Assembly (NCBI RefSeq): GCF_022848905.1
Contig: NZ_JAFIRA010000029.1
Span: forward strand, 1-48,578
Length of the DNA stretch: 48,578 nucleotides
Direction: 5' to 3'
DNA from: Thermostichus vulcanus str. 'Rupite'
GTDB taxonomy: Bacteria; Cyanobacteriota; Cyanobacteriia; Thermostichales; Thermostichaceae
Under the pieces are notes generated by a model that was given only the letters and a program-made list of their open reading frames with translations, ran no database searches and was not told the origin of the DNA. The translations under genes and the position numbers were made by a program. Below, piece by piece: positions 1 to 48,578 of the stretch (its first letter is position 1; each line of letters opens with the position of its first letter).

Positions 1-121
1 AGCGTTCACGGTTTTGAGTGGTATCTAAGCTTAGAACGCTGGCTCCCCCTTCATCTCTTCAATCTCCAAAACTACCGCACAGCAAGGCACCCAGCTATCT
101 GTAAGCAGCTTTTGTCAGTCA

Positions 122-139
122 ATCAGGTTTGAACCTGAT
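122..139. repeat. Perfect inverted repeat upstream of the KGK-like gene
   Basis: ATCAGGTT and AACCTGAT face each other across a two-base TG loop. The repeat lies about 90 bases before the first gene. It could be an operator or a transcript hairpin; no T-run follows directly, so a terminator is unlikely. The rest of the first 230 bases shows no gene. The bases at 1-40 hold a looser inverted repeat (AGCGTTC and GAACGCT). Confidence 0.45.
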
Positions 140-230
140 CCCCCTCTTGGAAAAGTTTCAGGTTCTTTGGATTCCCCTCTCGATGACTTGCGAAATGAGT
201 AGTTTCCCAATTTTATGTGGAGCATAAATC

Positions 231-641
231 ATGTTAGATATATCCTTCGATTTAAACAAAATAGGGAATGGTGTTATTGCTTTTGATCAGGAAACATATA
301 TGATCTCTCGGATTGATGATGCAATTCAATCGTATTTCAGAAGATATGATCATATGGGATATGAGTTAGATAACTACTTTGCCAACACAAAGAAGATCAG
401 AACAAATGTCTCTCATCAGGATAAGCCCAACTGGTTTAATCAGAAAGGGATCCCTTGCTCTGTCCTTGCACCAGAAACTAACGGTTGGCAGACTGGGCGA
501 GTGAAAGTAAAACTGCAAGTGACGCTTGAGTTTTACCCAGACAATCCAGAATCATTCATGGAAATTCCTGCAGAGAAAGATGAGTTGCATTTAGAGAATG
601 GATCGCCTTTGGATGATCTACGTGTCATGGAAGAACAGTGA
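231..641 (+). CDS. KGK-domain-like protein of unknown function
   Basis: This 136-residue protein has the layout of the small cyanobacterial KGK family: a charged N-terminal half, then a segment with W-F-N-Q-K-G, a G-W-Q-T-G-R-V-K-V-K stretch (residues about 86-95) and a following L-E-F-Y-P-D motif. The family signature normally reads GWxKGK; here the second lysine region is TGR. No function is established for the family. Its codons are clearly AT-richer than those of nearly all other genes in the window, which suggests acquisition from elsewhere, although a GGGATCCC palindrome is present at 447. The gene overlaps the start of the following HNH gene, so the two are probably translated together. 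Family assignment is by recalled pattern and is moderate. Confidence 0.6.
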   Translation: MLDISFDLNKIGNGVIAFDQETYMISRIDDAIQSYFRRYDHMGYELDNYFANTKKIRTNVSHQDKPNWFNQKGIPCSVLAPETNGWQTGRVKVKLQVTLEFYPDNPESFMEIPAEKDELHLENGSPLDDLRVMEEQ

Positions 642-898
642 GAATGAAAGAAAAATATGGTGGGCAGAGAATCCTCATCCCTGCTGTTGTGAGAGAATAT
701 ATCTTGCAAAGAGATGGGTTTCGCTGCTTGAGTTGCGGGAAAACTGCTTCCCAAGCAAAACTTCAGATTGATCACATTGTTCCCATCGCTCATGGGGGGA
801 GCAATGATATCAGCAACCTACAAACCCTTTGTCGGGACTGTAACTTAAGGAAGAAAGACCGCCTGGATCCTCGATTTCGCCAACACTTTCGACTTTAA
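638..898 (+). CDS. HNH endonuclease
   Basis: A compact 86-residue HNH nuclease of the McrA-like zinc-ribbon type. C-L-S-C-G and C-R-D-C are the two CxxC zinc pairs, and Q-I-D-H-I-V-P with the downstream G-G-S-N-D-I-S-N-L-Q-T-L-C forms the HNH core with its metal-binding His and Asn. Such free-standing domains cut double-stranded DNA, but their biological substrate is usually unknown. The GTG at 638 overlaps the preceding stop codon; an ATG two codons on (644) is an equally good start. The low GC content matches its upstream neighbour and not the rest of the window, so the pair was probably gained together. It could be a remnant of a mobile intron or a phage or defence nuclease. Confidence 0.85.
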   Translation: MRMKEKYGGQRILIPAVVREYILQRDGFRCLSCGKTASQAKLQIDHIVPIAHGGSNDISNLQTLCRDCNLRKKDRLDPRFRQHFRL

Positions 899-906
899 TT
901 TTGATC

Positions 907-1899
907 CTAAAGCGAGGGCGGATAAGTCAAAAACGGCATTGGGACTAAAGTCCCATGCACCAGTCCAACCTGAACTTCTAGGCCCTCTTTGGGTTCAAAC
1001 TTCGTGCGAATGTATCCCAAGCCTATGTAGCCTTTTGAAGTTAAACCTACACTGGTCAAAGAGCCAATTTTATCCTCTCCATGCCAGATTTCTGACCCAG
1101 GTTCAGCTGTGCCACGCAAATGGATGCCCCAAAGAGTTTGTCGAATCCGCTTATAGGTGACTTGTTTAGCCAACACTTCCTGGCCAATGTAGCAACCTTT
1201 CGAGAGAGAAATGGCCCGCCAAAGTCCAGCCTCCAGGGGGTTGTAATCGGCGGTGAGCTCTCGGTCTGCGGCTGGGCGACCCGCTTCAAGGCGTAATTGT
1301 TCCCATTGCTCAGCTCCCCCGAGTTCCGCCCCAGCTTGCAGCAAACACTCTTGAAGGGGTGCTTTCCCGCTCAGCTCACCCCAAAGCCTAAAGCCCTGCT
1401 GTGTTAGGCCCGTCCCGCAAGCCAGGTGAACCCGGATCCCCTCGAGCTCCACCTGTCGGTGTTCATATTGTTCATTCGGGATTTGCTCCGAACCCATTAA
1501 CCCTTGCAGTACCGACTTACTTTCGCTGCCCAGCAACACAAATCCAAAGGTCTGTTCCGTCTCGTCTGATAGCTGTGCTCCCCTGACGAACGGTAACATC
1601 CGCCCCAAGCTTTGAATAAGCGGGCTGCGTCGCTGCGGGGAAGTCCAGACCCAGCAGTTCTCTTCTCCTACATACACCGTGGTCAAATCCAGGATCCCTG
1701 CCGTGGGAGTGACAAAGACAGTCTCTGCTCCCTGTCCGGGTTTGAGGGCCTTGAGATCTTGCGTGCTTTGGTTGTGCAGGTACTCTAACCCAGGGGATCC
1801 CTTCATGTGCAGGCGACCCCAATCCGAATGGTCAAACAGCAGGGATCCAGTCCAATCCTCTCTTAGCTGTGCAGTGGGTGCTCCAGAAAGCCGAGACAT
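907..1899 (-). CDS. ygfZ: YgfZ/GcvT-family folate-binding protein
   Basis: The 330-residue protein carries the YgfZ signature K-G-C-Y-I-G-Q-E at residues 234-241, with the cysteine that defines the family. The N-terminal part resembles the aminomethyltransferase (GcvT) fold that binds tetrahydrofolate. YgfZ proteins help repair or assemble particular iron-sulfur enzymes such as the tRNA thiomethylase MiaB, in the cytoplasm. Length and motif are normal for the family. The gene stands alone between the HNH gene, with which it converges, and the insertion sequence. Confidence 0.9.
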   Translation of the reverse strand: MSRLSGAPTAQLREDWTGSLLFDHSDWGRLHMKGSPGLEYLHNQSTQDLKALKPGQGAETVFVTPTAGILDLTTVYVGEENCWVWTSPQRRSPLIQSLGRMLPFVRGAQLSDETEQTFGFVLLGSESKSVLQGLMGSEQIPNEQYEHRQVELEGIRVHLACGTGLTQQGFRLWGELSGKAPLQECLLQAGAELGGAEQWEQLRLEAGRPAADRELTADYNPLEAGLWRAISLSKGCYIGQEVLAKQVTYKRIRQTLWGIHLRGTAEPGSEIWHGEDKIGSLTSVGLTSKGYIGLGYIRTKFEPKEGLEVQVGLVHGTLVPMPFLTYPPSL

Positions 1900-1974
1900 G
1901 ACTCACCCCAAATCCACATGGATCAGTATCGTTCTCTTTCATTCTCACCATTTCATCATTGATTAATTGACACT

Positions 1975-2130
1975 CCCCCGGTTAGAAACCGGGGGATTCT
2001 CCCTTCTAGCTCCCCACAGCTTGAAGCTGTGAGGGATTCATAGCACTCCGTGCCGTGCAGAGCACGAGGGAGTTCAGGGGATTGCCAACTACCCCATCCC
2101 CTGAGCCGACCCTACCTATTACGGGCAGGG
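1975..2130 (-). ncRNA. Candidate omega (right-end) guide RNA of the TnpB element
   Basis: TnpB proteins use an RNA that overlaps the 3' end of tnpB and ends at the element's right end, with the guide taken from flanking DNA. The matching place here is the last part of tnpB and the hairpin at 1975-1995. Only position and the hairpin support this call; both transcript ends are guesses. Short-repeat hairpins inside the region could change its fold. Confidence 0.3.
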
Positions 2131-3256
2131 CTTCTTTTAGACTCAAAGGACACGAAAACCCGTCCCACTGGGCAATGTTCATGACGCTCCGCGTCTTGCG
2201 TAGCAAGATTGCGGCATTCCAGTCGGCATCACAGCAATACCCGTCCTGCCCGGTGAACAAATGCCCACTCCTTTTCCCAATGGCCTCCGGCCCTGCGGAG
2301 CAGATCAATCCTGTCCTGTGGTCGGTTTTGGATGTGTAGGCAGCCGGACGTTTATGCAGCGTCCTGCCCGCCATTTCCAGCTTGTAGGCAACCTTCCACT
2401 CCAGGTCGTAGTACGACCAGGTATGGCGCGATTTCCCGGCATCCGAACGCGCCTTCTGGCTCTGTCTGGATTGGCGGATACCCGAGAGGTCTTCCATCCA
2501 CACATCCGCATTTACCGCATTGGCAAACCGCACAATGCGACGGCTAACGGTGTGGTTGACCGCCCTCATCCAACGGGCTTCTTTGCGCTCCAGTCGCTTG
2601 AGTGCTCGGTATTTACCCGCCTGTTGCAACTGGGCACGACGCTTCTGGAAACGACGACGACGGTGAGCTACCTCTCCACCCCCAAAAAACACCGCCCGAC
2701 CCCAGCGGGTGGCCGCCACTGCCAAACGGTTCTGCCCCCGGTCAACACCTAACCGTTCCGTACTCTTCACTTCGGGAACTTCCCAAGTGATAGACAGAAC
2801 GGCATACCAAACCCCACGTATTTGCATCAGTTTTAGAGTCCCTCGCTCACAGTCCCGCTCAGCTAAAAGACGTTCGAGACGTTCAGCATAGTAGGAACTG
2901 CCAACCTCAAGGGGAACCCGCTTGTCACCCTGAATTGTGGGAAAACTCACTGAGTAGGTGCTACCTACTTTGTGCAGCTTCCAGTTTTGGTTGTTGACCT
3001 CTGGCCAGAACACTTTGAAGTGTTTGACCCGCTGGCCGGCTTTCCCCTTCAGGACACGAATCACCTGGTTGGAGAGGGCCGACTTGAGTGGGGTTACCAC
3101 TTTGGCGGTTGTCAATGCTTTTCGTTCCTTTGGACTGATGCGGAGCAGTTCGTTTGCCAGCTCGGTTGTCGCACAAACCGTCTGGTTAAACATCTCTGCT
3201 TTGACCACATTGAGGTCAAGAAACTTGAGCTTGAGTGTGGTGGTGACCCGTTTCAT
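2006..3256 (-). CDS. tnpB: TnpB RNA-guided nuclease of IS200/IS605 element
   Basis: A 416-residue OrfB/TnpB protein with the split RuvC-like nuclease: G-V-D-R-G-Q-N-R-L-A-V (first Asp), V-W-M-E-D-L-S-G-I (Glu) and D-A-D-W-N-A-A (last Asp). All three catalytic acids are present. The zinc ribbon normally found between the second and third blocks looks largely lost: where the family has four cysteines, this copy reads C-S-A-G, T-G-Q-D-G-Y and C-C-D-A-D. The segment I-L-L-R-K-T-R-S-V-M between N-A-A and N-I-A-Q-W looks like an in-frame insertion of short hairpin repeats (DNA at 2183-2207). TnpB proteins cut DNA guided by an RNA made from the element's right end and help the element persist. Whether this copy is active is uncertain. 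Confidence 0.9.
   Translation of the reverse strand: MKRVTTTLKLKFLDLNVVKAEMFNQTVCATTELANELLRISPKERKALTTAKVVTPLKSALSNQVIRVLKGKAGQRVKHFKVFWPEVNNQNWKLHKVGSTYSVSFPTIQGDKRVPLEVGSSYYAERLERLLAERDCERGTLKLMQIRGVWYAVLSITWEVPEVKSTERLGVDRGQNRLAVAATRWGRAVFFGGGEVAHRRRRFQKRRAQLQQAGKYRALKRLERKEARWMRAVNHTVSRRIVRFANAVNADVWMEDLSGIRQSRQSQKARSDAGKSRHTWSYYDLEWKVAYKLEMAGRTLHKRPAAYTSKTDHRTGLICSAGPEAIGKRSGHLFTGQDGYCCDADWNAAILLRKTRSVMNIAQWDGFSCPLSLKEALPVIGRVGSGDGVVGNPLNSLVLCTARSAMNPSQLQAVGS
2054..2066. repeat. Short hairpin repeat inside tnpB (CGTGC-AGA-GCACG)
   Basis: A perfect five-base-pair stem with an AGA loop lies within the C-terminal coding part of tnpB (L-V-L-C-T-A-R-S). It has the same five-plus-three format as the other tiny hairpins in the window. 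It keeps the reading frame open. Confidence 0.5.
2183..2207. repeat. Double short hairpin repeat inserted in tnpB
   Basis: Two hairpins share one base: GACGC-TCC-GCGTC at 2183-2195 and CTTGC-GTA-GCAAG at 2195-2207. They encode an extra block of about nine residues between the conserved N-A-A and N-I-A-Q-W motifs. The second hairpin is nearly the same as the GTTGC-GTA-GCAAC module seen at 8562, 39041 and 41268. I read it as a small dispersed repeat, of the kind described in Nostoc genomes, inserted without breaking the frame. Confidence 0.65.
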
Positions 3257-3482
3257 GGGGACTATTGTATGTACTATTTCTGTTGCTGAATAAATTCAGT
3301 CTGTGCGCTTATATCCCCCGGTTAGAAACCGGGGGCTTTACGCTGCTCTTCGTAAGCAGACTCCTGCTGGGGTCTAGCAGGTCATCAGTTAAGTCTTACT
3401 TCCGAAAGCTTTGTAGCCACTGCTTAACCTAGAATAGGCTAGTTCACTCCGTTGCCTGTGGCAGATCCCTAGCGCACCTACC

Positions 3483-5087
3483 GTGATCGAGGTTGAAGTC
3501 CATCAACAGTTGCGGCAGCTTTTGCGGCAATCTCCTGAAGCCCTGTGGCCTCATCAATTGACGATGGCTCGTATGGTGGCGCGGGGGTTGCGGCTGGGTC
3601 GTAGCGCCTTGATTCAGGTGCCCAGCGGCGGCCAACATCGTCTGAGCTATTTGCTCCCGGCTTTGATGTGGCCCACTGCCACCCTCCTTTGTGCCACAGC
3701 CTCCGTGCAGGCTCAAATCCTTGGGGAAGAAATTCCCTGGCTACAACACACGTTGCAACTGCACAAACCGGTTTTACAGAAAGACCATTGGCCAGCCCCC
3801 GATTTTCAGGGGTTGCTGTTGGTGGATCCCTTGGATTGGCTGCGAGCGCGCCTGTACCCAACCTCCTCCGGTCGCGTTAGCGGGACAGACTCCTGGGTGC
3901 CGACCGGGATCCCTTTGATTATCGATGGGGCAGAAGATCTGGAAGATTGGGCCTACCAAGCTTTGACAGTCACCCTTCAAGCAACCGATTGGCAACAACT
4001 CCGACAAATCTTCCCTGCGCAGGCTGAACGGATCTCTCAAGTACAGGTGAGCTTGGCTCTGCAACTGTTGCGGCGACCCCTTTCCCGGTGCTTGTTGCAA
4101 GCGGATGAACTGGCCCACTTAGAACAGGTGCTGTCTTTAATCGGACATTACTCGGGTTGGTTGCCGGATCCCTGGGAACACCTTCGCCAACGGAGCCCTA
4201 GCGCACTGGAACAACGTTGGGTGTGGTGGGCCGAAGTGGATCGCGAAACCGGTAGCTTTACCCTCCACAACAGCCCATCTGCTCTTCAGGAGTGGCTGGC
4301 TTCTATCTGGGCAACTCAGCCAGTGGTGATCATTGGAGAAGCCCTGGATTTGGATCGCCAAGCCCAAACCTACCGGCAACGCCTGGGATTGCCGGATCTC
4401 ACCCCTTTGCGGTTCCTGTCTGGAGAGGGATGGTCTCGTTCTAACCCTACTGTAGCTGCTACCAACGCTCCTTGTGTGGAGTTGGAATCTTTACAAGGCT
4501 TTTCCCTCTATTTGCCCCGCCTGCCTCTACCCAACAGCCCACTCTTCCAACATCATCTGCTACAAGAACTCAAGCACTTGGTTGCTCAGGCAAAGGGGTT
4601 TGTTGTGGTGCTGGTCTCGGATCAACCTCTACAAGCCCAGGTGGGTACTGCTTTGGCAGCAGAGTTTGGCTCGCGGGTACGGGTCAATAGTGTGTTGCCT
4701 GATGCTCGCGTCAGCGGGACGGAGTCCTGGCATGGCATTTTGGTGTGTGACTGGCACCACTGGCTACAACACAAGGCCAGCCTTCCCTGCCCGGTTCTGT
4801 TGGCGATTGCCACCTTACCGTTCCCGTCTGTGGAAGATCCGAGAGTGGCAGGGCGAGTTCAGCACATGCAGCGTACTCAGCAGGATTGGTTTCGTCAGTA
4901 CCTTTTGCCAGTGGCTGCTGCCCAACTGCAACGTGCTGTTGCTCCCTTGCGTCAGGGCTCTGAATCAAGTTTGGTGGCCATTCTGGATAGCCGCATCATT
5001 GCCCGTAGCTATGGGGCATCCCTTCTCAATGCTTTAGGGCCAAGTTTACGGGTTGAGCAGCGCAGTCAATGGTTCGTCTCCCTCTAG
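3483..5087 (+). CDS. Degenerate DinG/XPD-like helicase protein
   Basis: The 534-residue protein keeps the outline of a DinG-type superfamily 2 helicase. An N-terminal R-M-V-A-R-G-L segment is followed by V-P-S-G-G-Q-H-R-L-S-Y-L-L-P-A-L (residues 46-61) at the place of the Walker A loop. L-I-I-D-G-A-E-D-L (145-153) stands where DEAH is expected. The C-terminal A-I-L-D-S-R-I-I-A-R-S-Y-G matches the last DinG block. The Walker A lysine and the DEAH residues are changed, and the iron-sulfur cysteines are not apparent, so ATP-driven unwinding is doubtful. It may be a structural or DNA-binding relative. Two copies of a 25-base repeat sit in frame and each encodes R-V-S-G-T-(D/E)-S-W (residues 131-138 and about 409-416). 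The GTG start at 3483 is weakly supported. Confidence 0.65.
   Translation: MIEVEVHQQLRQLLRQSPEALWPHQLTMARMVARGLRLGRSALIQVPSGGQHRLSYLLPALMWPTATLLCATASVQAQILGEEIPWLQHTLQLHKPVLQKDHWPAPDFQGLLLVDPLDWLRARLYPTSSGRVSGTDSWVPTGIPLIIDGAEDLEDWAYQALTVTLQATDWQQLRQIFPAQAERISQVQVSLALQLLRRPLSRCLLQADELAHLEQVLSLIGHYSGWLPDPWEHLRQRSPSALEQRWVWWAEVDRETGSFTLHNSPSALQEWLASIWATQPVVIIGEALDLDRQAQTYRQRLGLPDLTPLRFLSGEGWSRSNPTVAATNAPCVELESLQGFSLYLPRLPLPNSPLFQHHLLQELKHLVAQAKGFVVVLVSDQPLQAQVGTALAAEFGSRVRVNSVLPDARVSGTESWHGILVCDWHHWLQHKASLPCPVLLAIATLPFPSVEDPRVAGRVQHMQRTQQDWFRQYLLPVAAAQLQRAVAPLRQGSESSLVAILDSRIIARSYGASLLNALGPSLRVEQRSQWFVSL
3872..3896. repeat. 25-base dispersed repeat, copy A, inside helicase-like gene
   Basis: Pattern TCGCGTYAGCGGGAC followed by RGASTCCTGG. 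It differs from copy B at 4706-4730 at three positions. It encodes R-V-S-G-T-D-S-W in frame. The GCGTTAGC module recurs in related form in the repeat cluster between ispH and ruvB. Confidence 0.75.
4706..4730. repeat. 25-base dispersed repeat, copy B, inside helicase-like gene
   Basis: Second copy of the same element, in the same orientation and frame as copy A. It contains the hairpin GGAC-GGA-GTCC at 4717-4727 and encodes R-V-S-G-T-E-S-W. Confidence 0.75.
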
Positions 5088-5188
5088 GGATCCCAGTTTT
5101 TGTTTCCTGACGAAGCTTTGGTCGTCCCCAAGCAGGTATGTTATGGATGGTGACTGCAGAAAATTTGCCAAGAACCTGTCCTGTGAGA

Positions 5189-5216
5189 TTTGATTCTATG
5201 AGTTTGATTCTATGAG
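5189..5216 (+). repeat. Tandem 14-base duplication creating a five-codon upstream ORF
   Basis: TTTGATTCTATGAG occurs twice back to back (5189-5202 and 5203-5216). The ATG in the first copy (5198) opens a reading frame of five codons that ends at TGA 5213-5215, overlapping the GAGG that serves the next gene at 5226. It may affect translation of that gene or be an accident of the duplication. Confidence 0.6.
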
Positions 5217-5225
5217 GTTGAACCG

Positions 5226-5564
5226 ATGACCGTTGAACGCTGGACAGATGCCATGCTGGACAAGCTGGGATCCGATGTGGCGGCTCTGCTGGAGGGGCAA
5301 CGGTTAATTGTGCAAATCTACCAGCAGGAACACGATGCTCGTGTGGAGGATCGCCGCCGATTCAATGCTTTTATTGAGAGGCAGGAGCGACTCAACGAAG
5401 AACAGCAACGCATCAATCAGGAACAGCAACGTATCAATCAGGAACAGCAACGTATCAATCAAACGCTTCAACAAACGCTTCAACGACTGGAGATCTCGAT
5501 AGCCCGCATTGAAGAGCATCTTCGCTTCAGCCGGGAAAATGGCCATCGCAACGGAGCGGAATAG
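5226..5564 (+). CDS. Small coiled-coil protein with exact heptad repeats
   Basis: A 112-residue protein of unknown function. Residues about 59-79 are three copies of the heptad E-Q-Q-R-I-N-Q, encoded by a 21-base tandem repeat at 5400-5462, flanked by less regular E-R-L-N-E and Q-T-L-Q-Q-T-L-Q-R-L segments. This predicts a parallel coiled coil with Ile or Leu and Asn in the core. No signal peptide or membrane segment is visible. The ATG at 5226 has GAGG nine bases upstream. It resembles the other repeat-built coiled-coil protein at 28124-28786 in style, though not in detail. Confidence 0.7.
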   Translation: MTVERWTDAMLDKLGSDVAALLEGQRLIVQIYQQEHDARVEDRRRFNAFIERQERLNEEQQRINQEQQRINQEQQRINQTLQQTLQRLEISIARIEEHLRFSRENGHRNGAE

Positions 5565-5645
5565 CCAGAGTTTGTATCCTGGGCAGCCAAACCCGACTGG
5601 AATCCACGTTATTCTGAAAGTAGTTGATTTCTACTCTTCCTTGCC

Positions 5646-5840
5646 ATGACAAGTCCTGCTCTCAGTTCTGATACGGCACTGTGTGTGCAAGCGGTTTGGA
5701 AGCCATTGCGTCAGGCGATTGTGGAAAGCTCTGGTTTTCAAGGATGGTTACAGGGACGCGAGTTGCCCAGCCAAGATGCTGAGCTGGATCAGCTGGTGCA
5801 TCACTATCTTGAGCAGACCTTGTCTCACTTGGCCTATTGA
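5646..5840 (+). CDS. Small conserved-looking protein of unknown function
   Basis: A 64-residue reading frame rich in Leu, Gln and Glu. The block A-L-C-V-Q-A-V-W-K-P-L-R-Q-A-I is followed by G-F-Q-G-W-L-Q and L-D-Q-L-V-H-H-Y-L-E-Q-T-L. It reads like a compact helical protein and is not a shadow of another gene. No clear Shine-Dalgarno motif precedes the ATG. I cannot name a family with confidence. It lies between the coiled-coil gene and the convergent transporter. Confidence 0.6.
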   Translation: MTSPALSSDTALCVQAVWKPLRQAIVESSGFQGWLQGRELPSQDAELDQLVHHYLEQTLSHLAY

Positions 5841-5892
5841 TCGGTAAAGATCTTTCTCTAAAGTAAGATCTCTCGGATCTTTTAGGGATCTT

Positions 5893-6855
5893 TTAGGATC
5901 CCCACAGCCCCAGCCAGAGGGGCAAAGTCAATAAAACCGCTAAATACCCCACCGCCAGAGCCGTCACAGTAACCTCCCGATCCAGGTCGTATTCTTCCGT
6001 GAGTACCAACGTGGCAATAGCGGGGGGCATACCGGACTGCAAAACCAGTACCAATTTGGCGAGTGGTGGATAAGAGGTGAAGGCTAAACCCACGCCCACC
6101 AGTAAAGGGACGAGCAATAGCTTAATACATAGGGCCACTCCGGCTGGACGAAAAGCTCCCCACTGTTTAACCTGTGCCAACCGCATCCCCAGCAGCAGCA
6201 AACTCAGGGGAATCATACCCCAAGCAAAAGCAGTAAGCCCCTGCGAGAGCCACCCCGGCAGCGGTTCACGCGCCAGCAGTAGGCCCATTCCAAAGGACCA
6301 TAGGGCAGGGGTGCGCAGGATATGGATCCCGACTTGCCAGGCTTGGGTACAGGCGTTGCCGTAGCGGCTGGCCACCCAGACCCCAAACCCATAGGCCATA
6401 AGCAAGGTGCCCAACAGATCGTAAAACAATGCCCAGCCAAAGTAAGCTCTCCCTGCCACCGCCAAACAAATGGGGTAGCCCAAATAACCGGTATTCCCGA
6501 GGGTGGCTGCTAAATGGAAACTACCCTGCTGGGCACTGCTCCAGGAGATAAGAGCTGTCCGTGCTGCTCCTTCCCACCGCTGCTGTTGCCACCAGAGCCA
6601 AGTACTGGTCATTCCAAATCCCAGCCCCACCGACAGCCAGCAGATCAGGGGAGCAACCCAGATTTGTCCAGAGAGATCCACCCCCTGCATGAATCCGATG
6701 ATACTGAGAGGTACCCCGACCCAAAACATGAACCGCCCCAGTGGATAGGGCCCTACCCAACGATCCCAGTGGGTGGGCATGCCTTTCTGGAGAAGGAACC
6801 CCAGCATTGTCCAGCCCAGCAACGGCAAGTAGACCTGAAAAAGGGTGGTGAACAC
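5893..6855 (-). CDS. AEC-family (auxin efflux carrier) membrane transporter
   Basis: A 320-residue protein of about ten hydrophobic segments. The C-terminal half carries the AEC-family pattern L-Q-S-G-M-P-P-A-I-A-T-L-V-L followed by an acidic T-E-E-Y-D-L-D and a last pair of membrane helices. The family exports or takes up small organic anions through the inner membrane; substrates in cyanobacteria are mostly unknown. Length is normal. The ATG at 6855 follows no strong ribosome-binding motif. It lies downstream of ispH on the same strand with about 65 bases between, so the two could share a transcript. Confidence 0.85.
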   Translation of the reverse strand: MFTTLFQVYLPLLGWTMLGFLLQKGMPTHWDRWVGPYPLGRFMFWVGVPLSIIGFMQGVDLSGQIWVAPLICWLSVGLGFGMTSTWLWWQQQRWEGAARTALISWSSAQQGSFHLAATLGNTGYLGYPICLAVAGRAYFGWALFYDLLGTLLMAYGFGVWVASRYGNACTQAWQVGIHILRTPALWSFGMGLLLAREPLPGWLSQGLTAFAWGMIPLSLLLLGMRLAQVKQWGAFRPAGVALCIKLLLVPLLVGVGLAFTSYPPLAKLVLVLQSGMPPAIATLVLTEEYDLDREVTVTALAVGYLAVLLTLPLWLGLWGS

Positions 6856-6919
6856 GCAACAGTAGCCTCAAAGAGCGCATGGGATCCCGTCAGGGGTTTG
6901 GGATCCCATCAGGCAGGTG

Positions 6920-8176
6920 TCAGAAAGGGAGCTCCGAGGGTTCCCGTAGGGCAAAAATGCGCCGAATCACTTCTTCCACGACGCGATCCGGTGTAGAGGC
7001 TCCGGAGGTGATGCCAATTTGAACAGGCCCATTGGGCAGCCAACCTTCTGTAACCGTTATGTCTTGGTGCAGGGGCTTGTGACGGATGCGGTTACCAGGT
7101 TGGATACAGTCGGGGCCATCGATATGAAAAGAGGGCAACCCCTTTTCCAAAGCAATCTCTTGTAGGTGGGTGGTATTCGAAGAATTGAATCCACCAATCA
7201 CCACCATGACATCCAAGGGATCCTCAATCAGCTCGAACATGGCATCCTGCCGTTCTTGGGTGGCGTTGCAGATGGTGTTGAAACTCATGAAGTGGTCATC
7301 CAACTGTTGCGGGCCATATTTACGCAGCATGGTGGTTTCAAACAGTTTGGCAATGGCGCGGGTTTCTCCTTCTAGCATGGTGGTTTGGTTGGCGATGCCG
7401 ATCCGCTCTAGATCTTGATCCGGATCAAAGCCGGGAGAGGTGGCTTTGCTGAAACGCTGCTGAAAGTCTGCCGCATCTCCTCCTTCTAAAATGTAGCGAG
7501 CGACCCATTCTGCTTCTTCTAGGTTCAGCACCACCAGATATTTCTGGGCAAAGGAACTGGTGGCGAGGGTTTCTTCGTGATTGTATTTGCCGTGGATAAC
7601 GGACGTGAATTGGGCCGCCCGATGCTTGTCCACTTGGTTCCAAACTCGGGAGACCCAAGGACAAGTGGTATCGACAATCTCATTCCCCTGTGACCGGAAA
7701 AACTCCATTTCCGACACACTCGCCCCAAAGGCTGGCCAAAGCACCACATCCTGCGGCTGAATTTGGGAAAAATCCTTTTTCCCATCCGGGCCTTTGCCGA
7801 CAAAGCGGATCCCCATAGCCTCTAGGTGCTGATTGACTAGTGGATTGTGGATGATCTCATTGGTGATCCACAGTTGCCGATCCGGAAAGCGTCGCCGCGC
7901 CTCATAGGCATACTCCACAGCTCGTTCCACCCCCCAGCAGAAGCCAAAAGCCTTGGCCAGGCGAATGGTGATCTCTCCCTGTTGATAACGGTAAGACTGG
8001 GCGCGGATTTGCTCCACCAGCGGGCTTTTGTAAGTGGTTTGCAGATCCGATTGCACCTGATCCTTGTGTTCTTCAAACCCTTTGGCAAAGTAGGTAGCGG
8101 ATCCCCGCAGGGCTTTGCGCAGTGCCCGTGGATCTTGTGGGGAGATTTCAGGAGAAGAGGGTTGGGAATGAGCCAT
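6920..8176 (-). CDS. ispH: 4-hydroxy-3-methylbut-2-enyl diphosphate reductase
   Basis: IspH (LytB) carries out the last step of the MEP pathway, reducing HMBPP to IPP and DMAPP with a [4Fe-4S] cluster. The three cluster cysteines are visible in [17 protein letters not shown] and [11 protein letters not shown]. The N-terminal extension of roughly 70 residues and the overall length of about 418 are those of the cyanobacterial and plant form, which takes electrons from ferredoxin. The ATG at 8176 is preferred over the GTG two codons upstream. It supplies precursors for carotenoids, phytol and quinone tails. A repeat-rich region separates it from the divergent ruvB. Confidence 0.96.
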
Positions 8177-8352
8177 TGTCACAACCGGTCAAGGGATCCT
8201 CTCTCAGCTTACGCCTACTCCTGAGCATTTGTGGTATCTACAAGGAAGCCTAGATCCTCAGAGGAACGGGATCCCGTCCTTTTCGCCTTCCAGGTTCGCA
8301 CTACTCTGAAAAATAGCCTACAACCCTTTACACCAGGTGCACGCTAGCGCAT

Positions 8353-8365
8353 CTGTCTCCGACAG
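8353..8365. repeat. Short hairpin repeat CTGTC-TCC-GACAG
   Basis: Perfect five-base-pair stem with a TCC loop. It is followed by GGCTTTGCTAATGCC, whose reverse complement holds GCATTAGC, close to the GCGTTAGC module of the repeats in the helicase-like gene. Confidence 0.6.
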
Positions 8366-8394
8366 GCTTTGCTAATGCCTCTTGTCCTACGCAC

Positions 8395-8407
8395 GACCCG
8401 GAGGGTC
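8395..8407. repeat. Short hairpin repeat GACCC-GGA-GGGTC
   Basis: Perfect five-base-pair stem with a GGA loop, second in the cluster. Confidence 0.55.
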
Positions 8408-8461
8408 ACAGCGGCCCCAACACCAGTCACCTAGCACGGGGTCAATCCCCTTCGCGACAGC

Positions 8462-8474
8462 AGTGCGGAGCACT
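8462..8474. repeat. Short hairpin repeat AGTGC-GGA-GCACT
   Basis: Perfect five-base-pair stem with a GGA loop, third in the cluster. Confidence 0.55.
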
Positions 8475-8561
8475 CTAGCCCTTTTGAAAGGGGTTAGGGA
8501 CACCACCGCTTTGTAGTAAACCCGCGTTACTTTTGGGGTGGCGCAGCCTGCCGTAGACATT

Positions 8562-8590
8562 GTTGCTACGCAACGCTAATGCTACGCGAC
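8562..8590. repeat. Composite short repeat with GTTGC-TAC-GCAAC hairpin
   Basis: The hairpin at 8562-8574 is followed by CGCTAATGCTACGCGAC. Read on the other strand this is GTCGCGTAGC, ATTAGC and the hairpin. The copies at 39041-39064 and 41258-41280 share both ends but differ in the linker between them. Confidence 0.7.
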
Positions 8591-8746
8591 ACGCGACTGC
8601 AGAGCATGAAAGAGCTGTATCTAGATTCAGAAGCTGTTTCTAAACTAACTTGCGGGTAGAGCGAGTTCGTCGATTGCCAGGAGTTTTTGCACAGGTAATA
8701 TCCACTTCACTCTTTTTTAGCAGCTTCTAAGATTCAGAGTTAGAGT

Positions 8747-9979
8747 ATGGCAACCGCCTCAGGTATTGGGGCCGTTTTCGGTTGGGTTGGTGAAGGGACT
8801 ATGGCCATCATTTCCTCACGAGATGCTGATCACCCGCAACAGGGCACGCAACCAAGGAAGGTTCGTAAGGAATCTAAAGAACCTTTAGAGGCCACCCCAG
8901 ACTCTCAACCCCAAAACCTCGCTGCCCCGGATCCCTTGCTCCTGAGGGTGGAAAATGCCCCCAAAACTGGTGAAGACTTGCTCCAGCCTCAAGCCCACCC
9001 CGCCGAAGGGCAAGAGGAATCTCTCCGTCCCCGCACTCTTGCGGAGTACATTGGCCAAACGGAACTCAAGGAAGTGCTGGCCATCGTGATCGCAGCGGCC
9101 CGGTCTCGCCAAGAGCCATTGGATCACCTGTTGTTCTACGGCCCACCCGGCTTGGGCAAAACCACCGTGGCGGCAGCTTTGGCGGCTGAAATGGGATCCC
9201 AGTTTTACATGACCACAGCCCCAGCCCTAGAAAGCCCACGGGACATTGCCGGGTATTTGGTACGCCTGAAGCGGGGGGATGTGCTCTTTATCGACGAGAT
9301 CCACCGCCTGCCCAAAGTCACGGAAGAATTGCTCTATCCGGCCATGGAAGATTTTCGCCTCGATATCACCATTGGCAAGGGTCGCTCTGCCCGCATGACC
9401 TCTCTACCCTTGGAACGATTTACCCTGGTGGGGGCCACCACCCGCGTTGGGGCGCTCACGTCTCCGTTGCGGGATCGCTTTGGCCAGGTGCAGCGGCTAC
9501 GCTTTTACGAACCTGACGAATTGGTGCAGATCGTGATGCGCACGGCTCGCCTCTTGAATACCTCTATCGATCCCGAGGGGGCGGCTGAGATTGCCCAACG
9601 TTCCCGAGGCACACCCCGTATTGCCAACCGCCTGTTCAAACGGGTGCGAGATTATGCCCAGGTGCGGGGGGATGGCCACATTAGCCAAGCGGTTGCCGCC
9701 GCTGCCCTGGAATTGTTCCATGTGGATCCGATGGGGCTGGATTGGACGGATCGCAAATTGTTGACCATGTTGGTGGAGCAGTTTGGGGGGGGGCCTGTCG
9801 GCCTGGATACGATGGCGGCGGTCACGGGTGAGGATCCCCAGACGATCGAGGAAGTCTACGAGCCTTACCTGTTGCAAATTGGATATCTGCAGCGCACCGC
9901 CCGTGGTCGGGTGATCACTCCTGCGGCTCTGCGGCATCTGGGTTACGAGGCTCAGTCGCCTTTACCCCTGTGGAGTTGA
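8747..9979 (+). CDS. ruvB: Holliday junction branch-migration helicase RuvB
   Basis: RuvB is the hexameric AAA+ motor that drives branch migration at Holliday junctions with RuvA. Walker A is G-P-P-G-L-G-K-T-T at residues 132-140, Walker B and sensor regions include F-I-D-E-I-H-R-L-P and G-A-T-T-R-V-G, and the C-terminal winged helix ends the protein. At 410 residues it is longer than most RuvB proteins because of a poorly conserved, hydrophilic N-terminal tail of about 90 residues. The in-frame ATG at 8801, preceded by GAAGGGA, would remove 18 residues and is a reasonable alternative start. The gene stands alone. Confidence 0.95.
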
Positions 9980-10009
9980 AGAACGGGATCCCTTTTCCCC
10001 GTCAAGAAA

Positions 10010-10043
10010 CCCCCGGATCCCAGTGTGGAATCAGGGGGCTGGA
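10010..10043. terminator. Hairpin between convergent ruvB and apcE
   Basis: CCCCC-G-GATCC and GGAATC-A-GGGGG pair with one mismatch and a bulge across a short loop. It sits between the two convergent stop codons and could end transcripts from either side, though no strong T-run follows. Confidence 0.4.
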
Positions 10044-10085
10044 TGAATCCAGTGATGAATTCAGTTCAGCAAGCTAAGCAATGCC

Positions 10086-12881
<2,796 letters not shown>

Positions 12882-13008
12882 CTAAGAAGGATGGAAGCCG
12901 GATCCCTGAAGGAGAAGCCAAGCCTAGAATACTAGGGTGATGCACCCAGAGTGGGAGGGTTGTTGCAGTTTGTAACACTGTTTCTCATCCTGAAGACATG
13001 GATAAGAC

Positions 13009-15177
13009 ATGGATCCCAGCCCAGCTCTCCTCTTCTCCCACCCAAAGCTTACTGTGATCCGTGTCGATTGGCGGCAAGGGGATTACGCACAGGTTGCCAC
13101 CCACTTGCAGCAGCAAATTGAACAGGGATCCCTGACCGCTGAGCTTTACTGGTGCCTGGGCTCAGCCCAACAGTTTCTGGGCCAGGAACTGGCAGCGCAG
13201 CTAACTTGGCAGGAGGGGGTGGCCCTCCTGATGGAGAGGGGTGTGCCAGAGATTGAGGCTCTTCATCAGTGGTTGAGAACCCTGCAGGAGTTGGCGGAAG
13301 AGTTGTGGGAAAGTGGCCACTGGCCGCAGGCGGCCATGCTGTACCAGCAGTGTTTGGAGGGGGTCGATTCTGTGGAGGGGCTGGAGCGGGCTTTTCCCAC
13401 GGCTTTGGCGGCTCACCGAATTGGTTTGACCCAAGAGCGACGGCGGCTGTGGTCATCAGCGGCGGCTTGGTTTGAACAGGCTTGTCAACGGGATCCGACG
13501 GCGGCGGAGAGCTTTCTACAGTGGGGGCTGAGCCTATTCAAGTTGGGCCGATTGAAAGAGGCGATCGGGCCGCTCCAACAAGCTGCTCAGCTGCGCCCGG
13601 ACTGGGCTGAGCCTTGGGTGCAATTGGGCTTGATCTGGCTGGATTTACGGGATCCCCAGCAGGCTTTGCACTGTTTCCAGGCGGCTGAGGCGCGGGATGC
13701 CACCGCTCAAGGACTGCACAGCTATTGGGTAGAAGCCTGGGTGCAGTTGGATCAGCCCGAGGCAGCCTGGCAACAGTGGCGGCGGGCTGTTGCAGTGGAA
13801 AAAGACCGGCTACGGGCCTTGGGGGTTAGCCCTGATGGGCAGGGCCCTCTGGAGCTTGGGTTACCGATGGAAGGGGAGGCGGATGAGGTGGCCTGGCCGG
13901 CAATGTATGCTGCTTGGCGGCAACGCTTCGCCCCACCTTCGGCAGGATCCCCCATCCCGCAGGCAGGGACTTCTCTGCAAAGCAAGCCGTCCGTGTCTGA
14001 TCTCTGGCCCGTACCGACTCAGGGCTATCTCACTACGAAGCACTGGCACCAAACCACGGGAGAAGGGAGCTACCAACCCCTGGATCCGGCAGGGAGCATG
14101 AGCTTGAGATCCCCTCCTGCTCGGGATCCCAACCTGCTGCCAAAGCTACGCCCGCAACGGATTCCTTTGCCAGAGACTTTTGTGGCTCAAATCCCCCAGG
14201 GATCCGTCCATGCGGGCCATTATCCCCGCCACTTGTACGCCAGCTTCGGCAGTGCTGTCTTGACCCGCCAAGGGGAGCTGCTCACGGATTTGTCTCTATG
14301 TTTGCCACCGCCGGAATTTCTCGACCAGGACTACTGGCCGGATCACCTGCAACACCACCCGATTTTGGATTTACCGCATCTCCCCCCGCCGATCCGGTTG
14401 GATGGCCCCGTAGCCCTGTTGCCTTTAGGAGCGGTTAACTACTTCCACTGGATGGTGGATATTTTGCCCGCCCTCGATATCCTGCGGCGAGCCGGGATCC
14501 TCAGCTCCCCCCTCCCCATCCTGATTCACGGCTATCAGGGCAAGCCTTTTCAACAGCAAACCTTGGCCACCTTGGGGATCCCGTCAGAACGCATTCTCAG
14601 TTTCGAGCCGTTGGGGGGATCCCATGTGCAAGCCCAAACCTTGATCGTGCCCTCCACCGCCGGGCCGGTGGGCTGTCTGACCCCTCAGAGTTTGCAGGTG
14701 CTACAACGGTTGGCCCAATTGGTTCAACCTAGCTTGTCCCACTCATACCCCCGCCGCATTTACATCAGTCGCCGTTCTGCCCGTTGGCGACGGGTGATTA
14801 ACGAAGCGGAGGTGCTGGCTGCTCTGCAACCTTGGGGCTTTGTGTCGGTACAGCTGGAAACCCTCTCCCTGCCGGAGCAAATTGCCCTGATGCAGGGGGC
14901 AGAAGTAGTGATCGGGATCCATGGAGCGGGCCTGACCAATCTCGCCTTTTGTCGGCCCCAGACCCTCGTGATGGAGATCCTGCCCAGCAATGCCCTGCTG
15001 CCCTACTTTTGGACGATTGCGCAGGTGGCAGCGTTAAGGTACTTCCCGTTGGTGGCCCCCGTTTGTGACCCGGCCTTGGTGGCCCTGCTTGCCAGCCCCG
15101 AGCTGGATCGAGAAGATGCCTGGGTTCCCATTCCCAACTTGCTGGAGGTGTTGGAACGGGCAGGACTGGATCCCTAA
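13009..15177 (+). CDS. TPR-glycosyltransferase family 61 fusion protein
   Basis: The first 290 or so residues are helical TPR-like repeats (for example W-G-L-S-L-F-K-L-G-R-L-K-E-A-I and L-G-L-I-W-L-D-L). After a proline-rich linker, residues from about 390 carry a GT61/DUF563 domain. Its landmarks are N-Y-F-H-W-M-V-D-I-L-P-A-L (near 476), P-R-R-I-Y-I-S-R-R and V-I-G-I-H-G-A-G-L-T-N-L-A-F (near 633). GT61 enzymes transfer pentose or GlcNAc-type sugars; the acceptor here is unknown, and surface polysaccharide or protein glycosylation is plausible. No signal peptide is visible. TPR fused to a glycosyltransferase suggests recruitment of a protein partner or substrate. Confidence 0.8.
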   Translation: MDPSPALLFSHPKLTVIRVDWRQGDYAQVATHLQQQIEQGSLTAELYWCLGSAQQFLGQELAAQLTWQEGVALLMERGVPEIEALHQWLRTLQELAEELWESGHWPQAAMLYQQCLEGVDSVEGLERAFPTALAAHRIGLTQERRRLWSSAAAWFEQACQRDPTAAESFLQWGLSLFKLGRLKEAIGPLQQAAQLRPDWAEPWVQLGLIWLDLRDPQQALHCFQAAEARDATAQGLHSYWVEAWVQLDQPEAAWQQWRRAVAVEKDRLRALGVSPDGQGPLELGLPMEGEADEVAWPAMYAAWRQRFAPPSAGSPIPQAGTSLQSKPSVSDLWPVPTQGYLTTKHWHQTTGEGSYQPLDPAGSMSLRSPPARDPNLLPKLRPQRIPLPETFVAQIPQGSVHAGHYPRHLYASFGSAVLTRQGELLTDLSLCLPPPEFLDQDYWPDHLQHHPILDLPHLPPPIRLDGPVALLPLGAVNYFHWMVDILPALDILRRAGILSSPLPILIHGYQGKPFQQQTLATLGIPSERILSFEPLGGSHVQAQTLIVPSTAGPVGCLTPQSLQVLQRLAQLVQPSLSHSYPRRIYISRRSARWRRVINEAEVLAALQPWGFVSVQLETLSLPEQIALMQGAEVVIGIHGAGLTNLAFCRPQTLVMEILPSNALLPYFWTIAQVAALRYFPLVAPVCDPALVALLASPELDREDAWVPIPNLLEVLERAGLDP

Positions 15178-15388
15178 GAGGAAGATAAATTAAGAGAACC
15201 TAGCGAAACGGTTTTGTCGGGCTTACTCTGGCTTGCCCGCTGCTATGGGGATAGACAGTTTTGGGTTGTATTGTAATCACAGGGGTAAAGCCAATCATCG
15301 GAGCTACCTCCCACGCTCACCCATCCGCGAGTATTCTAAGCCAGGATGTTAGAGAAGATATGTTCACTCAAGCTGGCTCCTACTGGGC

Positions 15389-16144
15389 ATGGAGAAAGAA
15401 ACTCTCGATAGCTTTTTGTCCATCCAAGGGGTAATGGGAGTGGCACTCCTGAGCCGTACAGGTCGCCCTTACTTCTATCGATCTTTTCAGGATTTGGATA
15501 GCCGCCAGCAGCAGGCCCTTGCCCAGGGCTTGTTTCAGGTCTTGGAAACCATGCCTCAGGGGTTTGACTATTTCGACTTCCAGTTTGCCGAGCAGCGGGT
15601 GTTTGTCTACCCCCTCAGCGCCGAATGGGTGTTGCTGGTGGCGGTCAATGACGACATAGTGATGCCCGTCTACAGCTTGGCCGTGCATCGCCTGCGTACA
15701 GAACTGCAGCGGGATACCCAAAAGGGTCTGGTCACCTTTCGCCTCTTCACCAGCCAACTGGAGACCAGCTCAAGCGCTACTCAGCCGACAACCTCTACCC
15801 TCCCCTCCGCCGCTTCTGGTACGCGCATGGAGATGGATACCTTTATGCGCTCCCTGAACCGTCTCTGTCAAATTACAACTGGCTATCTGGGTAAAGCGGT
15901 GATCGTCAACTACTGGAAAGCAGCACGGCAGGAGGTGCTACAACAACAGGGATCCGACGCGGAATGGTTGAACCAGTTTGAGATCGAGCGCAGTGGCCAG
16001 ATTCGCTATAGCGGTACCCTCAAGGAATTGGACGAGACCCATCAGAAGGTACTGCGGGATTGGGTACTGGCGTTTTTCCATCGTTGTGAAGAGGTGATTC
16101 ATGATTTTCGCAACCTGATCAAATCGGCTGAACTGCGCCTGTAG
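15389..16144 (+). CDS. Unknown protein with roadblock/LC7-like N-terminal half
   Basis: A 251-residue soluble protein. Residues 5-110 (L-D-S-F-L-S-I-Q-G-V-M-G-V-A-L-L-S-R-T-G, later V-F-V-Y-P-L and W-V-L-L-V-A-V) have the strand and helix pattern of roadblock/LC7 domains, which often bind small GTPases or act as response-regulator partners. A Ser/Thr/Pro-rich linker (about 130-150) leads to a helical C-terminal domain with no family I recognise. The roadblock reading rests on pattern alone. The ATG is preceded by a weak TGGGC motif, and the gene is monocistronic by spacing. Confidence 0.65.
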   Translation: MEKETLDSFLSIQGVMGVALLSRTGRPYFYRSFQDLDSRQQQALAQGLFQVLETMPQGFDYFDFQFAEQRVFVYPLSAEWVLLVAVNDDIVMPVYSLAVHRLRTELQRDTQKGLVTFRLFTSQLETSSSATQPTTSTLPSAASGTRMEMDTFMRSLNRLCQITTGYLGKAVIVNYWKAARQEVLQQQGSDAEWLNQFEIERSGQIRYSGTLKELDETHQKVLRDWVLAFFHRCEEVIHDFRNLIKSAELRL

Positions 16145-16371
16145 AAGGAACGATGAAATCCCTCTAGATACTGCCATTGGAGGACTCTGTCTAGTTTTTG
16201 GCTGACGAAAATACAAGCTAAGCTATGACCATGACCGACCCGGATCACGCTAGGTGCAGAAGGGATCCCTGCCTAGGGATTGCTCCTTTTGCCGCCGCAA
16301 ACCGGTGCAGTAAAGATCTGCTTTGCTACCGCGATGCCGCCGGATCCCTCGTTACCCTGTGCTTAGGGCAC

Positions 16372-16385
16372 GCTACGCGAAGGAG
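16372..16385 (+). promoter_or_regulatory. hisD ribosome-binding site abutting a short-repeat module
   Basis: AAGGAG (16380-16385) lies five bases before the hisD ATG and supports that start. It directly adjoins GCTACGCGA (16372-16380), the reverse complement of the TCGCGTAGC module seen in the dispersed repeats at 8582, 39055 and 41259. Confidence 0.55.
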
Positions 16386-16390
16386 TTGCC

Positions 16391-17707
16391 ATGCTGAGAA
16401 TCGTCACCCAGATGATCGAGGCTGAAGCCGAGCTGAGACGGATCTCGGAGCGCACTCAGGCCGAACAACACATTCACCGCGAGGCGACAGTGCGGGAGAT
16501 CCTGCAATCGGTACGCCGTCAGGGGGATCGTGCCCTGCTGGAGTACACGGCTGAGTTTGACCAAGTGGAGTTGAGCCCCTCGGAACTCAGGGTGTCTGGG
16601 GCAGAGCTGGAAGCAGCCTACCAAGCAGTATCGCCTCAGTTGCTTACTGCCTTGCGACTGGCCAAAGAGCGCATTGAAGCTTTTCACCGCCAGCGGGTGC
16701 CTAGCAGTTGGGTGATGTTTCCCGCCCCTGAAATTATTCTCGGTAAGCAATATCGCCCGGTGGATCGAGCCGGTCTGTACATTCCTGGTGGGCGAGCGGC
16801 TTATCCCAGCACGGTGTTGATGAACGCCATCCCTGCCCAAGTGGCTGGGGTTCCTGAAATTGTTATGGTGACACCGCCGGGATCCGATGGATCCGGAGGG
16901 AAAGGGGTCAACCCTGCTATTTTGGTGGCCGCCCAAGAAGCCGGGATTCAAACCATCTATCGGGTCGGCGGAGCCCAAGCGATCGGAGCTTTGGCCTACG
17001 GAACGGAGACGATCCCGAAGGTGGATGTGATCACCGGCCCCGGTAACATTTATGTCACCCTGGCCAAGAAGCAGGTGTACGGCACGGTGGGGATCGACTC
17101 CCTAGCCGGGCCCTCTGAGGTGTTGATCATCGCTGACGAGAGCGCCAACCCGATCCATCTGGCGGCAGATTTGCTGGCCCAGGCGGAGCATGATCCCTTG
17201 GCAGCGGCGATTCTCCTCACCCCCGATCCGAAGTTGGCCCAACAGGTGCAACAGGCGGTGGCCACCCAAGTCGAGGCTCATCCCAATCGGCTGCTGGTGG
17301 AAAAGTCGGTGGCCAATTACGGGCTGATTGCCATCGTGCCGGATTTACAGACAGCCGCGGCTCTGTCCAATCTGTTTGCTCCGGAGCACCTGGAGTTGCA
17401 AGTGGCGGATCCCTGGGCTTTGTTGGAGCCGATTCGTCATGCGGGGGCGATTTTCTTCGGGCACCACACCCCGGAAGCCGTGGGGGATTATCTGGCCGGC
17501 CCGAATCACACACTGCCCACCGCCGGGGCAGCCCGTTATGCTTCCGCTTTGGGGGTCGAGACCTTTCTCAAGCATTCCAGCCTGATCCAGTACGGTCCTA
17601 TGGCGCTGCGGGAGGTGGCAGGGGCGATTCAGGCCCTCACCCAGGCGGAGGGGTTACCCGCCCATGGCCAGTCGGTACAACTGCGCCTAGAGGAAGACCG
17701 CAGCTAA
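16391..17707 (+). CDS. hisD: Histidinol dehydrogenase
   Basis: HisD oxidises L-histidinol to histidine in two NAD-linked steps, the end of histidine synthesis. The 438-residue sequence shows the family blocks [32 protein letters not shown] and F-A-P-E-H-L-E-L, which supplies the catalytic His pair region. Length is normal. No other his gene is nearby, as usual in cyanobacteria where the pathway is scattered. The start is set by AAGGAG five bases upstream. Confidence 0.97.
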
Positions 17708-17765
17708 GAGCACCGCACAAGAGATCTCAAAGCCGTTGTCGAACCGCAGAAGGTGGGTGAAGGGG

Positions 17766-18578
17766 ATGGTGAATCCGATCAAGCACAATGCTCTCCAATG
17801 TTGGGGAGGCATCCTTACCCTTCTGGTCATCTGGACTGGAAGGGGGATGGCCTTAGCAACTCCTCTCCTCCAAGACGGGATCCCATCCCCTTCGCTGCCT
17901 ACTAAGTCCGTTGCCATTCCTTGGGATTGGGTCTATGGCTTGCGGGATCAAGCGCGGCAGCGGCAATGTACCTTGGTGGGTCTACTGCGCAGCGATCCCT
18001 TACCCGCTCCGGATGGGGATTGGCAGGTGTATACCCGTCTGGATTTGGTGGCCACGCCGGAAGTGGGGCGGTTGACGAGTGTTCTGTTTGCCGAAAATAC
18101 CCGTACTGGGGCACTCCAGGTGCTGTATCAGGCGGCAGCTTCCGTCTATGCCCCTGCGGAGCCGTTGGATTTTGCCATGATCCTGCCTCTAGCCTGGCAA
18201 GATCACACCCTGCTGGCGCGGGAGTATGAGGGTTGGTTCCAGACGGATTTGAGTTGGGATCGCGCCGTGATCTGGCCCTTACCGGTCTCTTCCACAGGGA
18301 TCCCGCCGGTTCAAATTTGGGATTCGCCACCCGCGCTGGGGTATGCTGAGCTGCTGGGTTGGGATCCCCAGGCGCAGGAACGGGTGTTGTTTGCGGTCGC
18401 GGATAGTCTTGGAGATCTGCCTCGTTTGGTGAGTGTTGGCTCAGATCAACAGATCCTGCTGCGGGCCACTGCGGTGACTCTTTCGCCCACTCCGTCTTCT
18501 CTAGAGGGTTGGCAGGGAGCTATGCCCGCAGACGAGGAACCCCTCTGCCACCAGGACCGCTTTGGACTGGAGTATTGA
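17766..18578 (+). CDS. Exported protein of unknown function
   Basis: I choose the ATG at 17766, behind GAAGG, over a TTG ten codons upstream. The protein then has about 270 residues and begins with a short basic region and a hydrophobic stretch (G-G-I-L-T-L-L-V-I-W-T-G) ending near A-L-A-T, which looks like a signal peptide. The mature part is rich in Trp, Pro and Leu. No family or catalytic motif is recognised. It is followed closely by a small gene and a TPR gene on the same strand, which may form one transcript. Confidence 0.65.
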   Translation: MVNPIKHNALQCWGGILTLLVIWTGRGMALATPLLQDGIPSPSLPTKSVAIPWDWVYGLRDQARQRQCTLVGLLRSDPLPAPDGDWQVYTRLDLVATPEVGRLTSVLFAENTRTGALQVLYQAAASVYAPAEPLDFAMILPLAWQDHTLLAREYEGWFQTDLSWDRAVIWPLPVSSTGIPPVQIWDSPPALGYAELLGWDPQAQERVLFAVADSLGDLPRLVSVGSDQQILLRATAVTLSPTPSSLEGWQGAMPADEEPLCHQDRFGLEY

Positions 18579-18596
18579 GGGGTGTTGGATGCAAGC

Positions 18597-18926
18597 ATGA
18601 ACACGGGGGATGAAATAACGATGTCTAGACCGGAAGTGCGGCGGGGCTGGCCTCTGGAGGCGTTTGTGGGGGATGTGATCGTCTGTACGCTGGAGGGATC
18701 CCATCTGGATCAGGTGACCGAGATTCGGGTGAGCCCAGCGGGCAAAGGGATCCGGGTTCGCTTTGGGGATCCCTTGGGGCAGGCGAAAGAAGCCGTGCAA
18801 GCCAGTGCCGAACAACTGACCGTCACCTTTGAGATCGATCCCAGTACCTATCCTGGAGAAAAGCGGATTGAGCTGATCTCTCCAGCCGGAGTGAGTGATC
18901 CGCTGCCTTTTTTGGTGATGTTGTAA
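18597..18926 (+). CDS. Small beta-rich protein of unknown function
   Basis: A protein of about 109 residues with alternating hydrophobic strands (V-G-D-V-I-V-C-T-L-E-G-S, V-T-E-I-R-V, L-T-V-T-F-E-I-D and a final K-R-I-E-L-I-S-P-A-G-V). The pattern resembles an immunoglobulin-like IPT/TIG fold, but this is only by eye. No signal peptide is seen. The ATG at 18597 and another at 18621 are both possible starts. It lies between the exported protein and the TPR gene with short gaps. Confidence 0.55.
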   Translation: MNTGDEITMSRPEVRRGWPLEAFVGDVIVCTLEGSHLDQVTEIRVSPAGKGIRVRFGDPLGQAKEAVQASAEQLTVTFEIDPSTYPGEKRIELISPAGVSDPLPFLVML

Positions 18927-18945
18927 TCCGGATGAGGAGTTGACG

Positions 18946-20094
18946 ATGCCGTTTCAGGGTGCCCCGACTGACCTGGGAGTGTTGGTGCTGGGGGTGGGTT
19001 TGTTGTTGGGGGCTGCGGCATGGGCCTGGCAGCTGCGGCGACGCAACCGAGCCGCCCAAGAGACAGAGACCGAAACGGTTTTGCCACCCCCACCGGCTGA
19101 TCTCTCCCCAGCACAAACCGCCCAGCTGGATCCCTTCAACCGCGCCCTGTCCAAGCAACCGCAGGATCCCATCGCCTGGTACAACCGTGCTACCCTCCTC
19201 GACCAGATGGGTCAATACCAAGCGGCTCTGGCTAGCTACGACCGCGCTCTGGAGCTGAAGCCGGACTTTCCCCAAGCCTGGAACAACCGGGCCTCTGCCC
19301 TTGATGCTCTGGGCCGCCATCAGGAAGCGCTGGCCAGCTACGACCGTGCCCTGCAACTGCAGCCCGATTTCTTCGAAGCCTGCTTTAACCAAGCCAATAC
19401 CCTTGGCCAGTTGGGTCGCTGGGAAGAAGCGTTGCGCGCCTACAACCGTGCCCTCAAGATCAGCCCGGATAGCCCAGAAGCCTGGTATCTACATGGGTTA
19501 ACCCTGGCTTCTTTGGGTCGTTTCGAGGGATCCCTAACCAGCTACGACAAAGCACTCGCCATCAATCCGGTAGATGCCCAGGTGTGGCAAAGCCGTGGGT
19601 TAGCCCTGTTTCGGCTGGAACGCTACGCAGATGCTTTGGCCAGCTACGAACGGGCCCTGCAACTGGGGTTGGAATCGGCTGCCCTCTGGGCCAGCTACGG
19701 CCTCGCCCAGCACCGCCTGGGCAAGGCCATGGAAGCGCTCAACAGCTACGATCGTGCCCTAGAACGGGATCCGGAACGGGGACAAATTTGGGTTTATCGC
19801 GGCTTGGCCTTGATGGATTTGAACCTCTACGAGCTGGCCATTCACAGTTTTGCGCGAACCCTACAGTTGGATCCTGACCATGCAGAAGCCCATTACTCCC
19901 AAGCCTGTTGCTATGCCTGGGAGGGCCAAGTCCCCCAGGCGGTGCAAGCCCTAGAGCAAGCCCTGCGGTTGGATCCTGAACGATACCGCCCCATGTTAGC
20001 CTCGGAACCCTATTTCGACCTGATTCGGGAAGATCCCAGTTTTGCGGCCTTCTTGACAAGGGCGGATTCCTCGCTCTCATCAGCTACCACCTGA
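18946..20094 (+). CDS. Membrane-anchored TPR-repeat protein
   Basis: The ATG at 18946 follows GAGGAG and is better than the TTG two codons earlier. Residues about 10-30 form one membrane segment (L-G-V-L-V-L-G-V-G-L-L-L-G-A-A). The rest is a run of roughly eight TPR units of the W-N-N-R-A-x-A-L-x-x-L-G-R-x-x-E-A-L-A-S-Y-D-R-A-L type, each 34 residues. The units are similar at DNA level too. TPR proteins hold protein complexes together; the orientation suggests a scaffold on the membrane surface. The partner is unknown. It precedes sigF by about 310 bases. Confidence 0.85.
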   Translation: MPFQGAPTDLGVLVLGVGLLLGAAAWAWQLRRRNRAAQETETETVLPPPPADLSPAQTAQLDPFNRALSKQPQDPIAWYNRATLLDQMGQYQAALASYDRALELKPDFPQAWNNRASALDALGRHQEALASYDRALQLQPDFFEACFNQANTLGQLGRWEEALRAYNRALKISPDSPEAWYLHGLTLASLGRFEGSLTSYDKALAINPVDAQVWQSRGLALFRLERYADALASYERALQLGLESAALWASYGLAQHRLGKAMEALNSYDRALERDPERGQIWVYRGLALMDLNLYELAIHSFARTLQLDPDHAEAHYSQACCYAWEGQVPQAVQALEQALRLDPERYRPMLASEPYFDLIREDPSFAAFLTRADSSLSSATT

Positions 20095-20405
20095 GATCGA
20101 AAGACCGTACTCAGGTGCCCGTCAGACGTAGAAAATACAACAATTTATTCGATCCGAGGGTAGAATCACGCTCTTTTGCGGATGAAACTTGAGTTTTTTC
20201 CGTAGAGATGCCGTTGCCCGGGCGAAGAAAGCTGGTCAAACTGAGAACGTCGGGGTTAGTAGCAAATCTCAGCCATTCTGAGTGATGTAGCTGACACTAC
20301 CTCCAGCTTGCCTTACGGCCTGATTGGACGGAAATGCGTATATAAAAATACTGGGTTTTCTTTCTGTGGTTTCTCTAGTATACCTAGCCGTCAAAGTGGT
20401 TGCCC
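20095..20405. other. Region upstream of sigF, no gene
   Basis: About 310 bases without a supported gene. AT-rich segments at about 20340-20352 (GTATATAAAAATACTGGG region) and 20376-20383 (GTATACC region) are promoter-like. A 25-codon frame at 20208-20285 lacks a ribosome-binding site and is not called. I see no known riboswitch. Confidence 0.4.
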
Positions 20406-21272
20406 ATGACGATTGCCCCTCGCCTCCCCCTTTCAGCTCTGACTCCGCTGCCTTCGCCCGATGCTCCTCTTGGCGATTCTGGATTCCCAGCCGCGTGTGA
20501 CGCTATGGCATCTACTGAGGATGTTAAAACTCGCACTACTGAACTGTTGCGGCTGTACCACCAGCGTCCGGATCCCTGTTTGCGCAATCGTTTGGTGGAA
20601 CTGAACCTGGGCTTGGTGCGTAAAGAAGCTCATCACTGGCGCAATCAATGCACGGAAGGGTACGACGACCTGATGCAAATTGGTTGCTTAGGGTTGATTC
20701 AGGCGATCGAACGCTTTGACATTACTCGTGGCTTGGCTTTTAGCTCCTTTGCCATGCCCTACATTCGGGGAGAAATTCAACACTACCTGCGGGACAAAAG
20801 CCCGACGATGCGGATCCCACGCCGCTGGGCTACCCTACAACGGCAAGCCAAGAAGGAGATCGCCCGGTTGCGGCAAGAGTTGGGCCGTCCTCCCTCCGAA
20901 GCCGAGGTGCGAGAAGCACTGGACTTGACGGAACAGGAATGGCAGGAGATGGAGCTAGCCCTACAAAACAGCCTTTTGCTCAGCCTGGATGCTCCCATTC
21001 AAACCGAAGAGGATAGCGTTGCTTTGGGTGAAATTGTTCCGGATCAGCGTTACCGCAGTTTTCAGTTGGCGGAAGAAGATCGCATTCGTCTCCAAAATGC
21101 CTTGGCCAAACTGGAGCAACGCACCCGCACCATTCTGGAGTTTGTCTTTTTCTACGACCTCACCCAAAAAGAGACGGCAGAGCGGCTGGGTATCAGTGCG
21201 GTCACCGTCTCGCGCCAGGTGAAAAAAGGTCTGGAACGCCTGACCAAGTTGTTAAATCAAGATATCTTTTGA
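20406..21272 (+). CDS. sigF: RNA polymerase sigma factor, SigF-type (group 3)
   Basis: The protein has sigma-70 regions 2, 3 and 4 but no region 1.1. Region 2 is seen in Y-D-D-L-M-Q-I-G-C-L-G-L-I-Q-A-I-E-R-F-D and F-A-M-P-Y-I-R-G-E-I-Q-H-Y-L-R-D. Region 4 carries the helix-turn-helix T-Q-K-E-T-A-E-R-L-G-I-S-A-V-T-V-S-R. This arrangement fits cyanobacterial SigF, which in Synechocystis controls pili and motility; that role is assumed, not shown here. The first 30-35 residues are poorly conserved, so an ATG at 20505 could be the true start. No anti-sigma gene is adjacent. Confidence 0.9.
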   Translation: MTIAPRLPLSALTPLPSPDAPLGDSGFPAACDAMASTEDVKTRTTELLRLYHQRPDPCLRNRLVELNLGLVRKEAHHWRNQCTEGYDDLMQIGCLGLIQAIERFDITRGLAFSSFAMPYIRGEIQHYLRDKSPTMRIPRRWATLQRQAKKEIARLRQELGRPPSEAEVREALDLTEQEWQEMELALQNSLLLSLDAPIQTEEDSVALGEIVPDQRYRSFQLAEEDRIRLQNALAKLEQRTRTILEFVFFYDLTQKETAERLGISAVTVSRQVKKGLERLTKLLNQDIF

Positions 21273-21294
21273 GGCTGGGATCCGTCCGGGATCC

Positions 21295-22032
21295 CTACTC
21301 TTGGGTCTTGCGGGAAGTCCGTTCCTGCAACTTCTGCATTTCGGAGCGGACATCTAGAGCAATCTGCAGGGCAGCATCCAAGAGTCGTCCCTGTTCACTA
21401 GCCTGCTCACTCACTTGTAATGCCGTTAGGGTGGCAAGGTTGCTGGCAAACAGTTCACTTTGGCTGTCGATGAAGGCTTGGTTTTGCCGCAGAATCCGTT
21501 CTGTTTTCAGGGCCCGCACCAAATCCGCGCGGGTTAGTTTCAACCCCTCGATCACCTGAGCCCGTTGGGTTAGTTGTACCGTCCCATTGCCCGCCTCCTC
21601 CAGCTCATCGTTGATCTGAATCGCCTGGATTAGATTGTTGTACCGATCCACCTCTTCCAGCAGATTCAACAGCAGGGGCATGCGGCGGCTACGGACCATC
21701 CAGAAAGCCTGGTGCAGAGCCGCTAGAACCACAAAGATCCCCCATTCCAAGGCCAGGGATCCCCAGGTGACAGAGCGCAAACCAGGGATCAAAATTCGGC
21801 CCAAAAGGGTGAGCAGGGATCCATTCCAAACCACCAGCCGACAGAGCAGATCCAGTACCAGCAAAAGGCGCAAGGAATCCCAGAAGGCCGTAAAACTGCG
21901 CAGCCAACTCCAAGCCCCCCGAACAGAGCGAGGTCGGTACAGCCAGCCAACGGGCACCTGGGTTAGGCTCTCCACTTGGGCCGAGGAAATGCGCAGCCCT
22001 TTCAAATCCGGTCGCATCGCCCTAAGCGTCAT
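21295..22032 (-). CDS. Membrane protein of unknown function
   Basis: A 245-residue protein with two hydrophobic segments (about 58-85 and 92-112) followed by a long, charged, probably coiled-coil C-terminal half. It begins M-T-L-R-A-M-R-P-D-L-K-G-L-R-I-S-S-A-Q-V and looks like a cyanobacterial membrane protein, but I cannot name a family. It converges on sigF with a 22-base gap and diverges from the ureidoglycolate lyase gene. Confidence 0.7.
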   Translation of the reverse strand: MTLRAMRPDLKGLRISSAQVESLTQVPVGWLYRPRSVRGAWSWLRSFTAFWDSLRLLLVLDLLCRLVVWNGSLLTLLGRILIPGLRSVTWGSLALEWGIFVVLAALHQAFWMVRSRRMPLLLNLLEEVDRYNNLIQAIQINDELEEAGNGTVQLTQRAQVIEGLKLTRADLVRALKTERILRQNQAFIDSQSELFASNLATLTALQVSEQASEQGRLLDAALQIALDVRSEMQKLQERTSRKTQE

Positions 22033-22186
22033 AACAGTTGACCGTTGCGATTGACAGCCTATTCTTCTTCACTTTAACCATCAACCCTCTATTCCTTGCC
22101 CTGAGACGGAACCTCGGATCCCTTTGCCTGAGAATGCTTGATAAGATGTGGGTCGCCGTTGGTGTGCTGATTTGGAGGACAAGGGA

Positions 22187-22675
22187 ATGGTGACCAGCCA
22201 ACTGCGCCAACTGAAGGCCCATTTGGTCGATGCAGAAAACTTCGCCCCCTTCGGGCAGGTGATCTGCCCGATTCCCGACCACAAGCCCTTCGATGGCCAA
22301 GATGCCCAGTTGTCTTTGAATCAAGGCCAGCCCCGCTTCTACATCATGCGTCTGCCTCGTCGCGGTCTTAAATTTACCCAGATTACCCATCATGCCCATT
22401 GCACCCAATGTCTGGGATCCCTGAATGGCAAGGAGTGGTTCGTTGGGGTTGCGCCACCGGCGGATGAGCTGCATGTGGATCAGATCCAGGCATTTCGGGT
22501 GCCGGGGGATCGCTTCATCAAGTTGGAGATGGGCACTTGGCACGCTGGCCCCTACTTCGACCACGAAGAGTTTATCGATTTTTACAATCTAGAACTGTCT
22601 GACACCAACATCACGGATCATGAAACCGTGAACCTACTGCAGACCTACAACCTGGAGTTTCAGATCAATCCCTGA
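22187..22675 (+). CDS. Ureidoglycolate lyase family protein
   Basis: The ATG at 22187 follows GGAGGACAAGGGA and is the evident start. The resulting protein of about 162 residues matches the AllA (ureidoglycolate lyase) cupin family: F-A-P-F-G-Q-V-I near the start, then G-T-W-H-A-G-P and N-L-E-L-S-D at the end. Family members split ureidoglycolate into glyoxylate and urea in purine breakdown. No other purine-catabolism gene is present here, so the substrate in this organism is not certain. Confidence 0.85.
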   Translation: MVTSQLRQLKAHLVDAENFAPFGQVICPIPDHKPFDGQDAQLSLNQGQPRFYIMRLPRRGLKFTQITHHAHCTQCLGSLNGKEWFVGVAPPADELHVDQIQAFRVPGDRFIKLEMGTWHAGPYFDHEEFIDFYNLELSDTNITDHETVNLLQTYNLEFQINP

Positions 22676-22871
22676 TCGGTCTGTGGACACCCTGGAGTCA
22701 GCCGCTTGTCACGGCATCCTCTCGAGAGTCAGCTCTGCATCCTTTTGAACCGTCTGATTGACCTGATTAAATTGAATAACCGAGTTGAATAGCCAGTCGA
22801 TAGGGCCTGGGCAGTGCAGGTTCAACCTTTGCACTCCGGTCGAGTACTCTTCAAGAAGTTTGAGGGATCCC

Positions 22872-25388
22872 ATGCTGAGAACGGATGGATCAAGCCCAGT
22901 AGTAAGCCCAGCAGTGAACTCAACCAGGCCGTATCCCTTGGGGGCAATCCTCAAGCCCTTGGGGCTAGGTCTGGGCTTGTTATTGGCGAGTTTGTTCCTC
23001 TGGACGGGATCCCTGACCTGGCATTGGGCAGCCCACAGCCAAACCCCTGCTCTCACCGATGAACTCACCGTTGTCCGGTTGCCGGGGCAAAACTGGGCCA
23101 ATATCGAGCGGCAACTGCAGCGCAGCAGCCTCACCTACCAAGTGATCGACCAGCTCAATCCGGCAGTTTTACAAGGGCGCAAGATCGTCTTTTTGCCAAA
23201 TGTGAATCGCCTCACGCCTGCTCAGGCCACTGCCCTGAGCGAATGGATGCAACGGGAGGGCGGACAGGTGATTGTTAGTGGCCCTTTGGAAATTCCCGCT
23301 GAGGCTCGGGATCCCTTGCGCAACTTAATTGGGGCCTACTGGAGTGGGGATATTCCCATCGCCAGCCCGGTGCGCTTAACGGGGTTTGCTGGGGAATGGG
23401 CGCGTGGGGTGACTGCCAATGATGCCATTGCGGGGGGGGCCCTATTACCCACTGGCACCGAAAGCCGCTTGACCGCCGTTTGGGAAGGGGTAGGAGGAGA
23501 TGCCTATGCCGTGATTGCCAGCCGACAAAGTGTGTACCTGGGTTGGCGCTGGGGAGAATTCCCCGACGAAACCGCTCAGTTGGATCGGCAGTGGCTGCAA
23601 GCCGCTTTACAACGTGCTCAAGGGGGATCCGCCCCCCTTGCGGAACAACCTGTGGCTCCACCCCCTCTGCCGATCAACACCTTCGAGCTGCTGGCGATGC
23701 GGCAAGAGTTAGGGGGGTTATTGGGGCGCGTGGAGGGATCCCTCTTGCTGACCCAGGCGACCCAAGGCGGGTCAGGCGCGACAGAGTACGAGCCGATTTT
23801 GGCGCGCGCCCGCGACGTTCTGCGACAACTGCCGGCCTGGGTAGAGGCGGGGCAATATACGCAAGCACGGCAGGCGTTCGAACAGGCACGAGCAGATTTG
23901 TGGGCCAACTACCCAGTGGATCGGCTGACGGCATTGCCGGAGGTACGGGCGATTTGGTTGGATCGGGGCACGATTGTCGAGTCCCGCTCGGAAACCGGGT
24001 TGGCGCAGGTGTTCGACCGGCTCGCCCAAGCCGGCATCAACACCGTCTTTTTCGAGACAATGAATGCTGGGTTTGCCATTCACCCTAGCCGCGTTGCCCC
24101 CCAACAAAACCCCTTGACTCGGGGCTGGGATCCCTTGCGAGCCGCGGTGCGCTTGGCCCATGAGCGCGGTATGGAGTTGCACGCCTGGATTTGGACCTTT
24201 GCGGTAGGCAATATCCGACACAACATCCTGCCGGAGATCAACCTACCCCAGGACTACATCGGCCCGGTGCTCACGGCTCATCCCGACTGGGCCAATATGG
24301 ACGACCGGGGAAACCTCTTCCCGCGTGGGCAACCGGAAACCTGGCTGGATCCGGCCAACCCGCAGGTGCGCAGTTATCTTTTGGCTCTCACCCGCGAACT
24401 GGTGCAGGACTACCGGGTGGATGGGATCCACCTGGACTACATTCGCTATCCCTTTCAAAATGCCCCCAGCCGCAATGTGTTTGGTTTTGGCCGAGCGGCT
24501 CGACAAGGGTTTCAGCAGCTTTCCGGCGTGGATCCGCTGCAGTTGGATCCTCTCTCGGATCGCTCCCTCTGGCAGTTGTGGACGCGCTACCGCACCCAGC
24601 AAGTTAACGAGGTGGTGGAGTCCATTGCCCGTACTGCCCGCTCTCTGAATCCGCACGTGATCCTATCAGCAGCCGTCTATGCCCTGCCCCAAAACGAACG
24701 TCTACAAAAGCTGCAACAGGACTGGGAGGAGTGGATCCAAGCAGGGGAACTGGACTTGTTGATCCCCCTCACCTATGCGGGCAATACGCGGCGTTTGGCG
24801 CAACTGGTGCAACCGAACCTGGAAATCGTCAGCCGCTCCTCGGCCCTGTTTTTACCCAGCCTCAATTTGTTGAACCTGCCGGCGGTGGAATTTTTGGATC
24901 AAATGCAGGTGGTGCGGGATCTGCCCACCGGGGGGTTTGCCCTGTTTGCGGTGCGTCAGTTTACGCCTGAGCTGGAAGAAATCCTCAGCCGCTCAGCCAT
25001 TGCCTCCGCTCGCATTCCCCATCGGGATCCCTTTGGGGCCATTCAGGATCGCTTCCAATCGCTCCAGCAGGAGTGGATGTTTTTGAGCGAACAGGGACAA
25101 CTGCGGCTCCTAGAACCGGAACGAAGCCAATGGGTGGAGCAGATCGAGCAGGTGGAGGGATCCTTGGCGGCATTGGTGGCGGATCCCACCCTGGAAACAC
25201 TGGCACAAGCCCGTCAACAGCTAGGCCGCCTCAGGGAAAATCTCGGTGCTTGGATGCGGGTGAAGTCTCTGCAAAACCCGTATCGAGTCCAGATCTGGGG
25301 TAACCGTCTGATGGCGTTGGAAATGATGTTGCGCTACGGAGAACAAATGCTGCTGAGAACTTCAGCTGCTACTTCCTTACGGGGTTAG
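22872..25388 (+). CDS. GHL10 (glycosyl-hydrolase-like 10) membrane-anchored protein
   Basis: The ATG at 22872 gives a protein of about 838 residues with one N-terminal membrane segment (G-L-G-L-G-L-L-L-A-S-L-F-L-W). A central TIM-barrel of the GHL10/DUF187 type runs from V-R-A-I-W-L-D-R-G through F-F-E-T-M-N-A-G, H-A-W-I-W-T-F and V-D-G-I-H-L-D-Y-I-R-Y-P to L-I-P-L-T-Y. The part before it resembles a flavodoxin-like or amidotransferase-like accessory domain. Family members act on cell-wall or exopolysaccharide sugars, but few have a shown activity. It most likely sits in the periplasm, tethered to the inner membrane. The stop codon overlaps the end of the convergent pentapeptide gene by 12 bases. 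Confidence 0.85.
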   Translation: MLRTDGSSPVVSPAVNSTRPYPLGAILKPLGLGLGLLLASLFLWTGSLTWHWAAHSQTPALTDELTVVRLPGQNWANIERQLQRSSLTYQVIDQLNPAVLQGRKIVFLPNVNRLTPAQATALSEWMQREGGQVIVSGPLEIPAEARDPLRNLIGAYWSGDIPIASPVRLTGFAGEWARGVTANDAIAGGALLPTGTESRLTAVWEGVGGDAYAVIASRQSVYLGWRWGEFPDETAQLDRQWLQAALQRAQGGSAPLAEQPVAPPPLPINTFELLAMRQELGGLLGRVEGSLLLTQATQGGSGATEYEPILARARDVLRQLPAWVEAGQYTQARQAFEQARADLWANYPVDRLTALPEVRAIWLDRGTIVESRSETGLAQVFDRLAQAGINTVFFETMNAGFAIHPSRVAPQQNPLTRGWDPLRAAVRLAHERGMELHAWIWTFAVGNIRHNILPEINLPQDYIGPVLTAHPDWANMDDRGNLFPRGQPETWLDPANPQVRSYLLALTRELVQDYRVDGIHLDYIRYPFQNAPSRNVFGFGRAARQGFQQLSGVDPLQLDPLSDRSLWQLWTRYRTQQVNEVVESIARTARSLNPHVILSAAVYALPQNERLQKLQQDWEEWIQAGELDLLIPLTYAGNTRRLAQLVQPNLEIVSRSSALFLPSLNLLNLPAVEFLDQMQVVRDLPTGGFALFAVRQFTPELEEILSRSAIASARIPHRDPFGAIQDRFQSLQQEWMFLSEQGQLRLLEPERSQWVEQIEQVEGSLAALVADPTLETLAQARQQLGRLRENLGAWMRVKSLQNPYRVQIWGNRLMALEMMLRYGEQMLLRTSAATSLRG

Positions 25389-25991
25389 GAGTTCTAGGCC
25401 CTGCCCGCTGCGTTCACTCCCATTTACTCTCTTGAAGACAGATGTGGACGGATCCCCAGAGTCTCCGGAGGAGGATGTGGAAATGGACAACTGCATTCCC
25501 GCCCAGTCGGGGTCAAAATCCGGCGGGAATCGGGTGCGCTGGTCAAAAAAGGCCCCCTCCAGATTCGTGAAGCGCAAATTAACGTGGCGCAAATCCGCTC
25601 CTCGCAGATCCGCCCCTTGCAACACCGTCCCCTGCAGCAGGGCTTCTTCAAGGCGGGATCCCCGCAAATTGGCCCCCCGTAGACAGGTTCTCCACAACCG
25701 GGCTCCCCGTAAATCGGCAAAGCGCAGATCCGCCCCCGCCAGCTGGGCTGTGTGCAGTTGGGTTTGGCGCAGATCCCCAAATTTCAAGTCAGCAAAACTA
25801 AGATCTCCCCCCATTAAGCTGGCCTGGGCCAATCTGGCCCGACAAAGCAAGGCTTGACGCAACCGCACATGCCAGAGACGTGCCGACCGCAGATCCCCAC
25901 GGGATAGATTGATCCCATCAAAATCCCGTTGGCCTGCCGCATACCGTTCCAACAGCTCCCCGACACTGGCCACTGGTTTCATGTCGCTCAT
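25377..25991 (-). CDS. Pentapeptide-repeat protein
   Basis: About 204 residues. The central part (about 30-150) is built of five-residue units of the A(D/N)LRx type, such as A-D-L-R-F-A-D-L-R-G-A-R-L and A-N-L-R-G-S-R-L-E, which fold into a right-handed quadrilateral beta helix. Such proteins are abundant in cyanobacteria; most have no known role. I choose the ATG at 25991 over an earlier TTG and ATG because of the G-rich stretch before it. The tail is Ser/Gly-rich and irregular. Confidence 0.85.
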   Translation of the reverse strand: MSDMKPVASVGELLERYAAGQRDFDGINLSRGDLRSARLWHVRLRQALLCRARLAQASLMGGDLSFADLKFGDLRQTQLHTAQLAGADLRFADLRGARLWRTCLRGANLRGSRLEEALLQGTVLQGADLRGADLRHVNLRFTNLEGAFFDQRTRFPPDFDPDWAGMQLSISTSSSGDSGDPSTSVFKRVNGSERSGQGLELLTP

Positions 25992-26127
25992 CCACCCCCA
26001 CATCCCCAAGTGTAGAGCCCAGTTGGCAAATCGTGCCTCTCCACAGCAGAAATGAAGCCAGAAAGGGGGGCAATCTCGACTCCTCGTCTTCTCAACAGGC
26101 TTGATAGCCTAGAGGGAGCGAAACGGG

Positions 26128-27150
26128 ATGACTATGTCAGATACTCCTGCGGTCTCAGTGCAACAGCTACAGAAACGCTATGGATCCACAGTGGCGGTAG
26201 CAGATGTGTCTTTCCAAGTGGAACCCGGCCAAATCTACGGCGTTCTCGGCCCCAACGGGGCAGGTAAAACCACCACCCTGCATTGCATTTGTACCCTTTT
26301 GCGTCCGGATGCGGGCCAGGTGGAGGTGTGTGGGATCCCGGTGCAGCAAAATCCCAGAGCCGTGCGGGAAAAACTGGGATTTGTGGCCCAGGAAGTGGCT
26401 TTGGATAAGGTTTTAACCGGACGGGAGCTATTGCAACTGCAAGCAGATATCTACCACATGCCACGCTCCTTAGCGCAGGAGCGGATAGCCGCCGTGTTGC
26501 AATTGTTGGGCCTGACGGATCGCGCCGACGAGCGCACCGGCACCTATTCCGGCGGGTTGCGCAAACGCTTGGATCTGGCGGCAGGGTTGTTGCATCAACC
26601 GCAGGTGCTGGTGTTGGATGAGCCGACGGTGGGCCTGGATATCCAGAGCCGGTTGGCGATCTGGGACTGCTTGCGCCAACTGAAGGAGATGGGCATCACG
26701 GTGTTGCTCAGCAGCCATTACTTAGAGGAAATCGACCTGCTGGCGGATCGGGTGGCCATTATCGACCGGGGCAGGGTGATTGCCGAAGGTACCCCAGAGG
26801 AGCTGAAAGCCCGCGTCGGCGGAGAACGCATCACCGTCAAGTTGCAGGAATTTGCCCCGGCGGAGCTAGCCCAACGGGGAGCCGAGTTGCTGGGATCCCT
26901 ACCTTTTGTGCAGCAGGTGCTGATCAACAGTGCACAGGGCAATGCCCTGAACTTGGTGGTGAAAAAAGAAGCGGGGGAGGATCCCCTGGGATCCATCCGA
27001 GCCTACTTGCAGGAGCACGGATTGGAGGTGTTTAGCAGCAGCCAATCTCGTCCTAGCCTAGATGATGTGTACTTGGCAGCAACGGGGCAAACCCTCCTGG
27101 ATGCGGAGCTAGCCGCTGCTGAGGCCATCGTGGGCAAAAAGAAAAAGTAG
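26128..27150 (+). CDS. ABC-2 exporter ATP-binding protein (DrrA-like)
   Basis: Walker A is G-P-N-G-A-G-K-T-T at residues 41-49, the signature is Y-S-G-G-L-R-K-R-L-D-L-A-A-G and Walker B is V-L-V-L-D-E-P-T-V-G-L-D. The long C-terminal extension after the ATPase core matches DrrA-type subunits that export drugs, lipids or polysaccharides. The permease gene follows 84 bases later on the same strand, so the two should form one exporter. Substrate unknown. The ATG at 26128 has a G-rich leader; the ATG two codons later is equally possible. Confidence 0.93.
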   Translation: MTMSDTPAVSVQQLQKRYGSTVAVADVSFQVEPGQIYGVLGPNGAGKTTTLHCICTLLRPDAGQVEVCGIPVQQNPRAVREKLGFVAQEVALDKVLTGRELLQLQADIYHMPRSLAQERIAAVLQLLGLTDRADERTGTYSGGLRKRLDLAAGLLHQPQVLVLDEPTVGLDIQSRLAIWDCLRQLKEMGITVLLSSHYLEEIDLLADRVAIIDRGRVIAEGTPEELKARVGGERITVKLQEFAPAELAQRGAELLGSLPFVQQVLINSAQGNALNLVVKKEAGEDPLGSIRAYLQEHGLEVFSSSQSRPSLDDVYLAATGQTLLDAELAAAEAIVGKKKK

Positions 27151-27234
27151 AGAAAAAGGTAAAGTTTGGGACCCTGTCTCTTTAACCATCCCATCCGACT
27201 CAACAGATCACTTCACTTGCACCGAGATTTTTCT

Positions 27235-28089
27235 ATGACTCAAACTCTCTCTCAGCCTCAACCCAATCGGATCCCTATCTTCACCTCTGAATTTTGGCAG
27301 GAGACCTTTGCTCTAACCCGCCGCTGGTTCATTCAACTGAAGCGTCGCCCCACCACACTGTTGGTCGGCATCATCCAGCCTCTGCTGTGGCTGATTTTGT
27401 TTGGGGCCTTGTTCCAGAATGCGCCTGCAGGTATCTTTGGGGCTGGACAAAACTACACCCAGTTTTTGGGGGCAGGGGTGATCGTGTTCACGGCTTTTGG
27501 CGGGGCCTTGAATGCGGGAGTGCCGGTGATTTTCGACCGGGAATTTGGCTTTTTGAATCGGCTGTTGGTGGCTCCCCTCACCTCCCGCTTTTCGATTGTC
27601 TTGGCCTCTAGCCTGTTTATCGTCAGCCTGGCGTTGGTGCAGACGGCGGTGATTGTCGGGGCCGATTATGCCTTTGGAGCCGGGATCCCCAATGGAGCAG
27701 GGTTGGCAGTGGTGGCCTTGATCGTCGGCTTGCTGGTCTTGGGTTTTACAGCCCTGAGCTTGGGGTTGGCCTTTGCCATGCCGGGGCATCAGCAGCTGTT
27801 GGCCTTTATCTTTTTGGTGAACTTGCCTTTAATCTTCTCAAGTACCGCCTTGGCCCCCCTGAGTTTCATGCCCTCCTGGTTGCGTTGGGTGGCCAGCCTC
27901 AATCCGCTGACTTTTGCAATTGAACCGATTCGCCATCTCTACCGCAGCAGCGACTGGAGCTTTACCGATGTGGTGCTGCAAGCCCCCTGGGGGGATCTCA
28001 CCCTAGCGGGATCCCTGGGTTTCTTGGCAGGGTTTGTGGTGGTGTCAGTGATCCTGGTACAGAGTGTGTTGCGCAAGGGTTTGGCTTGA
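27235..28089 (+). CDS. ABC-2 type transporter permease
   Basis: From the ATG at 27235 the protein has 284 residues and about six membrane segments. It shows the ABC2-membrane features W-L-I-L-F-G-A-L-F, F-D-R-E-F-G-F-L-N-R-L-L-V-A-P and the C-terminal P-L-S-F-M-P-S-W-L-R-W-V-A-S-L-N-P-L-T. It is the membrane partner of the preceding ATPase and probably acts as a dimer in the inner or thylakoid membrane. A longer version starting upstream at 27166 would add a non-hydrophobic leader and is less likely. Confidence 0.92.
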   Translation: MTQTLSQPQPNRIPIFTSEFWQETFALTRRWFIQLKRRPTTLLVGIIQPLLWLILFGALFQNAPAGIFGAGQNYTQFLGAGVIVFTAFGGALNAGVPVIFDREFGFLNRLLVAPLTSRFSIVLASSLFIVSLALVQTAVIVGADYAFGAGIPNGAGLAVVALIVGLLVLGFTALSLGLAFAMPGHQQLLAFIFLVNLPLIFSSTALAPLSFMPSWLRWVASLNPLTFAIEPIRHLYRSSDWSFTDVVLQAPWGDLTLAGSLGFLAGFVVVSVILVQSVLRKGLA

Positions 28090-28123
28090 GAATCCCTGAA
28101 AGCGGATGGGCAGGGGGGAGGAA

Positions 28124-28786
28124 ATGACAACCAACGAAGATCGGCTTGACCGAGTGGAGCTCCTTTTGCTTCAGATGGCCGAACAGTCCGCCAGAAATGA
28201 ACAAACCATCGACCGTCTGGCCGAGCAAACCACTCGCAACAGCCAAGCGATTGACCGCCTAATCGAACAGTCCGCCAGAAATGAACAAACCATCGACCGT
28301 CTGGCCGAGCAAACCACTCGCAACAGCCAAGCGATTGACCGCCTAATCGAACAGTCCGCCAGAAATGAACAAACCATTGACCGTCTGGCTGAACAAACCA
28401 CTTGCAACAGCCAAGCGATTGACCGCCTAATCGAACAGTCCGCTGATTATGAGCAAGCGATCCAAAACTTAATTCAGCTCACCAGCGAGACCCGTTCTGA
28501 TCTGGCCCATTTTGCCGAGTGGGCAGAAACCGCTACCCAATCCATGGAAGCAATGCGCGCCATGCAAAGCCGACAAGAGATTCTCTTACAAACCCTAAAT
28601 GCCCTACAGGAACGCCAAGATGCCCGCATTGCCGCCCTAGAAGAGCAAAGACTGCAAGATCAACGAGAACAGGCGCAGTTCCGGCAGAGGATGGAAGAGC
28701 TGCGGCAGCGCCAAGTAGAGTCTGACCAACGCTTCGAGATCCTGCTGGAGGAAATTCGGTTCTTGATTCGGCAACATCCCCAATAG
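28124..28786 (+). CDS. Coiled-coil protein with 28-residue tandem repeats
   Basis: About 220 residues, almost all predicted coiled coil. Three near-identical 28-residue units (E-Q-S-A-R-N-E-Q-T-I-D-R-L-A-E-Q-T-T-R-N-S-Q-A-I-D-R-L-I, written here in single letters as a consensus) fill residues about 20-103; each is four heptads. The C-terminal part is Gln/Glu/Arg-rich (L-Q-E-R-Q-D-A-R-I). The ATG at 28124 lies just after GGGGGGAGG; the ATG at 28106 is an alternative. The 84-base spacing and closeness to the ABC exporter allow co-transcription, but a link is not shown. Confidence 0.75.
   Translation: MTTNEDRLDRVELLLLQMAEQSARNEQTIDRLAEQTTRNSQAIDRLIEQSARNEQTIDRLAEQTTRNSQAIDRLIEQSARNEQTIDRLAEQTTCNSQAIDRLIEQSADYEQAIQNLIQLTSETRSDLAHFAEWAETATQSMEAMRAMQSRQEILLQTLNALQERQDARIAALEEQRLQDQREQAQFRQRMEELRQRQVESDQRFEILLEEIRFLIRQHPQ
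28181..28432 (+). repeat. 84-base tandem repeat, three units
   Basis: Units begin at 28181, 28265 and 28349, with a partial fourth from 28433. Units one and two are almost identical and unit three has a few changes, so the expansion looks recent. The unit length is a multiple of three and of the 21-base heptad codon block, so changes in copy number keep frame and coiled-coil phase. Confidence 0.95.
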
Positions 28787-28876
28787 AGCATCCCCTGAGC
28801 AAGGAAAGCTCAAGATTGTCTAACTATTCCAAGCACAACAGAGATTGCAAAGAGATTGCACCTGAGATCGGGCTGT

Positions 28877-29083
28877 TTACAGCCACTGGCGGGAGGCCGT
28901 TTTTTCCATGTCCGCTTGGGCCTGCTGCAACATAACCAAAGGGCTATCGGGCTCGGGAGACAAGCTCAAAGAGGGGGTGAGGCTACGGGCTTGTAGGGCC
29001 ATGTGGAGTTGCAGTTCCGTCACGTACTCACGCAAGCCGGAGGTGGAGGAGGTGAGAGCCACTGGAGAATAAGAAGCAGACAT
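28877..29083 (-). CDS. Possible small protein of unknown function
   Basis: From the ATG at 29083 this is a 68-residue frame beginning M-S-A-S-Y-S-P-V-A-L, with a helical block G-L-R-E-Y-V-T-E-L-Q-L-H-M-A-L-Q-A-R and an end A-D-M-E-K-T-A-S-R-Q-W-L. The codon pattern looks coding, and nothing opposes it on the other strand. It has no recognised family. A longer frame reaching 29152 would have no better start. Confidence 0.5.
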   Translation of the reverse strand: MSASYSPVALTSSTSGLREYVTELQLHMALQARSLTPSLSLSPEPDSPLVMLQQAQADMEKTASRQWL

Positions 29084-29204
29084 CACAGTTAAGAGTCCCT
29101 CGTCTTGTTTCCACAATCGCTCTGTTAAGCTATCACGCCACCCCCCTGCCATAGGGTTCCAGAATGTTAGGTTTGATTAAGCTTTGAAACAGACTTTGCA
29201 GAGG

Positions 29205-29852
29205 ATGATGCTCCTGAACGATTGGCAGCGCTCCAAGCTGGATCCCAGCGATGACACCCTCTTTTACGACTATCCCCGCTTTGTGACCCATGTGGATGCT
29301 GGGTTCATTGGACAGCTCACGGATCTGTATCGTGTCCATTTACAACCCCAGACCCGAATTTTGGATCTGATGAGCAGTTGGGTCTCCCATCTGCCGCCAG
29401 AACTGACCTTTGCCCATGTGGAAGGACACGGCATGAACCGAGAAGAATTGGCGGCTAACCCGCGCCTGAATCACTTCTTCGTACAAAACCTCAATCAAAA
29501 CCCAATCTTGCCCTTACCAGATCAATCTTTTGAGGCGGTGTTAAATACCGTTTCGGTGCAATACTTGCAGCAACCGGAGCAGGTATTTGCCGAGGTCTAT
29601 CGGGTTCTAAAACCGCAGGGGATCCTTATTGTCAGCTTTTCCAATCGCATGTTCTTCCAGAAAGCAATCCAGGCGTGGCGGGATAGCTCGGAATCAGGGC
29701 GGGTTGAGTTGGTGAAGCGGTATTTTGAGTCGGTGCCAGGGTTTGAAATAGTTGAGGTCATCCAACGGGTAGCCCCCCTGAGTTGGGTCAGTTTTTTGGG
29801 GGGTGGTGGCGGGGATCCCTTTTATGCCGTGATTGGGCGGCGCTCGGCCTAG
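29205..29852 (+). CDS. Methyltransferase-like protein with altered SAM motif
   Basis: About 215 residues with a class I methyltransferase outline: I-L-D-L-M-S-S-W-V-S-H-L-P stands where motif I (LDxGxGxG) is expected, then L-P-D-Q-S-F-E-A-V-L-N-T-V-S-V-Q-Y-L, and E-V-Y-R-V-L-K-P-Q-G-I-L-I-V-S-F-S-N for the post-motif strands. The glycines of motif I are missing, so SAM binding may be weak or altered. I take the start at ATG 29205; the TTG at 29184 and ATG 29208 are alternatives. Substrate unknown. Confidence 0.75.
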   Translation: MMLLNDWQRSKLDPSDDTLFYDYPRFVTHVDAGFIGQLTDLYRVHLQPQTRILDLMSSWVSHLPPELTFAHVEGHGMNREELAANPRLNHFFVQNLNQNPILPLPDQSFEAVLNTVSVQYLQQPEQVFAEVYRVLKPQGILIVSFSNRMFFQKAIQAWRDSSESGRVELVKRYFESVPGFEIVEVIQRVAPLSWVSFLGGGGGDPFYAVIGRRSA

Positions 29853-29939
29853 GAAGTCGGCTGAGTGGGCGTTCTCTACTGGGTTATGACCGGCTAAAGT
29901 TTCTTCATCTGCTTTGTCTGCAATCTGCAACAGGTTCCT

Positions 29940-30965
29940 TTGTCCCCCCTTCGCCCTCAAGACTCCCTTAACCCGACCCAGGATGCTCCTCCACCCCAGC
30001 TGATCTCTGAGATTGGTGAGGCAGGGTTACTGCAGATTGTGCAGCGCTATTGTCCAAGCCAGGTGGTAGGGGATGATGCGGCGGTCTTGGAGGCTCCCAA
30101 GGGGCAATTGGTGGTGACAACCGATGTGCTGGTGGAGGGGGTACACTTTAGCGATTTAACAACCCCCCCTTATGCAGTGGGTTGGCGCTCGGTGGCAGCC
30201 AATTTATCGGATCTGGCAGCCATGGGATCCCGGCCCCAAGCTTTGGTGATTGGGTTGGGGCTGCCTAGTTCCACGCCGATTGCCTGGGTGGAGGAGCTGT
30301 ACCGGGGCATGCAAGCCTGTAGTGCCGGTTGGGGATCCCCGTTGGTGGGTGGGGATCTGTGTCGGTCTCCCCATCGGTTTGTGGCGATCACGGCTTTAGG
30401 CGAGGTGCCGCCGGGACGGGCTATTCAACGGAAATTCGCTCAGCCGGGGGATTGGCTGGTGGTGACGGGGCCGCATGGAGACGCACGGGCAGGACTGGAG
30501 CTGCTGCTGCACCCAGAACAGGGATCCTCAGCTACTGCAGCTGAGCGGGAGTGGCTGATCAAGGCTCACCAATACCCGCGCCCACGCCTGGATACTTTGC
30601 CGATCTTGGACGGGATCCCGGATCCCTTGCGCATGGGCGGTATGGATACTAGCGATGGCCTAGCCGATGCCCTAGTGCAACTGTGTCAGGCCAGTGGAGT
30701 GACGGCCACAGTCGATGAGCAACGGATCCCAATTTCAGCGGCCTTGAGGCAGGTCTTCCCAGAGCAAGCGCTAGAGTGGGCTTTGTATGGGGGAGAAGAT
30801 TTTGAGTTGCTGCTCAGTCTGGAGCCGGGGGTGGCGCAACAGCTGCTGGATCGGTTGCCAGGCTCGGTTTGTATTGGGCAGGTCACAGGCTGGGATCCGG
30901 AGGGAACCGTCCGGTTGCGGGGAGGGGGGATACTCAGCCGCCAGCAGGCTTTCCAGCATTTTTGA
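29940..30965 (+). CDS. thiL: Thiamine-monophosphate kinase
   Basis: ThiL phosphorylates thiamine monophosphate to the active diphosphate. Family blocks are V-G-D-D-A-A-V-L (metal and ATP binding), T-D-V-L-V-E-G-V-H-F, W-R-S-V-A-A-N-L-S-D-L-A-A-M-G and G-G-M-D-T-S-D-G-L-A-D-A-L. The frame has no ATG near its start; TTG at 29940 is the likely initiator, with the conserved part beginning about 20 residues later. The length of about 341 is normal. It stands alone on its transcript. Confidence 0.93.
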   Translation: MSPLRPQDSLNPTQDAPPPQLISEIGEAGLLQIVQRYCPSQVVGDDAAVLEAPKGQLVVTTDVLVEGVHFSDLTTPPYAVGWRSVAANLSDLAAMGSRPQALVIGLGLPSSTPIAWVEELYRGMQACSAGWGSPLVGGDLCRSPHRFVAITALGEVPPGRAIQRKFAQPGDWLVVTGPHGDARAGLELLLHPEQGSSATAAEREWLIKAHQYPRPRLDTLPILDGIPDPLRMGGMDTSDGLADALVQLCQASGVTATVDEQRIPISAALRQVFPEQALEWALYGGEDFELLLSLEPGVAQQLLDRLPGSVCIGQVTGWDPEGTVRLRGGGILSRQQAFQHF

Positions 30966-31154
30966 CCGCTCTTTTGCTGTGAACTAAGAGAACTGAGGTT
31001 CAGAATCTTTCTCAGGCACGTCTATCCAGTGTCTATCCAGTTAGGGATCCCTTTAGCTCAAGCCCTTTCCAAGTCCTTTCCGTGTTGGGGCTAACTTCTC
31101 TTTTTGGGGATTGCTTCCATAATCAGGAGGGGATCCCACCTATGAGCGCAGCCG

Positions 31155-33230
31155 ATGGAGACACTAGTGCTGGTTTTACAAGAGGAGCCAATTCTCTCCT
31201 TCGCCCTGTTGCTGGGGGTAATCCTGGTGGTGCCGCTGCTGTTCGAGTGGCTGCGCTTGCCGGGGTTGGTGGGTCTTTTGGCGGCAGGGATCGCTTTGGG
31301 GCCGCAGGGGCTAAACCTGTTGACTGCAGAGCTGCCGACGGTGCAGTTGCTCTCGGATATCGGCGTGGTTTATCTGCTGTTTGTGGCCGGGTTGGAAATC
31401 GACTTGGAGCAGTTTCGCCAAACCCGCAACCGTTCCGCCACCTTCGGGTTTTTCACCTTTGCCATCCCCCTGCTCGTGGGCACCCTAATCGGGCGTTTTT
31501 TTGGCTTTGGCTGGAACTCGGCAGTCCTGCTGGGATCCCTGTTTGCCTCCCATACCCCGCTCGGCTACCCGATCGTCAGCCGTTACGGCCTGGTGAAAAA
31601 TGAGGCGGTACTGGTTACCATCGGCGGCACCATCTTCACGGATATTGCATCGCTGCTGGTGTTGGCGGTTTGTGTGGGTATTCATGGTGGGGAGTTTACC
31701 ATTTGGAGTCTGTTGGGTCTGCTGGGATCCCTGTTGATCTATGCGGCAGCAGTTCTGTTTGGTTTGGATTGGTTGGGCCATCGGTTTTTCCGCCGTACCG
31801 GTAGCGAAGAGGGCAACCAATTTTTGTTTGTGCTGCTGGCTTTGTTTGTGGCCGCGTTGGGGGCACAGTGGATTGGGGTCGAGAAGATCATCGGTGCTTT
31901 TTTGGCGGGTTTGGCCGTTAACGACGTGCTGCGGGAGGGGCCGGTCAAGGAAAAAATTGTGTTCGTGGGTAGTGTTCTGTTTATCCCTGTCTTCTTTGTG
32001 GATATGGGGCTGCTGATCGACTTGCCGGCTTTTGTGCAGACCCTCAGCTCCATATGGCTAATGTTGGCTATTTTGGTGGGGTTGAGCTTCAGCAAGTATT
32101 CTGCCGCCCAGCTCTGTCAGTGGTTGTATCACTATACCCCCGCCCAGAAGTTAATGATGTGGTCGCTCTCTTTGCCTCAAGTGGCAGCAACCTTGGCGGC
32201 AACGGCAGTGGGGTTTCAGGTGGGGTTGTTAAATGCCTCTGTCCTCAACAGTGTCATTGTGTTGATGTTGGTCACCGCCACCCTGGGCCCGATTTTGACC
32301 AGTCGAGCCGGGGCACAAATGGCCATGCAGGAGGAACAGGCCCAGCTCACACCACCCGTGGATCCCGCTCAGGAGAAGCCGCGTCCCCCTCAAGATTCCT
32401 ACGTGGTGGTGGTGCCAGTGGCCAATCCGGAAACTGAGCAAAATCTGCTGGAGATGGCCGCCCTACTGGCCAAACACGAACAAGGCCGCATCGTGCCTCT
32501 TTCGGTGGCGACCGGTCACGTCCACATGGATGCGCCATCGCTGCAAGCCTCTCTAGAGCATGGTGAGTATTTGCTTAAGCGAGCGGTGGAGTTTTGTCAG
32601 CAGTTTGAGGTACAGGTCACCCCCCTCAGCCGGATCGACAGCCATATTGCCCAGGGAATCAGCCATGCCAGCCGTGAACAGAAGGCCAGCCTGATCGTGA
32701 TGGGGTGGAGCGACACCACTGGATTGCGGGCCCGCCTATTTGGCAATGTGATCAATAGTGTGCTCTGGGCTACCCATTGCCCGGTTGCCGTTGCTCGGTT
32801 GCAGCATCCTCCCCACAAACTGCAGCGCATTCTGGTGGCCTTGGAAAATTTTCGCTCTCAGTCGGCCCGTTCGGTGCGCTTAGCCCAAATTTTGGCCACC
32901 GCCAATCAAGCGGAGATCACCTTGCTCCATGTCTGCCCCAGCGGCACTTCCGAACCCGATCGCCACTGGCTGGAAGCTCAACTGACCGCGTTGGCAGAAC
33001 AGCCCAGTCCTGCCTCCGGTTCCAGATTAGAAGTGAAAGTCCTGGTCAGCGACGATATTGTCAAGACCCTCTTGAAAGAGGCGGAAGGTTTTGACTTGGT
33101 GGTGTTGCCGTCGTTTCGTCGGCGCAATCGCAGTGGGGGATTGTCCTTTAGCGATGTCACCACCGAAGTTCTGGAACGGCTCAATAGTTCCTTGGTCATG
33201 CTGGGAGAACCCCTCGAGCTCGGCCAATAG
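31155..33230 (+). CDS. Kef/CPA2-type cation:proton antiporter with Usp domains
   Basis: Residues 1-390 form about 12 membrane helices of the Na+/H+ exchanger family (CPA2), with the conserved acidic pattern near V-A-G-L-E-I-D-L-E-Q-F and F-V-D-M-G-L-L-I-D-L. After a proline-rich linker, two universal-stress-protein domains occupy about 410-555 (V-V-V-P-V-A-N-P to C-P-V-A-V-A-R-L, with the nucleotide-loop pattern M-G-W-S-D-T-T-G-L-R-A-R-L-F-G-N) and 555-690. Such Usp tails may sense nucleotides and gate ion flow. The ATG at 31155 is the start; no clear Shine-Dalgarno motif. The 3' end overlaps a convergent gene by about 200 bases. Confidence 0.9.
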   Translation: METLVLVLQEEPILSFALLLGVILVVPLLFEWLRLPGLVGLLAAGIALGPQGLNLLTAELPTVQLLSDIGVVYLLFVAGLEIDLEQFRQTRNRSATFGFFTFAIPLLVGTLIGRFFGFGWNSAVLLGSLFASHTPLGYPIVSRYGLVKNEAVLVTIGGTIFTDIASLLVLAVCVGIHGGEFTIWSLLGLLGSLLIYAAAVLFGLDWLGHRFFRRTGSEEGNQFLFVLLALFVAALGAQWIGVEKIIGAFLAGLAVNDVLREGPVKEKIVFVGSVLFIPVFFVDMGLLIDLPAFVQTLSSIWLMLAILVGLSFSKYSAAQLCQWLYHYTPAQKLMMWSLSLPQVAATLAATAVGFQVGLLNASVLNSVIVLMLVTATLGPILTSRAGAQMAMQEEQAQLTPPVDPAQEKPRPPQDSYVVVVPVANPETEQNLLEMAALLAKHEQGRIVPLSVATGHVHMDAPSLQASLEHGEYLLKRAVEFCQQFEVQVTPLSRIDSHIAQGISHASREQKASLIVMGWSDTTGLRARLFGNVINSVLWATHCPVAVARLQHPPHKLQRILVALENFRSQSARSVRLAQILATANQAEITLLHVCPSGTSEPDRHWLEAQLTALAEQPSPASGSRLEVKVLVSDDIVKTLLKEAEGFDLVVLPSFRRRNRSGGLSFSDVTTEVLERLNSSLVMLGEPLELGQ

Positions 33231-33770
33231 CGCCTCCAAACGGGATCCCTCGTGATGCCGACAGCGCTGGATCAGCTCCCCCGATACCCCCACCAATCGT
33301 CCCAACCACTCGTCCGGTAGCGGAGTTAACAAAGTGGGGCCGAAGCGTTGGCAGAGGTGTTGCCAAAGGAGAGCCGCCCGCCGCAGACTGGGATAGGATT
33401 CCGTCAACTTTTGCATGGCTTCGGCACTATGGGCACGGCGACGATACCCCCACTGACGCTCCAGGAAGGTGTCCGGGGCCTGGAGATACACCTGACCAAT
33501 CGGCAGAACCGCGCGACAATCTCGGTCAATGGCCATGCCGACAGCCCCACCAAATTCCACCAGCTCAACCATATGGGTCTTCTCCAGCAGTAACCCATGG
33601 GATCCGATCCCTTTCACCAGCCAAACTTGGCCGCTGCGCACATGCTCCAAGAGGGTAAGGGGATCCCAGGAACCCGCCCAAGGGGGAGCTCCGCCTGGGA
33701 TCCTTTCTACAGAGGGCGGAGTGCTATAGATGTTGATGGGTATGGGGGTGCTGTTTGATATTGTCGGCAT
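33027..33770 (-). CDS. Unknown protein overlapping the antiporter gene, HTH-like segment
   Basis: This 247-residue frame starts at ATG 33770, four bases after a strong GGAGGTG, inside the end of the preceding gene; translational coupling is likely. The first 180 residues look coding (H-V-R-S-G-Q-V-W-L-V-K-G-I-G; A-L-L-W-Q-H-L-C-Q-R-F-G). The segment W-L-G-R-L-V-G-V-S-G-E-L-I-Q-R-C resembles a helix-turn-helix, and the order of a beta-rich part, helix and HTH recalls Crp-type regulators, but I see no proof. The last 67 residues run antisense to the antiporter's second Usp domain and are probably an unselected tail. Confidence 0.55.
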   Translation of the reverse strand: MPTISNSTPIPINIYSTPPSVERIPGGAPPWAGSWDPLTLLEHVRSGQVWLVKGIGSHGLLLEKTHMVELVEFGGAVGMAIDRDCRAVLPIGQVYLQAPDTFLERQWGYRRRAHSAEAMQKLTESYPSLRRAALLWQHLCQRFGPTLLTPLPDEWLGRLVGVSGELIQRCRHHEGSRLEALLAELEGFSQHDQGTIEPFQNFGGDIAKGQSPTAIAPTKRRQHHQVKTFRLFQEGLDNIVADQDFHF

Positions 33771-34215
33771 CGCTCACCTCCATCACCGCATTGATGATTC
33801 GTCGGGGCTTGACACTGTAGTTCAGCTTAAAAACCCCCTGCTCTGGCGTACAGGTTTGATGCAGAGGAATGTGGCGAAACTCGGGCTTGCTGCGATAGGT
33901 CCGGGTAGCCGCTTGCGCTCGTTCCACAAAGTCTTCTCCGGCAAAGACCCCTGCTGGGATGACATCCGCTGGCAACACCGGGATCCCGTCCTGGACAATT
34001 TCCCCATAGGTGGTGGCATACAACAGATGGTAGGAGGTGCTGCGGCGCTCCTGCACCAGGCAATCCAGAGCAGCAGCAGGAATGGGCTCCGCCACCTGAA
34101 CCTCCATCAGGCGGCCCTCCTCATCCCGCTGGAAGCAAGTGGCCACCCCCAACACCACATATTCCAGTCCCTGTACCGCGTTTGAGCCGAGGCTGAGTTG
34201 AGCAGTATCCGACAT
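33724..34215 (-). CDS. Cyanobacterial-type protein of unknown function
   Basis: I start this at ATG 34215, which gives 163 residues; the frame continues upstream without coding character. It reads M-S-D-T-A-Q-L-S-L-G and holds G-L-E-Y-V-V-L-G-V-A-T-C-F, D-G-I-P-V-L-P-A-D-V-I-P-A-G-V-F-A-G-E-D-F and R-R-I-I-N-A-V-M-E-V-S-D-A-D-N. No family is recognised. The last 47 bases overlap the start of the next gene, so they probably work as a pair. It is divergent from the coiled-coil gene at 34523. Confidence 0.7.
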   Translation of the reverse strand: MSDTAQLSLGSNAVQGLEYVVLGVATCFQRDEEGRLMEVQVAEPIPAAALDCLVQERRSTSYHLLYATTYGEIVQDGIPVLPADVIPAGVFAGEDFVERAQAATRTYRSKPEFRHIPLHQTCTPEQGVFKLNYSVKPRRIINAVMEVSDADNIKQHPHTHQHL

Positions 34216-34522
34216 CCATCCAGATCTCCACGCCAGTTGGCCAGTTGCCCCGGTTCCGAGTTCCGTTGTCGAAACCTCAGGACACAGACCGTCCTCACCA
34301 TAGCAACAATTCCGGCGTCGGGCATCTCCAGGCTGGGCTAGGTGAGTGACTGTTTTGGATAGGGATCCCGGACTTCCCTGGTGTTTTGCAGCCGAACCTC
34401 TTTTTGACGCGAAGGGGCGATATTCCCGTCGAAACTGCGCAGATTCAGGGAGCCGAGAACCTGATATGGTAGGCGTTATCCTGACTGCCTTGCCTTTTTG
34501 CTCCGTGCAGCCACCCCCTCTG

Positions 34523-35062
34523 ATGCGAGAATTGCCCCCTGATGCTTCCAATTCTGCTGGTATACCGCTTGGGGATCAAACCCTGGCTCTGATGCGTGTG
34601 CAGGATGCTTTGGATCAATTGGAGGCGGCGATTCTGGATAGTCCCCGGCTGTTCTGGTCCCGCACCCTAATCGAAGAAGACAGCATTCTGGAGCAACTGG
34701 ACTTCATCCGGCTGAACATGCCAACAGCTTTAGAGGAAGCGGAGGAATTGCTGCGCCAACGGGATCGCATTTTGGCTCAGGCGGATCGCTACGCCCAAGA
34801 AATTGTGGCAATGGCGCAACGGAAGGCCGAGCAGCTGCTCAACGAGTCCACCATCCTGCGGCAGGCCCAGGCACAAGCGGAGCAGTTGTTGCGGCAAGCC
34901 TATCAGCAGAGTGAGGAACTGCGTCGTCAATCGCTACAGGAGTCGGAGCGTCTGCATCAGGAGGCTCACCACTATGTCGACCAAGTCTTGCAAGACTTGG
35001 AACTGCGGTTATTGGAGTCTCTGCGGGTGATTCGCAACGGGCGGCAAAACCTTCAGCCCTAA
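34523..35062 (+). CDS. Coiled-coil protein of unknown function
   Basis: From ATG 34523 the protein has 179 residues (an ATG at 34466 would add 19). The N-terminal part is short and hydrophilic, and residues from about 60 form a long Gln/Glu/Arg/Leu-rich coiled coil (A-L-E-E-A-E-E-L-L-R-Q-R-D-R-I-L-A-Q-A and repeated E-Q-L-L blocks). It resembles the stalk style of DivIVA-like or F-type b-subunit proteins, but has no membrane segment. Function unknown. Confidence 0.7.
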   Translation: MRELPPDASNSAGIPLGDQTLALMRVQDALDQLEAAILDSPRLFWSRTLIEEDSILEQLDFIRLNMPTALEEAEELLRQRDRILAQADRYAQEIVAMAQRKAEQLLNESTILRQAQAQAEQLLRQAYQQSEELRRQSLQESERLHQEAHHYVDQVLQDLELRLLESLRVIRNGRQNLQP

Positions 35063-35425
35063 GTTATCCCTTCAGGGACTGTCCACTTGTCCTTTTTTGA
35101 GTCAATATAGGGGTAACATCCAAGCTTGCTTACCCTGCGGATTCGTGGTAGTCAAACTGGCCGCTTGCGGGGAAGACGAAGATAAGTTCTGGATGCCTTG
35201 TCAGGAACTCGATCCGCTGCCGATTGCTGTTGCCGAAGGGCTCCCGACCTTTCGTGCTGGTGTGACGCAGTTCTGCCTTCGCTTCACCCAAGAGCGTGTG
35301 TCACTCTTCTTCTGCGATTGCCACAGAACTGTATTTCCGAGCCATCTGTGCCAGCGGGCTCATTTAATCTGCGAGTTCCGGCTTCCACCCCGTTTGGGGA
35401 GCCACCCTGTCGTTTAGGAGATTCT
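35063..35425 (+). promoter_or_regulatory. Long leader before a small conserved-looking gene
   Basis: About 360 bases without a convincing gene. Near 35088-35112 there is a promoter-like TTGTCC and TATAGG pair, with too short a spacer to be sure. Just before the next gene's AGGAG, GGCT-CCACCCC-GTTT-GGGG-AGCC (about 35381-35404) can form a hairpin that could influence ribosome access. No known riboswitch is recognised. Confidence 0.35.
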
Positions 35426-35809
35426 ATGCCCATTGATTCGAGAACCCGTAAGAGCCGTGAAAGTACCAGCTCGCGCCCGCGTGACCGTCGTCGTGAATCT
35501 GTCAAAGGCAGCAAAGCGGCAGTTCCCACCACCAGCCTCTCTCTGCCGCAGTTGATCCAAGAGAATGCCGTACTCCAGTCCCGCAGCCAGTTGCTTCTGA
35601 TGTACAGTGACTTCCAAACCGAAATGCCCAACGATGGCAAAACGGGCATTGGCACCTGGCTACAGTCCCGCCTCAAAGAGCACGGTATGCCCAGCCTGAT
35701 GCGGTTTGGCCCTCGCTCTCGCCCTCAGGTGTTCCGCCGTGATGAATTTTCTGAGTGGATCAAACTGGCCCTTGGCCCCGTCAGCCCCACAAGCGATGCT
35801 GTTCACTAA
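35426..35809 (+). CDS. Small basic protein of unknown function
   Basis: ATG 35426 is set by TAGGAG seven bases upstream. The 127-residue product has a very basic, Ser-rich N-terminal 35 residues (R-T-R-K-S-R-E-S and R-D-R-R-R-E-S), then a compact helical part with L-I-Q-E-N-A-V-L-Q-S-R-S-Q-L-L and W-L-Q-S-R-L-K-E-H-G. It might bind nucleic acid, judging only from charge. No family is recognised. The gene converges on the AarF gene. Confidence 0.65.
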   Translation: MPIDSRTRKSRESTSSRPRDRRRESVKGSKAAVPTTSLSLPQLIQENAVLQSRSQLLLMYSDFQTEMPNDGKTGIGTWLQSRLKEHGMPSLMRFGPRSRPQVFRRDEFSEWIKLALGPVSPTSDAVH

Positions 35810-35893
35810 ATGTTCACTAAATAAGATCTTTACTGGAAGATCTACTGACTACTGGTGAGATCTAGATGAGATAGAGACCAGCAGGTTTGCCTA

Positions 35894-35934
35894 GAGGCTG
35901 TGTTGCCCTGAGTTAAGCGCTGAGGGGCAGCCTC
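35894..35934. terminator. Hairpin between convergent genes
   Basis: GAGGCTG and CAGCCTC pair, with an inner CCCT/AGGG pairing, across the stop of the AarF gene. It could stop transcripts from both sides; there is no T-run, so Rho-independent function is uncertain. Confidence 0.35.
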
Positions 35935-37868
35935 GAGGTAGCAGTCCGTTGGGGGTTGCCAGGGATCCCATTGTGTCCATTCAGGGTATGGGTGGAGTCG
36001 CTGGGATCCGCATCTGGCAGAAGCAAATCCCGGATCAGACGCGCTGCAGAACGTTGCAACCAGCGGGAGGCCAATTGACGGCCCAGTTGCTGCGCTTCCG
36101 GTTTGGTGGCCACCTTCGCCACGACCGGGACAAGCTGCATTGGTTGGAAAGCGGGGTTTCTACTCAACAGCTCCCACAGCCGTTGCAAATGCTCCATCGT
36201 ATCTGAGGTGGGCTGGGCCATGGATCCCGTCTGAGATCCTGGACTGGAGAAAATGACATCCACCAGGCGATCCCGCAGGAAAGCACCCCGTTCGGAAAAG
36301 ATGAAATCCAGCGCCTTTTCCAGGGATCCCTGTAGGTCGAACTCTTCGCTGTTGCTGGCATTGCGCAGCAGGTTTTCCAGGCGGTTCCAGCGAAATTGTC
36401 CTTGGTTAAACAGCAACTCCCGTAGGGAAACGCGCAGCTCTGGGGCTGGGTCGCTGAGCAGACGCTGGGCCACATAGGGATAGGCCACACTCAACACCTT
36501 AAAGTTGGGATCTAGACCGATGGCGATCCCCTCCAGCGTCAGCAAAGAGCGGATGATCAGGGCGTAGTAGGCGGGCACCCGGAAGGGAAAGTCATACATC
36601 ACCCCGGAGAGCTTATCCGTTATGCTTTTGAAGTTCATTTGGGCCACAGAGCTACCCATCGCTTCGGCAAAGACAGCCTCTAGAGCGGGAATGATTGGGG
36701 TTAGATCGGTATCTGGGCTGAGGAATTCCAAATCCACGTAGTCTTGAGCCAGGGCAGCAAAATCCCGGTTCACCAAATGCACGATGGCCTTGATCAGGCC
36801 GTAGCGCTGATGAGGTTGAATGGTGCTCATCATGCCGAAATCGATATAGGCCAGCCGCCCATCCGCCATCGCCAAGAGGTTGCCGGGGTGGGGATCGGCG
36901 TGGAAAAAGCCGTTTTCCAGCAGCTGTTTGAGGGAGCAATTCACCCCAATCTCGATCAGGTGTCGTCCATCCAAGCCAGCGGCAGTGATCTTGTCCAATT
37001 GAGTCAGCTTGGTGCCATCGATCCACTCCATTGTCAGCACCTTGGTACGGGTGTACTCCCAGTAGATTTTCGGGGCGTAGATAGAAGGATGGCGATAAAG
37101 CTGGAGAAAGCGCTCGGCATTGCGTCCCTCTTGGGTATAGTCCATCTCTTCGTACAGCCGTGTAGCAAACTCCTCCACAATGCCGACCAAATCGCTACGG
37201 ATGCGGCGGAAGGTTTGCTTGGCCCAGATGGCCAGCCCGCGAATGATGTACATGTCCAGGGAGATGCGCCCGATCAAATCCGGGCGTTGTACCTTTACTG
37301 CAACTTTCTCTCCCGTGTGCAAATAGGCTTGGTAAACCTGCCCCAAGCTGGCGGCAGCAATTGGGTTGGGGGTGATCTCGCGGTAGATTTTGTCTAGAGG
37401 TTGACCAACTTCCGACTCGATTAAGTCAAAGGCAATCTTGTTGTCAAAGGGGGGCAATTCATCCTGGAGTTTGGCCAGTTCCTCCAAAAACAAAGGCGAA
37501 ACCAAATCAGGACGGGTGGAGAGGGCTTGGCCAATTTTGATCGCCGTTGGCCCCAATTCCGTGAGAATTTCCCGCAGTCGGGCCGCATGTTGGGGACGAT
37601 TCTTGAGTTCTACCCCTCGCCAGCGATCCCAGAACACCCAAGCCAGCAGGCCTAAAAAGGGGCTGACCAACTGAAACAAGCGTCGTAGCACCAGATCCCA
37701 GCGGCCCCGATACTGTTTGGCCAGTTGCTCCGGGTCGTAACGCAGGGCTGGCTCCGAAACTACAGGCTGGCTGCGGGATCCCGGCGGGGTGGATGAAGCC
37801 CCAGAACCTGTCGCTGCAGAGACAAAGCTGTGTTGTGTCGCAATTGATGTTGACGGTGTTGCGCCCAT
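35913..37868 (-). CDS. AarF/ABC1/UbiB-family atypical kinase
   Basis: The 651-residue protein carries all landmarks of the UbiB/ABC1 family: the K-I-G-Q-A-L-S-T-R-P-D-L motif, the alanine-rich loop A-A-A-S-L-G-Q-V-Y, V-A-V-K-V-Q-R-P-D-L, and the catalytic H-A-D-P-H-P-G-N-L and I-D-F-G-M-M. These proteins bind ATP and support ubiquinone, plastoquinone or tocopherol metabolism, in plants at plastoglobules and thylakoids. The C-terminal 150 residues are weakly conserved and contain a helical tail. The ATG at 37868 is the start. Cyanobacteria carry several paralogs, so the exact role is open. Confidence 0.92.
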   Translation of the reverse strand: MGATPSTSIATQHSFVSAATGSGASSTPPGSRSQPVVSEPALRYDPEQLAKQYRGRWDLVLRRLFQLVSPFLGLLAWVFWDRWRGVELKNRPQHAARLREILTELGPTAIKIGQALSTRPDLVSPLFLEELAKLQDELPPFDNKIAFDLIESEVGQPLDKIYREITPNPIAAASLGQVYQAYLHTGEKVAVKVQRPDLIGRISLDMYIIRGLAIWAKQTFRRIRSDLVGIVEEFATRLYEEMDYTQEGRNAERFLQLYRHPSIYAPKIYWEYTRTKVLTMEWIDGTKLTQLDKITAAGLDGRHLIEIGVNCSLKQLLENGFFHADPHPGNLLAMADGRLAYIDFGMMSTIQPHQRYGLIKAIVHLVNRDFAALAQDYVDLEFLSPDTDLTPIIPALEAVFAEAMGSSVAQMNFKSITDKLSGVMYDFPFRVPAYYALIIRSLLTLEGIAIGLDPNFKVLSVAYPYVAQRLLSDPAPELRVSLRELLFNQGQFRWNRLENLLRNASNSEEFDLQGSLEKALDFIFSERGAFLRDRLVDVIFSSPGSQTGSMAQPTSDTMEHLQRLWELLSRNPAFQPMQLVPVVAKVATKPEAQQLGRQLASRWLQRSAARLIRDLLLPDADPSDSTHTLNGHNGIPGNPQRTATSRLPLSA

Positions 37869-38092
37869 AAAAGCCCCAACGGATCCCGTAACACATCTTA
37901 ACTTGCCACCTCAGGCAAGCGCCTCCGCAGGGTTAGGGTAGGCTCACTCCATCTGGCTGAGGGAATCATGCCAAGGGATCATCACCCGCTCCAATAGGTT
38001 CACCAGGGTTGGGAGAAATCCAATCGTTGGGATCCTACCTGGGGCCACTTTTGGGATCCCCCTAGAATGGGAAAATTGCAACGCCTGTCTTT

Positions 38093-38968
38093 GTGTCTGG
38101 ATCCCTCCTTCTCCCACCCCCTCAGGATTCAACTCGGTTTGAAGTCCTCAAAGCTCGCCACCTGTTGTTGGCTTTTTTGCTGATCAATCTGATGGTGGGT
38201 TTGGGGGTGGTGCTGCTGGCCAGGGTCTTAAGTTTGCAGGCGGACGATCCGCTGCTGGCCTACGTCGTTTATAGTCTCACCTTCATCTTCACCTGTGGTT
38301 GGAGCTGGCAGCGGGGGCGACAGGCGAATTTGCGGATGGGGCAACTGTGGGGAAACTGGCGGGCTCCGGTTCCCTGGGGATCCCTGCTGCGGGTGGTACT
38401 GGCTTTGGTGATGCTCTCCATGGGCACAACCCTGTTGATGCTTTACTTGGTGTCCCTACCCTCACCGGAGCTGGCGGAGTCGATGCTGCATTCACTGGGG
38501 GAAGATGCCAGTGGAACGGCTTGGCCGCCAGTGTATCAGGGATTGCGCTGGCTCTCGATTGTAGCGGTGGCGCCGGTAACTGAAGAATGGCTGTTTCGCG
38601 GCATTTTGCTGCACCGTTGGGGCCTCAAGTGGGGGATCCCCAAGGGTCTATTGGCGTCTTCCGTTTTGTTCGGGCTGTTGCATCCCAACCCGATCGGGCT
38701 GACGGTATTTGGCTTGGTGATGGGCTTGTTTTATTTGCAGACCCGCTCCTTGACTTTGCCCATCCTGGCCCATGTCTTGAACAATATCCTGGCTTTAACG
38801 CTGGGATCCCTGGGGGGAGAAGGGGCTGAGCCAAGCAACCCCATTGGCATTTTTTACCTGTACTACGGCCTGTTCTGTCTGATTTTGGCTGGACTGATTT
38901 TGGTGCCCTTTATCCGGTTTCATTGGCCAGGACGCGGCGCTCAGCTGCCCTATTTTCTCAACGGCTGA
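38093..38968 (+). CDS. CPBP intramembrane metalloprotease
   Basis: The 291-residue membrane protein has the three CPBP (Abi/CAAX protease) motifs: T-E-E-W-L-F-R-G (EExxxR), F-G-L-L-H-P-N (FxxxH) and H-V-L-N-N (HxxxN). About seven or eight membrane helices are visible. The family cleaves membrane-bound or prenylated substrates, and some members protect against bacteriocins; the substrate here is unknown. Start is GTG 38093; there is no ATG nearby. Confidence 0.9.
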   Translation: MSGSLLLPPPQDSTRFEVLKARHLLLAFLLINLMVGLGVVLLARVLSLQADDPLLAYVVYSLTFIFTCGWSWQRGRQANLRMGQLWGNWRAPVPWGSLLRVVLALVMLSMGTTLLMLYLVSLPSPELAESMLHSLGEDASGTAWPPVYQGLRWLSIVAVAPVTEEWLFRGILLHRWGLKWGIPKGLLASSVLFGLLHPNPIGLTVFGLVMGLFYLQTRSLTLPILAHVLNNILALTLGSLGGEGAEPSNPIGIFYLYYGLFCLILAGLILVPFIRFHWPGRGAQLPYFLNG

Positions 38969-39040
38969 ATACAGCTCTTGCGCGGGTTTCTGACCGAAAA
39001 ATCGGGGAGCGTGAGGGGTGCGACACAAGCCCCCTGCCTT

Positions 39041-39064
39041 GTTGCTACGCAACGCTTACGCGAC
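39041..39064. repeat. Composite short repeat with GTTGC-TAC-GCAAC hairpin
   Basis: Hairpin at 39041-39053 followed by GCTTACGCGAC. On the reverse strand it reads GTCGCGTAAGC and then the hairpin, closely matching the copies at 8562-8590 and 41258-41280. Confidence 0.7.
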
Positions 39065-39284
39065 TAGGCACGGGGAGAATGTCAAAACAGTCAACAATAC
39101 TTGTGTCCTTACTTGTGTCCTTGAACTTCAAGGTTGAGGATCTGCGGGGTATGTATGCGGTGTTCCTTCCGGAGCAGGTGGCTGTTAGCCCGGAAGCGGA
39201 TCCTTAATTTCCCCCACCCGGCGCTGTAAAACACCCTCCCGTAAACGAGACCTGCTGCCCTCAGAGACAGCTTCCTGTTTGACC

Positions 39285-39326
39285 GTAAAATATATTGAAA
39301 AATATATTGATATATGGTTATATACT
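39285..39326 (+). promoter_or_regulatory. AT-rich promoter and dyad operator of petC-sqr
   Basis: TTGAAA (39295-39300), a 17-base spacer and TTATAT (39318-39323) form a plausible sigma-70 promoter. Within the spacer, ATATAT-TG-ATATAT is a near-perfect dyad, and AATATATT occurs twice. AT-rich dyads of this sort are typical operators for ArsR/SmtB-type repressors, including sulfide-responsive ones. No such regulator gene is in the window, so this is inference. Confidence 0.45.
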
Positions 39327-39390
39327 TGATAAAGTGAATTTATGACAAGATCTTCGGTTTTTCCTCACCCTGGCTTCTGGGAGGTGGTCT

Positions 39391-39927
39391 ATGGATTCAG
39401 CCCTCGTTCCTTTTGAAGGGCCTTCGCTGCCTCGTCGCCGTCTGCTGAACTTCTTAGCCGGTTCGACGCTGGCGGTAGTGACGGGATCCACTCTGTATCC
39501 GCTGGCCCGTTACCTGACTCCACCGCAGGAGGGATCCGCGGATGGCGCCGGGGTGGCCAAAGATAAGCTTGGACATCCCATTCCAGCGGCACAACTTTTG
39601 GCAGAACCGCCGGGGACTCGCGCTCTGGTGGCGGGGCTGGCAGGGGAGCCCACTTATCTCACGGTGACCGAAACGGGATCGTTGGATCCGATGGGCATTG
39701 TCGATAACTGCACCCACCTGGGATGTACCTTTCCCTGGAACCCGAACACGCAGGAATTTCAATGTCCCTGTCATGGATCCCGCTATGCGGCTGACGGATC
39801 GGTGCTCCGTGGCCCTGCCCCCCTGCCCTTGAAATTAACCCGTGTCGAGGTCAGGGATGGGCTGATTTGGTTGTCTCCTTGGTTGGATCTGGATCCGCGT
39901 ACTGGCAAGCAACCGTGGTGGGTATAA
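39391..39927 (+). CDS. petC: Cytochrome b6f Rieske iron-sulfur protein (PetC-type)
   Basis: The 178-residue protein has an N-terminal P-R-R-R-L-L-N-F-L-A-G segment and one membrane helix (about 17-42), as in thylakoid-targeted Rieske proteins. The 2Fe-2S ligands are in C-T-H-L-G-C (107-112) and C-P-C-H-G-S (125-130). The end R-T-G-K-Q-P-W-W-V matches PetC. It passes electrons from plastoquinol to cytochrome f. Unlike the main petC, it is not joined to petA; instead an SQR gene follows 12 bases later. It therefore looks like a secondary isoform (PetC2-like), though I cannot exclude that it is the only copy. Confidence 0.9.
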   Translation: MDSALVPFEGPSLPRRRLLNFLAGSTLAVVTGSTLYPLARYLTPPQEGSADGAGVAKDKLGHPIPAAQLLAEPPGTRALVAGLAGEPTYLTVTETGSLDPMGIVDNCTHLGCTFPWNPNTQEFQCPCHGSRYAADGSVLRGPAPLPLKLTRVEVRDGLIWLSPWLDLDPRTGKQPWWV

Positions 39928-39939
39928 GGAGCGTTTCCC

Positions 39940-41244
39940 ATGGCTCATGTGATCGTCATTGGCGCAGGGTTGGGAGGCTTACCCACTGCCTATGAATTGC
40001 GGCATCGCTTACCCCAGGGATCCCATCAGGTGACCCTCATTTCCAATACCCCCACGTTTACCTTTATTCCCGCCCTCCCTTGGGTGGCTTTGGGTCTCAA
40101 GTCCCTGGCGGATATTCAGGTGCATTTGCCCCAACGAGTCGAAAAAAGGGGGATCCGCTTCGTTAAGGGGGCCGTGACCGATTTGCAACCCCAGGCACAC
40201 ACCCTTAGGGTGAATGGCGAGTCTCTTAGCTACGACTACTTGGTGGTGGCCACCGGGGCGGACTTGGCCTTGGAGGCTGTTCCTGGCTTAGGGCCGGAGC
40301 AGGGGTTTACCCAATCGGTGTGTACTCCTCACCATGCCCACTGGGCCCAAAGGGCTTGGGCAGACTTTCTCCAGCAACCAGGGCCTTTGGTGGTAGGAGC
40401 GGTGCCGGGAGCCAGTTGTTTTGGCCCGGCCTATGAATTTGCGCTGCTGGCGGATTGGCAATTGCGCCAGAAAGGGCTGCGGGATCAGGTGCCAATTACC
40501 TTTATCACCCCTGAACCTTACGCTGGGCATTTGGGCATTGGGGGCATGGCCCATTCCGCAGCATTGGTCAGCCGGTTGATGGCCCAGCGGCAGATCACGG
40601 TTTTGGAGAATACCGCCATCGCTCGCATCGAAAAGAATCATCTTTATTTGAACCACGGGGAAGGGATCCCCTTTGCCTACGCCATGCTTCTGCCACCCTT
40701 TCGGGGGGCTCCATTCCTGCGAGAAACCCCAGGTTTGACCGATCCACAGGGCTTTCTGCCCGTGACTCCCACCTACCAGCATCCTGACTTTGACACCCTC
40801 TACAGTGTGGGGGTTGTCTCCCAATTGGCGCCTCCTGAGAAGACTCCTTTGCCCGTGGGGGTACCCAAAACCGGCCAAATGACTGAGGCAATGGGGATTG
40901 CAGTGGCCCACAACATTGCTCTGCGCTTGGGAGTGCTGCAAGGGGATCCGGTGGCCCCGACGCTTGAGGCCATCTGCTTTGCCGACTTTGGAGATACGGG
41001 CATTCTCTTTTTGGCGGATCCCGTATTACCCGTGCCGGAACTGGGGCACCGCCGCCGCGCCATTGCCCTGCAGGGGCCTTGGGTCAGTTGGATGAAAACA
41101 GCCTTTGAGCAGTATTTTTTGGCCAAGATGCGCTGGGGGTGGGCGGTCCCCTGGTTTGAGCGGCTCAGCCTGCGGGGGGTGGGATTATCGCTGGTGGAAC
41201 CTCTCCCCAAGCCGGTGGGCGGTTTAACCTCCCCAGGAGTTTGA
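39940..41244 (+). CDS. sqr: Sulfide:quinone oxidoreductase-like flavoprotein
   Basis: A 434-residue FAD protein with the dinucleotide fold V-I-V-I-G-A-G-L-G-G-L-P at residues 4-15 and the second block V-V-A-T-G-A-D at 102-108. Three cysteines lie at 128, 160 and 346; the spacing matches the three redox cysteines of bacterial SQR. The segment G-A-S-C-F-G-P-A-Y-E-F and the later E-P-Y-A-G-H-L-G-I-G-G are typical of the family. SQR oxidises sulfide to polysulfide or sulfur and reduces quinone at the membrane. The C-terminal half ends in an amphipathic region that could bind the membrane. The ATG at 39940 follows AAGGAGC. Co-transcription with petC suggests electrons go to plastoquinone. Some relatives are NADH dehydrogenase type 2, but the cysteines argue for SQR. 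Confidence 0.87.
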   Translation: MAHVIVIGAGLGGLPTAYELRHRLPQGSHQVTLISNTPTFTFIPALPWVALGLKSLADIQVHLPQRVEKRGIRFVKGAVTDLQPQAHTLRVNGESLSYDYLVVATGADLALEAVPGLGPEQGFTQSVCTPHHAHWAQRAWADFLQQPGPLVVGAVPGASCFGPAYEFALLADWQLRQKGLRDQVPITFITPEPYAGHLGIGGMAHSAALVSRLMAQRQITVLENTAIARIEKNHLYLNHGEGIPFAYAMLLPPFRGAPFLRETPGLTDPQGFLPVTPTYQHPDFDTLYSVGVVSQLAPPEKTPLPVGVPKTGQMTEAMGIAVAHNIALRLGVLQGDPVAPTLEAICFADFGDTGILFLADPVLPVPELGHRRRAIALQGPWVSWMKTAFEQYFLAKMRWGWAVPWFERLSLRGVGLSLVEPLPKPVGGLTSPGV

Positions 41245-41257
41245 ACACCAGTCTCCA

Positions 41258-41280
41258 GTCGCGTAGCGTTGCGTAGCAAC
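41258..41280. repeat. Composite short repeat between sqr and hlyD-like gene
   Basis: GTCGCGTAGC followed by the hairpin GTTGC-GTA-GCAAC (41268-41280), in the opposite orientation to the copies at 8562 and 39041. It begins 14 bases after the sqr stop codon. Confidence 0.7.
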
Positions 41281-41327
41281 AGCAACTTTAAGCTCTTCTA
41301 AGCTCTTCTCGATTCTTCCTTCATCCC

Positions 41328-42665
41328 ATGAAAACGCAAATTGGTGTACGTCGGCAGCCAACCACCTCAGGCTGGAATTGGGGCAGGGTGGGGTTCGCAC
41401 TGTTGCTCCTCTCGGTGGGTGGGGTCGGCGGATGGGTACTGGGATCCCGAACCCAATCGGCTCGGACAGGGGTGGTTCCCGACGCTGCTGTTCAAGAAGG
41501 TGTGCCCCTTCCCTTCAAGACCGTGGCAGTTAACCCGCAATCGGTCAGTAGCGAGCGGATCCTGGTGGGCAGCTTGGAAGCGGTGGAGAGTGTCAGCCTC
41601 AGCAGCCGCATTGTCGGTCGAATTCTGGAGTTTCCGGTTCAAGAGGGCCAGCGGGTTGCGGCCGGATCCCTGATTGCCCGTTTGGATGTGAGTGATGTCC
41701 AAGCGGCTTGGCAACAAGCCCAGGCCCAACGACAACAAGCCGAGGCGCAACTGCAACAGGCTCAAGCCAATCGGATTGCCGCCCAAGCTGGACTCAAGGT
41801 GGCGGAAGCGCTGCTTCACCAAACACAGGCCCAAAAGCAAGAAGCAGAAGCGGAACTGAGCGAGGCACAACTCCACCAACAGCGGATGCAAGGGTTACAA
41901 GCCGAAGGGGCGATCACGCAGGCCCAGTTGGATCAAGCCAGTACGCGGGTGGCCGTGATTCTGGCCCGCATTGCCCAAATCGAGGCAGGGATCCAGCAGG
42001 CAGAACAAGGGATTGCCCAAGCCCAAGCCCAAATGGCCCAAGCAGAAAGTGGGATCCCCCAGGCTCAAGCAGCCATTGCCCAGGCCCAAGCTGTGATCGA
42101 CCAAAGCCAAGCCAATTTGGAGTATGGACGCCTTTTGGCGCCCTTCGATGGGGTGATCACCCGCAAGTATGCAGAGGTGGGATCCCTGGCTGGGCCGGCT
42201 CAGCCCCTGGTTCATTTGGAGAGTACCGAGCGGTTGCGATTTTCTGTAACGGTGCCTGAATCTCAGGTATCTCAGATTCAGGTGGGACAGTCGGTACCCA
42301 TTGCTTTCGATAGCCTGAATCAGACCGTGGAGGGAACGATTCAGCAGATCATCCCCAGTGCGGATCCAGTCGCCAGAACTGTGGTGGTGAAAGTAGACGT
42401 GCCAGCCCTAACAGGAGGGATCCCGGGATTGCTGGGGCGACTGACTGTGTTGGGGCCAACCCGACAAGCCCTACTCATCCCACAGGAGAGTGTGGTGGAA
42501 CAGTTTGGGATCACTGGAGTGTATCGGTGGGTGGCAGGAAAGGCCGTTTTTACTCCCGTTGTGATTGGATCCCGCTATGGAAATCGGGTGGAAATTCACG
42601 CAGGGATCCAGCCGGGAGAACAGGTGATTCAGGACGCGACCGCTGTTCAGATAGGATCCCTGTGA
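41328..42665 (+). CDS. HlyD/RND-type membrane fusion (periplasmic adaptor) protein
   Basis: The 445-residue protein has a membrane anchor at about 20-40 and an N-terminal lipoyl-like half (R-I-V-G-R-I-L-E-F-P-V-Q-E-G-Q-R-V). A very long Gln/Ala-rich coiled-coil hairpin (about 125-265) leads to the second lipoyl half (G-V-I-T-R-K-Y-A-E-V-G-S-L-A-G-P) and a beta-barrel region. Such proteins link an inner-membrane pump to an outer-membrane channel. No RND or ABC pump gene is in the window next to it, so its partner is encoded elsewhere. ATG 41328 is the start. Confidence 0.9.
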   Translation: MKTQIGVRRQPTTSGWNWGRVGFALLLLSVGGVGGWVLGSRTQSARTGVVPDAAVQEGVPLPFKTVAVNPQSVSSERILVGSLEAVESVSLSSRIVGRILEFPVQEGQRVAAGSLIARLDVSDVQAAWQQAQAQRQQAEAQLQQAQANRIAAQAGLKVAEALLHQTQAQKQEAEAELSEAQLHQQRMQGLQAEGAITQAQLDQASTRVAVILARIAQIEAGIQQAEQGIAQAQAQMAQAESGIPQAQAAIAQAQAVIDQSQANLEYGRLLAPFDGVITRKYAEVGSLAGPAQPLVHLESTERLRFSVTVPESQVSQIQVGQSVPIAFDSLNQTVEGTIQQIIPSADPVARTVVVKVDVPALTGGIPGLLGRLTVLGPTRQALLIPQESVVEQFGITGVYRWVAGKAVFTPVVIGSRYGNRVEIHAGIQPGEQVIQDATAVQIGSL

Positions 42666-42817
42666 GGGGTGCATAAACCCGTTAGACCCGTCTTATTGAG
42701 GTTTTGACAACATTCCCCAGATTTTCACAAAGGCAGGCTAGGGTAAAAAGGTCTGGCTAGAAGGCTGTTTTTTCACCCCAATCCAGTTGTCCAGTCTCGA
42801 TAGTGGAGGGTCTGATC

Positions 42818-43186
42818 ATGAGCTTAATCGGCAACATTATCTGGCTGATCTTCGGAGGCTTTCTGACGGCACTGGGCTATATCTTGGGGGGACTCAGTCT
42901 CTGCCTGACGATCATCGGCATTCCCTTTGGCTGGCAGAGTATCAAGCTGGGATTTGCGGTACTCACACCCTTCGGTCGAGAGGTGGTGGAGTATCCCGAT
43001 GCCAATAGCCCGCTGCTGCTGATTTTTAACGTGATCTGGCTGTTGCTGTTCGGTTGGCCCTTGGTGCTGAACCATCTGTTTTGGGCCCTGATTTTGGCGG
43101 TCACTATCATCGGGATCCCGTTTGCCAAGCAGCATATGAAGTTGATCATTCTGTCGTTGTTGCCCTTTGGCCGCGATCTGCGCTGA
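42818..43186 (+). CDS. YccF-domain membrane protein
   Basis: ATG 42818 follows GTGGAGGG, giving 122 residues. Two YccF units are visible, each with a hydrophobic helix pair: L-I-G-N-I-I-W-L-I-F-G-G-F-L and I-I-G-I-P-F-G-W-Q-S-I-K-L-G, then L-L-I-F-N-V-I-W-L-L-L-F-G-W-P and I-I-G-I-P-F-A-K-Q-H-M-K-L. The family is inner-membrane and has no defined function. The second unit ends in P-F-G-R-D-L-R. Confidence 0.87.
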   Translation: MSLIGNIIWLIFGGFLTALGYILGGLSLCLTIIGIPFGWQSIKLGFAVLTPFGREVVEYPDANSPLLLIFNVIWLLLFGWPLVLNHLFWALILAVTIIGIPFAKQHMKLIILSLLPFGRDLR

Positions 43187-43294
43187 GGGATTGTGTGGAC
43201 TTGTTTGTGGATTTGTTGAAGGGTGTTTCTGAAATATTCAATCTGCTCGAACTTCCCTGGCAAAACTGCAAGAATGGGACTTATACGAGTTGAC

Positions 43295-43310
43295 TGTGAT
43301 TTGGATCACG
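43295..43310. promoter_or_regulatory. Candidate Crp-family (SyCrp1-type) binding site
   Basis: TGTGA-TTTGGA-TCACG matches the Crp half-site rule TGTGA-N6-TCACA at nine of ten key positions. It lies about 90 bases upstream of the small secreted-peptide gene and overlaps a TTGACT (43290-43295) that could act as a -35 element. Confidence 0.45.
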
Positions 43311-43401
43311 CTTGGCTAGGGGATCCCATCACAGACGGGTTGAGCGGGAAACGAGAGACTAAACCCATTGCAGAACTGTTGCAGAACTAAGGAGGAAGGC
43401 C

Positions 43402-43542
43402 ATGCGTATCATTTGGATCGCGGTGGTGGCCAGTGTTTTGGGGCTGTTGGCGGTGATGCCGTTTGCCCAATCGGATCCCCAGGAAGAATGGCTGCACGGA
43501 GAACAGTGTGCCACAGATGGGCCGGTTATTTGTCTGGAGTGA
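43402..43542 (+). CDS. Small secreted peptide, 46 residues
   Basis: A short gene with a very good ribosome-binding site, AAGGAGG, ending six bases before ATG 43402. The peptide begins M-R-I-I-W-I-A-V-V-A-S-V-L-G-L-L-A-V-M-P-F-A-Q, a typical signal peptide that would be cut after A22. The mature part of about 24 residues is acidic and has two cysteines (36 and 44) that could form one disulfide: H-G-E-Q-C and V-I-C-L-E. No homolog is recalled. A direct repeat TTGCAGAACT (43368-43377 and 43379-43388) and a Crp-like site lie upstream. Confidence 0.65.
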   Translation: MRIIWIAVVASVLGLLAVMPFAQSDPQEEWLHGEQCATDGPVICLE

Positions 43543-43563
43543 ATCCTGATCCAGAGATGGGGT

Positions 43564-43860
43564 TTACTGCGAGCGCAACCATTGGGTGAGCAATACTTCG
43601 ATGAGTTCCGAGAGATCTTGATCCGCTTCCAACAGGATTCGCTTCACGGCTCGGTGGGTGTCTTTGGGAATATAGGCCGTGAGTTTGACGTACTCAGAGC
43701 TGCTGGGCTTGGGGGGGCGAAGGTTTTCGGTGGCCTCCGGTGGTTCGGGGGCAAGCGTGGTGTCGGGAATTTTGTAGGCTTGGGCGCTTAACTTTTTCGG
43801 GGCAGGACGGGATGGGATCCCTTCCGGTTGCATAGCCAAGAGGCGCTCAAACTTGCTCAT
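43564..43860 (-). CDS. Small ribbon-helix-helix-type partner of ParA
   Basis: The 98-residue protein has a proline-rich, disordered first half and a C-terminal part V-K-L-T-A-Y-I-P-K-D-T-H-R-A-V-K-R-I-L-L-E-A-D-Q-D-L-S-E-L-I-E-V-L-L typed here as motifs: a beta strand followed by two helices, as in CopG/ParG-type DNA-binding dimers. Its ATG overlaps the ParA stop codon by ATGA, so it is translated in step with ParA. It probably binds a centromere-like or operator site, or regulates ParA. No clear repeat array was found nearby. Confidence 0.7.
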   Translation of the reverse strand: MSKFERLLAMQPEGIPSRPAPKKLSAQAYKIPDTTLAPEPPEATENLRPPKPSSSEYVKLTAYIPKDTHRAVKRILLEADQDLSELIEVLLTQWLRSQ

Positions 43861-44480
43861 GACAGAATCTCCCCACCGACAGCGACATAATCTGACCAGG
43901 CTTGTTTGGCTCGCGCTTCTGGGATCTCGTTAATGCAAACCCCCTCTAGGGCAGCCCGTTGAAAGGCCACGGTGCGGCGAATGGAATTTTGGTAGAAGGG
44001 GATCCCGGCTTGTTTGAGGAAGCTCCGCGCTTCGGCCCCATCCCGGTTGGGCCAAGGAGGAATCAGGGTGAGCAACACTTTGTAGTGCTTTGCCCCCAAT
44101 CGGTGCAGAGCCTCGGTGGTCAACATCAAAGCGTCCAAAGCCAAGGCATCGGGGGAGCAGGGCAAGACCAACAAATCACATCGCTGGGCCAGACTACGCA
44201 ACTGCTCCGGGGTGGGGCGGGCGGGCGTATCGATCACCGTGTGCTGGAAACCAGCGGGGGTAGGCGTGCTGGGATCCCCGGCCAGCACTTTAATGGGAAA
44301 TAGGGATCCCCGTTCTGCCCAGCGGGAGGCGGAGCGGTTTGGATCCGCATCGATCAGCAGAGCCGACTCAGGGGTGCCGTTGCTAGCCTCACCCCGCTCC
44401 TGTTGGAGGTAGAGGGCCAAATGCACCGCCGTGGTGGTTTTGCCCACACCGCCTTTGAACCCCAAGACCGCAATATTCAT
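43857..44480 (-). CDS. ParA-family partition ATPase
   Basis: ATG 44480 begins M-N-I-A-V-L-G-F-K-G-G-V-G-K-T-T-T, placing the deviant Walker A motif (KGGVGKT) at residues 8-15 as in ParA/MinD proteins. L-L-I-D-A-D-P-N-R-S-A-S and V-I-D-T-P-A are the later Walker blocks. At 207 residues it is the short form without an N-terminal HTH, typical of ParA paired with a small RHH partner. Such pairs partition plasmids or position cellular cargo; McdA, which spaces carboxysomes, is a related cyanobacterial example, but its partner McdB is not an RHH protein. The actual cargo is unknown. Confidence 0.88.
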   Translation of the reverse strand: MNIAVLGFKGGVGKTTTAVHLALYLQQERGEASNGTPESALLIDADPNRSASRWAERGSLFPIKVLAGDPSTPTPAGFQHTVIDTPARPTPEQLRSLAQRCDLLVLPCSPDALALDALMLTTEALHRLGAKHYKVLLTLIPPWPNRDGAEARSFLKQAGIPFYQNSIRRTVAFQRAALEGVCINEIPEARAKQAWSDYVAVGGEILS

Positions 44481-44763
44481 TCGGCCACACACGCTCCCAT
44501 CCCGGTTTTACTGCCCAATTGCACAGGCGGCAAGAGGGAAGGGGTTGCGCATAGCCGCGCCGTCGGTTACGGCTTCTGGGTAGAACGGTGCCGCCCAGAA
44601 GCTTATGAAGTTTCCCTAGAGGCGCAATCGTTGGGATCCGCAAATGGGATATTGTAATGCTTGCTTTGGTTGAACGGCTGCGTGAGGCTGGGCTGCCGGG
44701 CATTTGGATCCCTAGCCGCTGCAAATCCACAAGCATTCCCTTCCTCTTCTGGAGAAGCCACCC

Positions 44764-46044
44764 ATGTCCTACCCTTCTTGGTCACTCTCCCGCCAAAAGT
44801 CCTCTGGCTGGCAGATGCTTTGGGGTTTGTCTCTCACACTGATGGTAAGTGCCTGCGGGGGTGGGGGTGGGTCTCGCTCTGTTCCCCCGATTCCGGCTCC
44901 TTCTACGGGACGAATTGAGGGATCCCATTTTGATGACTTGAACGGCAATGGCCTACGGGAGCCGGGAGAAGCAGGTCTACCGGGCATTACGACTTTTCTG
45001 GACTTGAATGGCAATGGCCGCCTCGATGCGGGGGAACCCAGCGTAACCAGCGATGCCAGTGGTAATTTCCGCTTTTTTGACCTGCCCCCAGGTACCTATC
45101 GAGTCACCGCCATTTTGCCTCCAGGGCGGATCTTTACCACACCGCGTTCTGGCCTACAGCTAGAGCAAATCGTGGGTGGGAGCAATGCTCCAGCAGGGGC
45201 GTTTCCCTGGATGGTGGCCTTAGTGCTGGCAGATCGACAGGATCCTTTCCAGGGGCAGTTTTGTGGGGGATCCCTGATTACACCGGAGTGGGTGATCACG
45301 GCAGCCCACTGTTTTTTCAACGATCAGGGTCAGCAGGTGGTGAACGCCCAAAACCTGGATCTGTTGCTGGGTACCAACCGCCTAGAAGTGGGATCTGGCC
45401 AGCGCATTCGCGCTGCTCAAATCGTCATCCATCCCAGCTACAATCCACAACTGGGAGAACCAGGGGGAAATGACATTGCCTTGGTACGCCTTTCTCAGCC
45501 GGTTTCTTTGGCTACCCTACCTCTTGTGCAGCCCAATCAACTGAATCTGACCGCCCCAGGCACTGCTGCCACCATTATCGGCTGGGGAGCGACTCAGCAA
45601 AGAACTGCAGGTCAGGAACCGAGTGGATTCCCAAGGGATTTGCAACAGGCCACCGTCCCCATCGTTTCCAATGCCGAGTGTAACGCGCCCCAATCCTACG
45701 ACGGCACCATTCTCGACAGCATGTTGTGTGCTGGATTTCCCCAGGGGGGAGTGGATTCCTGTCAGGCAGATAGTGGTGGCCCTTTGGTTGTGCCCAATGG
45801 AAATGGTTTTGCGCTGGCCGGGATCACCAGTTTTGGGGTGGGTTGCGCCTTGCCCAATTTTTTTGGGGTGTATACGCGCGTGTCCAGTTTTGCGGGTTTT
45901 GTGCAATCGGTGATTGGCAGCACTCCAACCCCTAGCCCCACTCCAACAGGCACTCCGACCCCCGGGGCAACCGCTTCATTCACTGTGAATTTGGTTGGGG
46001 GTGAGGTGGTTTCGGGTCTTAACTTTGGTAGCCGCGCTCGGTAA
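44764..46044 (+). CDS. Trypsin-like (S1) protease lipoprotein with SdrD-type domain
   Basis: The 426-residue protein starts with a signal peptide and lipobox-like L-M-V-S-A-C-G-G-G. Residues about 48-125 form an SdrD-type B domain with two calcium-loop-like D-L-N-G-N-G-x-x-x-x-G-E motifs. A chymotrypsin-fold domain follows: I-V-G-G, T-A-A-H-C (His), N-D-I-A-L-V (Asp) and C-Q-A-D-S-G-G-P (Ser). Paired cysteines match the three classic trypsin disulfides. The usual Gly before the D-S-G-G-P (G193) is Ala here. A Pro/Thr-rich tail and a further 20 residues end the protein. It should be membrane-anchored and face the periplasm or outside. Confidence 0.88.
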
Positions 46045-46126
46045 ATCCGGGCAATAGCCCAGGGATGGTTTATTATAGGGATCCCTGTTTTTCTTCAATA
46101 AATTCGATGGAGGAGATGGCTCCCTT

Positions 46127-46312
46127 ATGACCCAAGTGACGATTGGCGAAAACGAAGGTATTGAATCTGCATTGCGCCGCTTCAAGCGTCAGGTTTCTAA
46201 GGCGGGCATCTTGCGGGATCTGCGCAACCATCGGCATTTTGAAACCAACTTAGAAAAGCGCAAGCGCAAAGCGGTGGCTGTCCGACGGAACCGCCGCAAG
46301 TCCATGGCCTAA
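46127..46312 (+). CDS. rpsU: 30S ribosomal protein S21
   Basis: A 61-residue very basic protein with the bS21 pattern [16 protein letters not shown] near the start and [14 protein letters not shown] at the end. It helps mRNA binding by the 30S subunit. GGAGGAG precedes the ATG by 11 bases. A TTATTATAGG block near 46069 could be its -10 element. The gene converges on the TonB-like gene with a 14-base gap. Confidence 0.93.
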
Positions 46313-46326
46313 GAGGAGCTGGAACC

Positions 46327-47853
46327 TTAAGGTTTAGGGTTGGGATCCGCAATGGGGTTGGCCTCCAGGGATCCACTCAGCACATCAATTTCTAGCATTA
46401 ACTCTTCTCCAGCGTAGATCTCAGGCAGGGGAGCAAACGGCGCTGAGCGTTGAATGGCGCTGAGGATGGCTGCATCCAAAAGGGGATCTTCCGAGGGGGT
46501 TTGTAGGCGCAGTTCCCGCAGGGATCCCTCCCGATCCAGGCGAATACGCACCACCGTCAAGTAGGATCCAGCGGCTCGCTGAACCATCCAGTGTTGGCGG
46601 ACTTTCTCTTGTAACTGGGCTAAGTAGTCTCCCCAGTCCAGATCAGCAGCAGTATCTAGGCTGGGTGGGCCAGGTCCCTCAGTCTTGGGGTTTGGGGATC
46701 CCTGGCTTTCTGATTTGAAAAGGCTTTCTGGAGCAGGCAAAAGCGCGCTGAGGGAGTCTTTTGGCTCGCTTTGCGAAGGGGCATCCGGTGTTGGCGGCGG
46801 CAAAATGGGTCGGGGCTCCGCCTGTGCCAGCAGATGCGGTTGGGGGAGAGGCTCTGGGGGAGAGGCTGCTTCTGAAGGGGAGCTACTTGCGTCAGGTTGA
46901 GAGGCCCTTGGTGAGTTTGGCGGCTCTACGGGTGGAGCTGGGGATGTGGCAGGTTCAACAACGTCGGCTGGGGTGGAGAGTAGATTGTGCAAATGGTGTT
47001 GATATGCCTGCAGAGGCTCTCGTTGTTGGGAAGTTGGGGACAGTGTATCCAGCCATTTTTCTGTTAGTTGCAGAGCTTCCGCCCAATTTTGATCAGCCAC
47101 AGCATTCTCCAGGGCAGATTCCAGCTGTTGCTGGTGCTGGGGAGTCAGGGAGCGGGGAGGGGAGGGGACTTCCGGAATATCTGCGGGCGGAGGGATGAAG
47201 GGCTGGGCTTGGTGGGGAAAAGACTGGGCTCGAGCTCCCGGAAGAACGGTTGATGAAGAAGAGGACACTGCCTCAACATCAAAATCAAACCAGTCTCTGG
47301 ATCTGGCCACTTGCGAGGGCCGCGCCGATAAGTAGGGATCCCGTGGATCAGAGGTTCCGGATGCACGGGCGGAGATAGGGGCAATAAACTCCGGCTCTGG
47401 GGGCGGCTCAGCTTCCACCTCCACCCACTGAAAGGAAATGATCTCCACCTCTTCCGGGATCCCCGGCTGCCAGCCCACCAGTCGGATAGAGAGAAGATGC
47501 AACCCTGCCGAAAGGAGATTGGCCAAGCCCAAGCGCCAGGGTAAGGAGCGGCGTTCCTGTTGTCGTTTTTCCTCAGAACGGCTCCGTTTGGAATAATTGT
47601 CCCCCGCTTGCCACGACTGCTGCGCGGGTGAACCTGTACAGGTAGTCCCCTCCAGCGCAATGGGAAATCCTTCGGGAGCCTCCCCCAACTCGTCTGGGAT
47701 CCCGACCCTGGCCACATCTTGAGTCTCTTGATCATCAGAATGAGCAGTGTGGGATCCCTCTGGCTGAACTGGAGAAGTCTCCGGTGCCTCAACCGCCGCT
47801 GACGAACCCGAGGGAAGGGATCCCTCTAACCCCGGTCGCTCCTCTGTTTGCAC
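46327..47853 (-). CDS. TonB-like energy-transducing protein
   Basis: The C-terminal domain (about 415-500) has the TonB fold with V-R-Q-H-W-M-V-Q-R and V-V-R-I-R-L-D-R-E-G-S-L-R-E-L and a final A-I-Q-R-S-A-P-F-A-P-L-P. A single membrane helix lies at about 105-130 (L-G-L-A-N-L-L-S-A-G-L-H-L-L), after a hydrophilic, charged N-terminal stretch of about 100 residues, longer than in standard TonB. A long Pro/Ser/Glu-rich region spans the periplasm. I use GTG 47853 because AGAAGGAG lies seven bases before it; GTG 47871 would add six residues. No ExbB or ExbD gene is adjacent. Confidence 0.82.
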   Translation of the reverse strand: MQTEERPGLEGSLPSGSSAAVEAPETSPVQPEGSHTAHSDDQETQDVARVGIPDELGEAPEGFPIALEGTTCTGSPAQQSWQAGDNYSKRSRSEEKRQQERRSLPWRLGLANLLSAGLHLLSIRLVGWQPGIPEEVEIISFQWVEVEAEPPPEPEFIAPISARASGTSDPRDPYLSARPSQVARSRDWFDFDVEAVSSSSSTVLPGARAQSFPHQAQPFIPPPADIPEVPSPPRSLTPQHQQQLESALENAVADQNWAEALQLTEKWLDTLSPTSQQREPLQAYQHHLHNLLSTPADVVEPATSPAPPVEPPNSPRASQPDASSSPSEAASPPEPLPQPHLLAQAEPRPILPPPTPDAPSQSEPKDSLSALLPAPESLFKSESQGSPNPKTEGPGPPSLDTAADLDWGDYLAQLQEKVRQHWMVQRAAGSYLTVVRIRLDREGSLRELRLQTPSEDPLLDAAILSAIQRSAPFAPLPEIYAGEELMLEIDVLSGSLEANPIADPNPKP

Positions 47854-47959
47854 TGTGCCACTCCTTCTCACAACCCCATCCCAACAGGCTTCTGTTGGTC
47901 AGGCAACCTCACACTTCTGTTGGGCCAAAGCTTGGCCCCCCTTGATCAATAGCTCATTC

Positions 47960-48184
47960 CTACGCAAAAGGGCAGTTGTCTGGGGCGAAACGCTCACAGT
48001 GTAGTGCGGAAAAGCTGTGTTGGCGAATACGGATTTCTGCAGTTCCAATGCCTACCATCTTTACCTGAGGACAACCATTTGGGCCATCTAGGCTCACAAA
48101 AAGCTTGCCCAGTTTATGACGCTCTGCGTCGTTCGGAGGACGATAAAAACGTTCCTTAACTCCCTCGTGGTGGAGATGGTTCAT
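47960..48184 (-). CDS. Possible small protein of unknown function
   Basis: A frame of about 74 residues from ATG 48184 (M-N-H-L-H-H-E-G). It reads like coding sequence: G-K-L-F-V-S-L-D-G-P-N-G-C-P-Q-V-K-M-V-G-I-G and Q-H-S-F-S-A-L-H-C-E. Three cysteines lie in the second half. It starts two bases into the divergent Rieske oxygenase gene and contains a GACGC-TCT-GCGTC hairpin near its start. No family is recognised. Confidence 0.45.
   Translation of the reverse strand: MNHLHHEGVKERFYRPPNDAERHKLGKLFVSLDGPNGCPQVKMVGIGTAEIRIRQHSFSALHCERFAPDNCPFA
48118..48130. repeat. Short hairpin repeat GACGC-TCT-GCGTC
   Basis: Perfect five-base-pair stem with a TCT loop, differing by one loop base from the hairpin at 2183-2195 in tnpB. 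Confidence 0.55.
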
Positions 48185-48457
48185 GCTTGTCACTCAGCAA
48201 CCTGTCCTGAAGCGATTTTGGTACCCTGTGATCCCGATGTCGGCCCTAGAAGCCGGCCCCCAAGCGTTTACATTGCTGCAAACTCCGCTGGTGCTCTGGC
48301 TGGATGAGTCGGGGCAACCCTGCGCTGTTTTGGATCGCTGCTGCCACCGCTCCGCTCGACTCTCCAAAGGGATGGTCTGCAATGGCCATATTCGCTGCCC
48401 TTATCACGGTTGGGAGTTTGATGGTTCAGGAGCCTGTGTGAAGGTACCCCAACTTAC
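48183..48457 (+). pseudogene. Rieske [2Fe-2S] oxygenase gene, disrupted by an insertion sequence
   Basis: The frame begins M-L-V-T-Q-Q-P-V-L-K-R-F-W-Y-P-V after GGAGA. The Rieske ligands are C-C-H-R-S-A and C-P-Y-H-G-W, as in the alpha subunits of ring-hydroxylating oxygenases and the pheophorbide a oxygenase-like family. After about 91 codons the frame runs into the insertion sequence at TTAC (48454-48457) and ends at a stop codon in it (48498-48500). The catalytic domain with the mononuclear iron is therefore cut off. The other half of the gene is beyond the window, so loss of function is inferred. Confidence 0.8.
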
Positions 48458-48578
48458 GAAAAGCAGCGTAAAGCCCCCGGTTTCTAACCGGGGGATATAA
48501 GCGCACAGGCTGAATTTATTCAGCAACAGAAATAGTACATACAATAGTCCCCATGAAACGGGTCACCACCACACTCAA
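48458..48578 (+). mobile_element. TnpB-only IS200/IS605-family element, copy 2 (left end)
   Basis: These bases repeat copy 1 in the opposite orientation with only two mismatches in the visible part. They hold the CCCCCGGTT hairpin (48474-48494), a second hairpin CTGAAT-TT-ATTCAG (48510-48523) and the start of tnpB. The element runs out of the window. Confidence 0.9.
48553..48578 (+). CDS. tnpB: tnpB, copy 2, first codons only
   Basis: M-K-R-V-T-T-T-L, identical to the start of the tnpB of copy 1. The rest lies outside the window. Confidence 0.85.

Follow-up and report, generated by a model that had tools for sequence, protein, structure and literature searches.

We analyzed a 48,578-nucleotide stretch of the Thermostichus vulcanus str. 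'Rupite' genome (contig NZ_JAFIRA010000029.1), referred to here as the window, in which the gene for a Rieske protein of the cytochrome b6f complex (petC2) is followed on the same strand by a gene for a sulfide:quinone oxidoreductase (sqr) (Table 1). The close spacing reported in the initial annotation is confirmed by the two open reading frames, which are separated by 12 bases (39928–39939), and the putative ribosome-binding site of sqr overlaps the petC2 stop codon. An HlyD-type adaptor gene follows sqr and is probably part of the petC2-sqr unit or its neighborhood, because sqr precedes hlyD in other cyanobacteria. Upstream of petC2, the region containing two candidate promoters has a G+C content of 20%, compared with 56% for the window, and the second candidate has its −35/−10 spacer spanned by a candidate operator. 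This upstream motif and the linked hlyD extend the picture given by the initial annotation. Elsewhere in the window, the forward strand encodes a secreted-looking protein at 44764–46044 with SdrD_B-like and trypsin domains (PF00089, 5e-57), which is unusual in a cyanobacterium. The sequence GGATCC occurs at 171 places in the whole window, compared with 19 expected from dinucleotide shuffles, a palindrome excess of the genome-wide type.

Table 1. Features of the petC2-sqr locus, in window coordinates
Feature	Coordinates	Strand	Details
AT-rich promoter region	39279..39335	+	Candidate sigma-70 sites TTGACC-N18-TATATT and TTGATA-N17-TAAAGT; consensus match only
Candidate ArsR-type operator	39305..39330	+	TATTGATATATGGTTATATACTTGAT; core TATATGGTTATATA at 39311-39324
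petC2, b6f Rieske isoform	39391..39927	+	178 aa; PetC2 signature CTHLGC-TF-PWN; domain matches, tree
Ribosome-binding site of sqr	39926..39931	+	AAGGAG; read from sequence
sqr, type I sulfide:quinone oxidoreductase	39940..41244	+	434 aa; Cys128/160/346
hlyD, HlyD/RND-type periplasmic adaptor	41328..42665	+	83 bases past sqr

The petC2 product contains the N-terminal PetC anchor and the Rieske boxes CTHLGC and CPCHGS, matches the Pfam domains TM_PetC and Rieske, and scores 268.6 bits against the NCBIfam equivalog NF045928 (cut-off 250). The initial annotation had asked for a second petC beside petA in the same genome (G000), and such a gene is present on contig C31, directly ahead of petA; it is 43% identical to the window copy, which is therefore an isoform, PetC2. 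A third, small Rieske gene is located on contig C66. In a tree of 43 PetC2-type and 9 PetC1 sequences, the PetC2/PetC1 branch is supported at 100/100 and the window sequence falls in PetC2. The residue pair immediately following the second box 1 cysteine (Cys112) is TF in all 43 PetC2 proteins compared and VV in 21/21 PetC1 proteins. A redox shift caused by a Tyr to Phe change in box 2 was considered and dropped, as Phe occurs in just 2 of 43 PetC2 proteins and the window protein has Tyr. Separately, locus L081:4055-5167 encodes a fusion of PetC2 with a C-terminal domain of ~190 residues, as in Acaryochloris marina AM1_0450.

The second gene encodes a true type I SQR with the FAD fold, for which sulfide-dependent quinone reduction is predicted. 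Its product aligns end to end with the structures of the A. ferrooxidans and A. aeolicus SQRs (E about 1e-99). The three redox cysteines listed in the initial annotation are indeed present, line up with cysteines of 3sz0, and are invariant in 21 cyanobacterial SQRs. Phylogenetic analysis places the window SQR in the cyanobacterial type I clade, as sister to the SQR of G006, which belongs to another genus of the same family (99/98). An NDH-2 identity, raised earlier as a possible objection, is ruled out by the structure alignments, the cysteines and the tree. No further type I SQR was found in the window genome; the next-best match there is NDH-2-like by sequence and is a separate gene. Judged by sequence relatives with solved structures, the folds of both PetC2 and SQR are settled.

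We surveyed the phylum Cyanobacteriota for both genes. Type I SQR was found in 35 of 386 sampled genomes, and PetC2 in 34 of the 185 genomes with PetC hits, the latter count being made by hand from the score gap. Both proteins occur in 15 genera, SQR only in 11, PetC2 only in 8, and neither in 51 (odds ratio 8.7, p = 5.5e-5; p = 3.7e-4 with picocyanobacteria excluded), although some dependence among genera makes these p-values optimistic. petC2 and sqr are no more than 3 kb apart in 9 of the 19 sampled genomes with both, representing 6 of 15 genera, and linkage within ~3 kb is also seen in named Acaryochloris, Nostoc, Pseudanabaena, Oscillatoriaceae, Spirulinaceae and CCP5 loci. Linked pairs adopt codirectional, divergent and convergent orientations. 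Their distribution forces at least seven gains or losses of linkage on the SQR tree and six on the PetC2 tree, which rules out a single origin. As a separate observation, L252 (G013) carries PetC2 ~3.5 kb from another SQR type, 29% identical to that of the window, and away from its type I SQR.

As to conservation of the adjacency in relatives, which the initial annotation had proposed as a check, the linkage recurs across the phylum but is not kept within the genus. The adjacency is absent from every other examined genome of the same genus and family as the window, and petC2 itself was found in no other examined species of the genus. G001 retains a 44-residue sqr remnant only, upstream of the same hlyD and with a TAG inside a longer match. 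G006 carries sqr and a once-frameshifted petC2 on separate contigs, and G008, from the same order, contains a decaying island (L254) in which PetC2 is intact, sqr and D1 persist as remnants, and the neighboring flavoprotein is broken. Overall, the arrangement is recurrent but easily lost. Its absence from close relatives and the separate contigs of G006 would fit a chance or selfish adjacency with no common regulation, in which petC2 and sqr work separately. We regard this explanation as very improbable, given the 12-base gap with its overlapping ribosome site, the repeated linkage across genera, and the decayed petC2-sqr remains in G008.

Genes for alternative D1, ArsR, DUF3122, rhodanese, DUF302 and HlyD proteins recur near linked pairs elsewhere, and the window hlyD matches this pattern. 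Some of the alternative D1 proteins have E at position 170 and have lost their C-terminal ligands. PetC2 unaccompanied by SQR is also often found near D1 genes, as in L170, L180, L184 and L189. The window genome itself encodes a 'rogue' D1 (L221; G000:C8:27981-28877) with E at position 170 and changed ligands, in which MHPTSW replaces MHPFHM. It is the only D1-like protein found in this genome; the other two PF00124 matches look like D2, so a standard psbA seems to be missing from the assembly.

We identified an operator-like motif, TACTATATAGTTATATA, that many cyanobacteria carry 5' of sqr, petC2, alternative psbA and arsR. When up to one mismatch is allowed, an AT-rich palindrome, TATATA-N2-TATATA, is present in 21 of 95 regions upstream of sqr or petC2, compared with 0.57 in shuffles, while the ArsR consensus ATCAA-N6-TTGAT occurs in none of the 95. 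With a position matrix, the motif was detected upstream of 15/33 SQR, 9/33 PetC2, 6/12 alternative D1 and 4/22 ArsR genes, and of 22/633 other genes; the sample contains near relatives, and the matrix was trained with the SQR and PetC2 upstream regions, the alternative D1 and ArsR genes being outside the training. Furthermore, among 30 ArsR loci collected separately, 11 carry the motif, compared with 1 of 214 tiles from the background (p = 1.7e-10). Loci with arsR divergent from a persulfide dioxygenase (PDO) gene carry it in 8 of 10 cases; these ten include every one of the six species in the genus of the window, with scores of 19.5–22.7.

The site in the window scores 21.1 with a matrix trained without the window, the runner-up in the window scoring 7.9, and it is weaker than the Nostoc-type sites (21 vs 35 bits). 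Its core has a single exact occurrence in the whole window genome. In the genome-wide scan, which was by pattern only, a pattern built from both window-genome sites matches exactly twice: ahead of petC2-sqr and in the PDO/arsR spacer. With one mismatch allowed, an unrelated spot on C21 is also matched; the matches on C3 and C21 look like chance.

The PDO/arsR locus, on contig C13, also offers a candidate repressor. It comprises a persulfide dioxygenase gene (E 2e-56 to 4ysb), a divergent arsR, and the motif in the spacer between them, so that a two-cysteine ArsR is encoded together with a sulfur gene, as is characteristic of SqrR/BigR regulons. The ArsR protein carries Cys26 in the sequence QILCEL and C-terminal cysteines at positions 80, 84 and 88. 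This arrangement resembles that of E. coli YgaV, where C31, in ILC31ML, and C98 form a tetrasulfide pair (PMC12170894, PMC9774250). Against the curated BigR model NF040642 the protein scores 42.8 bits, below the cut-off of 155, and we therefore call it BigR/SqrR-like rather than BigR. The described SqrR, BigR and YgaV regulons are similar in that an ArsR-family dithiol sensor governs sqr or persulfide dioxygenase (PMC12170894, PMC9774250). The operators differ, however: the known SqrR site, ATTC-N8-GAAT, is not matched by the window site, which, like the cyanobacterial motif in general, is an AT-rich TATATAnnTATATA-like palindrome, and the RexT site, ATTCG-N15-CGAAT, is likewise different. A review from 2026 on redox regulators in cyanobacteria names RexT as the sole ArsR protein, and the word sulfide is absent from its text. 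Two different ArsR subfamilies occur near the loci concerned, which makes the C13 protein a candidate rather than an established repressor.

These features suggest a model, built from sequence comparisons, to which we assign a probability of roughly 0.6: the petC2-sqr operon, probably including hlyD, would be derepressed by an SqrR/BigR-like sulfide or persulfide sensor. The repressor would be an ArsR-family thiol sensor of this kind, most likely the C13 protein, and a rise in sulfide or persulfide would release it from the candidate operator. SQR would then oxidize sulfide and deliver the electrons into plastoquinone, while the housekeeping PetC1 in the cytochrome b6f complex would be exchanged for PetC2. 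The PetC2-containing complex would pass the electrons on to photosystem I or to a terminal oxidase at times of low oxygen and photosystem II inhibition.

The main competing explanation holds that PetC2, SQR and alternative D1 form a general low-oxygen photosynthesis module, with low oxygen or redox state as the signal and sulfide incidental. In Synechocystis, slr1181 (psbA1) and slr1185 (petC2) lie in one cluster; like the A. marina cluster AM1_0448-0451, it is induced at low oxygen (PMC5295598). The A. marina petC fusion AM1_0450 rises 16-fold (log2 4.03) under micro-oxic conditions along with psbA1, Synechocystis PetC2 is reported as produced at low oxygen, and petC2 induction was seen without added sulfide. 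Both clusters link a PetC2 orthologue to psbA1 and a rhodanese gene and are without sqr, whereas the window unit is without psbA. The D1-adjacent PetC2 genes without SQR and the motif ahead of half of the alternative D1 genes point in the same direction. In addition, a similar site precedes PetC2 in genomes without type I SQR (e.g., L180 and L193), and the signal may therefore be low oxygen, not sulfide. Conversely, the motif is also found at sqr genes of genomes without PetC2, which, with its position between persulfide dioxygenase and arsR, indicates a sulfur signal. Sulfide or persulfide may also accumulate in micro-oxic cultures, and the low-oxygen and the sulfide/persulfide signals may be the same switch. 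On balance, we consider the low-oxygen explanation rather unlikely, at clearly lower odds than sulfide or persulfide derepression.

Another view would limit the role of the unit to sulfide detoxification, with electrons passing to oxygen via terminal oxidases and PetC2 serving as a spare subunit that better resists sulfide or persulfide. The SQR of Synechococcus PCC 7002 is reported to detoxify sulfide (PMC7042703), and the VV to TF replacement lies beside a cluster ligand of PetC2. However, the PCC 7002 enzyme also sustains light-driven CO2 fixation (PMC12466478), and we judge a purely protective role improbable.

The initial annotation had tied an alternative PetC to sulfide oxidation as a dedicated subunit. 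The single unit, the co-occurrence and the shared operator-like site uphold the tie. The word dedicated is too strong, because type I SQR is missing from 15 of the 34 sampled genomes with PetC2, the tie of PetC2 to alternative D1 is equally close, and petC2 is induced at low oxygen. The accompanying claim that no PetC-SQR module had been described was mistaken. In metagenome-assembled genomes of Thermostichales, the same order of cyanobacteria, petC2 had already been described as flanking type I sqr by Tan et al. 2024 (PMC11304991), who propose a role in hypoxic electron transport; the arrangement is very probably identical to that in the window, and the text consulted gives no operator, regulon or phylum-wide count. 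Similarly, Grim and Dick 2016 (PMC5061849) found psbA of groups 2 and 3 near sqr in cyanobacteria, and, as in our survey, sqr near low-oxygen D1 genes and arsR; petC next to sqr is not mentioned. Thus, the petC2-sqr pairing and the proximity of sqr to low-oxygen psbA and arsR are already published. The operator-like motif shared by sqr, petC2, alternative psbA and arsR appears to be new: no description of TACTATATAGTTATATA as a shared operator was found in the open-access literature searched, though a subscription paper may exist.

More broadly, and at slightly less than even odds, TACTATATAGTTATATA could be the operator of a cyanobacteria-wide sulfide/persulfide regulon with a near-universal ArsR-type repressor, switching SQR, PetC2 and alternative D1 together, with the petC2-sqr operon as one compact form. 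If so, the whole electron chain would be refitted for sulfide. One conserved operator joining sqr, petC2, alternative psbA, arsR and persulfide dioxygenase would offer a directly testable answer to what alternative Rieske and D1 proteins are for, namely a sulfide-driven refit of photosynthesis. It would also put forward a candidate for the sensor by which cyanobacteria switch to anoxygenic photosynthesis, with implications for their life in sulfidic oceans.
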